Made by a program: the position numbers and the translations under genes. This document shows, in pieces, positions 1 through 64,000 of a stretch of DNA of 64,000 nucleotides. Source of the stretch: Owenia fusiformis. Taxonomy: Eukaryota; Annelida; Polychaeta; Sabellida; Oweniidae. Positions within the stretch are counted from its first letter, which is position 1. Each line of letters opens with the position of its first letter. The stretch lies in the NCBI GenBank assembly GCA_903813345.2, contig CAIIXF020000005.1:29701375-29765374 (forward strand). The letters are read 5' to 3'. Under the pieces are notes generated by a model that saw only the letters and a list, made by a program, of their open reading frames with translations, made no database searches and had not been told where the DNA came from.

Positions 1-3000
1 CCGATAAGTTGAAGTCAAGTCATCTCCATACAAAATCTATCGCTAAATTTATTTTTGTCCGATTCAGTGTTTTATGAAGAGAATAAAAATAGTCAAATTG
101 CAATATATTGATTATGATTTGATATAAAGATTGTTACCGAATTACGAACGGTTGGATTTATCAGCAACGATGAACTTTTGAGGCTGACAAATTGACGAAT
201 CGCAGATAATTAAACAATCATTTTTTGAGACAAATATTTCATACTTGTGACAATTTCCGATCTCAATTTGTCTCCAGGTTTGTCCCTTTTACAAGGATGT
301 GTAAAAAAAATTGCATATGCTTCATAAACAACATTACCTAATATGTCAATGGATTATATGTGACAAAATATAGACTTAGCAAATTGAATTGTCTCCCGTT
401 CTTGTGATTTATTAGATGATTAATTAACTTGTGAACATACGTCTAACATTGTGCAACAGTAATTTCATCCTTCAACGGTGGGCGGATTGAAATTATTTAT
501 TACAATTCTTATAGAATATTGCACATAATCAAGAGGGAACAGTGGGCTCTCTGCATGATTCTAATGAGAAATATGTCTGCCTCTAACAGTTTTAAATAAC
601 TTTATATTGTCGATCGAAGTTTTGACAACTACAATTCAACAAGCCGACAACATATTGTACAGGGTGGGCCAAAACTTTCTTTGTGGATGGATTTTCTTAG
701 TGGTTGGAGAGAGATCATTCAAAGATACACTATGGGTTTCATTGCATCTTCTCATCGACAGGGTCGGTGGATCTGGTGTATCTGAACATGAGTGATACCA
801 AATAAATGAATGCTCCTCATACTCAATTATCAATGTACTCGATAATGTTTTTGGCACTTTGATGCGTCTCTTTGCCGATAGTCTTCATAAGATGTTTATT
901 TGGTCCTTATGTCGGAGCCATCACTACACCTACTCACTGTAACCTGTTCAGTCCTGTCATAATAGTGATCAATTTTGACACTGATAAAACACTAACACGC
1001 CTAATGAAGGTCTACATTAAACCATCCAATCTAGGTCTCAACAATTTGTAATCTGTTTATAAGTTTAGTAGCCTATATTGTTCACGCATTTTTTGGCGAC
1101 ACCCTTTTCGTAGATGATTTCTTCTGCAGAAAGCAGTGAGATATGAAATGTACTTAGATAAAGATATGTTAATGACTCTTAAAAGTAGAAATGCTGAAAC
1201 TCTACTCTTCCCAAACCATGAATTCAGCACATAATTTGCAAATGTCCATCCCTTTGTCACAATGGTCCATAAAATGTACCCGAGTAACGCATAGCAACAT
1301 CAAAGCACAACCCATATAATTATACTTATTGGAACCTGTTGAAATGGCACTTTACTTTCGCGACTGACTGTAATTGCAAATTATGAATATGTTTCCAATT
1401 TACTCCTGATTATTCTTGCGTGTATTTGACAGATAATGGAAAAGATAGCCGGGAGATGATAACTACTTTTTCATTGCATTTGACGTTAATTTTAAATTCT
1501 TGTTGCAAGATGAAGTTACAAGTTCATATTGGATAAAAAAAATCCATATATCTGATGCAGAAACAAACTGCCGAGTGTGATGTCAGTGATGAATGTCTAT
1601 TTGTTGCATTTTTGTCGCCTTTCATATTCCGATGTTTACCGAATATTGATTCGTATCATTCCGGAATACGAGCATCTCGTTTCCCAGTTCGGTTTTCAAT
1701 GATGAAAACATCATATCTTGGAAATCCAAGATGGAATACAGGGTGAATTTAGACTGTTGGAAGGTGCTTAGAATCACCTATCTTACTTATCCAATGTTTT
1801 CCTTCGCAAAGAACGGTGGTGGTGGTTCAGTACAAATATATTGCCTGATGCAAATTAAAGTCAAAAATAAGCTCATAACCGATTTATTTATTTATAAATG
1901 AGCTTAATTAAGTCTCTTTGCTGATTTTCAGGTACACCAGGGACGTATTAGTTCTCGTATTAGCTGAGTGTTACAGAGATGTAGTGTTAGGCATTTTATT
2001 TCAATAGTCAAAATAATTACACATATATCTTATATATAATGCCAAATCAATATCTAACTTGTGTACATATATTATTTGTCAATTTTATTTTTGGAAAACC
2101 CATAATCATAAAAAGACGAACAAAATGTTTGAAAGTGCTTAATATGTCAAATTCTCTAAAATTATTGGTCAATTTACATGTTTTAGCACTTGGCTTGTAT
2201 AAATATAAGATTCATTAGCGAAACAGTCGTAAGCGAGCAATAAAATAAGAAAAGAACTACCATTTTCCGATTTGATTATGCGATTTAAGTAGTTGTTGTT
2301 AGCATCATTGCTTTCTGCTAGGTAATGTTGAGAGGACGCGTGAATTGTTTGTTAATGATGGTGCTCTGGAATTACAGATTTTAGACATTTGGCAGGACGG
2401 GTTTCTGATGCGGAAAGAACGGACTTAGAGACTTGATAGGAAACCAACATTCTATACACAGTCATGTATATCAACCTTAATAAATATTCAAATTGAGTGA
2501 TGATAATGTTATTATAATAGGATTTAGGTGTGTCTCTTGGGCTAAATGCATATTCTATAACTACATCATAAGAGCATGACGACACCATAAATATCTTATT
2601 TGCAAGTAGTAAATGATAAACCTTACACAACCCTATATGACGACGACATTGATATATCATATACTGTCTGCGCACGACCACAGAGACTGGGTCACGGTGG
2701 AATGAATTCCTGATTTCGTCTTAAGAGGTCAATCTGGACTCTACAAGACTTGATATTTAAAGCCAGCTCTCCTGATCATTTAGTAAACAATTTAATAGGA
2801 TGTCTTAGGATAAGAGTGTATGCATGCGGCATATTGTATCATTTGCCTCACCTTTAAAAGATTGCTTTCTCTAGCTAAGACTAAGGTCGATGATACACTA
2901 AGGGAATAAAATGTATCCTCTCGACAAAAAAAGTATTGTAGCCAAATGCCCTTCAGAGTCCTCACTAATATGTTTCGAATCGAACGAGAAATCCCCCTTT

Positions 3001-3200
3001 TAGGGTATTATCGCACTTCAAATGGTAATTCGATTGAATTACAAACGAAATGCCTAAGCTAAAGCCGATTTCCTGACCATAGAGGCAGAATAGTGTTTTC
3101 GTAAATTGCCTTCTTTAAATCAATTGGACAAATCTTATTCTAGCTAGTTCGCATACTTTTTGTTGTATTCGCAAAAAAACTCAGTGCAATACAATGTAGC
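1..3200. other. Gene-free stretch at left edge
   Basis: No coding region, splice-bounded exon chain or RNA gene could be supported on either strand. Open frames here are short and of AT-rich random character. The only structured item is a single terminus of the CAGGGTG transposon type at about 657-680 (TA, then CAGGGTGGGCCAAAA), for which I found no matching right end. Confidence 0.6.
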
Positions 3201-3208
3201 ACACAGGC

Positions 3209-3231
3209 ACAATACAATACAATACAATACA
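3209..3231. repeat. ACAAT microsatellite
   Basis: Between four and five head-to-tail copies of the pentamer ACAAT. A partial earlier run (gcaatacaatg) lies about 25 bases upstream. Confidence 0.85.
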
Positions 3232-3324
3232 TGGGATGGGGGTGGTGCTAGAAGAACGATTCGTCACATATTTAGCGTATTTGCACAATTTATGAGACAC
3301 CCTGTGCGACTTGAATAATAGTAT

Positions 3325-3450
3325 CATAACAGTCAATGCTCATAAAGTGGTTGCGGTATTGCCGCAACGATAGCAGTTGCGCTCATGCCGCAATATAATG
3401 TCAAATTCAGTGCTAATATTATTTATTAAATTTGAGAGTTAAAAAATAAG
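3325..3450 (+). repeat. Dispersed repeat with TTGCGG..CCGCAA palindrome, copy 1
   Basis: This stretch reappears in inverted orientation at 25620-25760. Shared blocks are the palindrome TTGCGGTATTGCCGCAA, the segment GCGCTCATGCCGCAATA, and the segment GTCAAATTCAGTGCTA followed by ATTTATTAAATTTGAG. Two diverged copies 22 kb apart indicate a mobile or dispersed family. No coding capacity is seen. Confidence 0.75.
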
Positions 3451-3951
3451 TATTTATTTACAAAGTAAATAATAAATAAAATCATAATGTTTGGAGGCGG
3501 TTTTCTGAAGACAAATAATGATATGCTGATTCCTGACAGGCACAGATATATTCACTCCTGATCTACAACAAAAATGGCGGACTCTGAGTAAGTTGGCACG
3601 TTTTTATTTCTATTTGTTCAATTTATTATGTTGGGAGGAAGAGTGTGGGGTATACTCGGCCATGGGTACACGTAAATAAACTCGGGGGAGGGGGGTATGT
3701 ATGCAATTCTTGGGGGGCGGAATGTGCAGTCCTATAGGATCAGGACGATCTTTTTTGTAGACACTGGTGGGCCAAATTTCAAATTAAATTCCTTAACTTT
3801 ATTGTATTTTAATCCACATCAGGGGTCATATCCAAAGCATTTTAGTTAACTATAGCTATAAACATGGGCTCTACCATGATAGAGCCCATGCTATAAACGA
3901 GATGAGATCCGTCGAACTTCGATGTATGCGGTTACATATTGACCTGACCTA

Positions 3952-4341
3952 GAGTCCATTTCACTGCTTCTTTCGTCAGTAGAACGGCAAAAATAAGAAA
4001 TTGGGAGACCATTGTGCAATAATATATGGAAAAGTATATTCATAATGTACATGAATGACATTTGTATATCTTGGATTGCTTCTAGTTTGGCTTATAAAGT
4101 GTGTGGCCTCTTATATTTGGATGTTTCTCTGCCATGTTATTTTCAATAAGATTAACATGGCTGAAATTCTTCAAATTACAAGACGGCACAGGCTTATTGC
4201 ACAAAAAACTAAAAAATCTGAAATATACAAATGTCATTCATGTACATTATGAATATACTTTTCCATATATTATTGCACAATGGTCTCCCAATTTCTTATT
4301 TTTGCCGTTCTACTGACGAAATGAAGCAGTGAAATGGACTT
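3952..4341. mobile_element. Foldback MITE with TA target duplication
   Basis: The two arms of about 120 bases are near-perfect reverse complements: 3952-4072 begins GAGTCCATTTCACTGCTTC and 4215-4341 ends with its complement. The arms also share GTAGAACGGCAAAAATAAG and CATAATGTACATGAATGAC. Both ends are flanked by TA (3950-3951 and 4342-4343), as expected for the Tc1/mariner superfamily. The centre of about 140 bases has no conserved coding sequence. Overlapping reading frames here are shadows of the inverted arms. Confidence 0.85.
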
Positions 4342-4389
4342 TAGACTATATCCTCTAGTCTGAAATTTTTTTGAAATTTGGATATAGAC

Positions 4390-4625
4390 TAGACCTGACC
4401 ATGGGGCTTTTTTGACATTGGCTTATATTTCCGTTTAACGAAGTCCGCCATGTTTGTTTTTGAAAAATTTTAAAAGAAGATTGAAATCACCAACAGGCGA
4501 GATCTTATTCAAGACGACTGACCCAGAAAATATGAATTATCGGCAATTGTCGAAAATAGTTCCCTATGGACTAACAAGGGGCATGTCTTATCCAATTCCA
4601 GGACTTATAGTCCTGCACCTCCCTG
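4390..4625 (+). repeat. Dispersed repeat, second copy inverted at 24780-24900
   Basis: The segment CCATGGGG..TTTTTTGACATTGGCTTATAT..CGAAGT.CGCCATGTTTGTTTTTG continuing to CCAACAGGC matches the reverse complement of 24780-24895. The reading frame starting at 4454 lies wholly inside the repeat and is not supported as a gene. Confidence 0.7.
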
Positions 4626-5149
4626 GTAATCTGGTAATGTTTTCAATCAAACTGTGTCAAATATACAAGTGTATTAGTCGCATAAATATAATTAAAAGCG
4701 ATGAAATCAAGTTTTGATTTGATTTGAGAGTATGACCTTCAGTTATTATTGATAGTAGGAATCGACGGGGCGGAATCACTCACAGTTAAAAATAAATAAA
4801 TAAACTACGATCTTTACAAGCTACACTTTTTTACAATTTTTTATCCAATATTGCAAGATTTATGGTACATCCAGGCCGTCCAACTGTCCCGCAATTTGCG
4901 TATTTGTCACGCATTTGCTGGAAAATTTGAAGTCACGACAGTTTTTTTTTGCGTGACAGAGTTTGTCATGCAAATATGCAATTTACCTGATTATTGTCCA
5001 GCAAAAATATTCCTGTAGAAAAACTTTCAAAAATGATCGGTGATACACCACAAAACCGAACGACAAAAAAAAAAATGAACGCATTTCGTTCAGACTTTTC
5101 ACGCGGATATGGTATATGTCACGCATTTTGCCTGAAATATTTCATACCT

Positions 5150-5289
5150 GCCCTACTACAAATTCTCAGGTGTTTAAATCTGATGTAAATCTGATTTAAT
5201 TAACTTTAATGACCTTCTCAAGGTCAAAAAAGATTCATTATATTGTGAGCAATTATGTGGTGACATTTTGACATGTTAATGCCTTGTTT
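5150..5289 (+). mobile_element. Right-end fragment of hairpin/satellite repeat family
   Basis: It carries a degraded satellite core unit (CTTTAATGACCTTCTCAAGG, then TCAAAAAAG) followed by the family's right end GTGGTGACATTTTGACATG..TTAATGCCTTGT. It belongs to the family whose longest copy is 13203-14648. Confidence 0.75.
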
Positions 5290-5373
5290 CAAATTTTGTG
5301 ATCATGACAAGACTCATATATAGCAGAATAAATATTCACATTTCACAAGTAGTAAAATTTATTATCTAATAAT

Positions 5374-6634
5374 CACGGTGTTATAGCATGACGGTTACGA
5401 CAAGGCGATTTGCAAAATTTTGCGGTAATGATTACAAAAAATGGTGGATGGGAAAGACAGCATGTCCTCTTTCTCGCCTGTAGGCAAGATTCACAGATAA
5501 GATTTCCTTTTTAACTAGTTCCATTCGGTGACATATATATGGATGGTTATAAAGACTGGGTCAAATCTGCCAGGTGGTTTACTAGAAGCGGAATATAAGC
5601 TGTAAACTTACCGACTGAGATGTCCAAGTTCATATTTTTTAGTCCATTCTCGTGATTTCTCAGTATATGTGCCTCAGAGCCACTCAAACTATTAACAGTA
5701 AGTAAACTGTGTATAAACAAGCCATAAAATGACAAATTCAGAACAGGAACGTGGTCATATTGTAAATAATAAGGTTTCAAACGCAATGTCGTATGTATGA
5801 ATTCTATGGACGGTAACGTATTGTAGTAGATGTACATTAGATGTTCAGCGGACGGTGACGTGCATGTACATCTTTCAAGTTAAGGTTGCTAGTTCTGATA
5901 GCCTCTTTCCATGTAATTGTTATAATGGGTAAGAAATGGAATATTGAATTGCTTATATTTGTTTTCAGGACTCGCAAGAGACGCTCTTGTTTGAGCCTCT
6001 ATAGGGCAAGGAAAAAATTGTGTCTTGCTTTATTAATGAAACCAATTTAAGTAAAAAAGATAGCAATGAAGAGGCAAAAGAAGAATTAGCATCAAGTACT
6101 GATGAATATGACAAAATTAATATCAATGAATCTGGGATACATATTTGAACGAGGTTCGCGTAACCGTCAATCAATTTTTGGCGTAACCGCTAATTAAAAA
6201 TACAATATTATGGCTTAAGTAGAACATATTAGGTGGTTTCCAATGCTCAATTCGCTTTTTATGATCGTATGTTGGTTACATCTATATACCCTGAGGTCGT
6301 TAGGCAATGTAGACCATGCCCTGACAACAAAAACAAACAAATTACTAAATTTTGTGAAGTTTTGAATTTCAAACTCAACAGTTTTTCGCTTATTTCATGT
6401 TATCCCCGGGCATCAATTTGCAAAAAATACGTTCAAACTATACATTACTAAATGCATCACCGAATGCAATGTCTACAAAAATCGTTCATCCTTTCATTGA
6501 TACACAGTAGAAGAAAATACTGCACCAACCTTAGTTTTCTGTTCCATCTCGGCCATTTTATTGGATAAATCAGTGATCGTAGTCGTCTAATCTCGTTTTC
6601 AGAGGTGTCGTAACCGTCATGCTATAACACCGTG
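5374..6634. mobile_element. DNA transposon with ~30-base TIRs and 5-base target duplication
   Basis: The left end CACGGTGTTATAGCATGACG continuing GTTACGAC is repeated exactly inverted at the right end (6606-6634). Both sides are flanked by ATAAT (5369-5373 and 6635-6639), a 5-base target duplication. The TIR motif CGTAACCG recurs internally at about 6161-6190 (GTAACCGTCA and GCGTAACCGCTAA), possibly extra transposase-binding sites. No intact transposase is seen. A short acidic open stretch lies on + at about 6060-6147, and an ATG-led stretch reading MAEMEQKTK lies on - at about 6558. Superfamily is not assigned. Confidence 0.85.
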
Positions 6635-7322
6635 ATAATGTCAAATGATAATCCGCAACATGACTTATACATAAGTTTAAATCGAGAAAACAAAAAACTC
6701 ATATCTAGGAAGTTCATCCATATTGTTACATTGATGTTCCGTAAAAGTAACTCGTTGTGGAACAGTGATCCATGTAGGGTTAAACTTTGGAAAAATACAT
6801 GGTCCTCTATTAATTGAAATTTCTACAATGTGCAGATTTTTGGTTCTACTTTTTTTTGAGGATGGGGGTTGGAAGGTTTATAATAAAGACTGGTCAGTGT
6901 TTTCCATAGCTAACCTCAAAATAGTGTTAAACAAATTTTGATCACGACCTTGTAAAGCTACTGTGTTAGATTCCTGGTTTTTAGTCTTAGATGTGTCATT
7001 TTCCAGAATAATCAATGAAAGCTAAGTCTGGCAAATATCTCATTTCCATATTATACTTTTTCAGAGAAACTATGAACACAAAGAAAAGGAAAAGGGACAG
7101 GATACACATTTCATAACAGTTTGAAGGTAAGGTATCGAAACCATTTTTGTTATTTTCTTACATGACAATGAGGACTTCTTGTGCTGAACCTTTTCTCAAT
7201 GATACTTTTCCTGATGAAATCTCACTTATTGAAAGCACATTAACATGTGATCAAACTACTCATATTCTTTCTGTATCAATACAAAGCCATAATAAAAAGT
7301 AGGTATCTTTATGCTTTTGCAG

Positions 7323-10300
7323 ACTGGGCTTACCAGAAGTGCAAGCATTGTGAATTCACAACAAACAAAAGGGGCATGATGGGACATCATGTTAGGAAAG
7401 AACACCCAAGAGGTAAGCCTAATTTTGTAAAGTATATGACCCTGTCATAGGCATTAGACAGCTGCTTTAGGACAATTCTACAACCAAAATATTTTTTTCT
7501 AATTATTAGACTCTATTTAAAAAAAAAAGTAATTGGAACTTGGAACTCAATGTCAAGCGTAGGGGCACTGTCTATACTTAAGAATATGAATGTTCCAAAT
7601 GAAATTTATCAATAATGTATAGACTCCTACTGACTAATTTTTGTGAGCAGCTTCTAACTATACCAGAGGCGGATCTACCCCATTTGCCAGAGTATGGCAT
7701 CAGTACGCCTGTCAGATTTACCATTTTTTCCCCAAGATAATCAGATGAATGGGGACTCACTAAGGTTATACAATATCATTGTATCACTAATGTTATTTAA
7801 TATCATTGTATCACTTTAATGCTATATAATATCATTGTATACATCTGTACTTAATTGTTTACTTAAACTGTATACAGGGTGTTTCATATGTATGCACCCC
7901 CATCAACTCATAATTGTAGTATTGCCAGCCTATCATGTTATAAATCATTTTGTTCCTCATGGAAAGTTATATAAGATTGCAGTTTCAGAATACAGAGGCG
8001 TCCCTGAAAAAGGATATAATGTATCAAAGTGTGTGGGCAGGGATCATGGGGAAGGAATTTCTGGTCGTTTTGAGGGCAATTTAAAGGAAAAATTTAGTTT
8101 CTGTATTTCACATTTCTAGCTAGGGTAGCATATTACATGAATTAGTTTAGGGGGGGAGGTGCATACATATGAAACATGTCAACAGATTGTACGTCTTCTC
8201 ACATTTCTTAATAGACAGTTTTGTCATTAACTCATGGTGTTTTAAACTTGATTTCTTTCCTGTACCAAATTAATATTAATAAGTTTAATTTAGATAAAGC
8301 TGCAGCCCATGGCTATTATTTAATCAGTCATTGCTAATTACTTTATACAGATTGAACAAAATGTTAAATGGTACCAACTTCCAAATGTTGTATAGCTTTG
8401 GTTGACCATCTTTAGTTCTGGTAATTCCATATCTAATTCATGTTGATTATTCTTGTAAGTATGATTTCAGGAAGAATACTCATGAGATATAATTGAATGG
8501 TTTTTGAAATGATGAAATAATCTGAACAAAAAAAGCACATTTTACCGGTACTTAACACTTTCTAATACCTACCAACAATAGACATTATAATTACATGTAC
8601 AGACCAAATGAATTAAACTGTTTGTGATTTGTCTTCAAGATAATGGCACTGTGACATGTGGCATTCGTGGATGTGAGGAGGAGGTGCCCAAAGATGGCCT
8701 AAAAGCACTTGTGTGTGTCCATAAAGGTGAGGTTTGTTATAGATGGTAACTTGGAGCAATTGTTAATAAACTGTATGTTAAAATATCTTATGTTGAGGGC
8801 AAATCAAAAGGCCGTGGTAAATGGGTGGAGATAAATCAAAATGTACAATAAATTAACTCAATTACTCAGATGCGAGTAGGTAATTACCAGTTTCGCCACC
8901 AAGTAGCTAATTCGGGGGAAATGAATATAAAATCGTAAACTTGAATATTCATCAGTTATATTGGTTCATTTTTCATGTTACCCTTATGTATCTTATCGTT
9001 TTACAAATTAAAATATGCCCAGTAAAAGAAAATGTTATCTGCCCAACACAAGAAACACAAGAAAAGATATTTCACTTTTTGTGATTTTACAACATGGGGT
9101 CTATGGTGAATCTCCTCGACCTAGAAGTAATATTTTCAAAGAAAATTAAATTTGCAAAGTTGATCAAGTCTTTTCAAAACCACATTTCTGGATGTGATTT
9201 TACATGCAGATTCCAAGTCTGACATCAGTTTGACTATTTAATGAAGTAAATCAAGATTATTTCTACTCGCATCTAGTCTATTTAATATGGCCCTTTCTTC
9301 CTGAATCACAGAATATCATTGAATCTTATATTGTTTACTGTATTTTTTTTTGTTTTAACTTTGACATCACTAATTTGGTATATTTTATCTATTTTAGAAG
9401 ATATCAGTCGGAAATTTGAAGATGATATTGAGGCTGCTCCATGTGATATTAAAGAGAAGCTACTTCCAGCATGGAAAAATTGGGTATGTATGAGGCAATT
9501 ATTAGTAAAACATTCTTTGAACTGAACCAAAAACTTTGTGCCAAAATAAATTGATCTGAGACTTTTCAGGGGGTTTTTCAACTTGAAATAAGTATTTTCG
9601 TAAGGAGCAGTTTCCACTTCCTTCATATCCTTCCAACTTGTTATTTTATTTTGGCAGGGTGTTTATCTTGATTTGCCAAGTCATTTAATGTAAGTTTAAT
9701 AGATTGATTTGAGTGTTCAATCATTTTCAGGTTTACTGGTGCCCATAGATGAAGCGAATGACACAAGGACAGATGGACCAAATGAACAAAACAACATGGG
9801 GACACAAGGACAGATGGATCGAATGACACAAGGACAGGTGGACCAAATGAACAAAACAACATGGGGACACAAGGACAGATGGATCGAATGACACAAGGAC
9901 AGGTGGACCAAATGAACCTAACAGAATGGGGCCAGACAGACAGATTGACACAAGGACAGATGGACTGAATGATAGTGGGACAGATGGAGAGAGTGACACA
10001 AATGGACCAAATGAACAAAACAGCATAGGGACTAATGGGAAGAATGACATGGGTACAGTTCGAGAGAACAACATAGGGTCAGGCGAAGAGAATGACATTG
10101 AGACAGATGCACAAATGAACATTGGAAGGGGAGGACAGAATGACATGGGAGAAGATGGCCAAAGTTATACTGGGCCAGTAATACAGAACAACAGGGGTAC
10201 AGCAGAACAGAACAACATGGAGATAGACAAAGTGAATGAGTTGGAGACAGATGGACAGAACAAAAAGCAGAATGAGATCTCAAATTTGAGAACAAACACA

Positions 10301-12153
10301 CGAATTAAACGGGAATACACCATTTATGGGAGTTCAGACACACAGTGGTATGAAGGTAAGTGGAAAAGGTTGTCAAGAGACTCAAGATTGATAATATTTC
10401 TATCCTTTATATTGCAAAAAGTCTGACAGGATATACAGCATGATTTCATTCTTCCATCGATGTTCGAAATGAGTATTGGCCACAAATTTTATATCGCTAG
10501 CCTTGTTCTGACTTTATATTTAAGAGATTTGAGTTTCAACCTTTGGTTGTCCTTCAGTCACAATCAAAATGTCAAAAAAAGTTTTTTCAAATTGATTTTT
10601 GGATCCAAATTAAATCTTCCTAAACACAAAGTACCTACTGAGGTCTGAAAAAGTAAAATCATCAAGGTCAAAAGTTGAGGTTATCAAACTTGATCACAAA
10701 CATTGTCAGCAACATATTGGAGGTCAAAAAGGTATTTTTAACTTGCCCAAATGTTTTTTCAATATCTGTATCACTTTTGAAACCATTCACAGGTGGTGAC
10801 ATTTTGTCATGTTAATGCCTTGTTTGCCATTTTCTTGTTAAAACTCTTTAAATGTCGTAAAGCCGTATTTTGCTTTAAGTAAGCAACACTTGCAACTTGC
10901 AAGTAGAAATATGTATGATGTAGGGCTGCCATCGAACTCAAATGTCAGTGTCGACAGTCGAACTCTGCTGTCGAAAATATTGTCGACAATCGAACTTTCC
11001 AGGGAGAAAAAATCATCGGGAAAAAAAGAAAAATTATTTCTGTGTTGTTGGTTCGTTTTTTCCAAATCTTTCAACACAAATATCATACAAATGTTAATAT
11101 GTTTATTTTGTTGCAGGTTCACAGAACTGGAGATAAAAAAACTAGTGAGAAAACAAGAGAAAAAAGGAATAAAAATGTAAAAAAACGCTCACTTCGTTTT
11201 GTTATTCTTGCCCTTACCTTGCTAGGTTCCAGCACAAAGAATCTGCAGCACTATTCTTAGCCCATGTGTATCGTGTTAGGCAGTGGTATACTTTATATGA
11301 AATGATGAATGATAATTATAACTATAAAATTGCGTGTCTAATAACAAAACATAACACCCTTTTTTAACTTTTAACTTGTATTAACTTTATAACAACCTTC
11401 CTTCTGAAATACAGCGGTATCGTGGTGATCAGTAAAGGATTGCAGAGTGCTGCAACATCATACATGGTGGGAAGTACGGTAAACAGGCGAAGAATTTATG
11501 TTGACATTTTTATCTGGTTCATTAACACACTTTATACACTATCGGGGAAAAGCTTCATATAACTTATATTCATATTGGTATGTAATTGCCTAATATTGTT
11601 ACTAAATGCCAAGTTAATAGAATATTATAGACGAAAATGGGACAAATACCTGCAATGTTTCGACCGGGATTTATTTCGACTGCTCGGGCGAAATCTCGTA
11701 CAACGTCTCGCAAGAGAGAAGAGAAGTCATGAAGGGAACTTCCGGGTGAATTTATTTTTTGAAAATGAAATGAATGTGAACAATATTTCCGCAGAATACG
11801 CACACATAACACGTTGAAATGTGTATTGAAATGTATTGGGGCCATTTGGATATTTTCAAGTAAGTATTGATATCGTTTGCTGTCGACATGACGGGAATTT
11901 TGTCGACTTCGTTGTCGAACTTGCATTTTGACTGACAAGTCGACGTTCCGACTAATGATGGCAGCCCTAGTATGATGAGATATGATATAGTAGCAGTGGC
12001 TTTATTCGTATTATGTTTCTATTTCCAGGCACAATAACCACACGGAAAAAGAAGTGCATAACAGTATCCTTGGATAATGGTGACGAGACATCAATGACCC
12101 TCAAACACGCAAATTATTGCCTAAAGCAAAATAATTTGGTTATAATAGACTGA
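7323..12153 (+). CDS. C2H2 zinc-finger protein gene, 5' end unresolved, repeat exon out of frame
   Basis: Five exons bounded by AG/GT are seen: 7323-7412, 8640-8726, 9398-9487, 9731-10355 and 12029-12153 (stop TGA 12151-12153). All joins are phase 1. The first exon encodes a C-x2-C-x12-H-x4-H finger (CKHCEFTT..GHHVRKEH). The second encodes DNGTVTCGIRGCEE..CVHKG, a further Cys/His cluster, and the third the acidic EDISRKFEDDIE. The fourth encodes hydrophilic D/T/G/Q/N-rich repeats ending RIKREYTIYGSSDTQWYE, and the fifth a basic tail with KKKCITVSLDNGDE. The fourth exon holds three 65-base tandem units (9756-9950). The unit length is not a multiple of three, so upstream and downstream frames agree only if two units are removed. 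No ATG exon was found; the candidate at about 7065-7127 has stops. A likely poly(A) signal AATAAA is at 12932. It could be a nucleic-acid-binding host protein or an old transposon gene; the function is unknown. Confidence 0.6.
7875..8180. mobile_element. CAGGGTG-type MITE in zinc-finger gene intron
   Basis: The left end TA-CAGGGTGTTTCATATGTATGC is mirrored by GCATACATATGAAACATG at 8161-8178, giving TIRs of about 20 bases. The terminal CACCCTG of the right end has decayed. It lies in the first recognised intron of the zinc-finger gene and has no clear coding content. Confidence 0.65.
9756..9950 (+). repeat. 65-base tandem repeat inside exon 4
   Basis: Units start at the GAATGACACAAGGACA motif at 9756, 9821 and 9886. 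The first two are near identical over 65 bases and the third diverges after about 40. Opposite-strand open frames over 9641-10146 are by-products of this repeat. Confidence 0.9.
10650..10828 (+). mobile_element. Right-end fragment of hairpin/satellite repeat family
   Basis: A degraded core rich in AAGGTCAAAA motifs leads into the diagnostic end CAGGTGGTGACATTTTGTCA, then TGTTAATGCCTTG. It sits in the last intron of the zinc-finger gene. Confidence 0.75.
10921..11969. mobile_element. hAT-type non-autonomous element with exact 8-base target duplication
   Basis: The ends TAGGGCTGCCATC and GATGGCAGCCCTA are perfect inverted repeats. The flanks GTATGATG (10913-10920 and 11970-11977) are identical, which is the hAT-superfamily signature. 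Subterminal GTCGAC and TGTCGAA motifs cluster within about 80 bases of both ends, consistent with transposase-binding sites. Internal open frames (11042-11260, 11575-11817) show no transposase motif I recognise. It is inserted in the last intron of the zinc-finger gene. Confidence 0.9.
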
Positions 12154-12960
12154 CTACAATAACTGCCAGATTCTAACTTTTTGCATATAAATGCTTTGTA
12201 TAATATAAGTTCATTGCAAAATACAATGGTGGTGAAATAAGCATGGAAATACAAGAATAGCATTTGAACAACTTAAGAACTTCAGCCAGTGACTTTTTGC
12301 TTGTAAATGCCTTGTATATTACTGTAAGTTTATTAGTATTGTAAATATTGTATAATATATTGATGGTGAAATAAGCCTACAAATGTAAGAATAGCATTTT
12401 TACAACTTTCTAACAATTACCAGACTTTTTTCTGAAAATGATTTTTTTAAATTGAAACCAGGTACTGACATTTTGTCATGTTAATGCCTTGTTACAACTT
12501 CGTAGCAATTACCAGATGATGACTTTTTGTATGAAAATGCCTTGTTAATTATTGTTCAAGTTGTATTGTTCTTCAAAATTATTAAGGTGTTCTAAGAAGT
12601 TCAGATCTGACCTTAGATGGGAGATTTGATATTCAATGACCTCAAGTTCAAATAAGTCCTTGATTCAAAGTCACCAAATTTTTTCTCAGAAGTTTTTTAC
12701 TTAGATTAGATATTTCACCTTGGTTGAAGTTTTTGGATCCATTTTTTTTAAAATTGAAACCAAGTGCTGACATTTTGTCATTTTGACAATTGCCAGATGA
12801 TGACTTTTTGTATGTAAATTATAATGATGCATATGTTTATTGTACAATGTATTAGTCTTGAAATAGGCTCTGTATACAAATACAAGTATAGCATTTTGTA
12901 TTTCCTATTTGTTGTAAAACTAAATGTCAAAAATAAACTAGATATGAGATATACATATTT
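12154..12960 (+). repeat. Repeated segments in the 3' region of the zinc-finger gene
   Basis: Three diverged copies of a ~130-200-base segment start near 12160, 12285 and 12785. Each has CCAG..GACTTTTTG followed by TGTAAATGCCTTGTAT-like sequence, and each ends near GAATAGCATTTT. Two fragments of the hairpin-end family (about 12440-12492 and 12590-12790) are interleaved. AATAAA at 12932-12937 may end the transcript. Confidence 0.6.
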
Positions 12961-13202
12961 GCAATTGGTTCTTTATTATTATTATTAGGAGTTTGATATT
13001 CATCATACAGATATTTATACTAATATCTCCAAAATGTTGCAATTCATAATTGTGGATCAAAATCGCATATGCCCATCTTTAGGATTGAGGACTATTGTCC
13101 AATTGTAGACATAAAAACTTACAAACGCTTATATGAAAAACAACTTGCATCAGTATTGCTTTGAAGTTTCATCAACCCCATACATCTTCATTTAACCTTT
13201 TT

Positions 13203-14648
13203 ATGTCACCACCAAAAGTGGTGACATATTGTTATGGTCTCCGTTTTTTTGCGACGGCGGTTGGTGGTTGGCGTCCGGCGTCCGGCGTCTGGCGTCCGGC
13301 GTCTGGCGTCCGGCGTCTGTAACAATTTCTTACAACTTCCTATAACTTAACAAATACTGTTTAGACTGACTTCAATTTTTTTCTAAATCATCTACATGTT
13401 CTCAGAAGTTCAAATCTGACTTTAGATTTGACATTTGACCTTCAATGACCTTCTCAAGGTCTAAAAGGTCTTTTTTCAACTTGCTTCACATTGACTAAAT
13501 TTTTTTTCAAAATCATCTACATGTTCTCAGAAATTCAAATCTGACTTTAGATTTGACATTTGACCTTCAAATCTGACTTTAGATTTGACATTTGACCTTC
13601 AATGACCTTCTCAAGGTCAAAAAAGGTCAAAAAGGTCTGTTTTCAACTTGCTTCAAATTGACTAAAAAAAAATTTCAAAATCATCTATGTATTCTCAGAA
13701 ATTCAAATCTGACTTTAGATTTGACTTAAGATTTGACATTTGACCTTCAATGACCTTCTCAAAGTCAAAAAAGGTCAAAAAGGTCTTTTTTCAACTTGCT
13801 TCAAATTGACTAAATTTTTTTTTCAAAATCATCTACATGTTCTCAGAAATTCAAATATGACTTTAGATTTGACTTTAGATTTGACATTTGACCTTCAGTG
13901 ACCTTCTCAAGGTCAAAAAAGGTAAAAAAGGTCTTTTTTCAACTTGCTTCAAATTGACTAATTTTTTTTTTCAAAATCATCTACATGTTCTCAGAAATTC
14001 AAATCTGAATTTAGATTTGACATTTGACCTTTAATGACCTTCTCAAGGTAAAAAAAGGTCAAAAAGCTCTGTTTTCAACTTGCTTCAAATTGACCAAATT
14101 TTTTTTTCAAAATCATCTACATCTTTTCAGAAGTTCAAATTTGACTTAACAAGTTCTCAGAAGTTCAAATCTGACTTTAAATTTGACCTTTGACCTTCAA
14201 TGACCTTCTCAAGGTCAAAAAGGTCTTTTTTCAACTTGCTTCAAATTGACTAATTTTTTTTCAAAATCATCTACATGTTCTCAGAAGTTCAAATCTGACT
14301 TTAGATTTGACATTTGACCTTCAATGACCTTGAAAAGGTCAAAAAGGTCTTTTTTCAACTTGCTTCAAATTTACTTAATTTTTTTTTCAAAATCATCTAC
14401 ATGTTCTCAGAAGTTCAAATCTGACTTTACATTTGACATTTGACCTTCAATGACCTTCTCGATGTCAAAAAAAGTCAAAGAGGTATTTTTTCAACTTGCT
14501 TCAAATTGACGAATTTTTTTTTCAAAATCATCTACATGTTCTAAGAAGTTCAAATCAAACCTTCTTAAGGTCAAAAGGTATTTTCCAACTTGCTTTAAAT
14601 TGACCAAATTGTTTTAGGTGGTGACATTTTGTCATGTTAATGCCTTGT
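13203..14648 (+). mobile_element. Longest copy of hairpin-ended element with satellite core
   Basis: The left end is a hairpin, ATGTCACCAC-CAAAA-GTGGTGACAT (10-base stem), followed by a GC-rich block of GGCGTCCGGCGTCT repeats (13257-13320). The core of 13330-14600 is about nine tandem units of ~125-150 bases. Each unit has TTTGACATTTGACCTTCAATG, AAGGTCAAAAAGGTCTTTT, CAACTTGCTTCAAATTGAC and CATCTACATGTTCTCAGAA. The right end is GGTGGTGACATTTTGTCATG continuing TTAATGCCTTGT, itself with a TGACA-TTT-TGTCA hairpin. The layout of a fixed left end, tandem core and hairpin right end resembles Helentron-derived elements of the pearl/CvA type. That class assignment is inference. Confidence 0.8.
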
Positions 14649-14930
14649 TTAAAACTTTGACATAAGAAATGAAAAATGGCCGAAATGAATAGCTAGGCCT
14701 TTAAAAATTTGACGATTTGCATCATAATTTATGTATTGAATAATCTTACAATATTTGTGACATGAGTGAAATGTTTCTCATTGAAACCGACCACATGATC
14801 TATGGTTATTCCCGGTCATCTGCAATATCCACTTACAGTCTCGTTTTCAACCGAATACACCATGAAGTCAAGTATGGTAGGCTATGTACCACGCTAAAAG
14901 AAGGTTCTGATGTATAGCGTATTGCAGGTA

Positions 14931-15372
14931 CAGGGTGGTAAAAAAATTGGAAGCCCTGCCACTATTTTCATCATATCTCACCATTGCGCTGTAGGCAAAC
15001 ATGCTCAAGTAATTCAAAATGTCCTTATCTCGGGTTACTTTCCTTTTACCTGTAGGGATATACCGAAGACAAAGTGTACAAGAATGGCCTCATCGGAACA
15101 ATTGCAGACCTTAAAAGGGAGATTATCTGTGTCATTCAGGCCATAGGCTCTAAGGAATAAAGTCGGGTCATTGACCACGTGTGCAGGTTTGCATGCAGCA
15201 TGCAGCATGTTCAAAGTTCTGTTATATTGTGACTATTAGGCTGATGGTCATGTAATATGCTAGGCTAGTTGGAAATGGAATGTTGTACAAAGGTGTAAAA
15301 TATCAGGTAGTAATTTTCTATAATGACAAAGATATGAGGAAGACGCATGGTTTCCATTTTTTGACCACCCTG
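14931..15372 (+). mobile_element. CAGGGTG-type mariner-like element with transposase C-terminal fragment
   Basis: The ends CAGGGTGGTAAAAAAATTGG and its partner CCATTTTTTGACCACCCTG lie between TA dinucleotides (14929-14930 and 15373-15374). Internally, 15055-15156 on + reads GYTEDKVYKNG..IADLKREI in one frame, ending at a TAA. This resembles the C-terminal stretch after the DDE catalytic core of some Tc1/mariner-type transposases (a 'DKVY..... TI.eLK..I' pattern). It is a deletion derivative; no catalytic residues remain. Confidence 0.75.
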
Positions 15373-15374
15373 TA

Positions 15375-16450
15375 ACGGTATATTAGATTACGTTTTCTCC
15401 TGACTAGCCAAGATACAGCTTTACCCCATGTAAGATATTGCCATTTTTCATCCTAAGAAGTCACACGTGTAAGATGAAAAAAACTTCCTTGTACTCGTAC
15501 CTGTGCAAAATCGTCGATTCTTGAGGCGCTTTGATAATGTTTCTTTATCTCGTCTGCGACTCGATAAAGAAGAATCGATCATCAAAGCTCATCAAGAATT
15601 GATGATCTTGCACTGGTACTCATATAAGAACCTTTATATTCCAGTCATAGAAGTGACAAACGTTAGTGTTCATTCATGCTGTTGTTGCAGCTCTTTCATG
15701 TAATACAACTGTAATACATGTTACCGTTAACTACAATATAAGGCCAAATAACTCTCCGACAATGGACAAGAAATCCATTTAAAATATATTTAAAAAGCAT
15801 CGCCACAATAAATCCATTTTAAATATACAATGGTTGTATCTGGAAAGATATGCAACCGTTTCGTATATTCCCTGAGTAAAGTGAGAGACAAACCAATGGG
15901 CAGGATGGATGGAAAAACACAAAAACGGAAATTATTAGGAAACTTTCGACTGTTGGATTACACATTTGTCTTTTGTTCAGCTAAGCATGACGAAATTTAT
16001 AAAAAAAACTTCATATTTGCTGATCATGTATACGAAATCATTGAATTTTAGACAGTCTAAATGTAAATCGATACTCAGCCCTATGGTGAGAACACACTCT
16101 AAAAGTGCTGATCCTAGTTCTTTTATTATATTAATTTCCAGGGAAAATGTATATCATGCTTTTCTGAGCGTCTCAAATTTCGCGCATTTATTAATCATCT
16201 GAAACGCTCATGTAGGTCCTCCAAGACTTTTACCCCATCTGTATTTATCGATAATGTCCCCAATTTAGGTATGGTGGCGTGCACACCCCTGAAGTATAGA
16301 ACGTCTGATATGTATATTTATATGGTAGTGTTCATATATGATATGATGCTGTGGTGTTTGATTCCCAGGAAGCATCTTTTCAAGACCATGGTGATTTGAG
16401 ACTTTATACTTTCCAATAATGTCGAGATACACATCCCTTAAGTTTTTTTA
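15375..16450. other. Gene-free stretch
   Basis: Only short AT-rich open frames occur (for example 15503-15703 and 15830-16051), none with recognisable domains or paired splice sites. Nothing further is supported. Confidence 0.5.
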
Positions 16451-16452
16451 TA

Positions 16453-16953
16453 CAGTAAAACCTGTTTAATCCGAACGCCATTGGGACCGGCTAAAAGCGT
16501 TCATATTAGGAGGTGTTCACATTTCAAGGTTTTTGCATTCGCAATATTCCGGATTCTGAGGAAATGTGAACATATTCTCGATATATATTTATAGTTCTTC
16601 TGACCACATAGCTTTCAATGGCATTCCTGAAATTTGAAAATTCGATTCAAATGTATCTAGTCATGCTTGAAAGCCCCATTATAATTGACACCATTCTAGA
16701 TTTTTTCCAAAGTTTTGATATCATGACAATATTTGAGCAATTTTGTATGAAACATCAGAAATTTTATGAAAAGTGTTCAGATTAGACAAGTGAATTTTTC
16801 AAATATGACTGTTCACTGTTCAAATTGGGAGGTGTTCACATTATAAGTTTTTTTTAACATGGGCATCAATGGGAGGAAAAATTGAACCGAAAAAAGTGTT
16901 CAGATTGGGAGGTGTTCGGATTAGCCAGGTGTTCAGATATAGAGGTTCTACTG
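16453..16953. mobile_element. Tigger/pogo-like non-autonomous element
   Basis: The ends CAGTAAAACCTGTTTAATCC and CAGTAGAACCTCTATATCTG (right end reversed) lie between TA dinucleotides at 16451-16452 and 16954-16955. The motif GTTCA.ATT.GGAGGTGTTC recurs several times inside (about 16497-16515, 16816-16838, 16895-16920), probably subterminal repeats. Ends of the CAGTA.AACCTC type with TA duplications are typical of Tigger/pogo elements. No transposase remains. Confidence 0.75.
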
Positions 16954-17560
16954 TATTTTACATTTTGTAAACTTTCATCTACTGATGATATAGTCTCTTG
17001 AAAATTCTCTTCCTTTTAACATGGGAAATCCTCACTTCAGCAAATACTTCTCTCCAAGCCTTCCCTGTGCACAATACTCCTCAATGAGCCTCATAGTAAT
17101 GCATAGTAATTCATGGGATCTGGTTTATTATACTTTCATGGATTTTCCTTCTTTCAAAGTGCATACACCTCATTCAATAAACTAGAAGAATTACTTGGGT
17201 ATCCTTATAACATTTTCTTCATTACATGCTGATAAATATGAAATAAAGATTAAATTATAGATAAACAGAACTACAAAGTTCAATTAATTCGAAACCATTT
17301 ATTTCAATAATATACTTGTACATGCAGAGCCCAAAACCTTTGGAACTTCATCATCATTCATAAGATATAAGATGACCCATCAAAAACATTATTCGGGAAA
17401 TGCCAGCACATTTTCAATTGATTCCCTAAAAGAAATCTGCCAGGCTGGCTACTCAAAGTGGATATTATGAACATAGTTTACCATAATTTAAACAATTATA
17501 TATTCTCCAAATATATGAACTCCAAAAAGACAAGTGAAATAATTTGTTGCCTTATAGGTA

Positions 17561-17915
17561 CAGGGTGAGCCAAAAAAGGTAACCCATCCAAATGTATGTT
17601 TATTTACTCAGTCATTCAGCATGGGTTTAAAATCATATTTGGCACAATTAAACCTTGTTCAATGTACTTTCATTCTACTAAGTGCCATTGATTTATCCCT
17701 GATAGCCACAATTTCATGGCCATTTACAAAACATACTCAAAATGCCAAAATGTGCCTCACTGACTGGACATAAATCCTACCAGATTTTTTATCTGTAGGC
17801 CTATTTTTTACACTTACAACACTTAAAACATTGAAACAAGAGATTACAACACTAAACCCATGCAGGATGACTGAGTAATTAAGATTTGATATGGTTACTT
17901 TTTTGGCTCACCCTG
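17561..17915. mobile_element. CAGGGTG-type MITE, complete
   Basis: The left end CAGGGTGAGCCAAAAAAGG continuing TAACC is matched by the right end GGTTACTTTTTTGGCTCACCCTG. Both are flanked by TA (17559-17560 and 17916-17917). Its length is 355 bases and no coding content is seen. Family members sit at 7875, 14931, 21014 and 52348. Confidence 0.85.
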
Positions 17916-18289
17916 TATATAACTGACAGGGAGAGCTATCATTTCTTGACCCTAAATTTGGATTACCAGAACTCTTGAAATAACTCAAGCAGGTATTCAA
18001 AGTGTCATTGAACAAAGTGTCATTGAACAAAATGTCAAATTTTTTTACATGCAGTTATATTAGTGCATGTCATTCATATGCTCTATGATACAGTAGCAGT
18101 GGAATCTGTAAAGTAGGACACCTATAATAAAAAGTAGAACATCTATACTAGTGGAACACTTGACCAAGACCAATTGAGCTAATGTTAAATGAACCTTCAT
18201 AAGTACAACCTCCAATGAGGGACACTTTTTAGATGTACTGAAGGTGTTCAACTTATTACTGTTTTATTCTTCACTGAAAATACATAGTA

Positions 18290-18421
18290 GGGAGTTTAAG
18301 CTTGCATATAAAATCCAAATGCAAACCTCAATGTATGACCCATCACCCATACAAATGCATCATTTAAATAACTTCAATACACCTCTAGGTTGTGAAAAAA
18401 ACAATGCAAGCTTAAACTCCC
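18290..18421. mobile_element. Short MITE, 132 bases
   Basis: The perfect terminal inverted repeat GGGAGTTTAAGCTTGCA is flanked by TA on both sides (18288-18289 and 18422-18423). The reading frame over 18244-18435 simply spans it. Confidence 0.85.
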
Positions 18422-18596
18422 TATTAACAGGTTGAAAGTAACATAGATTTTATAAATAGAATACTGTGGATATGAATGGAATTTCAACAAAATCCATTAC
18501 ATTGATACAAATGAAGTTGATATTGGAGAATGATATTGGAAAATTTCAAGATTTGGCCTTTTCAATTTTTGACCTCTCAATTTGTAATGAATGCTT

Positions 18597-18954
18597 GGGT
18601 TAATTTGGGCCCGCTTTGATTTGGCAGAATAGACCAAAAACACTAATTTACATCTTCGCCAAAATTTAGAAAGGATCTCTGGGAATTTGATTTGGTGTGT
18701 TTAAGTCAGTTTTAACAAATCTAAAAAGGATAAAAGTGATAATAAGAAAATGCCACTTCTAAATTGGCTCAGGGGAACTGCTTAAAATATAGTAGTTGAA
18801 TTGTAGGAATGGGTGTAACAATTTATATTTTGTTCCAGTGTATATGGGAGTTGTGGTGTCAGAGCATGTTCAAGCCCCAGTGTCCGCCAAATTAAATAGC
18901 CAAAAAAGTGGCAAAATCGCCAAATGAAGTAGCGCCAAATGAACCCAATCTACG
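18597..18954 (+). mobile_element. GGTTAATTTGG element, copy 1
   Basis: It is related to 23493-23957. The left end is TTGGGTTAATTTGGGCCCGC and the right end is GTAGCGCCAAATGAACCCAA, then TCTA. Shared internal blocks are TCTTCGCCAAAATTTAGAA and an ATG-led stretch whose product keeps N-W-L-R in both copies. The copy is shorter and degraded. Confidence 0.75.
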
Positions 18955-20789
18955 CCACAAGAAATAATGAAGTATAGGCTATAGAAAACTTAGAGAAACT
19001 TCAAAAACTTAGATTTGACCTGGATTGTTTGAGTTAGTTTTAGACATTAAAGTTTCGATACTTTTTAATTTACATTAATATTATGATCCTTTCACTGACT
19101 CATCATTTAATGATGTATCACTTTTTATAGAACAAAGTTCAGACAATATTAAATTGTGTATTGTTTTCTTGTCCCATTCTTTCCTCTTGGTCTGATTCTA
19201 TGTCTGACAAGTCTGACAATTCAGAATCATCATCACTCTCCGAGGTGTTGTCAACAATTGTTTCATCAAGCATAGGCCTCATCATTAAAGAAAGGTAAAC
19301 CCACCAATCCTTTCATATATGTAGCATCGTTGATATTGTTTACATCCATTTCCATTCCTACATTTCCATTTGTATCTTTAGACTTGTAATATAATAGAAA
19401 TTGTTTTATTTCTTTTTTAAGGAGGACATCTTCCTCTTTAAGTCTTTCAAATGATTCTTTCTTATTAACAAGGTCTCTTTTCTTCCCCAGAGTAATGTCT
19501 GACCTCCATGGGAAATCAGCTTTCAGAATACATCCCATTTCGGTTGAATTTATTTGTACTTCATTTTCTATATCTTGTGCGGCAATGTTGTATATTTCCA
19601 ACTGCATTCTCAATTGCTTTCTTTGTCTTTTGGTTGGCCCTTCTCAGCTTGTGGCGTTCCTTACTTGTCTCTGAAAAATTCAAACAACCAAGTTCCTGAA
19701 TATGTTAATCTTGTATTGATGGGATATCATACATTGTAATGTCTAAAACTAACCATTATTGCAGTATTAATGCTCATCCCCTAATAAGCGCCCACCCCAC
19801 TTTCAAGGCTTAGATGCAAATCCACTGTACCTATTTCCAAAAAACATAATCACATTATACTAGAATGATACTATTGTGATTGTTCAGAGGGAACAAATGT
19901 TTCACTTTGTAATAACTAGGAAAGCAAATCATATAAATATAAATAAATAACATATAAATAAATCATAAGATAGCTTACCGGTAACTATTCTTGTAATAGG
20001 GTCTGGTTGTCCATTGTTTAAAGCATTGAAAACATCTTCTTGTTTTCTCAGCTGAAAATATTCTACCTATTTGTAGAATCTGGAAAAGGTGAAAAATTAT
20101 ATAAAACTACAAATCAGCAACTCCATGGAGTAGCAAATCCCAATGAACACTGCATACATGAATCTGTAAATGGCTCAATGTAATATTTAAAATCTATTCT
20201 AACCTTTATTAAATTGGCAGATATTCCATTTAAGAGTTTCAAAGGCACAAATGATAGACATTAGAATGTTTGAGAGTATTATGTAATCTTAATTTGAAAA
20301 TGACAACTGCAACAACAACAAAAATTCGACAAACAATGGAGCATGTTGTTAGGTCATCACATGATATATCCTACCTTGAACATGATCAAGTATATCTTGC
20401 TTCATTTCAATGAGGTCATATTCCTTGTACTTGGCAAGGTCTTCTTCAGCCTCAGCAACCATTTTCTCACCTATTTGAAATAAAAAGTTTTGACATACAG
20501 GCCAAAAATTGCTAGCAAAGGATTGTTTCCTGCATATACATCCAGGGGTTCCACTAGAATGAAAACAGCAGGCAATATTAATGGAAATCATAAATTCAAC
20601 ATGGAAAAGTTGAAAAGTCCCTCAAAACAATGGGCGATTATATGAAAACAACTGCTGAAAATCACTTGTTGCCTGCTGCTAATGAAGTCCCTGTACATCT
20701 ATTCCTGGTTTTCTATACATTTGAAAAATATGACAAATAAAGGATTAACACAGGGAACTCTGAACTCTAGCTCAAATTATTACAATGTA

Positions 20790-20967
20790 AAGTAAAACCC
20801 ATCTGAGTGGACACATCTCTCAAGTGAACACCTGTATCTAGTTAACACCCTTCCTCTCCCCACATACTCTACTGACTTTTGTAGAAATTATCCTCTCTGG
20901 AGTGAACAGCTACAAACCCTGAACGTTTTCTCAGTAAAAAAATGTTCAATATACACAGGTTTTACTG
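20790..20967. mobile_element. Short Tigger-like MITE
   Basis: The left end AAGTAAAACCCATCTGAGTG and the right end ACACAGGTTTTACTG lie between TA dinucleotides. The interior (AAGTGAACACCTGTA..ACATACTCTACTGAC..TAGAAATTATCC) is shared with 32261-32624, so these are two copies of one family. It lies in an intron of the KDZ relic. Confidence 0.75.
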
Positions 20968-21013
20968 TAGTTGATAATGTGCAGTTCTTTCTGTTTCAAA
21001 CATATTCCAGTTA

Positions 21014-21322
21014 CAGGGTGATCCTGATGTAACTTCAAAGATATTGCATTTCCATACTGAATCTCAAACAAAACTAAGTGTATACAAAATATAGAGTCTA
21101 TTTTTGATTGGTTGATTTTGAAAGATTATTCTAATTTATTCAGCCTATCAAGTCGAGAGTTTTATTTACCCCATATGACATCACGATGGGTTACCATGGT
21201 AACCATGAAACGAATTACATTGTTAACTAAGAAATTTTTGTGGAAAATCTGTTTTAAGTTTCAAGATGACTGTCAAGTAGAATTGAATTGACAAAACCTT
21301 TGAAGTTACATCTGGATCAATT
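21014..21322. mobile_element. CAGGGTG-type MITE with decayed right end
   Basis: The left end CAGGGTGATCCTGATGTAAC, then TTCAAAG, is mirrored by CTTTGAAGTTACATCTGGATCA at the right, where the terminal CACCCTG is lost. It lies within the KDZ relic. Confidence 0.65.
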
Positions 21323-21534
21323 TATATAAAGATACCTTCCTATATCTTCGAGTTAAATACTCCAGGAGCGACTTCACTTTCTTCATTCCCCAAAATGAAA
21401 CGAGACGTGTGATCACCTCCTCTCTTCCTATAAAAGTGAGGCAAAGAAATGTGTAAATCATTGGATGTTGTCCAAGCACCCTTCTTCCAATCACCACCCC
21501 ACATTATCTGAATTACATATGTTCAGTTTTGTAA

Positions 21535-21614
21535 CTGGATGATCAGGAGCTTGATATAGCAAAATACATACTGCCGATAGGAATTTTGACCACCTCCAGC
21601 TCCTGATCATCCAG
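21535..21614. repeat. 80-base perfect-ended palindromic element
   Basis: CTGGATGATCAGGAGCT at the left is exactly reverse-complemented at the right (AGCTCCTGATCATCCAG). A 46-base spacer separates the arms. It is probably a very short MITE. Confidence 0.75.
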
Positions 21615-22780
21615 TATTTGTTTTTTATGCACTTCTCAATCAAGATACTGAGTGTACATCTTTAAGAATTTCTGGTTTTCTTAAAACTCAAGATGGCGTC
21701 CTATACACCAAACAAAAACAAAAAACGTTGTACCAGGAATTTTCTTTTTCATTTAATATAGTTTTTGTACTGTATATGTTATGCTTTGCTGTATATTCCA
21801 TATCATTGAAGCTAATAATAAAAAGGTATTCTCAGTATTCAAAAAAGGAACACTTATATACCAAGAATATATAAGACTATATATTGTAGTTAAATACTTT
21901 TTCTTACCTGGCATGTAGAAGAATGGCTTGGCCATAGGAGTGCATACAGTGTGCATAAGCGAATATCTCCCCTTGGAACATGTTTAGAAGTTTAGGAGGT
22001 ATAACATGTCTGCATGTAGAGCCAAATACACCAGTTTGGTCAAGACGTGCCATCCTATGCGAGCTCTCTTTAGCAGCTTTCCAGTGGCTTTGTCCACAAA
22101 CATCAACTTCTGAGTTCTACAAAAAGAATATAGCACTTATTTTGAACACAACTAAATGAAACATTTCATATTTTTCAATAAATATAGTTTTATCCATTGT
22201 GCATATATATCTCTTACATTAAAGTCAATAATTTGCCCAGATAATCGTGGCAAGATTTTGTCACACTTTCATATGGATGGATGGAGGGTTTCACTTTATC
22301 CCAACCAAACTTTGTTAGCTTGGATAATAAAGGTATGAATACATGTTAATTGCTTTCATATTTATGGTATTAGAATGAGTTTTTCTACTTTAATAGGCCA
22401 TGAAATGAATTCTCTGATATTTAACAGAGAATCTACTTTTTAAGGCCCAATGTCTTTTGTTATTAAATTTACTTACAGGGGTAAGATCATTGCTGATCTT
22501 TTTAAGATGACATACTGGTCGACTTCTTCATCTGGGGTGAACAGTTCAGATTCAAAATATGATTTTCTTTCTCCCCTAATAAAAAAAATAATAAAAAACA
22601 AATCATAGAAACAATCAGGATGAAAAACAATATAATGAATAACAGGATATCTGTTGTAAGATATGTGATGTGTTAACATTCCTAACTTATACATTTTTAT
22701 GCCATCAAGTATTCACATATCATCACATATGAAAAAAATAAAACAGTCCATTGGTTTTTGAGTTTTGGCAATAATCATAG

Positions 22781-22914
22781 ACAAGGCATTAACATGCAAA
22801 CTGTCACCACCTGTCATTTGTTACAGACAGCAACTGCCGAACACCAACCACTGAACACCGACCACTGAACACCAAACACAAAAAAAGTTGGTGACCATAA
22901 CAATATGTCACATG
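22781..22914 (-). mobile_element. Short copy of hairpin-ended family without satellite core
   Basis: In reverse orientation it shows the right end (ACAAGGCATTAACATG..TGTCACCACC) joined by only about 100 bases to the left-end region (..GACCATAACAATATGTCAC). The central part carries GAACACC..CCACTGA repeats in place of the GGCGTCCG repeats of the long copy. The 27187-27314 copy has the same short layout. Confidence 0.75.
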
Positions 22915-23492
22915 CAAGACTGCTTAAAAACCCACACACTAATTACATGCTCAGCCTTTTTATCTTCATATTTCCATCAATCATAATAGAATGGGTACTT
23001 AAATCACTTAACATACCTTAAGAATATCTATCTTTGACTGTGGTTTGTTTGTTGGTTGTCTTGGAACCCAAGCAGGATTGCTACTATTCCAAATAATATC
23101 AAAGAGTGGTTCTGGCTGTATTCTCGATATTGAGGGATATAATGGCTAGCCATCTTCATCCACACAGTCAAGGTCTTTAGAGGCAACTTTCTTAAAGTTT
23201 TCAATCGTAAAGGGCCCATTGTCTTTGATGTACCATGTCCAAAAATTCACTGTGTCTCCAGTTTTTTGAGTCCTCCAATATGCATCAGCAACAAGCCTTC
23301 GCTGTGATAAGGTGCCTATTTCATGCTCATGCTTATCATCATACTTCACGCCACGCTTGATTCTGGAATACAAACATTCATCTTTAACTTTTAATTACGG
23401 ACAGATTTATAATAATGGGAGGCTTATAGGCATCAATGTTCAGTATAAATTTCCACTGGATTTTAAATATTTTTTGAACCATTAGTAAGATA

Positions 23493-23957
23493 CTGTAGAT
23501 TTGGTTAATTTGGTGCCCGCTTTAATTTGGCGAATTTGGCGAAATTGTAAAATTCGGCAATATAAATCTTCGCCAAAATTTAGAATGAATCCCCGGGAAT
23601 TATCTAGGGTATTTTGTCCAGTGTATTTAGGTCACTTCCGGTTAAGTTTTTTCCAAAAATATGAAAAAAAGTCTCATAAATTGGCTCAGAACTGGTCAGT
23701 CAACCATTAATACTCAGGGAAAAACTAGAAAGAAAAAGCGCGGTATAGTAGCAACATCGATCGAAGTGCAAAATGTAAAGGTTGATCTCACAAAAATGTA
23801 CAAACATGGTGAATATCGCCAGTGGTCCTCAAAAGAAAAAATGAACATAGCCAAACATGCCCAATTTTTTGCATATCCGCCAAATTAAATAGCCGCCAAT
23901 ATGCCAAAAATGGCAAAATCGTCAAATTAAGTAGCGCCAAATTAACCCAATCTACAG
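23493..23957 (+). mobile_element. GGTTAATTTGG element, copy 2, with short ORF
   Basis: The ends CTGTAGATTTGGTTAATTTGG and CCAAATTAACCCAATCTACAG are inverted repeats of about 20 bases, each next to TA (23491-23492 and 23958-23959). An ATG at 23661 opens a 75-codon frame (KKSLINWLRTGQ..KMYKHGEYRQWSSKEK) whose stop falls in the right terminal repeat. The N-W-L-R stretch is conserved in the copy at 18597. Possibly it is a transposase N-terminal remnant; the family is not recognised. Confidence 0.75.
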
Positions 23958-23959
23958 TA

Positions 23960-24621
23960 ACAGAAATTCTGTTTTGACCTCCAGTCAGTTTGACTAGTTC
24001 AACATATCATTTACATGACCAGGATCTAGGGGTGAGATGACAACCCGATGAGTCGAGGACGCGCGGGTTTAGGGCTTCGAGTCGAGTCGAAGTTGATGAA
24101 TGGAATCATTTTCGAGTTGAGAAAAAAATTCGAAAAAATAAAAAAATTCAGAAAAATACTGTCAATATGCATGTTTTCACTCGATATTGCGTTGAATATA
24201 TAAGTTTCAATGACTTGGATATGCTTGTATTAAATTATTATGTATGTACACATAAATGAAAGAATATATGTAATAAAATCAGAATAAACTTACGACGAAT
24301 TGTGTTTGTTTATATTTCCGGCTTTCCACCATTGACGCATTAAAAATATGAACGGTCAAAAGCGATGTTGTTCGCACTTCGCGCGACTCGAAACGGATTC
24401 GAAACTCGAATCGTCATTTTCTGACTCGAATCGGATTCGACTCGAATCGGATTTTTTCGACTCGTCTCACCCCTACCAGGATCACAATGTACATGGTCAG
24501 AGGGCTGAAAAAATTATTTCATCATGTTTAGGGTCATTCTGACCATGTACATTGTGATCCTGGTCATGTAAATGATATTTGGCACTAGTCAAACTGACTG
24601 GAGGTCAAAACAGAACTTTGT
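23960..24621. mobile_element. Foldback MITE split by a nested hAT insertion
   Basis: The arms TTCTGTTTTGACCTCCAGTC-AGTTTGACTAGT..ATCATTTACATGACCAGGATC and their complement at 24535-24615 make a foldback element of about 205 bases. It is flanked by TA at both ends (23958-23959, 24622-24623). Its left arm is interrupted at CCAGGATC by the hAT element 24027-24475. Joining the two sides restores the left arm's match to the right arm across ATCACAATGTACATGGTCAGA. Confidence 0.85.
24027..24475. mobile_element. hAT-type MITE nested in foldback element
   Basis: The terminal inverted repeats TAGGGGTGAGA and TCTCACCCCTA are flanked by an exact 8-base duplication CCAGGATC (24019-24026 and 24476-24483). 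The TAGGGGTG terminus and 8-base duplication are textbook hAT features. The interior has GAGTCGAGTCGAAG-type repeats near both ends and no transposase. It is the youngest event in this cluster because it splits another element. Confidence 0.92.
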
Positions 24622-24639
24622 TATCCACAGGAAGATTAG

Positions 24640-25330
24640 GACTTGAGACATACGAGGGCTCTGCCTGATCTTCCATACAAACCCCTGTGCTGTTATCTTG
24701 GTTCAAAAAATCTTCAAAATTCAGTATGGTTTTGTCACTTCCTGTTTTGGCATTTCCTGTCAGGACCATGGCACCTCAAGATCATGCCTGTTGGAGATTT
24801 CAATTTATTTTTTAAAAAAATCAACAAAAAAAACATGGCGACTTCGTGAATCGAGAATATAAGCCAATGTCGAAATAACCCCATGGTCGAAATAGCCCCA
24901 AGGCCATAGATCTCGGCCAGATTCTTTTGTAGTAGGATTAGTAGCTCAATAATTATTCTTTGAGCCTATGAGATCCTACTACAAAACGATCTGGCCAATA
25001 TCTGTGCCCATGACGAAGTAAACCCATGGTCGAAGTTCGACGGATCTTCCCTTTACTATGATTTTTTTATACGAAATCTTTATTGAAATGGTACAATTGA
25101 AGGCTACCCACACTGTCCTCCTAAAGAGAAAGGTGCAATTCCTCTCAGAGAATATTGCATCTCCCTCACACTGGGCTTGTATTGAAGATAAGGGAGGGTC
25201 TAGGAACACACGAGGTCATTGTTCGATACCCCATTCAAGCCCCTGTATTATTATCAAATACTCCCATATCTTATGTTTTGGGAATGGCTGGAATGGAAAA
25301 TAATTCGAAAAATAATTTCTACTTCTTACC
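24640..25330 (-). repeat. Cluster of inverted dispersed repeats
   Basis: 24780-24895 is the inverted copy of 4390-4505. Within it, CGGCCAGATTCTTTTGTAGTAGGAT (24913-24937) is reverse-complemented as ATCCTACTACAAAACGATCTGGCC at 24971-24994. AAACCCATGGTCGAAGTTCGACGGATCT (25021-25048) recalls 3905-3925. A degraded tandem relation between 24630-24690 and 25195-25245 (ACGAGG..CGATACCCC) suggests a duplicated unit. No gene is supported. Confidence 0.55.
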
Positions 25331-25619
25331 TGGAACGACTTTTCGGCATTTTTGTAGACTAGATATATTGCTGTTGCTATGCTATGTTTGAACGTGGAAC
25401 TAATGATCTCTCCTTTACAAGATAGAATGCAGCAAGGTTTCCCAATGATATAATATTTAGCCATTTATTCAAGAAATCATTCCTCTTGAAAACGCGTGCA
25501 GCGCGCCATTTTTAAAGAATACGGAGTGAATACGATACGCAAGCATTATTATCTAAAAGTCTATCATATAACTCCAATCTGTGATGATTCGTCATACTAT
25601 TCTATTTAAATTAATAGTG

Positions 25620-25760
25620 AACCCAAAATATAATTTTTAAATACTCAAATTTAATAAATAATAGTAGCACTGAATTTGACATTAATATTGCGGCATGAGC
25701 GCAACTGCTACGGTTGCGGGAATACCGCAATGGTATTAGGAGTATTGACTGATCATAAGC
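25620..25760 (-). repeat. Dispersed repeat with TTGCGG..CCGCAA palindrome, copy 2
   Basis: Inverted copy of 3325-3450. It shows CTCAAATTTAATAAATAATA, then AGCACTGAATTTGACAT, ATTGCGGCATGAGCGCAACTG and TTGCGGGAATACCGCAA in the mirrored order. Confidence 0.75.
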
Positions 25761-27186
25761 AAGATAAGTTCATAACTATGTCAGTCAAAATGTGATGTGT
25801 AAAAGGAATCTGATAAGTGATACGCATCATGATTGGATATTATTTCCGCATACATTGATCACCAAAGGAAATTATATCAAATGAAGTACAGTATACCAGG
25901 TACAAGTACACGTTTCGCATAACATCAAAAAAGTATTCCGTATATGTGATAATACAGGGATCACCTCATTATTAATACCTCTTTCTCGATGAATTCCAAA
26001 ATCGTCGTAATTTAATAAAGTTGCACATATTCGAAATAATCACCAATCTTAATTAGATTAATTCGTCCAAACATTACGGCTGCATGAGTAGTAGATGAAC
26101 AATATCATTCCATAAAATGCAGCCAAAACCTAATTATGTATTCAGATAAGATTCTTGAAAATTGATGTTTGAACTATTGGATACAAAAATTCATCATTAA
26201 AATAATTTCACAATCAAATCGAACAGCTCATGCGTCATTTCAGTTTCGGGTCGACTTGTGATCTCCTAAAATGCAATATCTGTTTCCATGACGCATCAAT
26301 GCACGCCTCCGGGTACGTTGATGGCCGGCTACATAAGGAAATTAAAGTCTCTCAGTCTATTTGCACATTTGATTGATACTTGTTCTAAAACATATATGTC
26401 GATCTTCGATATCTGTTGGATATCTCCACTCCCAATGACAAATGTTTGCAAAATCAGATGGAATACTGGTCAACGAGGTAATAGTATTCTCATATTTGTT
26501 TTTCTGTTCATACGTAGTGTATGACTTTTTGATTCACCGAGTTATTTCATTATGACTGAAGGAATACACTGGAAACGACTGTATGGCCCGTCTCCCTGAA
26601 ATCGGATTCTTAGTGTTTAGTTTAGGTTGGACAATGGGATTGACGTTGAACGGACACAAAGAATCAGCCGGTCACGATCGATTTAGAATAGAGTAAGCCT
26701 ACATGTATATATGTTTCTGTTTTAAATATATGTACAGGTTTTGGAATTTGGGAATTTTTTCTCCAGGAAAATAAATCAAATTGACCTCGTTTACAATCAT
26801 TGTCCAAATCCAGGCCGACGTCAGCAAATTCAGCGTAATCAATATTGATTCATTATCACGAAGCAAAAACAATCAGTTATCATTTGAAGTTGCGGAATTC
26901 TCTCTTTTCATTAGCATCAATAGATTTATTAACAATCCTATTAAGTCCACTCAGGACCTATAACAATATGTTTCTTATAAACTCTAATTAGCCTTTATGA
27001 AGACAATCCTCTTTTCTGTACAGAATGGACTTATCTTTTTGATGTATTGTTATAACTTAGTATGGATGCCCCATGGCACTATGGTTTTGGATTAGGATAT
27101 AGATTCTAGTATTCCTAAGAGGGAATGTAAGTTTTTGTCTCTTTGTGAGCTAGACAGCAGATTAGGAAACTGAAGTTTCGTTTTTT
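25761..27186. other. Gene-free stretch
   Basis: There are no exon chains, domains or structured repeats I can support. Open frames at 26288-26524 and 26781-26963 have no family features. Confidence 0.5.
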
Positions 27187-27314
27187 ATGTCACCATAAGA
27201 AGTGTTGGCATATTGTTAAGGTCTCCAACTTTTTTTGTGGATGGTGTTCGGAGGTCGGCGTTCGACGTCTGTAACAAATGGCAGGTGGTGATGTTTTGCA
27301 TGCTAATGCCTTGT
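27187..27314 (+). mobile_element. Short copy of hairpin-ended family
   Basis: The left hairpin ATGTCACCATAAGAAGTGTTGGCAT (imperfect), the block GGTCTCCAACTTTTTTTGTGG, a GGCGTTCGACGTCTGTAACAA block and the right end CAGGTGGTGATGTTTTGCATGCTAATGCCTTGT occur within 128 bases. The satellite core is absent. Confidence 0.8.
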
Positions 27315-28112
27315 CTATGACTGACTCTGCTTTAACATGTTTTGCAGCATTTTGTGATGATTTTATAATATATTTCCGGTATTTGTAATTTTAACCACAA
27401 TGGTCAGTACCGGATGTCTCAATTGTTTCAATTTCAAGTCACATACTTGTACTTGAGATCGGACAGTTTGTTTGCTTTGACTGATAGCTTTCCCAGCTTT
27501 GCGAAACAGAATAAATTACTAAACAATACTGGATGATTTATTGAAACTAATGATCCGATCATTTTTCTCTTTTGACAGAAGGATAAAGCTATGTGGTGAA
27601 TACTCATTGACCATTCGGAATTTATATGCTTCACTGAGATTCGGGCGCCATACTACTAGCACAATCTGGATGCAATTCGATAGTAATCCAAACTTATTAA
27701 TCCGTATTGACGCTCTAAAGATGTGCGTGACAGTATTTACACGAGGTACAACTCCATGATGATCATTCATAGGAGTGCACTATTACAGGGAGATATTGGG
27801 AGTAATTTATCAGACTTAGCCTCCTTCCCCGAACATGTCATGGACATCGATATTCTTCTTTGGAGCTGAGAACTTGACAATGTACTGACTTAATTCTCAA
27901 TCTGTCTATTATACAAATACTAGATGGACATATAGCTATGGATTCATGTATGTGATCGTGTCGTGTCAGTATTAATCATTTTACTGATGAACAAAAGGCT
28001 TTTTCTACTTATTTTTCATTCAGGTCGAGAACATATGTTACAATTACTAGGACGATGACCACTGTTTTTCAAAACGTGTCAGGGTATCGGCCACTCATGT
28101 ACAGACAGTATA

Positions 28113-28605
28113 AAGTAATATATTTAAGTATTTGTTTTGATGTACTAAAACAGATCAATCGACGAGAAGAATGGCTTGCAATTGACAGCCCCCAATTAAT
28201 TACGTCCAGTATTGTTTATTGCACGGGATTTTTGTTTTTTCTTTAAAACAAGGCCTAAGCCCAAAGTTTGTCAGCATCTTTAGAAATGAATTGTATTATA
28301 CCGAACACTGAATGCATAATATGATGGACTTATTAAGGATGTTCTTGATATAGATTTGAGCGCGTTTCACTGCAATCAAAATTGCCAAACTTTTTTAGTA
28401 CAATACTTAACATCATTTGTGTCTAAAATCGTTTTTAATGGCATAAAATTCCTTCAGATGGTATATCAGTTTCCTGATCGGGATGTAATATGACATTGTT
28501 TGGTAAATACATATCGTATTTAAGTATTTGTACTGTTGTACGAAAACAGATTAATCACAGAGAAGAACGGCGTGCATTTGACGGCCCCCGATTAATTCAT
28601 TAACA
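28113..28605 (+). repeat. Duplicated ~100-base segment
   Basis: 28115-28200 and 28508-28595 share ATTTAAGTATTTGT, the motif GTAC.AAAACAGAT.AATC, GAGAAGAA.GGC and TTGAC.GCCCCC.ATTAATT. The spacing is about 390 bases. It could be a direct duplication or two members of a dispersed family. Confidence 0.65.
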
Positions 28606-28978
28606 CCATCGACTCTGCCAATTTATTGAAGTCCTGCAGCTTGCCAATTTCACCCACTTCATTACAAGGTACAAGGAATTTTTTTAATTAATACTTGAAC
28701 TGTTATGACAATGAGTAGATTCATCATTTACGTTGTATTTATTTTGGATCTGTTTTCAATATAGATAAGTATAAGTACAAAGCAGACCAGCAGGAAGAAA
28801 AAATCAAGGTCGCAACTTCAAAGAAAGTGATACCTGAATTGTGCTATGCTACAAATGCAAATGCTTTAATTATCTCTCTCTTAATATAGCAATGTAATTG
28901 AAGGACGTCATTTATAAATATCTTGCCGATGTTCAATTCATCATTTCGTTCATACAAGCGATACATACGCTTCCTAGT

Positions 28979-29666
28979 CAACTCGTACCCAAGACAACTC
29001 GTACCCAAGACAATTCGTACCCAAGACAACTCGTACCCAAGATAACTCGTACCCAAGACAACTCGTACCCAAGATTATTTTCAGTATTATGGGTGCATAT
29101 TAGGGAAAAAATTGAGTTTGTAATGCTTTCATGTTATAATGTGAATCAAATAAGCCTCAATATTTTTTTGAATTTAGACGACATTTTTTCTCAGTGGATC
29201 AGTAAAGCATTTTTTATTAAATAAAAGAAGTGCTTGAAGCGCTTGTTCACAACATTTTTTTGTCACACATATATATAAATAAATATAATTACAACATTAG
29301 AAATGACACTTGTTCCAAACATTCATGAACATACAATATTTTGAAAAATGATTATGAAAATGTGGAATAAACATATGTCTCTTCACTTGAACATCCTGAA
29401 TCTGTGACCAATATAAAATATTAGTCAATATAAATTGACACTCAGCTCAAAATGTCACAAAATTGAATCAATTTCTTCCGAAAATTCTTCTTCAAACTTT
29501 AAACTATTCTGAACAGTATGTTACAATTATAATATGTATATCTATTCACATTCCCAGTCCAATGCTTGATTCAAAACAAAATATATACTTGGGTACGAGT
29601 TGTCTTGGGTACGACTTGTCTTGGGTACGACTTGTCTTGGGTACGACTTGTCTTGGGTACGAGTTG
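28979..29666. mobile_element. Element with inverted ends built of 16-base tandem units
   Basis: The left array 28979-29074 is six units of CAACTCGTACCCAAGA. The right array 29587-29666 is five units of the reverse complement, TCTTGGGTACGAGTTG. About 510 bases of AT-rich sequence lie between them. The outermost base pairs match, since each array is bounded outside by T/A and then GACTAG-like or ACCAG sequence. Inverted repeats made of tandem subunits are the hallmark of Foldback (FB) elements. No coding sequence was recognised in the centre. Open frames over the arrays are artefacts of the repeat. Confidence 0.8.
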
Positions 29667-29669
29667 ACC

Positions 29670-31770
29670 AGTTACCATACATACAATAGACTAATAATGA
29701 GTGAAATGGTCATCATAAATTATTTGTCTGAAAATGGACTTTTGGTATCAATCTCATGTCTTGATAATGAATGAGTCTCATAAATCTACCGGAGAATATA
29801 CAAGGAAGAACTACCTATTTGAGATATCTCATACAGTACACGTATTTCATAACCTTACATCCCGCCAATGTGTCTCGATGACGATTGGTTTTCGTTGTTA
29901 CGGCGGACGCGCAGCGCTCGCCTTTTGCCTAAACTATTGGACCATTTCGCGACACTGCTCAACTAGCGCCCATCATGCGTTGTACGACTGCTCTCACATA
30001 CAGTTCCTTTTGTTTAGTGTATATCAAGAAGTTTATAAACTTAAACAAAACAGGACTATAGTATTTCGTTTTTACGTGTTTTGAATGTGTTTTCACAGTT
30101 AAAATGAAGTAACATATCTAGGTAATTAAGCTCGTTCACTTATAACTCCACTTGTCAATTAGTATTGAAGCGTTATCATCAAATGCATGCTCTTTATAAA
30201 CTATTTATATATTTGTAATCTCATCCGATATTACAAATGTCATTATTGCATCCTCTTCTGAAAAGTCACTGATCACATTGACATGACTTAAATTAGTTAC
30301 AATAGACATTCCCACCTATAATTTATTGTATTATAAATGAAACCATGTCGAAGGCATCAAAAGAATAATGAAATCTGCCAGAAGTGATTGAAATACTACA
30401 AATAAGTTCAGCGTAAATTTATCATGATAATGATTATTAAAGTTCTTCGACGGCCATTTTGGAAAGGGGATTCAAACGTTCCCATCTTCAACAATTTTAA
30501 ACATTTCTGTACGTTTCACAGTCCCAAAACGTGCAATAGATGCTAGAAGGGATGACAAGATGGTGATTTACAGTATATTTGTTCTTGCTCTTTAGGTGCT
30601 CTGTTATTATTCCCCTTTGCAACTTCAAGGTTAGTCAGGAGTATTCAGTTATAAATAACCAGGAAAAATTAATTGTCAATAGTACTTTGATGAATGGCGA
30701 TTTGTCTAATCTAGTGAAAAATTGATTGCGCAATCTTCGAATATATTGAATTCCTTCGTTTAATCTCATCACTAAGAGAACTCTGGTGAGAAGGGGCAGT
30801 AGATTATTATAGATATACAAACTCACATGTAGATCAAAAACACCCATTCTTGATTTAACTCACTTTCTGATCGTATTTCATTTATCTGGTAGTAGTTATA
30901 GCACGAATTTATCAATAACCTAATTTCAAAGGCCAACATCGTTAAAATCTTTGCGAAAGAGCCGAAGACCCGAGGGCTAACATTTCACTATGCAAATTCG
31001 TTATTCGCCCTGGACCAGCCAGGTAAATAATGGATTAATGACCACTATGGCTCGTCACTATGGCCCCAACCATTCCCTCCCAAGATAGAAAATGCCTGAT
31101 AACAGGTAACCGCTTGGTGAATTGACTCGAATGTGCCTTCTTTCATAGCCTTGTTAGCATGTAAGCACCTAATCTGTACATTTTGTTTATCCTCCCCACT
31201 GTTGCTAGTTTGAAAATATAGTTTAAGGCTTTTGAAGATATTGCTTGTTTTGAATAACCTTAACTCCAAGATGAGTTAGCGGATATGCAAGCACAGGTGA
31301 TGACAAAAAGGAGAAGACCAAAGAGCCTTATTACAACACACAGAAAGAAAACATAAACATTCATTCATACGTACATGACGTATTAATGAGCAAACTAAAC
31401 AATATCAGTGCTACTGACATCAGGATAGTTTTTGAAAAGAGTGCGCTTATTCTATTTTTAATATAAAGTGATATTGGACAGACAAAATTCAGTCTAAAAA
31501 CTAAAGCGTCTGCAAAGAACCAGCATTCATCGCCAAACCACTGCCATATTACACAAAATACAATACTTCACAACGGTCACCAGGGGAAACTAAGTCTTTT
31601 TCAATTCATTTTTTTAATAATTATGAATAATATCAACTTCAAATAAATAAAATATATATATAAATAAAATTTCGAACCTCATCGCAATCTTATTTTGGAT
31701 GTTCTTTGCAATTATGAGACCTTTGCATGCCACTATAATAGAAGGGGTGTTTATAGTGTGGAATGCTTAT
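29670..31770. other. Gene-free stretch
   Basis: Nothing beyond short open frames is seen. A small locally GC-rich patch at about 29885-29935 (GTTACGGCGGACGCGCAGCG) stands out from the AT-rich background but has no identifiable function. Confidence 0.5.
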
Positions 31771-31774
31771 TGTA

Positions 31775-32000
31775 CACTAGTCATATCCCCATAAATGTGG
31801 GGTTGGTTTTTCAAATCACTCCCAGAACTACTTGTGTATTGAAATCTTGGGGTTTTGAAATATTGCCAGGAGTTTACACAAAGCTGAATTTTATCTAAAT
31901 AAACACCAATCCAGCTTATTTTCAAACCAAGGATTTCAATACACAAGTTGTCGTGAGGATGGTTTGAAAATCAACTCCACATTTATGGGGGTAACTAGTC
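31775..32000. mobile_element. Foldback MITE
   Basis: The arms of about 85 bases are imperfect reverse complements. CTAGTCATATCCCCATAAATGTGG at the left pairs with CCACATTTATGGGGGTAACTAG at the right. Inside, ACTTGTGTATTGAAATC pairs with GATTTCAATACACAAGT. There is no coding content. Confidence 0.8.
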
Positions 32001-32260
32001 AATGCTAAACATTTGAAATTTCTTATGCACTGAAGTTTTGATTCGTCCTAAAATCCAACACAACCCTAAAATCCAGAGGATAGTGGTCATTTTTATGAAT
32101 CACTTTATGTAGCCTAGAGAAAAATACTTCACTCTGTGGAGTAGTGTCACCCCCAGCTAAAATTGACAGCAGCTTGCTTCATGGTTCTGTTGCTGGTCGA
32201 AAGACCCCAATGGTTTTATTTAAAGATGGAGCTCTCTTTTAAAGAAGGAAATCCAAACTA

Positions 32261-32624
32261 CAGTTAAACCTGTCTTAGTGGACAATATTAAATATTCATG
32301 TACTAGGAGTAATCTACACTTTGTATAATCATGTTATGTTTAATTGAGTGAATCAGGTCGGGCCATTTTACAATTTTAGTTAATGTAAGATAGGTCATGG
32401 AATTAGGTCATTTGGGCCTTTTCTCTCATGGAAGCTATGACCTAAATATGAGGTGGAAAATGGCCCATGCCATAAACTGGTGGACAGCTGTCTCTAGTGA
32501 ACATGCTTCCTCCACACACACTCTATTGACTACTCTATAAATTACCCTATCTGTAGTGAATACTTACCAACACTGAACTTTTTTTCCCGCAAAAAAAATG
32601 TTTAATATATGTACAGTTTTACTG
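32261..32624. mobile_element. Tigger-like MITE carrying a nested insertion
   Basis: The ends CAGTTAAACCTGTCTTAGTG and TGTACAGTTTTACTG lie between TA dinucleotides. Compared with the copy at 20790-20967, about 190 extra bases (roughly 32286-32473) are inserted. They are bordered by GTGGACA on both sides, a 7-base duplication. The insert contains inverted segments (GGGCCATTTTA / AAAATGGCCC, AGGTCAT / ATGACCT). Confidence 0.7.
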
Positions 32625-32639
32625 TAGCTGTTCCAAACC

Positions 32640-35400
32640 CCCTTTTCTTTCATTGGTAGAGAGTGGATGGTGTTTTGAGCCATCGTACAGGCAATAACCA
32701 ATGTTAGTACGAATCAAAATTTAATTTTATTCAATTTGTCAAATTGGAGTAGTGCCTGTCATAGCAGCCTTCGCAATTTGGATGACACTTGCAATCCCGG
32801 GGCAATGAGATCGAAGTTTGAAAAAGGTGTAACCGTGAAACCTTTAACAACTTTAAGAAAACGAACAATCTGACATAAACGTGTATCTGTAGAAGAATAG
32901 AACATTCAGATTTGATTGTTCATTTGTAATTCGGGATTGAACTAACTGAATCGAATGCAAATGCTATAATTATTAGTTTTTTTTCACAAGATATCTTACT
33001 GGAACATTGATTATGAAGCGACACGCAATAACCAAACTGATCGTAAAACAAAGAACAACGAATCCATTGTAGCCAGAGTCTGGGTGTTAGCTAAACATGT
33101 TAATAGTTTAAACAAAACGATGAATAGATGTTTAGAGCCACATTTCTTTAAATCTAAACTTTGTCGACATCATGTTGAAACTGCAGCTGAAAGGGTTTAC
33201 ATATTTTATATCTGTCTCGCCATTTTGATCTGTCAATGTCAGTTGAATATTCATTAGTTTCTAAGCTATTGATACCGATGTAAGTTATTTTGTTGAATTT
33301 CAACATTTTGCGTACCAAATGATATCATTAATCATGAATATTCATGACTAATTTAATATATTGGTTGTAATTTTTCACTCCTTCTATATCTGACACTATC
33401 TTCTAAAGTATGTCTGTGGAGTAGAATATCTAGTAATCTAGGATATTAATTTTAAGACGTTTGTTGGACCACACACATTAGATCTAAACTAGTCTAAGGT
33501 CCGAATTATGATACAAAGAAATCAGTTCCATATATGTAATTTCTGACAAATGTTGATATTCAAGTTAGACAACTTTTCATTGGTTTCGATTGATTGATAA
33601 CATTGTACTGCAACGTCGAAGTGAATGCTTACAGCTTGATGAATGAGGCCACAGGGAGTGTTAATGTGCATATCTTACTTAATAAGTTTCCAGCAAGGTC
33701 TCCCTTTATAATTGTCCCTACCTTATTCCATATATACATGTATGCGTATAATATTAGAAAATTTGCATTTTCGTGTTCCATATAAAATAAATGTGTATTC
33801 TGAATATAATGTTAGTTGATTTGGTATTCTTTGCATTTTAGACTTCTAAATAAAGCCATATGTACTGTTAATTGTTAATTGTTGTTTTGAAATACAATGC
33901 ATCTCGAACTCCATATACATGCACCGAATTAGTGGATTTGAAATTCTTTGCATTTTAGGCTTCTAGATAAAAGCATATACTGTTGGTTGGTTTGAAATGC
34001 AGTGCATCTTCAAACTCCAAATATTCAAATTCCATATATATATACTGTATACTGTAATTAAAATAATGGCAGTTGATTTGAAACTACAGTGTATGCACCT
34101 TCGAATTCCGTACAAATGTATACGTGCATTATGCATAATGCATTAAAAGGTACAATAAATATGTAGCTATATTAGCTATTAGAAATCTTCATTAGCACTT
34201 ATATCAGCTTGAATGTCAGCATGATGCTACGTTATTCCATGGATGTTCATCCATTGTCAAGGTCGGTGTCATGTCGCTGTAATTGATCATTTTTTAGATT
34301 AGCGGATCCACTTAATAGTTTTTGTACCAAGGTTGGTGAATGCATTAGAATGATATATACCCTTGATATAAAGAAGATACACAAATAAACATATAACTGA
34401 AAGTATCGTATACATTTAAGTATACTTATACTTTTACACTTTACACAATTGTAATTCTAGGTTCTTTATATTTTTCAGGCGCAGAAAGAGACAGTGACAG
34501 AGTGGGATTATCACTTAATATAGAAGTAACGTAGAACTAGGACATCTTCACAAGTTTGTTGACCCATCTCTCCAAACAAGCATCGTGTATTCATATGGAA
34601 ATCCAACAGTAACATAAACATATCTCTTTTGAAGTACAATGCAGCATTGAAGCTTATTTCATCAATAAACATACAAAAGATTATAGAAAATGAATAGCAT
34701 TTGTGTAAATTAACATGTAGCTAGGGATTCATCAAATTTATCTGCCCTAGACAAACTACGAGCGAACTTCGAAGTATGTTCGGTATAAGAAATAAGTGAC
34801 AGATAAAATAAATGCAATTAACAGTGATCTTAATGCCAGAGAGAGGGCAGCTTTGGAAAACCAATAAACGTATCAATATAAGCCTGCATAAGAATACATC
34901 ATTCTGCAGAAAGGAATGACAGTTTATGCTATATTGTGATATGAGCACTAAGCAGTGCGTCACTCAAACAGTATTCGAAATTGGATAGAACAATATGCTG
35001 TTACATATAAGTAAAAAACACGAGATGGTCAAAAGTGAAATCAACATTAATGTGACGTCATGAATAGGATTAAGAATGAAGCGAAACTAAACCCGATTAA
35101 TCGAATGTAGATATCAGCAAATCTGCAATTAGTCGCATCTTACAGCCTCTGATAGAATTAAGCTGCATATCACATCAATGAGTGAGTAACAAATAAGAAT
35201 TGGGAAGAAACTCAGCCGAGGGTTAATGAACTCGTTTTCATGGTATTTTTGGAAAATGAACTTTACATGAAAAAATAATTCGTAACGATCAAAGCATGAC
35301 TAATCGCACTTTAGGGGATTTAAATTGGAATGCGAAGCATGATCAAAGCAATCTTGGGGAATTTATCAACGATAGGTAATGTGCGCAAGTGTTTGTGCCA
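32640..35400. other. Spacer upstream of the receptor gene
   Basis: No gene is supported. The only structure is the tandem repeat at 33810-34115. A splice-like acceptor (TTTTTCAGGCG, 34474) followed by a non-coding stretch could be part of a 5' untranslated exon of the receptor, but this is not demonstrable. Confidence 0.45.
33810..34115 (+). repeat. Three diverged tandem units of ~110-130 bases
   Basis: Units begin near 33810, 33935 and 34060. They share GT.GATTTG.AATTCTTTGCA, then TTTTAG.CTTCTA.ATAAA.GCATAT, ACTGT..TTG and TTTGAAA..CA.TGCATCT..AACTCC. Confidence 0.65.
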
Positions 35401-35419
35401 ATCTATAGCGTAAACTGTG

Positions 35420-37225
35420 ATGGAGAATTCTAGTCATCTGAACTCGAGTTGTCACTATGAGTATGCAAACACCGGAACCTGGCATTTTATACTTGTGACA
35501 ACCATATTAGGAATCATAAATGCTGTTGTCATCGGCGGAAATGTACTTATTGTCTCCGCTGTTTTCACGTGCCATAAACTCCGGAGTGTCACCAACTTAT
35601 TTATAGCGTCATTAGCATGTGCGGACTTATTTTTGGGCGTAACGGTGCTGCCCTTTTCTGTTGCCCAGGAAGTGCTGAGTTATTGGATATTCGGGTCATT
35701 TTGGTGTAGTATCTGGCTCGCTGTAGACGTTTGGATGTGTACCGCCTCTATACTGAATTTATGTGTTATCAGTTTGGATCGTTACCTCGCCATTACCAGG
35801 CCATTCAAATATCACGACCTTATGTCACAAGCACGTGGCAAGATTTTTATAGGACTCGTATGGATCATTTCTTTTGTGATATGTCTTCCACCATTGGTTG
35901 GATGGAATGAACAGAGATCATCTATAGTCAAAATAGACCCACCGACAATCCGTCACAATCTTTCTGAGTTTAATGTTGAGTTGCACCGGCTTGGCCTACA
36001 ACCAGAGAACGTAACATATGCCTTTGTTAGCGGAACAGATATGCCTTCTCCACGAACTATATCGTGTGACGATGGACCAAAACGTTGTGAATTGGTCTCG
36101 GAGCCAGGATACATAGTGTATTCAGCATCCGGGTCTTTTTATATTCCCTGCTGTATTTTAGTATTTTTCTATTGGAGAATATATCTAGCCGCCACTAGGG
36201 CAACGAAGGCGCTGAAACGAGGTACCATAACGACTAAGTCACATACGAGAAAAGGAGATTACTCACCAAATAGCGAGGTTTCTGTTACACTGCGCGTTCA
36301 CCGAGGAGGGAGCAAGCAATTTGCGGAATCTCCTTCTCTCCAATCTCGAGGCAGTGTGCGAAGCTACACAGGGAGCATTCGCAGCCAGCAAAACGGAAGT
36401 TCGTCGTGGGGGTCTGGACAAAATGGAAGTGTAAAAAGCACTAAAAGACATGCTGCATTAACGACTAGTCGATCGAAGAGGTCTCGATCTAGAGCCTCGT
36501 ATACACCCATTAATGCCTCTATCAATGAGCATGAACATGAATTGCCCGAGAAAGCAGCGACAGAAGTCACACCATCACCTAAAGCGAGGCATAGCATGCC
36601 GTGCCCAAGCCTTCCACGAAACTTTTCCATCACCAGTGATACAAATGACTTTGAATCTAAGACGATTACAAAAATGGAATCGGAGAAACCGTATATCACT
36701 ATCCCAGAAAGGGGCAAAAAACATCGAAAATGCCGCAGTCAACCAATCAATTCATACAGTATAGATGGTGAGAACATTTCCATCACTTCAAGACGAGGTA
36801 CAAAGGCGTCTTATTCACAAATATATGCTAAGGAAACCCATAAAGCACAAGTTAAAAATCAATTCAAACGATTTCATCGCGAGAAAAAGGCAGCAAAAAC
36901 CTTGGCAGTAATTGTTGGTGTTTTCATTTTGTGTTGGCTGCCATTTTTTACAGTGTATCTAATCGGTGCCTTCTGTAAGGACTGCACCCCACCCTTGGTA
37001 TTTTCCATATTTTTCTGGTTAGGGTATTGTAATTCCGCGTTAAACCCTTGTATATATGCTCTGTTTTCAAAAGATTATAGATATGCCTTTAAGAACCTCA
37101 TATGTTGCAACTTACAGAAGGTGAATCTCATTCTTAGAGGACCACGTGGCCTTATCTTTCGTAAGCCAACATTTTCAACTTCCCAATCCGCTTCCAAAGA
37201 AAGTAGTAGTACTTCCAGCTCCTGA
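35420..37225 (+). CDS. Octopamine receptor, OAMB / alpha1-adrenergic-like GPCR
   Basis: An intronless 601-residue class A receptor. The start is the ATG at 35420; the open frame extends one GTG codon further upstream, which is not a credible start. Seven membrane segments are evident. Key residues from the ATG: Asp103 in TM3 (AVDVWMC, amine anchor), DRY 120-122, Cys96 at the top of TM3, Ser235 and Ser239 in TM5 (YSASGSFYIP, catechol/phenol contacts), CWLPFF 505-510 in TM6, and NPCIY 542-546 in TM7. The TM6-7 stretch FFTVYLIGAFC..FFWLGYCNSALNP matches the arthropod OAMB class, and the REKKAAKT motif before TM6 is shared with alpha1-adrenergic receptors. This class usually couples to Gq/calcium. 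The third intracellular loop is long (~230 residues), Ser/Arg-rich and probably phosphorylated. The second extracellular loop is also long (~65 residues), with N-glycosylation sites. A mollusc-type octopamine or a noradrenaline receptor are the alternatives. Confidence 0.93.
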   Translation: MENSSHLNSSCHYEYANTGTWHFILVTTILGIINAVVIGGNVLIVSAVFTCHKLRSVTNLFIASLACADLFLGVTVLPFSVAQEVLSYWIFGSFWCSIWLAVDVWMCTASILNLCVISLDRYLAITRPFKYHDLMSQARGKIFIGLVWIISFVICLPPLVGWNEQRSSIVKIDPPTIRHNLSEFNVELHRLGLQPENVTYAFVSGTDMPSPRTISCDDGPKRCELVSEPGYIVYSASGSFYIPCCILVFFYWRIYLAATRATKALKRGTITTKSHTRKGDYSPNSEVSVTLRVHRGGSKQFAESPSLQSRGSVRSYTGSIRSQQNGSSSWGSGQNGSVKSTKRHAALTTSRSKRSRSRASYTPINASINEHEHELPEKAATEVTPSPKARHSMPCPSLPRNFSITSDTNDFESKTITKMESEKPYITIPERGKKHRKCRSQPINSYSIDGENISITSRRGTKASYSQIYAKETHKAQVKNQFKRFHREKKAAKTLAVIVGVFILCWLPFFTVYLIGAFCKDCTPPLVFSIFFWLGYCNSALNPCIYALFSKDYRYAFKNLICCNLQKVNLILRGPRGLIFRKPTFSTSQSASKESSSTSSS

Positions 37226-37482
37226 TCGAAGCTATGTAGGGTACACGATGGTTATAGATAGATACTATATCTTAGTCTTTTCAACGTTACACGTGATTGG
37301 AACCAAAAATCTGTACGAGTTTATTTTTGCTCGCCGCGTGATGAATGATTGTTTCATCGAACGGTAATCCAAGCAGTGATTGAACCACTTAGCTGAAATC
37401 GAACGTTGTTTCCATATCATACAGTATATTATTCAGAACCGCTCATGTTGTAGCTTTGATCCTTGAATGGAGCGAATTTCAA

Positions 37483-37488
37483 AATAAA
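37483..37488 (+). terminator. Likely poly(A) signal of the receptor gene
   Basis: AATAAA lies about 260 bases after the receptor stop codon and is the first canonical signal on this strand. Confidence 0.5.
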
Positions 37489-37499
37489 CCATTCAGACT

Positions 37500-40400
37500 T
37501 TGATTTTCCTATCAAGAAGTAAACAGATTAAAATCTATGGTACTCAAGTCGTAGTTTTTAAAGAACTTTTTCAAATTAAGCTCATCTTTTAAGGGAAATA
37601 AGATTTGTAATTGTATATGGTCCATCGATAATGCTATTAACATGTTGGACCACTTCCGTCCTATCTTCAAAAGGGAATAAGCATGCTACCAAAATACGAA
37701 CATAAGTAATATACAGCTGCAGCTAATGAAACTGTTTCAACCGGTGAACAAATACTTTCAACTGACCAGTACATACTCGTATAGATAAATAACATGTATT
37801 GACCGTGAACATCATGTTCATTTACTTCTAGTTCACCAACGAAATGTATAACTTCTTAAAAAATAAACTTCCAGATAAAAGCAGTCAACGTGTATTTTGA
37901 AAAATGCACGACGTGGATGAGTTGACTTAGTGTTCAATACAAGTTTATTTAGAAGTATGTTTGGGAGGCATTTTTTGTTTTGTAGATGTAATCACTTAAA
38001 ATGGACATTGCTAGAAAAATGTTAGATCAAACATACTTAAAAGAAGTCAATGTAAAACTGAAAAAAGTTCAAATTTGAAACAATAATTTGTCATATTTAG
38101 AGATATTTCGGTTTGTTTTCCATACATGACCGAGTGTGCTCTCAGATTATGTTTCTGTCTCGCTGTGTATTCTAGATCTGTTATGTACTTTATGTCCCAT
38201 TAAGAAAAACATGTTGATCAAATAATGAAACAATTATAAAATCAAATACATCATGCCATAGCTGATCTATTGTTTATATACGTTCGTCTAGTACTTGTAG
38301 ACTTGTTGACATATGAGACAGTACTATAATCTCCTTTAAGACGTATCGCTTACCCTGTCACATAACCTCAAATACACGTCCGATTTATTTTGCATAAAGA
38401 TTAATAAATACGTCGTATGATGATTAACTGGTCAAAACATAATATGCGGTAAACATATTTTAACTGGATAACGGATTAATAAATTGGAACACTCAACATT
38501 GTGTAGATAAGGCTGTATATAATATTATATACATATTGTCTCGAATAAAAATGGAAAACGATAACAATTTGATATTTATGCGCATCGTAAAATAAGTCTT
38601 AAAATTTGATGATGGTTTATCCCTTGCACGAGATTATATAATGTAAATTCGTGCATGTAGGTCGCTGAAACATTACCGCAAGCCTTACACGAAATGCCAA
38701 GGGTTGTTGATATGGTAAACTGGTTAAGGTGCAACTAATTGATTTTGGTAAAACATCGATTCCACAAGGATTGACGAAATTAAGTAAATGCGAGTGGCAC
38801 CTTGATTGCTCGTTGATGGCTGATGTAAAACACGTTAAGTGTTTCATATCAATGGTTAGGCACAAGTTTATGATGTAAGGATTGTTTTTTATGAATACTT
38901 GATATTGGTCTGATATTTCAACGATACATATCTAATGTATGACTATTCAAATGTGATATATTAGGCTAAAAGCCTGAGGTAAGTTTGGTAGATCTAACGT
39001 TATAGAATCTTAACCAAAAAAGTATTGTCCAGACAACGACAATATTAAGGTTAAGCATTCAGTTTTGATTGTGATAAATCTGTATATTATTCAGTTTTTA
39101 TTTGAGCGCAATACTTTTCTTCTTAGCTTGAATACAAGCAAATTATGAAATATCTTATATCAATTCTAGCTAGGTATAATTTGAGTTTGCGCACGAGATC
39201 AAGAAAATGATTATTTGTATATTTGATGAGCACTGTACATGTATGTCTTTACTCTACATCCGTCCAAATTACACATACTTTGACCGTCTCACGAGCCCAT
39301 CTTCTTTACTAAAAATGATAGACATATACATCTAGGTCCTCATTCGTATGATATAAGAAAAGTCTAGGTGAGATACGTGGGCCGTTCATTTAGATTTTTT
39401 CAGAAGAGTAGAAGTAAAAGCATTTGTATTCCTAGTTATTGAACGACCCTTGTACTGAATATACAGCGTATCATTCATTCACATCTCAAATTACCATTTA
39501 TCTATTATTTATTGTATTTGATTATATCTTTATAGTGTTTTACCTTTTTCTCTGTATATATTGCTTTGTGATCATGAAAAATAGTGATAATTCATTCATT
39601 CAACATTTTATTCTCAGTCAATCAAAATGATTTTTCTTCCTCTTGTGTAATTCTATGAACGAAAAATGATTGAGTAAAATCAGATGACTGGTGCTATTTA
39701 TATTAGAGCTATCATTCTAAATATGATTGGTTGTTATTAATTTTTGTTCATTTGCCAGGAAATAACAAATGAACGTTTAGATTGACACTTGTAAATAGAA
39801 TTGAACAATTTGATTAGATGTTCATCATATCCCCTATTCCCAATGGATACGTTTGATATGGAATATATTCACTTGATATACGCCATTATATTTAAGATAG
39901 AATCAGACATGCAGAGCGTGGCAACCTTTTTAGTGCTCGCTATCTCTAGATTTTCATTGAGGAAGTCTTGATATGAATCTGGATTGAAAAAAATGATCAT
40001 GACTTTGTAATATTGCGTGGTGAAATCATAAATGTTTATGGCGCCACCACTCTATCAGCCTTACATGTATTTGTTGGAAGGTGTATGATTATTTTGTACT
40101 ATAAAACACTGTAAAACAGTACGTTTGTGATTGATATAGTAGCTACAAGGTCGATTTGTCAATGTGTATGTATTAAAGTGTCAGTGTGATGAAGTTACAT
40201 TTTATAGATTGTAGATCTCCCTGATTTGTTTCATCAAAAGTTATTAGATATCCCTCCAAAATTGAAACATGTCTTCTGTGTCTTTTGCCTTGTGTTGAAG
40301 AATATTTAAGAATACAGTCTAATAATAAATAAGTCAAAACGGCAAACTGACACTTTAATCCAATTTGTGTTTATCTATAGCTACAGGTTACCATAACAAC

Positions 40401-41200
40401 CTAAATGATGTTGTACACCAAGGAAAATTATATAGAGTCCCTAATATGATTTATAAGTAACACGTGACTTAATGAATATTACATTGATTATTAAATTGAC
40501 ACTTAGAAAAAACGAAAGGACGTGACATGGTGTTTAAAACGGGAATGATAATTAAAAGAATAGAAGGATGTTGTAGTTATGAAATATCATTGATCTCTTG
40601 AATAGAAGTTCAATGTCAGGATGTAAATGCATTTTAAGGGTACGTGCAATCAAAAGTAAATTAATTGATGTATGATATATATATATATTTAGATTATTTA
40701 TAATTAAAGTAAATACCACAATGGAATTGTATATAATAATTTAAGAATAAAATATTTATAATGCAGATCCTGGTTTGTTTTGTATTTAATTACTATTATT
40801 AGGTCACCGGGTCATAGAACCACATGTTGGTGTTGTGAAATACTACACTCAACAATAGCATGATAAATAAGGATATTTGTTCATTTTACTGATGGCATAT
40901 ATATATTTCATGTCGTCTTCTATATCCTACCCGATGTACCTGACGGACTTATTATTGAGATAATGAGATCTGGATAGGACCGGGTCAGGTCGTCTAGAGG
41001 GAATTTTGGAACGTATATTATAATAATTGTTAATTTGTTATATATAACTGCGAAATTGTACACTTTTCTACAAACGTTAGGAAACTGTTGGTCTGCTTTC
41101 GGACCACGCGTTTGAATTGAAGAACAACGAACAGTCCTAAACTATAGGCAGACTGTACCACACTACTCAAAGGGTACACCCGGTTGTCAAGCTTACGTGA
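37500..41200. other. Spacer between receptor and amylase
   Basis: No gene, RNA or structured repeat could be supported. Open frames (38617-38865 on -, 39439-39630 on +) are short and featureless. The sequence is AT-rich with AATAAA-like strings. Confidence 0.5.
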
Positions 41201-41214
41201 AGGGGTGTGTACAC

Positions 41215-41342
41215 GCTATCTATCTTATCTCTTCTCAGTATTATCAAATTGCCCTTCTCAATCTTATCAAACCCTTGTTATTTAACGTCAGCAGCTTCAA
41301 ATTATCGTATCACATCAAATTATCAAATTAGAACACACCGAC
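41215..41342 (+). promoter_or_regulatory. GATA-site cluster just upstream of amylase start
   Basis: Five copies of TTATC (GATAA on the other strand) lie at 41225-41229, 41241-41245, 41264-41268, 41302-41306 and 41320-41324, the last ending 18 bases before the ATG. Further TATC strings occur at 41217-41224. GATA4/5/6-type factors drive gut-endoderm genes in many animals, so a role in amylase expression is plausible. The segment may lie in the promoter or in the 5' untranslated region; no clear TATA box was identified. Confidence 0.5.
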
Positions 41343-45435
<4,093 letters not shown>

Positions 45436-45439
45436 AACT

Positions 45440-47350
45440 CAAATACATAACCATTGTATAAGAATTTGACGCTATTATTTTTAAGAAATTATTTATTATA
45501 TATTGGATTTTGTATTGTCAAAGTTCATTCTGTATATTTTACATGGTCGTAGCCAGGCAAGAGGCATGCGAATCAATGGCCTCGCCAAAAATTCTCAGAA
45601 AAATCACATAGATAAATTGGCGTAGCTTAACCCTGCGCGCAGAGTCTGGTAATAAACTACCCTCTGACTAGTATAGACTATATTGCAGTTTAGCAGCCCC
45701 GCCCCCACGACCGATGCCCGTGACAGCTCGGGTCATAAATCATTTCATAGTTTTTTACAGTTTCACTAAAAAGGAAATTCAAGGAGAAACATTTGCCAAA
45801 GAGTTTGCAAGGTTTGTTATTTAACCTGCAATGCAGCATATTAACCATACAGGTTGATATTCATTATGGTTCTATTTATAGTTCTCCCTCAACTGTCACC
45901 CTGAAATCATTATTTTGAAGAGTGTCATCAGTTTCACTGAATTTAGCAATAACCATTCTAGGTTGAATTGAATATGTATAAAATGCGTATTATATACTGT
46001 GTTTTGATTGGCATTGGCTGGAATGTGATACATCATGCTTAGCTTTGGGTGAAAAAGTAATGAAGTTGATATGCCAACCATAGAATTGACCAATTGGATT
46101 GCTTAAAGCTGAACTCCAAAAGTAAATAAATATATTTTAACTATAATCTATGTACATTTAAATCTATGAACAAATAAAAAAGTTATCACCTTTAATTCCT
46201 GAACACCCTGTATAAAAATCATTTATCACCTCTCAATATTTCCAACCTTGGAAAGTCACAGATAGGTAATAATGTAAATCAGTTGAATTAAGATGTAATT
46301 ACATGATTAACAGCGTCGTCGTGTTCCTCTGAGAGTAACAATATTTTATAAGATTAAGTCTTCAGAGTCTATAAGAATATGTCATAAATCATATGTAAGT
46401 GTGAGTAGGCGAGAGAGAATGGCGGAAATGACAAGGGTGCGCATGCAATTTTTCTTACGATGGTTTTCCATGTAGAGTGCAATTCCTTCTTACGGGATTA
46501 GATTGCTTCCTGGTTGGATAATCTGAATTATTTATAGCTATTCAAATAGCTTTAATAAAATGTCGATTTCTGTTCAGTTGTTCTAGACTCAAAGGAGACC
46601 ATATTGTAGTAGTGGCAACGGAAACATAAACAATACAGTTGACCCCTAAGGAATCAGACAGTGTGCATTAATCGGTCTCTGTGACCAAGATAAATCGAAT
46701 CCTTACGCATTTGACAGAAGTGTAGTTTTTGCGAATGACGTTATTGATGGTGTATTATAGAGTATATGCGGGCAAACAGATGCTGTAAGATGCTAAAAAG
46801 CCTCTAACCTTAAACTCGTGTGTAAGTGACCTTAACCGAGACAATAAACATGGAATAAATTCACATTTTTTCATCATTTAATGAGGAAGGAGTATTAGCC
46901 ATCAGCTGACGATTTAATAATCATAACCATCTGAAATGTCTACCACGTAACTCAAAGAAAAGCTTGTTTACCGCTTTTCCATGTGGTATGAATGAACTAC
47001 ATGTATATCTAGAATCATTTGATTCTCTGCCATGGTTACTGGGGAGAGATGGATAGGCGATTATTTGTAGGTTTGCCTGTTGATGGTGATGTCATTTTTA
47101 GGGTCACCACCATCCGTGATAATGAATGAAGTTTTATTCATGTCATTCCAGCTGAAGTTTCAACTTTCAGACCCTTTGTCCAGCGACTGTAGAAGGTACA
47201 CAGATGGTTTGGTCTTCGATTAACCGAGGCAACGAATACTTGATTTGGCTTGACCAACTTGCATTCTACTCAAATGATACCTTATACCAAGCAGCTACAC
47301 ACTGCTATCTGCTTTACTTGTCAGCAATGACAACAGAGACTGTATATCTA
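45440..47350. other. Spacer after amylase
   Basis: No coding region is supported. A lone CAGGGTG-type terminus (GAACACCCTG-TA) is at 46202-46213 without a detectable partner. Confidence 0.5.
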
Positions 47351-47355
47351 TGTGA

Positions 47356-48058
47356 ACAGTTTCCTACGTTCAACATTCCTAATTATACGAGGAACCATTT
47401 TCACTCTCACTTGTTAAAAGTTGGTTACTTTACTGTATGGACTTGTGTTGAACGAAAACAGAGAATGTACGGGGACAGTTTCTTTTCGTTCAACATCCCA
47501 ACTATACAGGAACCATTTTCACTCTCACTTGTTAAAAGTTGGGTACTTTACTGTATGGACTTGTGTTGAACGAAAACAGAGAATGTAAGGGGAAAGTTTT
47601 TTTCGTTCAACATCCCAACTATACAGGAACCATTTTCACTCTCACTTGTTAAAAGTTGGGTACTCTACTGTATCGACTTATGAGCAACGAAAAAAGAGAA
47701 TGTAAGAGGACAGTTTCTTTCGTTCAACATCCCAATTATACAGGAACCATTTTCACTTCCACATGTTAAAAGTTTGGTACTTTACTGTATGGACTTATGA
47801 GCAACAAAAACAGAGAATGTAATGAGTTTCTTTCATTCAACATCCCAAATTATACAGGAACCATTTTCACTCTCCCATGTTAAAAGTTTGGTACTTTACT
47901 GTATGGACTTGTGTGAAACGAAAACAGAGAATGTAATTGGACAGTTTCTTTCGTTCTACATCCCAATTATACAGGAACCATTTTCACTCTCCCATGTTAA
48001 AAGTTGGGTATTTTACTGTTTTGACTTGTGTGCAACGAAAACAGAGAATGAGAATGGA
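47356..48058 (+). repeat. 117-base minisatellite, six units
   Basis: Six head-to-tail units begin near 47358, 47475, 47593, 47711, 47825 and 47941. Each reads ACAGTTTCTTTCGTTCAACA, TCCCAA.TATACAGGAACCA, TTTTCACTC..TGTTAAAAGT, GGGTACTTTACTGTATGGAC and ends ACGAAAACAGAGAATGTA. Divergence is modest. Open frames 47204-47569 and 47822-48088 run through the units and change frame between them, so they are not genes. Confidence 0.92.
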
Positions 48059-48509
48059 GAGGTTCATGGAAGACATTTAAGAAAATAATAAATGGCAACA
48101 AATATTCACTTGAGAAATGTTCATTGACCTGATTATAATGCAGTGAGTAAATCGCTATTGTGTACAAAGTAGTAATAGTGCAAGCAAGCATCTTTATAGC
48201 GTTTTATTTCCTCAGGGGACTGTTTGATGATTTAAGACGCTTTGTTAAGAATTATTCGCACTCTTCCAGTTATACAAATGACACAAATCTTATGAATAAT
48301 GAGTCATCTTAATAATCAAACGTAGATAATCATTCAAAAACGGATTAATATTCCATAAGGTATGTATCAAATTTTCATTATTTTAAAACAGAGTTTCAGT
48401 AATTCTTTTTGGTACAATTAAAAAGGAAAACATGTATAATGACTATTGGCGTAAATATATACTATACCTTGATTGTATTTGTAGATTACAGTTCAAGAAA
48501 ACAGATAAA

Positions 48510-51500
48510 ATGTTATTTATTTGCATGCTGATTGTGGCAATCGCCTATGCCCAGGAAAATGCATTGGACAATGGATTTGAATATGATACAAAAACAGGTC
48601 TATACTATCGCATGTTAGAGGATGCAGAGAAGGGTATGTATTTTACATGCAATACAGCAGATTGGTATAACCTGAAATTTGATTGCTAATACGTTGTTAC
48701 AGCAAGTTTGATTGTTGATTTTGGTTTGATGTAGTTTTGTGCTTACCTTTGCGCTTTTCTCATAATGGTTAGTTGATGTGGTAAGACTATCAATCATTAC
48801 GTATGGACAATTGTCGTCTGAAAGTATTTTGAATGTTTTTAAGATGGTATGGTGTTGTTTCGATTCTCAAATACATCCATGATGTTTATCAGTGTAAGAA
48901 TAGACAAATTGTTTACATTTTCTTCAATAAACATTCATCATTATAAATACGCAGATTAGAGGCGATGCATGTTGAAAATTGAGTATAATACTTATCAGGA
49001 CCTATATTGAGTTGGGGACCAAAGGCAATCAAGTTAGTAAGTCATTATATCCCGGATCATCTTCAGGGTAATGACGACATTTTCCATATGGCTAATAATG
49101 TATTTGACAACACGCCACTTATTGTAAATTGAATATTAATAAAAGTATACAACCATAAACGGTTATTTGTGACTCACTTGATCCTTGATAATTTTGTTCT
49201 TTGATTGTTTCTGTATTTAGCTTATTTTCAAACAATGTGTATCATCATTATGTCCAGGAGGATAAACACAACCCTTTCTCTCCGAATCTCGCTAGACACA
49301 ACTATTGTTTATATTTAAGATAGGTGCACCAGTGGTTACTTTGAAACGAGTACTTCGAACTACGTCAATTATGACTGCTGTCATTACCTTCAATGTGACG
49401 TTAACACAGTGAACGCTACCCATGTGTATGTTAGAGCTTGTGAAGAACCAATGGTATGGAATATCGATAAATGTTCATGTGACTTCAGACGGCATGTACG
49501 AAGTTGTAGGAATACCCCATCTGAATGCTATGGTGATTATTCTCAATGTATTTTCGTACATTAAGTGTAATTCGGTAAACAGCGATTTTGTTATTCTTTT
49601 TATAGACAAACAGTCGTTATTCATTTAGATAAGTGATCAAATAATTGACCAATTATGCAGTTTAAATTATCCAAGGATATGTTTAAAGTGGCACAAAGAA
49701 TAATACTCGAGAGAGAAATGTGCACTTTTTGTATTTATGAATTTTACTATTATTTTACTACTATTTGAAAATACTAATAATCAGAACATAAATTTTAGAG
49801 ATCGTAGAACCTCCTCCAAGTTGCCCCGCTGTCGACGAACTACCTCCGAGTGGTAAGTAAAATTGTGCATTTTGGGCATGACTGCAAATACTCTGAAAAT
49901 ATGCAAATGAATACTAGATGATTCGGCGATATAATGTTTCAATATCACCTTTTTATATTATCATGCAAATCTTCCTACCCACGTTCTATAAATAGTAATA
50001 TTGATGTGTACTGTTTTAAGTCACATCAATGAATTTGTATTCTACTAAACCTTGAATTGAAATCAAAATCGTTTTGTTAAAGGCAGAATCAGATCTATGT
50101 GGCTGACAAAATTACTAGCAACATTACCAATCTGTTCCTTACAATCTCAAATACAATATCTCCCAAAATATTCATGATATAGTGTACATTGGTGAACTTA
50201 TGATGGATTCAAAGTGCAAAAAAATGGATGAAAATGTTTAGATTCTTCCAAATAATAAGAATGGTAACCATTCTAATAGAAAAATAATGCATTATTGTAA
50301 AAATCTTTAGTTTTCCTGAAATAAAGTGTGCACTTTTGGGAAAATATACATGAAAAAAAAAAAAGCCTGAAATACACGAAAATTGAAACAATTTTTGTTA
50401 GGCTGCTCGCTAGATCTGATTCTCTCTTTCATTATAATGTCGACTTTCTGTTGTTATTTTTTAATTAAAATGTTGCAGAGATGGCGTATTTTACATAACG
50501 GACGAAACATTAAAATCTTTCCGATTATCAACAGATGCAAAGAGGTCTTTTTCGGCTTGCTTTAACCTCAAATTGACCATTTTTTCAAAATCATCTACAA
50601 GTTCTCAGAGGTTGAAATCTGACTTAAGATTGAACTCATAATACTATGAGTAACTAGGTGGTGACATCTTGCCATGTTGATGCCTTGTCTGTTTTTTAAA
50701 TTAGAATGTTGCAGGGATGGAGTATTTTACATTCCGGATGAAACATTAAAATCTTTTCGATTATCAAGAGATGCGAAGTCAGCGGAGCCAATAGAATGTC
50801 CATTTGAACAGACGTTTGACCTCGAAGAGTGTGCGTGTACTGGGGATGTACCATGTACGTATTTCGGAAAATATTACCGGAATGGGTTAGTAACAGTCGT
50901 TTTAGCATTAATCAACGAAATTCATTTACTAAATGAATGAGTTAGATCTAGTGTTATTGGTCATAGTCCCAACGTAGCGCTGTGATATTCAAAATATGCT
51001 TCCTTATTTACGTTTCTGGTGTTTTTTAATAGTATGGCGCGGCGATTGCGTTTATTTCAACTTTGATGGGAACTACAAGGATAATCTTCAGGCAACATGG
51101 ATGTTTCCTGGAAGTGTAGAATTCAATCCGATCGATCCTCCAATCGCTGATTTCCAAAGGGACGAGAGTTTGGGTCCACTCGTTCTCGCTGGAAGATTTG
51201 TAAACGAGGTAGGTACAGTAACATAATTGCACCATTAGAGTAAATTTGAATTTCACCCTGATTTCTGTAATTTTCAACATATACGAGACCCCTGGTGTCT
51301 GTTTATCTTCATAATTTCAAAACCACACAAGATTTACAAATCACACTTTAGGAAAATTGTGAAATTGATCTCTGCATACTGCCAAATTTTCATGGAAATC
51401 CGTCCATTGAAAAAAAGTTATATCGAAATAAAAAAAATGTGGACGTTTTTGCCCTACCCTGTAGTATGACTTCTAAAAAGGATCAGATAAAAGTGTATCG

Positions 51501-54500
51501 TAAATCTGGAAAGTTTGAGTTTACAAAAAACGCTATATATATTATTGTCATCAATCATTTATTCATAGACACCAGCCGCAATTCCATACTTCTCTAAAGT
51601 ACTACTTGGATATGATGTTACGATTATGGCATGGTTCTATACGAGGTATGTATCAGGAAACCTATGGGACAATGGAGACAGTACTGTGAGAGGAGAGGGG
51701 TCAACACTTTTCTTCACGCTCGATTTAGATGAGGATCGTAAAAGAAAACGCCAAGCTGATAATGAAGTTGAAGTATCAGACGAAGCCTATAGGGTTTCGA
51801 AGGCGCTTAGATACCGACTTAGGGGGAAGGCGTGTGCTTTCGGTGGTTGTGCTTCATATGATGTAAGCTTTACATCGAACTAATACCACAGGCTTGTATC
51901 GAAAGATTTGTCCCCTGTGACGGAGCATGTTATTTTTCATAAAAACACTAAGAAAACACAATTTCTATTTAACTCATAAGTTTCGTTATACCAAAGAAAA
52001 TCACTTACTCCATGCAATGGATACATCATTTGCGGGTAACTTTCACTTCTGTTGAAGTCCCATAGCTGTAGGAAGAAAAGCTAAGTTTAAAAAGAAATGG
52101 TACATTTTAGAGTGTGATACTCTGGCGCCGTTTACATTTTACTCGTAGCGTCATTGGACTTCAAACAGAAGCGAAGGTTACCCTCAAATGATATATCCAT
52201 TGCATGGAGTAAGTGATCTTCTTTGATATAACGAAACATATGAGTTAAAAAAGAAACTCTGAAGTACTCTTAGTGTTTTTATGAAAAATAGCATGCTCCG
52301 TCACAGTGGACAAATTTTTCGATACCAGCCTGTGAATACATGACATACAGGGTGATCATTAAGTTCTGGGAATTGGTCTGCCATTTCAAGATTTCTCAAC
52401 CATTTGAGTTGAAATTTTTAGCAGGTGTACATTGTATAATTCTGAATTGACAAGCAATGTTTCATATACATATCACATGTACAATTTATTTTATTGCAAT
52501 TACAAAAAAAGTAAAAGTTGTTCGCGGGTCAGGATATTTTGACTGATGTTAATTTGAGAATTTCCTGCCAAAGCATATTCATCTTGCCTAGATGGTTGCT
52601 TCAAACTACTTGTACTAGAGACAGAACAGTACTCTTGAAGTCATTTATTTACAAGTATTCTTCATTGCTGAGAGGATCATTTCATTTATGATTGTTTCCA
52701 TTAGCCTGGACGCACATGCGTTGTTGACAAACTTAGTCCATAAAGATGTGTTCCAGTCCTCCCTTTGGTATCCCTTGAAGTTTTGCTCAAGTCGTTGAAA
52801 TCAGTCCCTTATCGGAATCAAACTTATGACCTCTCATATAATGCTTTAGCACCTAAAATGTAGTGTAGCCTAGTGGTGCTTCATCTGGTGAATATTGTCT
52901 GGTGAATATGGGGCAGTAATAACTTGTGTGGACCCTAATTCTTCAAGAGTAGTATGGGCAGCTCCAGTAATGGGAAGGAGCATAGACATAATGGAAGATA
53001 ACTCCCCGCTATTTTTAGTCATGATTGTGACTTTGAGATGCTGATGAAAGATACGAAAATAGAGCAAAGTACACTCTTATATAACAATACAGATGTTGCT
53101 TTAGAAACTAAAGTTAGAAGTATTTGAAAATATAGAAAATCACAGAAATATGTCCACCAAATAGGTATTTATTAACCATACCTTTGGATCAAGCAAAATT
53201 TGAATTCATTTTTATTTTACTTGACCCGCTACACCATTTGTCATGTTGCTATAGTAACAATAATTGTCCATTGTGACATCAGATGACAGTGAGACTGTTT
53301 AATCCAAACCCAAATTACATTCCCCATTTACCTTGAAAATGTCAAGTAAATTGGTTGAAAAATAATGAAATGACAGATAAATTCCCAGAACTTAGTGATC
53401 ACCCTGTATATAGCATTTCTTTATAGTGTAAAGTTAATCATAAATTAAGAGAGGAAATGTTTTGTAAAGTAAAAGGTATATATGATCTATTTGAGTCTTG
53501 TGATAATGAAAAGAAAACAATGTACTTATTGAATTCTAAATCACTCTGTAAATATGTTTCAAATTTTTTGCTTTTGTCTTTGGAGGCTAAAAATAGATTA
53601 AAGTAAGTGTTAATTCTGACTTATCTGCTTATAATATGATTGTAATTGTGTCTCATAAGCCTTTGGAGGCTGGCCGTATAATTACGGGTGACACTGTAAT
53701 AAATAAATAAATAAATAAAATATAAAATAGTATCCATCACGTGTGAAAGAAAGTATGGTCAGTGAGCGATATTATAAAGTCTTCTTCTGGGCGTTTATAA
53801 CTGTCTCAGAATGAGTATAACCTATTACAATATACGATGTAGAAATGTGTCAATTCTACAAAATAAAAAGGAGTGCCTCTCGTAAATAGTGCATGAATGT
53901 TTTCAGATTTTCACGATAAATGACAAGAGCCGCGAAATCTACCTAGGAACTAGAACAATTGAAACACTATTTGTTTTGTTTTAGTCAGCCAAAGTTATTG
54001 AAATTGGGGATCGACAGAGAGGTCAAAATGGACAAAGTGATGAGCCTGAATCCCAACCAATGTGGGTGCACCTTGCCATGAAGATGACGGGTTTTAAGGT
54101 GTACCTCTATGTAAATGGAGCATTAGTGGGTTCAGGAGACGCGGGAATAGGTAACGTTTAAAATACAATTAAAACTAATAAAAAGACCAAAGATTAATTA
54201 TTTTGTCTAGTGGTAAAATGATGAACATTAGTACACTTGATGTTCTAGTTCCAAGCAATATTCGTCGCAATTTCTGTATAATCAACACAACACGTATTTA
54301 ACCTATCTTCCTTTGTAATAGTACATTATTGATTAATTCATCGTAGATCCTATTTACGGGACCGAGAGACCCCTTTATGTTGGCCGACGATACACTGGGC
54401 TTATGGATGATGTGAGTTTCTTAGATTATAATTTGCTATTTTTGTCATCATCTCAAAAATGTACGTACAATGCAACATCCTTTTACAAGGTACTACAAGG

Positions 54501-54915
54501 TACCAGGTACATTTATTTACAATAGATCGAATACTAAATATGTCAAAGAAGGGTATATATCATAGACGTCCCTCTATAAGTCTAATAAACTTTATTAGTT
54601 AACCTAGGTTGGAAAACTAGTTATATAACTATATTTAAAATTTCATCATTTTCAGTTTTTATGTTGTTTGAAAAGTTTTCAAAAATGCATCGATGCATTG
54701 ACACCAAAACAACGAATAATTTCGTTAGTGAAGCGACTGTCTGATGATATTAGTTTTTTGTTTTTCAAAGCTTTATGAGAGTAGCGCTAAAAATATAAAT
54801 GATATATTCCTATGTTTTACAGTTGATCGTGTGTCGGTTTGCTTGGACAGATGACGAGGTCCTTGAATTTTACCAAAACAGAATTATTCCTCCAACGCCA
54901 ACGTATCACCTTTAG
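48510..54915 (+). CDS. Secreted chitin-binding and LamG protein, Pif/LamG3-like, paralogue 1
   Basis: Nine exons: 48510-48633, 49320-49532, 49799-49852, 50705-50854, 51033-51208, 51569-51862, 53985-54150, 54347-54411 and 54823-54915 (TAG). All junctions are in frame, giving 444 residues. The signal peptide MLFICMLIVAIAYA precedes QENALDNGF. Exon 2 encodes a Cys-rich chitin-binding-2-like domain (C..GYFE..DCCHYLQC..CEEPMVWN..CSCDF). Exon 4 encodes a second one (CCRDGVFYIPDETLKSF..CPFEQTFDLEECAC). Exons 5-9 encode a laminin-G/concanavalin-type fold (FNFDGNY, GYDVTIMAWFYTRYVSG, WVHLAMKMTGFKVYLYVNG, YTGLMDDLIVCRFAWTDDEV). RKRKR at residues 296-300 is a furin-type site inside the LamG part. The domain set matches Pif/LamG3-type matrix proteins of lophotrochozoans, lacking VWA. 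An acceptor-like site upstream of the ATG (TTTGTAG, 48478-48484) suggests a 5' untranslated exon. The function is inferred as an extracellular chitin matrix protein. Confidence 0.9.
50457..50693 (+). pseudogene. Relic duplicate of exon 4 fused to a satellite-type repeat
   Basis: 50457-50541 repeats the acceptor region and first ~72 coding bases of the functional exon 4 (50705). It encodes CCRDGVFYITDETLKSFRLS, then TDAK. The acceptor AG has become AA (TTAATTAAAATG against TTAAATTAGAATG), so it should not be spliced in. Similarity stops at GATGCAAAG. From 50542 the sequence is a core unit and right end of the 13203-14648 repeat family (AGGTCTTTTT..AATCATCTACAAGTTCTCAG..GGTGGTGACATCTTGCCATG, TTGATGCCTTGT), which runs up to the functional exon's intron. 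Confidence 0.85.
51887..52334. mobile_element. Foldback MITE in intron 6 of paralogue 1
   Basis: The arms of about 180 bases begin CACAGGCTTGTATCGAAAGA and end with the complement TTTCGATACCAGCCTGTG. The inner parts TTACTCCATGCAATGGATA.ATCATTTG and their mirror at 52180-52215 also pair. The flanks AATAC (51882-51886 and 52335-52339) form a 5-base target duplication. Confidence 0.85.
52348..53406 (-). mobile_element. CAGGGTG-type element with decayed mariner-like transposase
   Basis: The ends CAGGGTGATCATTAAGTTCT-GGGAATT and AATTCCCAGAACTTAGTGAT-CACCCTG lie between TA dinucleotides (52346-52347 and 53407-53408). On the - strand, 53067-52870 reads ITGAAHTTLEELGSTQVITA, then PYSPD. This aligns with the 'DNA.AH...lEELgi..l..pPYSPDL' segment of Tc1/mariner DDE transposases. 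Asp is replaced (ITGAAH), and stops follow, so it is inactive. A second piece (about 52790-52670 on -) reads FKGYQREDWNTSLWTKFVNN. It lies in intron 6 of paralogue 1. Confidence 0.75.
53409..53725 (+). mobile_element. 3' end of a LINE-type retrotransposon
   Basis: One frame (53459-53608) reads YDLFESCDNEKKTMYLLNSK, then SLCKYVSNFLLLS..EAKNRLK and a stop. This is the usual look of the end of a LINE reverse-transcriptase ORF. It is followed by CTTTGGAGGCTGGCCGTATAATTACGGG and a tail of AATA repeats (53698-53720), typical of CR1/L2/Jockey-like 3' ends. 5'-truncated. It directly abuts the right TA of the mariner-like element. Confidence 0.65.
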
Positions 54916-54982
54916 AAGACTTCTCAAATATAACCAATTTGCATTGACAATAACTGGAACACTGCTGTCTGAAAACGATTGA

Positions 54983-54988
54983 AATAAA
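54983..54988 (+). terminator. Likely poly(A) signal of paralogue 1
   Basis: AATAAA lies 68 bases after the TAG stop. A second AATAAA is at 55077-55082. Confidence 0.65.
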
Positions 54989-55452
54989 ATTGTACATTAA
55001 GTGAAAGATAAATACTTACCCATGTTTTGTAATGTTTATGTTCTTGTGAAATATATACCAATTCGTTTAACATCCAAATAAAACTGTAAAACTGTATAAC
55101 TGATTATCCCCATTACATTGCGTATTTCAAATGATGTTACATGTAGAATTTGAGTGATTAAGTAACATCGCATCGGACATATTGGAAGAGTTATGGTCCA
55201 TTCATGTCACCACGAACAAAAGTATTGGGTTACATTATACTGTGTCATGACACTGACGCCATCGAACCTATTCTGAATACAAGGTATGTGTACCATACAG
55301 CTGAATATAAGCACGTACTTGGTTAATCGTTGAAATTTGGATTATCGTATATTCAGGTCCTCTTTATATCATGTGAATCATCTTAAGTTTCATATTATGC
55401 AATAAAATCGCATATATTAAACAATGGATGGCTCATTTCAGAGGTTACAAAG

Positions 55453-58400
55453 ATGATATGTCTATGTGTATTATCTTTACTGGTAGTCGTTAACACACAG
55501 GAAAATGCTTTGGACCATGGGTTTAAATTTGATGAGAAAAAAGGATTATATTATCGCCTGTTAGAGGATAGCGAAAAAAGTAAGTTATATCAAATGGTAT
55601 AAAAAGAGGAGGTACATTAACACTCAAAGTGCCACAGGCTTAATCTTCTACAAAGCACATTGCGGATGACATTTCTAATGTTTCCTTATGTGAAGGTTTA
55701 CTTAATATAGAACAATGCTATTAAAAAGCGTTGATATCTGCAAGTGATACGTATGTACAGAGACATAAGTATGCAAGCACATGTTCTATTTTTATGGTAA
55801 TAAACAAACGATATTCAAAATATGTAAAAAGAATAAAAACATCAAGAGTACAAGCATAAAGAGACAAATCGTCAGCAATCATCAACTAACCTCTTATCCC
55901 CCTGTCTAATGCTCATCCTGTATACTGAGTGATTAAAAAAAGTGCATAATTTGTTTTTTCTCATTTAAAATAAACACTTTTTTATAAATGAAATGAAATA
56001 TTTCCAAAATAGCGTATGAGGTATAAAAAACAATTTATTTTCAGTCAATTGTGAGAACGGATATTTTGAGACAAATACGCTTAACTATGTTGGCTACGAC
56101 TGTTGCCATTACCTCCAATGTGACGTGAGTACGGTGAACGCCACCCATGTTTACGTCAGAGCCTGTGAAGAGCCTATGGTGTGGAATGCAGAAGGATTTT
56201 CCTGTGACTTCAGACGAAATGTTAGAAGCTGCAGGAACACTCCATCGGAATGTTATGGTAAAATCAGGGCCTGAAAAGTAATATCGGGAAATAAGTTGGA
56301 TTATAGTTGGACTATTTTGAATAGAAAAGTACGATTTCTTCATTGTTGATACACTCACAATATGAACATATAAGATATAAAGAAAATTATAGGGTAGAAT
56401 GTATCAAAGGATGGTTTAGTCATAGTAAAAATTAGTAACCATACGGTAAGTTATTTTGTGTCACATTATATTATAATGCAACACTTGTATATAATTATGG
56501 ATTATTTGTGTTTTTCTCTTTTTAGAAACAATAGAGCCTCCATCGTGTCCACCCGCAGAGGATCTACCTGCAAGTCGTAAGTAGATTAAATACCATAGTG
56601 TTGCAGTTGTCAAATTAATAGAGTCGAAAACTAAATTCTTTCATTACGCGAAAACCGTTGAAATATCTACCTGATTCGCTGGAATAGTCATTAGTCACAT
56701 TATCTCAGAGCAAACAATTAGCATCTACTATAATATTTATTTTTCTATCCGATATACAACTGATATTGATATCTTTCCCCGGACAATGTGTTATCTCATG
56801 ATCCGTTGACATCGTCAACAATTTGATTTACCACAAGAGAGTAACCAACATTCCTTAATTAAAAGTTGACATTTCTTGAATTTTATAGCAAAAACACTAT
56901 GACACAATAACATCGAGGCAAAATCATGGTGTGGAAATAAAAGGCATACAAATGGCCATTAAAATGAAATTCTTGTTCATAAAAGTATCAACTTTATTAC
57001 ATTGGACGCAAATACAAAGTATAGAATAAATAAAAATAACGTCTTCCCAGAGATTACAATACGGATCAGTAAGTCAACAAATCTAACTGTTAAATAAACA
57101 AACTTAGCCCATGTCTGCAATTGTTCGTCTGCTGGTCAAAACTCGGTATCCTCTTCGGATAATCAATTTCTGTGACTACCGATGTCTTAATAATTCATAA
57201 AGACGACGTTGTCTTTAAATAAGGATCTTTAATCTACAAACTGTAAATAAATAGCGTGAACCCGGGATCGTAGACAACAACATTGATACCTTGCTGTCCT
57301 CTGTTAAATCACGAAACCCGTTTCCCTTAATTTTTTACTAAGAGACTTATACATGCATAAGTTATCTATCAAATTATTTTTCTTTAAATATTAAATGTCG
57401 TCTAAGTTTGTTTTAATGATTAGTTTTCATCTAGATTCATTAATCATCACGATATTTATATATACATATCATGTAATAGACCTATCATATCACGTCCGTA
57501 GTTACAAAGTCAACTACATATTAATGCAATAGAATAAGACTCAATAATTAAAAAAATAAACCTCAGTATTCGGGCCTAAAAAACACAGATAAGTGTATCA
57601 ATACCAACGGGTAAGCTCAAATAACCTTCCAAATAAGTGTATCAATAATCAAGGATTGCGAGTACTAAGGACCGGGTAAGATGGTGGTAACATTGGTATT
57701 GCTAGTTATTAAACACGATTTTGTCTTGTGTAAAATATTTAATATTATGCTTACTTTTTATATCAGAATGCTGCAAAAATGGTTTGATCTACATACCCGA
57801 TGTCACATTGAAATCATTTCGGATATCAACTGATCACAAAGCTGCAGATTTAATCGAGTGTCCACATGAACAAGTATTTGATATCGAAAACTGTGAGTGT
57901 CAAGGGGACATACCGAGTAAGTATTAATTGAACAGTTTAGAATTCCAGATCTAGTACTGCTTGACTCCGTCCCATTCGTTCTCTCCAGTAGTGTTTATCA
58001 AGTTATTCATTTAGTCACAAGGGGTTGATGAACGATTCTTACTACGCAACATACTTTGATTACCCTTATGACTGTTATAGTTGTGTGGTAACGTACCTGT
58101 ACAATCACAAATAGAAATGATGTAATGTTACATAATATGAGCTCACACCCAAATGATTGTGGATGTCCAGGTTCTTCTGAATGTGGATGTGCAGATTTTT
58201 CACTTAGCTATTCCGATCACTTGATGACTGTCGACTGAGGTTCTATCTAAAAATGGTAGTGCAGTCACACCTATTTATAAATATTATTTTTTAAGTATGG
58301 CGCGGCGATTGTGTTCATTTTAACTTTGATGGAAACTACAAGGATAATCTTCAAGCGACGTGGATGTTTCCTGGAAGCGTTGAATTCAATCAGATTGATC

Positions 58401-61400
58401 CTCCTATAGCAGATTTCCAAAGGGAAGTTAGTATTGGCCCATTGCTTCTAGCGGGGCGATTCATAAATGAGGTAACAACCTTCGTCAATACTTTTAGACG
58501 CAATGTATTTTTTGATTGGACAGCCTCTGGACCTTTAGGAAAAAGTACAAGTTTGTATATGTTTAAGAAGTCTACTACATACCTTTAATATCATTGGGTC
58601 CGGAAAATATGTACCATATAATTGTCAAATTATCTGGTAATAAATCATGTCTTCATATCATATATCATTGGATTGGTAATAACAAATCCATTATCTTATA
58701 CTTTTTATTATCGGAAATAAATGTGGTAAATTTAGCCAAAATACCATTTTGATTGACTTCAGACACCAGCTGCGGTTCCATATTTTTCGAATGTTCTCCT
58801 TGGATATGATGTAACCATCATGGCATGGTTCTATACGAGGTATGTCTCAGGAAACCTCTGGGACAATGGTGAGGCTAATGTACAGAGGTCAACACTTTTC
58901 TTCACTCTCGATTTAGACGAGGACGAAAACGGAAATTCGAGGGGAAAGCGTCAAAGTGACGATGAATACATACCAGATAATGTCTATAAGGGTGCCAGGG
59001 CTCTTGGCTTTCCATTAAGGGGTAAAGCTTGTGTACCCGGGGGTAGCTGTGTAACATATAATGTAAGTACACCATATCCTTGAAACAAAATATGAAATAT
59101 AACAGAAATAAATATAGAAGAATCTATGGAAATGATTCTGAAATGATGTGCTTATTCGAGAAATGTGAAAAAGATACTAAAATCGTTCTTCAAATCATTC
59201 TTCAAAACACATTTTTATACAATGCGAAAGCATTCCTTCGTTATAGATAGGTTCAAGGTTGTTTGAATTCCAAAATTTGGTTTTGCTCATGATTTTAGTT
59301 CTCATTAACGGCACCATTGTGCTGCATTCATTAACTATCATCACCTCTACTTTTCTTAGCACTTTTAACTTTCCTTAATAGCAACGATACATTTCTTGAT
59401 TATTAGTCAGTAGAGATTATCAATCGAGGAGCACGTCAACGAGGTGACTCAGACCAGGGCCAGAATGAAGAGACTGAGGTTGCCATGCCAATGTGGGTAC
59501 ATCTTGCTATGAAGATGACAGGGTTTAAGGTTTACCTCTACGTAAATGGTGATCTGGTTGGTGCTGGAAATGCTGGAATAGGTACATATTAACCATTTAA
59601 TTTTTTGTTTTAAAGGCCCATTTTCACGCATGTTCAGATTTGGATGATGACTTTTTAATCAGTTCACTAGTGATCTGCTCGATTACGCTGGTTACCGAAA
59701 CGGTTCGTTTCGGTAACAAAATGTCGGAACGTCGAAGGTACGGTTTTTCTTTTTTCCTTATTTCACACATTGTAGGCAGAATCCCCACGACATTTTTTCT
59801 CACAAACGTGTATCAGTATCATATGTTTAAGAAAATGTACATGTTTGCGAAAAAAATAGCTCAGAAGACAACAGAATCGTCGAATTAATGCCTCACTTAA
59901 GTTACATGAACGGTATGGGTTAGATCTTAACTGTTTTTCGAAATAAAAATCTCGCGGGAATTGTGCCTACGACGTATGAAATAAGGAACAAAAGAGATCG
60001 TACCTTCGATGTTCCGACATTTTATTACCGAAACGAGCCGTTTCGGTAACCAGCGTAATCGAGTGGATCACCAGTGCAGATAATGAAAACACAGAATGAA
60101 ATCCTGTGCGAAGGGCTGATGTAAAAAAAGTCAGTCAAACCCAGTGGATATCGAACCCAAGACCCCCCCCCCCCCCCCGTTTACAAGGCGATTGCATTTT
60201 TAAGAGACATTCGGAAAACCTACGTCATATGAGACTTTTCAATTACCAGATTTTGTTCGATATTGTAGATCCTATTTTTGGAACTGAAAGACCTCTTTAT
60301 GTTGGCAGAAGGTACACCGGTCTAATGGACGACGTAAGTGCAGACATTGAATCATTCTGAAACATTATTATCCGTCATAAACAAAGGATTGGCTCCCAAA
60401 GTGCAACATCTATATTCTGTCCCATACATTTTGGTCTTATTTCCCAACTAAAAATTCCAGAACTCACAAGAAATAATCTGATATTGGTTCGAATCTTTAC
60501 AGTAGTATTTCTTCTGAAAATCGTTTATTTGGGTTATCTGAAGAAAATGTTTGAGTCAAGGGGCGTATTAATTTTGCCTTCATTTTTGTGAATTTCAATT
60601 CCTATCGGCAGACAGAGGGGTTAGTGTCACAATTGACCAATTATATCAAAAAATAGATGTTTGGCCCCTATTGAGTTTTGTGTCAGAATTTAGCTTAAAC
60701 ATTGCTTTTGAACTTCAGATATGCCATTAGGGCCACAAACATCCATAACTCGAGATAAAAAGTCAGGCGTTTGCCCATTTGCCCATTGACTAGTATTGTG
60801 ACTTGAATTAGGACTGTTAAATACCGCCATGGTCATAAACATAACGCATATCATAAAAACCGAGAGAATACTAAAAAAAAAATACTAAAACTTAATATCA
60901 GATGGCAGGACATTGTACTGGGCAATATAAAAATCCATGAAAACAAGATCTCAATGTTCAGAGACTTATTATTGACTATTGTTGCTTACACTGTTTATTC
61001 AAACTGGATAGCTTTCTCGGAAAAGGCCGATATCTTTATAAATCTGAACTTCAAGTCAAAAATAGCTTGCAACATTGTATTTTTCGCTAATGTATATGAA
61101 CATTCAAATTGTAATCATGCTTCATTCTTCGCTAGACATTTCATACTATTTTTAGATCAATTTGTTTCATAATTGAACTGTATTATTCATGTATTTGTTC
61201 ATATGTTAAAAGTTAAATTGAATAAAATTTTAAAAAAATAAATAAAATAAAAAAAATAAAATAAATAAATAAAAACCGAGAGACATGGAGTATACCTTTG
61301 CATTGCATTGCAATCTGAAGTTAAACGTTCCTCACATTATCAATTAGAGCTTTGTGTATTCCATTATATACAGGGAAAATATTCAAGTGTATTTTGTCGT

Positions 61401-61503
61401 ATTTTTGTAGCTGATTGTTTGCCGGTTTGCATGGACGGATGAAGAAGTACGTGCATTCTACACAGACCGAATCATTCCCCCAACACCAACGTACCACATT
61501 TGA
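55453..61503 (+). CDS. Secreted chitin-binding and LamG protein, Pif/LamG3-like, paralogue 2
   Basis: Nine exons: 55453-55579, 56045-56257, 56526-56576, 57767-57916, 58296-58471, 58763-59062, 59407-59581, 60269-60333 and 61411-61503 (TGA). The product has 449 residues. Exon number, all intron phases and five exon lengths (213, 150, 176, 65, 93) equal those of paralogue 1, so this is a tandem duplicate. It has a signal peptide (MICLCVLSLLVVVNT), then the Cys-rich domain C..GYFETN..DCCHYLQC..CEEPMVWN and the second Cys-rich domain CCKNGLIYIPDVTLKSFRIS..CPHEQVFDIENCEC. The LamG part holds FNFDGNYKDNL, MAWFYTRYVSG and WVHLAMKMTGFKVYLYVNG. RGKR at 299-302 sits where paralogue 1 has RKRKR. The GARQRGDSDQ stretch in exon 7 is variable. 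An acceptor (CATTTCAG) 12 bases before the ATG suggests a 5' untranslated exon. No canonical AATAAA was seen close to the stop. Role inferred as for paralogue 1. Confidence 0.9.
59663..60078. mobile_element. Long foldback MITE in intron 7 of paralogue 2
   Basis: The arms of at least 125 bases pair. CACTAGTGATCTGCTCGATT-ACGCTGGTTACCGAAACGG at the left pairs with its mirror ending GATCACCAGTG. Deeper, CCTTATTTCACACATTGTAGGCAGAATTCCC-type sequence also pairs. The perfect sub-palindrome TTACCGAAACG-GTT-CGTTTCGGTAA is in each arm. No convincing target duplication was found. Confidence 0.85.
60163..60178 (+). repeat. Poly-C run in intron 7 of paralogue 2
   Basis: A run of 16 consecutive C. Such runs are prone to length error in assemblies. 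Confidence 0.9.
60868..61268 (+). mobile_element. Retroposon-like insertion with A-rich tail and 15-base target duplication
   Basis: ATAAAAACCGAGAGA occurs at 60853-60867 and again, exactly, at 61269-61283. The 401 bases between end in AATAAAATTTTAAAAAAATA and AAATAAAT repeats. A direct duplication of this length with an A-rich 3' tail indicates target-primed reverse transcription. The source is unknown; an AT-rich open frame (60954-61172) has no recognised domain. It lies in intron 8 of paralogue 2. Confidence 0.8.
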
Positions 61504-64000
61504 TTTGGTTGGATAATATTTTCAACAATTGTATGTTGTGTAGAACAAAGAACTAAATATAATTGCAGTAAAACATGAATTTTTGTAACATTTATAACAT
61601 TATATTCTTCAATGAAAAAAAAGAAGTCAAATTGTAGATTTTTTAGACTAACCACATTGTTTCTTTTGGAAAACATTTGCAAACCTTCAGTTTTTCTTGT
61701 GAGTTTAACAAGTTCTTGTCTGACTTCCTGCCCAATATCTACACCCCATTACTCTTGAGCTTTGATACCTCTTCGATTGGAATAATTTGTAATTATAAAG
61801 CAGTGACCAACGTGAATCAAGAATTGACCCGAAGTACGATTACAATATTACTTTTCTCATTTGACTCTGAATTGTGCAATAGTTGCCTATTGAACATTTT
61901 ATGACAAAAGTAACATCCTGTTACACAAATATATGTCACATTTCGCAATGAATATGGCATATTCACTTGTGGTGTACGTATGACAGATACACCCGCGGTA
62001 TATGACATACACACTAACCATTGAGCACGTGACACGGAAGTACGCAATAACGAGTAAAAGTTCATAAAATATTGTAATAATTAACGAATCATCAGGACAG
62101 TGCATTGTTATCATTGTTATACCATTCAAAAACACACTGCAAGCAGGGAAACATTGCACATAAATATACAAACTTACGTAACGTTCGTAGAGCTTATGAG
62201 TGACTTTTTAACCAAATCTACAGTCGACAAATATCGAACTCAAAAGCTATAAAATCACAAGTATTAATGAATTGTTGTATTGGCAATCACCATTTACATA
62301 TTTCTGATACTTTCAGAAGTATCACTCAGCAATCACACACGTAACAAACTTGCTCAATTAATCCAGGATTCATTAGTAATCAAAGCGCTAACAATATTGC
62401 CGTAATGCAGCGTAATTTTACATTTAGAGTCGATTCTCACGACCAATCAAATCGAGGCGTTCTGTATCACGTTTTAACCTGTGGTTTATGCCTTACTCAC
62501 CTGCAGTATATGGTATATGGCATATTCCGCAGGTGAAGTTTTCACTGTAATTGATGTAACGCATATACACTGCAGAATATTCCATATTCACCTGCGGAAT
62601 ATTGCCATACAGTATACCCCCAGGTGAGTATGGCACATTCACTCGTATCATAAATATCGCGCAACATGAATATCTGCCATATTCCGCGTAACACAGACCA
62701 CGTGAATAAGATGCCCATATAAGATTTAAACCCCTTTGAGTTATATTGTAGTTTTACCCAATGTTATAAAATGTGATGAACGAAACTTTTTTAATTTCAA
62801 AGTGGTTCTAGAAGGACTTTTTGTTTAAAAAACCATGAACTTATTTAAAACTAAATTTTAGAGATTACATGTAACTTTTGACAATCGATAATTCACACTA
62901 AGATGACATAGAAGTCACTTTATTCACTGTAGCCTATAATATTTGCTGTTCACGTGTGCCTTATGCAATATATATTAAACGGCCGAAATGTTTGCCTCGC
63001 CTACGATATTTGCCTCATTTACAGAAAAGAATATTTATTGAGTACATTCACACCCCTGAGGGTCACCCCTTGTAAAGCTTTTTGCCCCGTTGACAAAAAC
63101 AATTTGCGACGTTGATAGAAAAGATTTGCCTCGCTACACCCCCATTAATTTGAGAAATCCAAGGTAAGGCAGCCTTGAGCATTTCAGATTCGCGTCGCCG
63201 AGTGCACACGCGTCTAGACCGTCTAGTGCCCGTGAGAATGGATATGATGAAAATAAAAATTAGTCATTCCTAATATTATTCATTGCATTCAACATTGTTC
63301 AGTGTACTGTTGGTGTTTTGAATAAATATTCTCTATCACATGACATGTATGAAATATTAGTTTCAAGGGGTTTAATTATTTTTTATCTTAGGCAGTTGAT
63401 AAGGTCTTTGATGGATCAAACATATACAGTAACTGTGTGAATACATAGGATATTTGATATAGATATTCATTACAGAGTTCAACTATTGGGAACACGTTTT
63501 GTATGTAAATGAGATTAGAACGTGTAAATAGTAATCCAGAGCTCTTACTGTAGCGCTAAGCGTTAACCTGATAACAATAACATCGATCAGCTGATATTTT
63601 ACATATAGCCAGTTGTTCACACTGTTCTACCACAGTGTATTCCATGGATTACAAGAGGATGTAGTTGATTTAGCCAGGGGCCCGAAAGGAAAGTATGGAA
63701 ACATGCAATAGAACGGTATGTATTATATGTAATACTATCATCTATAATTCTAAGATAAAATATAACTAGGAATGTTGAACGATGCTGTGTAAGTAGATCT
63801 GTGAATGATGTTTATGGCAGTGACCGATGCATATGAGCACATGGCTTAGATTAAGTCTCAGTATGTGAAGATGTTTCGAAACAGGGATTTGATGAGAAGA
63901 GAACGTTGATAACCTTCTCTGTATCATATAGGTTAAAACCAGTAGGCTGGGAGACAAGTGATAGTGAACACAATATAAAGGGTCATCTTGACTTCAATAT
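61504..64000. other. Spacer at right edge, no gene supported
   Basis: No third copy of the LamG-type exons and no other gene was found. The only structured part is the dyad cluster at 62490-62710. Confidence 0.5.
62490..62710. repeat. Cluster of CACCTGCGGAATAT dyads
   Basis: The motif CACCTGCGGAATAT and variants occurs in both orientations: CTCACCTGCAGTATATGG (62497), CATATTCCGCAGGTGAA (62521), CACTGCAGAATATTCCAT (62568), TTCACCTGCGGAATATTGCC (62588), CCCAGGTGAGTATGGC (62620) and TGCCATATTCCGCGTAA (62675). A weaker relative (CATATTCACTTGTGG) is at 61958. It may be a degraded array of inverted repeats or a cluster of E-box-type (CACCTG) binding sites. Confidence 0.6.

What the first reader, a model, noticed from the sequence alone, without database searches (positions are those of the whole stretch)
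48510..61503. Tandem pair of Pif/LamG3-like matrix proteins with conserved exon structure
Two adjacent 9-exon genes encode signal peptide, two Cys-rich chitin-binding-like domains and a LamG fold, with identical intron phases. The first Cys-rich domain has a doubled Cys (DCCHYLQC) and CSCDF/FSCDF spacing that differs from ordinary peritrophin-A domains. If the animal is a shelled lophotrochozoan, these are candidate biomineral or cuticle matrix genes without the VWA domain of Pif.
Basis: partly seen in the sequence, partly recalled or inferred. Interest (0 to 1): 0.7.

Follow-up and report, generated by a model that had tools for sequence, protein, structure and literature searches.

The report
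Tandem pair of LamG3-type matrix genes
Two neighbouring animal genes, born by an old duplication, encode probably secreted proteins with two chitin-binding-like modules and one lectin-like (LamG) module, an arrangement already known from Pif-related shell-matrix proteins, so this is a sound but fairly ordinary find.

Summary
Two head-to-tail 9-exon genes (48510-54915; 55453-61503, + strand) encode 444 and 449 aa proteins with all eight intron phases identical. They agree at 323 of 440 aligned residues; differences by codon position are 86/58/207 and dN/dS is about 0.09, so both copies are old and constrained. Laminin_G_3 passes Pfam's cut-off in both. CBM_14 does not (best 13.6 and 18.1 bits against 22.1). 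The first Cys-rich exon still keeps the canonical six-Cys spacing, with extra cysteines, and its profile finds squid chitin binding beak protein 3 (E 4e-4). The second domain's main exon, modelled alone, resembles CBM14 folds (weak E). No VWA was found. The LamG domain has a charged insert with a dibasic site, as in Pif. This is the published 'LamG3' architecture (CB + LG, no VWA). A role in chitinous or mineralised matrix is likely but untested. The species is unknown; the neighbouring amylase suggests a mollusc or relative. Sequence kinship with Pif itself could not be shown.

The parts
48510..54915 (+). Gene 1 (g1): 9 exons 48510-48633, 49320-49532, 49799-49852, 50705-50854, 51033-51208, 51569-51862, 53985-54150, 54347-54411, 54823-54915; 444 aa
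   Evidence: joined frame without internal stop, GT-AG introns
55453..61503 (+). Gene 2 (g2): 9 exons 55453-55579, 56045-56257, 56526-56576, 57767-57916, 58296-58471, 58763-59062, 59407-59581, 60269-60333, 61411-61503; 449 aa
   Evidence: joined frame, same 8 intron phases as g1
49320..49532 (+). g1 exon 2: whole first Cys-rich domain, a phase 1-1 exon, 9 Cys (DCCHYLQC, CSCDF)
   Evidence: CBM_14 13.6 bits, below cut-off 22.1; canonical six-Cys spacing
56045..56257 (+). g2 exon 2: first Cys-rich domain, 8 Cys (DCCHYLQC, FSCDF)
   Evidence: CBM_14 18.1 bits, E 0.0029, below cut-off; profile of the two exons finds 7bwe chitin binding beak protein 3, E 4.1e-4
49799..50854 (+). g1 exons 3-4: second Cys-rich domain, 6 Cys, spacing 10-0-28-10-1
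   Evidence: no Pfam family; exon-4 model pLDDT 84 resembles CBM14 folds
56526..57916 (+). g2 exons 3-4: second Cys-rich domain, same six Cys
   Evidence: no CBM_14 match, only a sub-threshold hit to Baculo_VP91_N, E 0.11; exon 4 64% identical to g1 exon 4; spacing
51033..54915 (+). g1 exons 5-9: Laminin_G_3 domain with a charged insert
   Evidence: 41.4 bits, E 2.1e-10 for the isolated domain
58296..61503 (+). g2 exons 5-9: Laminin_G_3 domain with a charged insert
   Evidence: 37.9 bits in the whole protein
51737..51751 (+). g1 dibasic run RKRKR in the acidic insert of LamG
   Evidence: sequence; residues 296-300
58940..58951 (+). g2 RGKR at the matching place, of the form R-x-K-R (recalled as the furin consensus; PfuPif is cut at RMKR)
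   Evidence: sequence; dibasic KR at residues 301-302
50457..50542 (+). Truncated second copy of exon 4 inside g1 intron 3; its 3' part is replaced by a dispersed repeat and its acceptor AG is changed
   Evidence: 88% identical to 50693-50778; the following bases match the 13.4-14.6 kb repeats; acceptor change read

Best explanation
g1 and g2 are tandem duplicates of one LamG3-type gene. Each makes a secreted extracellular-matrix protein. Two CBM14-like modules anchor it to chitin or a similar polysaccharide, and the C-terminal LamG (concanavalin A-like) module binds a partner glycan or protein, so that the protein cross-links or decorates a chitinous layer such as periostracum, shell framework, cuticle or tube. 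Shown: two constrained gene copies, the domain order, and a LamG match above cut-off. Supported but not proved: CBM14-like nature of the two Cys-rich modules (sequence for the first, model for the second). Inferred: secretion (leader judged by eye), chitin binding, cutting at the dibasic site in the LamG insert, and the tissue.
For: Gene structure and constraint. Laminin_G_3 above cut-off in both. The first domain's profile finds chitin binding beak protein 3 as its only PDB hit at E up to 10 (4.1e-4; 0.011 with the single g1 protein). The exon-4 model has CBM14-type chitin-binding structures as its first seven Foldseek hits (that Der p 23, the Aplysia protein and Avr4 are of this type is recalled). 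No VWA in the joined proteins or in the 11 of 25 upstream + strand ORFs scanned. Published LamG3 is CB + LG without VWA in lophotrochozoans and amphioxus; published Pif/BMSP proteins also carry sub-threshold CBM_14-like domains and an insert between LG halves.
Against: CBM_14 is below Pfam's cut-off in all four Cys-rich domains. The model of domain 1 failed (pLDDT 44). The domain-2 model lacks exon 3 and its first Cys; best Foldseek E 0.05, 0 of 131 matches at 0.001 or lower, and unrelated ribosomal chains begin at rank 8. Profile of exon 4 against PDB sequences: no hit. The two LG fragments of PfuPif printed in PMC11291548 align no better than shuffled sequence. Species, expression and proteome presence are unknown. 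Many LamG3/Pif genes are not highly expressed in mantle, and lamG3 is kept in the shell-less octopus, where the authors think of functions unrelated to shell.
Confidence: 0.7

Rival explanations
1. They are secreted lectin-like proteins of gut, mucus or blood (peritrophic, immune or digestive), not structural matrix proteins; the chitin-binding-like modules would recognise microbial or dietary chitin.
For: Same modules; an alpha-amylase gene lies directly upstream (41343-45435); many LamG3/Pif genes are not highly expressed in mantle.
Against: Neighbouring genes in animal genomes rarely share function (general knowledge). Several described relatives with this architecture are found in shell or eggcase matrix or discussed for the gladius.
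Confidence: 0.22
2. Convergent architecture: the Cys-rich modules are not CBM14 homologues and the LamG domain comes from another lineage, so kinship with LamG3/Pif is only apparent.
For: Sub-threshold CBM_14 scores, second domain without canonical spacing, no excess over shuffles against the PfuPif LG fragments.
Against: Domain 1 matches a chitin-binding protein at E 4.1e-4 and the domain-2 exon model resembles the CBM14 fold. The Pif test used only 91 published residues, so it had little power.
Confidence: 0.1
3. One or both copies are pseudogenes or mis-joined exons.
For: No transcript seen; g1 intron 3 holds a broken copy of exon 4.
Against: Both frames are complete, all splice sites are GT-AG, and dN/dS is about 0.09.
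Confidence: 0.04

Closest known systems
LamG3 proteins (BMSP/LamG3/Pif group; e.g. Crassostrea nippona Pif-e/Pif-f, Nautilus and Argonauta LamG3)
   Same: Chitin-binding module(s) and LG without VWA, as defined in PMC10543319; in oysters, LamG3 and Pif genes lie in a cluster that arose by tandem duplication
   Different: Here both chitin-binding modules are below Pfam's cut-off, the copies lie in the same orientation (the oyster duplications are described as reverse tandem), and no sequence comparison with LamG3 proteins was possible. [quoted passage not shown]
Pif of Pinctada fucata (Pif97/Pif80)
   Same: CB, CB-like, then an LG domain split by a charged insert; a dibasic site
   Different: No VWA here; the insert is short (about 100 residues by estimate) and has no long Asp/Lys/Arg-rich repeat; no significant alignment to the two printed LG fragments; cleavage is reported for PfuPif and only a possibility here
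Squid chitin binding beak protein 3 (PDB 7bwe; the squid source is recalled)
   Same: First Cys-rich domain, aligned from the DC..Y..C segment to CDFR.NV.SC
   Different: A 64-residue chain without LamG; the window domains have extra cysteines and a longer loop

Membership tests
LamG3 (CB + LG, no VWA; PMC10543319) | LG (PF13385) domain, E below 1e-5 | tested here: met
   9.8e-10 and 2.5e-9
LamG3 (CB + LG, no VWA; PMC10543319) | CB (PF01607) domain, E below 1e-5 | tested here: not met
   Best 0.074 (g1) and 0.0029 (g2) for isolated domain 1, none for domain 2; in the whole proteins 0.23 for g2 and none listed for g1. In the scheme of PMC11291548 such a domain would class as CBM_14-like L1.
LamG3 (CB + LG, no VWA; PMC10543319) | No VWA domain | tested here: met
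   None in either joined protein at E up to 10; none in 11 of the 25 + strand ORFs of 35 aa or more between 45432 and 48510; shorter exons and the - strand were not scanned
LamG3 (CB + LG, no VWA; PMC10543319) | Falls in the LamG3/Pif clade | not testable with these tools
   No animal protein database is held
Pif | VWA domain | tested here: not met
   As above
Pif | Conserved Pif LG sequences | tested here: inconclusive
   Best z 1.2-1.3 against shuffles (g2, first fragment); 261 and 254 of 2000 shuffles score as high
CBM_14 / peritrophin-A (first domain) | Six Cys with spacing 13-20, 5-6, 9-19, 10-14, 4-14 (pattern recalled) | tested here: met
   Fits in g1 and g2; 601 and 233 of 20000 shuffles also fit
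CBM_14 / peritrophin-A (first domain) | Pfam gathering score | tested here: not met
   13.6 and 18.1 against 22.1 bits
CBM_14 / peritrophin-A (second domain) | Canonical six-Cys spacing | tested here: not met
   Spacing 10-0-28-10-1 in both genes
CBM_14 / peritrophin-A (second domain) | CBM14 fold | tested here: inconclusive
   Exon-4 model (without exon 3) pLDDT 84; first seven Foldseek hits of CBM14 type, best E 0.05

The most novel reading that the evidence does not exclude
These are minimal, VWA-less Pifs: a convertase cuts the conserved dibasic site in the acidic insert of LamG, giving a chitin-anchoring N-terminal half and a C-terminal half that stay joined by a disulfide between C186 and C418 (g1 numbering), as Pif97 and Pif80 are thought to stay together in one complex. 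The unpaired extra cysteine of g1 (CSCDF; 19 Cys in the presumed mature protein against 18 in g2) would add cross-linking between molecules, a functional split between the two copies.
Probability: 0.15. Interest if true: 0.5.

Novelty: new member of a known kind. Interest (0 to 1): 0.27.

Why it matters
LamG3/Pif genes occur across lophotrochozoans and in amphioxus. A complete, constrained tandem pair with a clean exon-module layout (each Cys-rich domain in phase 1-1 exons) is useful material for the question of whether chitin-matrix genes were recruited into shells from an older, non-mineral role. In itself it adds members to a known group and does not change the picture.

Tried and rejected
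Pif-specific sequence kinship: the two PfuPif LG fragments printed in PMC11291548 were aligned, apart and joined, to both LamG domains with 2000 shuffles on each side; no excess (z from -0.2 to 1.3). hhalign against the first fragment alone gave probability 1.4%. The match IPYFSKVLLGYDVTI / IPRFSGVPYGKSVFI lies in the expected part of the domain but is no evidence by itself.

Domain-1 structure: AlphaFold model too poor (pLDDT 44), so no fold search was run on it. NCBIfam: nothing at E up to 1. Relatives in viral contigs: 31 stretches matched a pattern, none confirmed. Isolated g1 LamG domain against PDB sequences: one hit, an unrelated protein at E 0.98. Whole g1 protein against PDB: besides the beak protein, two weak unrelated hits. 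Exon-4 profile against PDB: none. Rfam at gathering threshold: nothing in the window. Ten further ORFs (two of them amylase exons): no family above cut-off. VIA-align library not available. A paper search for the beak protein structure listed nothing.

Sub-threshold hit kept in view: g2 exons 3-4 against Baculo_VP91_N, 12.6 bits against 24. I recall that protein family as having a peritrophin-like region; not tested.

Species: no genome is held for the window. The neighbouring amylase has an intron in its signal-peptide region and its other introns before the amylase core's long last exon lie near the 5' end. PMC3096672 calls a signal-peptide-region intron mollusc-specific in its sample (orthology unsure) and 5'-concentrated introns a trait of a number of molluscan and annelid genes. 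The search listing counts no mention of brachiopods in that paper, so this points to a mollusc or relative but proves nothing.

Full report
The feature is real. Reading the region and joining the exons gives two complete genes on the + strand, g1 at 48510-54915 (444 aa) and g2 at 55453-61503 (449 aa). Each has nine exons, GT-AG introns, and the same eight intron phases (1,1,1,1,0,0,1,0). The proteins agree at 323 of 440 aligned residues. Differences by codon position are 86/58/207; NG86 gives dN 0.17 and dS 1.88, close to saturation. Seven of nine exons align by blastn (76-83%); exon 3 and the g1 exon 4 do not reach E 1e-3, though they align as protein. Trimmed introns give no hit. This is an old tandem duplication with both copies under purifying selection.

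Domain content. Laminin_G_3 is above its cut-off in both (39.2 and 37.9 bits against 27.6). The g1 match covers only residues 349-427 (profile 66-150). Exon 5 starts the domain near residue 181, so about 165 residues stand before the matched part, against 65 profile positions: by this estimate roughly 100 residues are surplus. They include a charged stretch with a dibasic run (RKRKR in g1, RGKR in g2). The first Cys-rich domain sits in one phase 1-1 exon. CBM_14 scores 13.6 (g1) and 18.1 bits (g2) on the isolated exon, under the 22.1 cut-off; in the whole proteins it is listed only for g2, at 12.1 bits. The two-row profile finds chitin binding beak protein 3 as its only PDB hit at E up to 10, E 4.1e-4 (0.011 with g1 alone). 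Its cysteines fit the canonical six-Cys spacing with two extra (g2) or three extra (g1); 233 and 601 of 20000 shuffles also fit (pattern recalled).

The second domain (exons 3-4) has six Cys in a non-canonical spacing and no CBM_14 match; g2 gives one sub-threshold hit to Baculo_VP91_N, and the exon-4 profile finds nothing in PDB sequences. AlphaFold on the exon-4 pair, without exon 3, gave pLDDT 84. Of 131 Foldseek matches (50 shown) the first seven chains are Der p 23, chitotriosidase (three chains of two entries), an Aplysia protein, Blo t 12 and Avr4, which are of CBM14 type as far as I recall; tachycitin is at rank 14 and Der f 23 at rank 19, with ribosomal chains between. The best E is 0.05 and none is 0.001 or lower, so this is suggestive, not proof. 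The domain-1 model failed (pLDDT 44).

No VWA domain was found in the joined proteins or in the upstream interval. There I scanned 11 of the 25 + strand ORFs of 35 aa or more that start between 45432 and 48510 (listed; scanned). Of the 14 left out, 11 lie in a 117-base tandem repeat. Shorter exons, the - strand and the stretch after 61503 were not scanned.

Comparison with print. In PMC10543319 (passages, sections 9 and 10 read) LamG3 proteins are defined as CB plus LG without VWA, occur in lophotrochozoans and amphioxus, and lie with Pif genes in a cluster in oysters built by reverse tandem duplications. PMC9635652 and PMC13076209 (passages) report LamG3 in cephalopods: in Nautilus shell and Argonauta hians eggcase matrix, in the genome of a shell-less octopus, and, as a gene, in most decapodiforms. 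PMC11291548 (section 7 and passages) describes CBM_14-like domains below threshold in Pif/BMSP proteins, N- and C-terminal LG pieces in 34 of 50 proteins with inserts of 138-1438 residues, and cleavage of PfuPif at RMKR. PMC7747718 (passages) and PMC6907788 (passages) give the usual two CB domains of Pif-like proteins. The window genes match this anatomy except for VWA, and their LamG insert is shorter. Specific sequence kinship to Pif was tested with the two printed LG fragments and not found.

Mechanism. Most likely the proteins are secreted and anchored to chitin through the two CBM14-like modules, with LamG binding another matrix component. Cutting at the dibasic site in the LamG insert is possible by analogy with Pif. 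Secretion, chitin binding, cleavage and tissue are inferred. The published cautions, that many such genes are not highly expressed in mantle and that no Pif proteins were found in brachiopod shell or tubeworm tube proteomes, apply here.

Taxon. The window is from an animal, judging by its gene content. The adjacent alpha-amylase gene (Alpha-amylase_C 48 bits on its long exon, the catalytic profile only 13.3 bits there) has an intron in the signal-peptide region and further introns near the 5' end, a pattern PMC3096672 (Results part 1 and passages) associates with molluscs, or molluscs and annelids, in a sample of 55 taxa.

Verdict: a new pair of members of a known kind, well supported as genes, moderately supported as LamG3-type matrix proteins, untested in function. 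The odds given for the explanations are not exclusive of one another.

Noticed in passing
window 50457-50542: A second, truncated copy of exon 4 (22 of 25 residues identical to g1 exon 4) in g1 intron 3, cut off by a dispersed repeat that also occurs in the 13.4-14.6 kb repeats; its acceptor AG is lost.
   Followed up: yes
window 51887-52334: Palindromic element in g1 intron 6 (arms of 67 and 86 nt, 94% and 92% complementary), MITE-like.
   Followed up: partly
window 52345-53409: About 1.06 kb element with 74-nt inverted termini (85% complementary) in g1 intron 6, looks like a decayed DNA transposon.
   Followed up: partly
window 59635-60106: Palindromic element with 120-nt arms (79% complementary) in g2 intron 7, MITE-like.
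   Followed up: partly
window 41343-45435: Alpha-amylase gene with an intron in the signal-peptide region and a C-terminal extension on three further exons after the Alpha-amylase_C domain; the ORFs of the last two of these exons had no Pfam match, the third was not scanned.
   Followed up: partly
window 35414-37222: Uninterrupted rhodopsin-type GPCR reading frame (7tm_1, 218 bits), amine-receptor-like by eye.
   Followed up: partly
window 47356-48050: Tandem array of a 117-base unit, about six copies, just upstream of g1.
   Followed up: no
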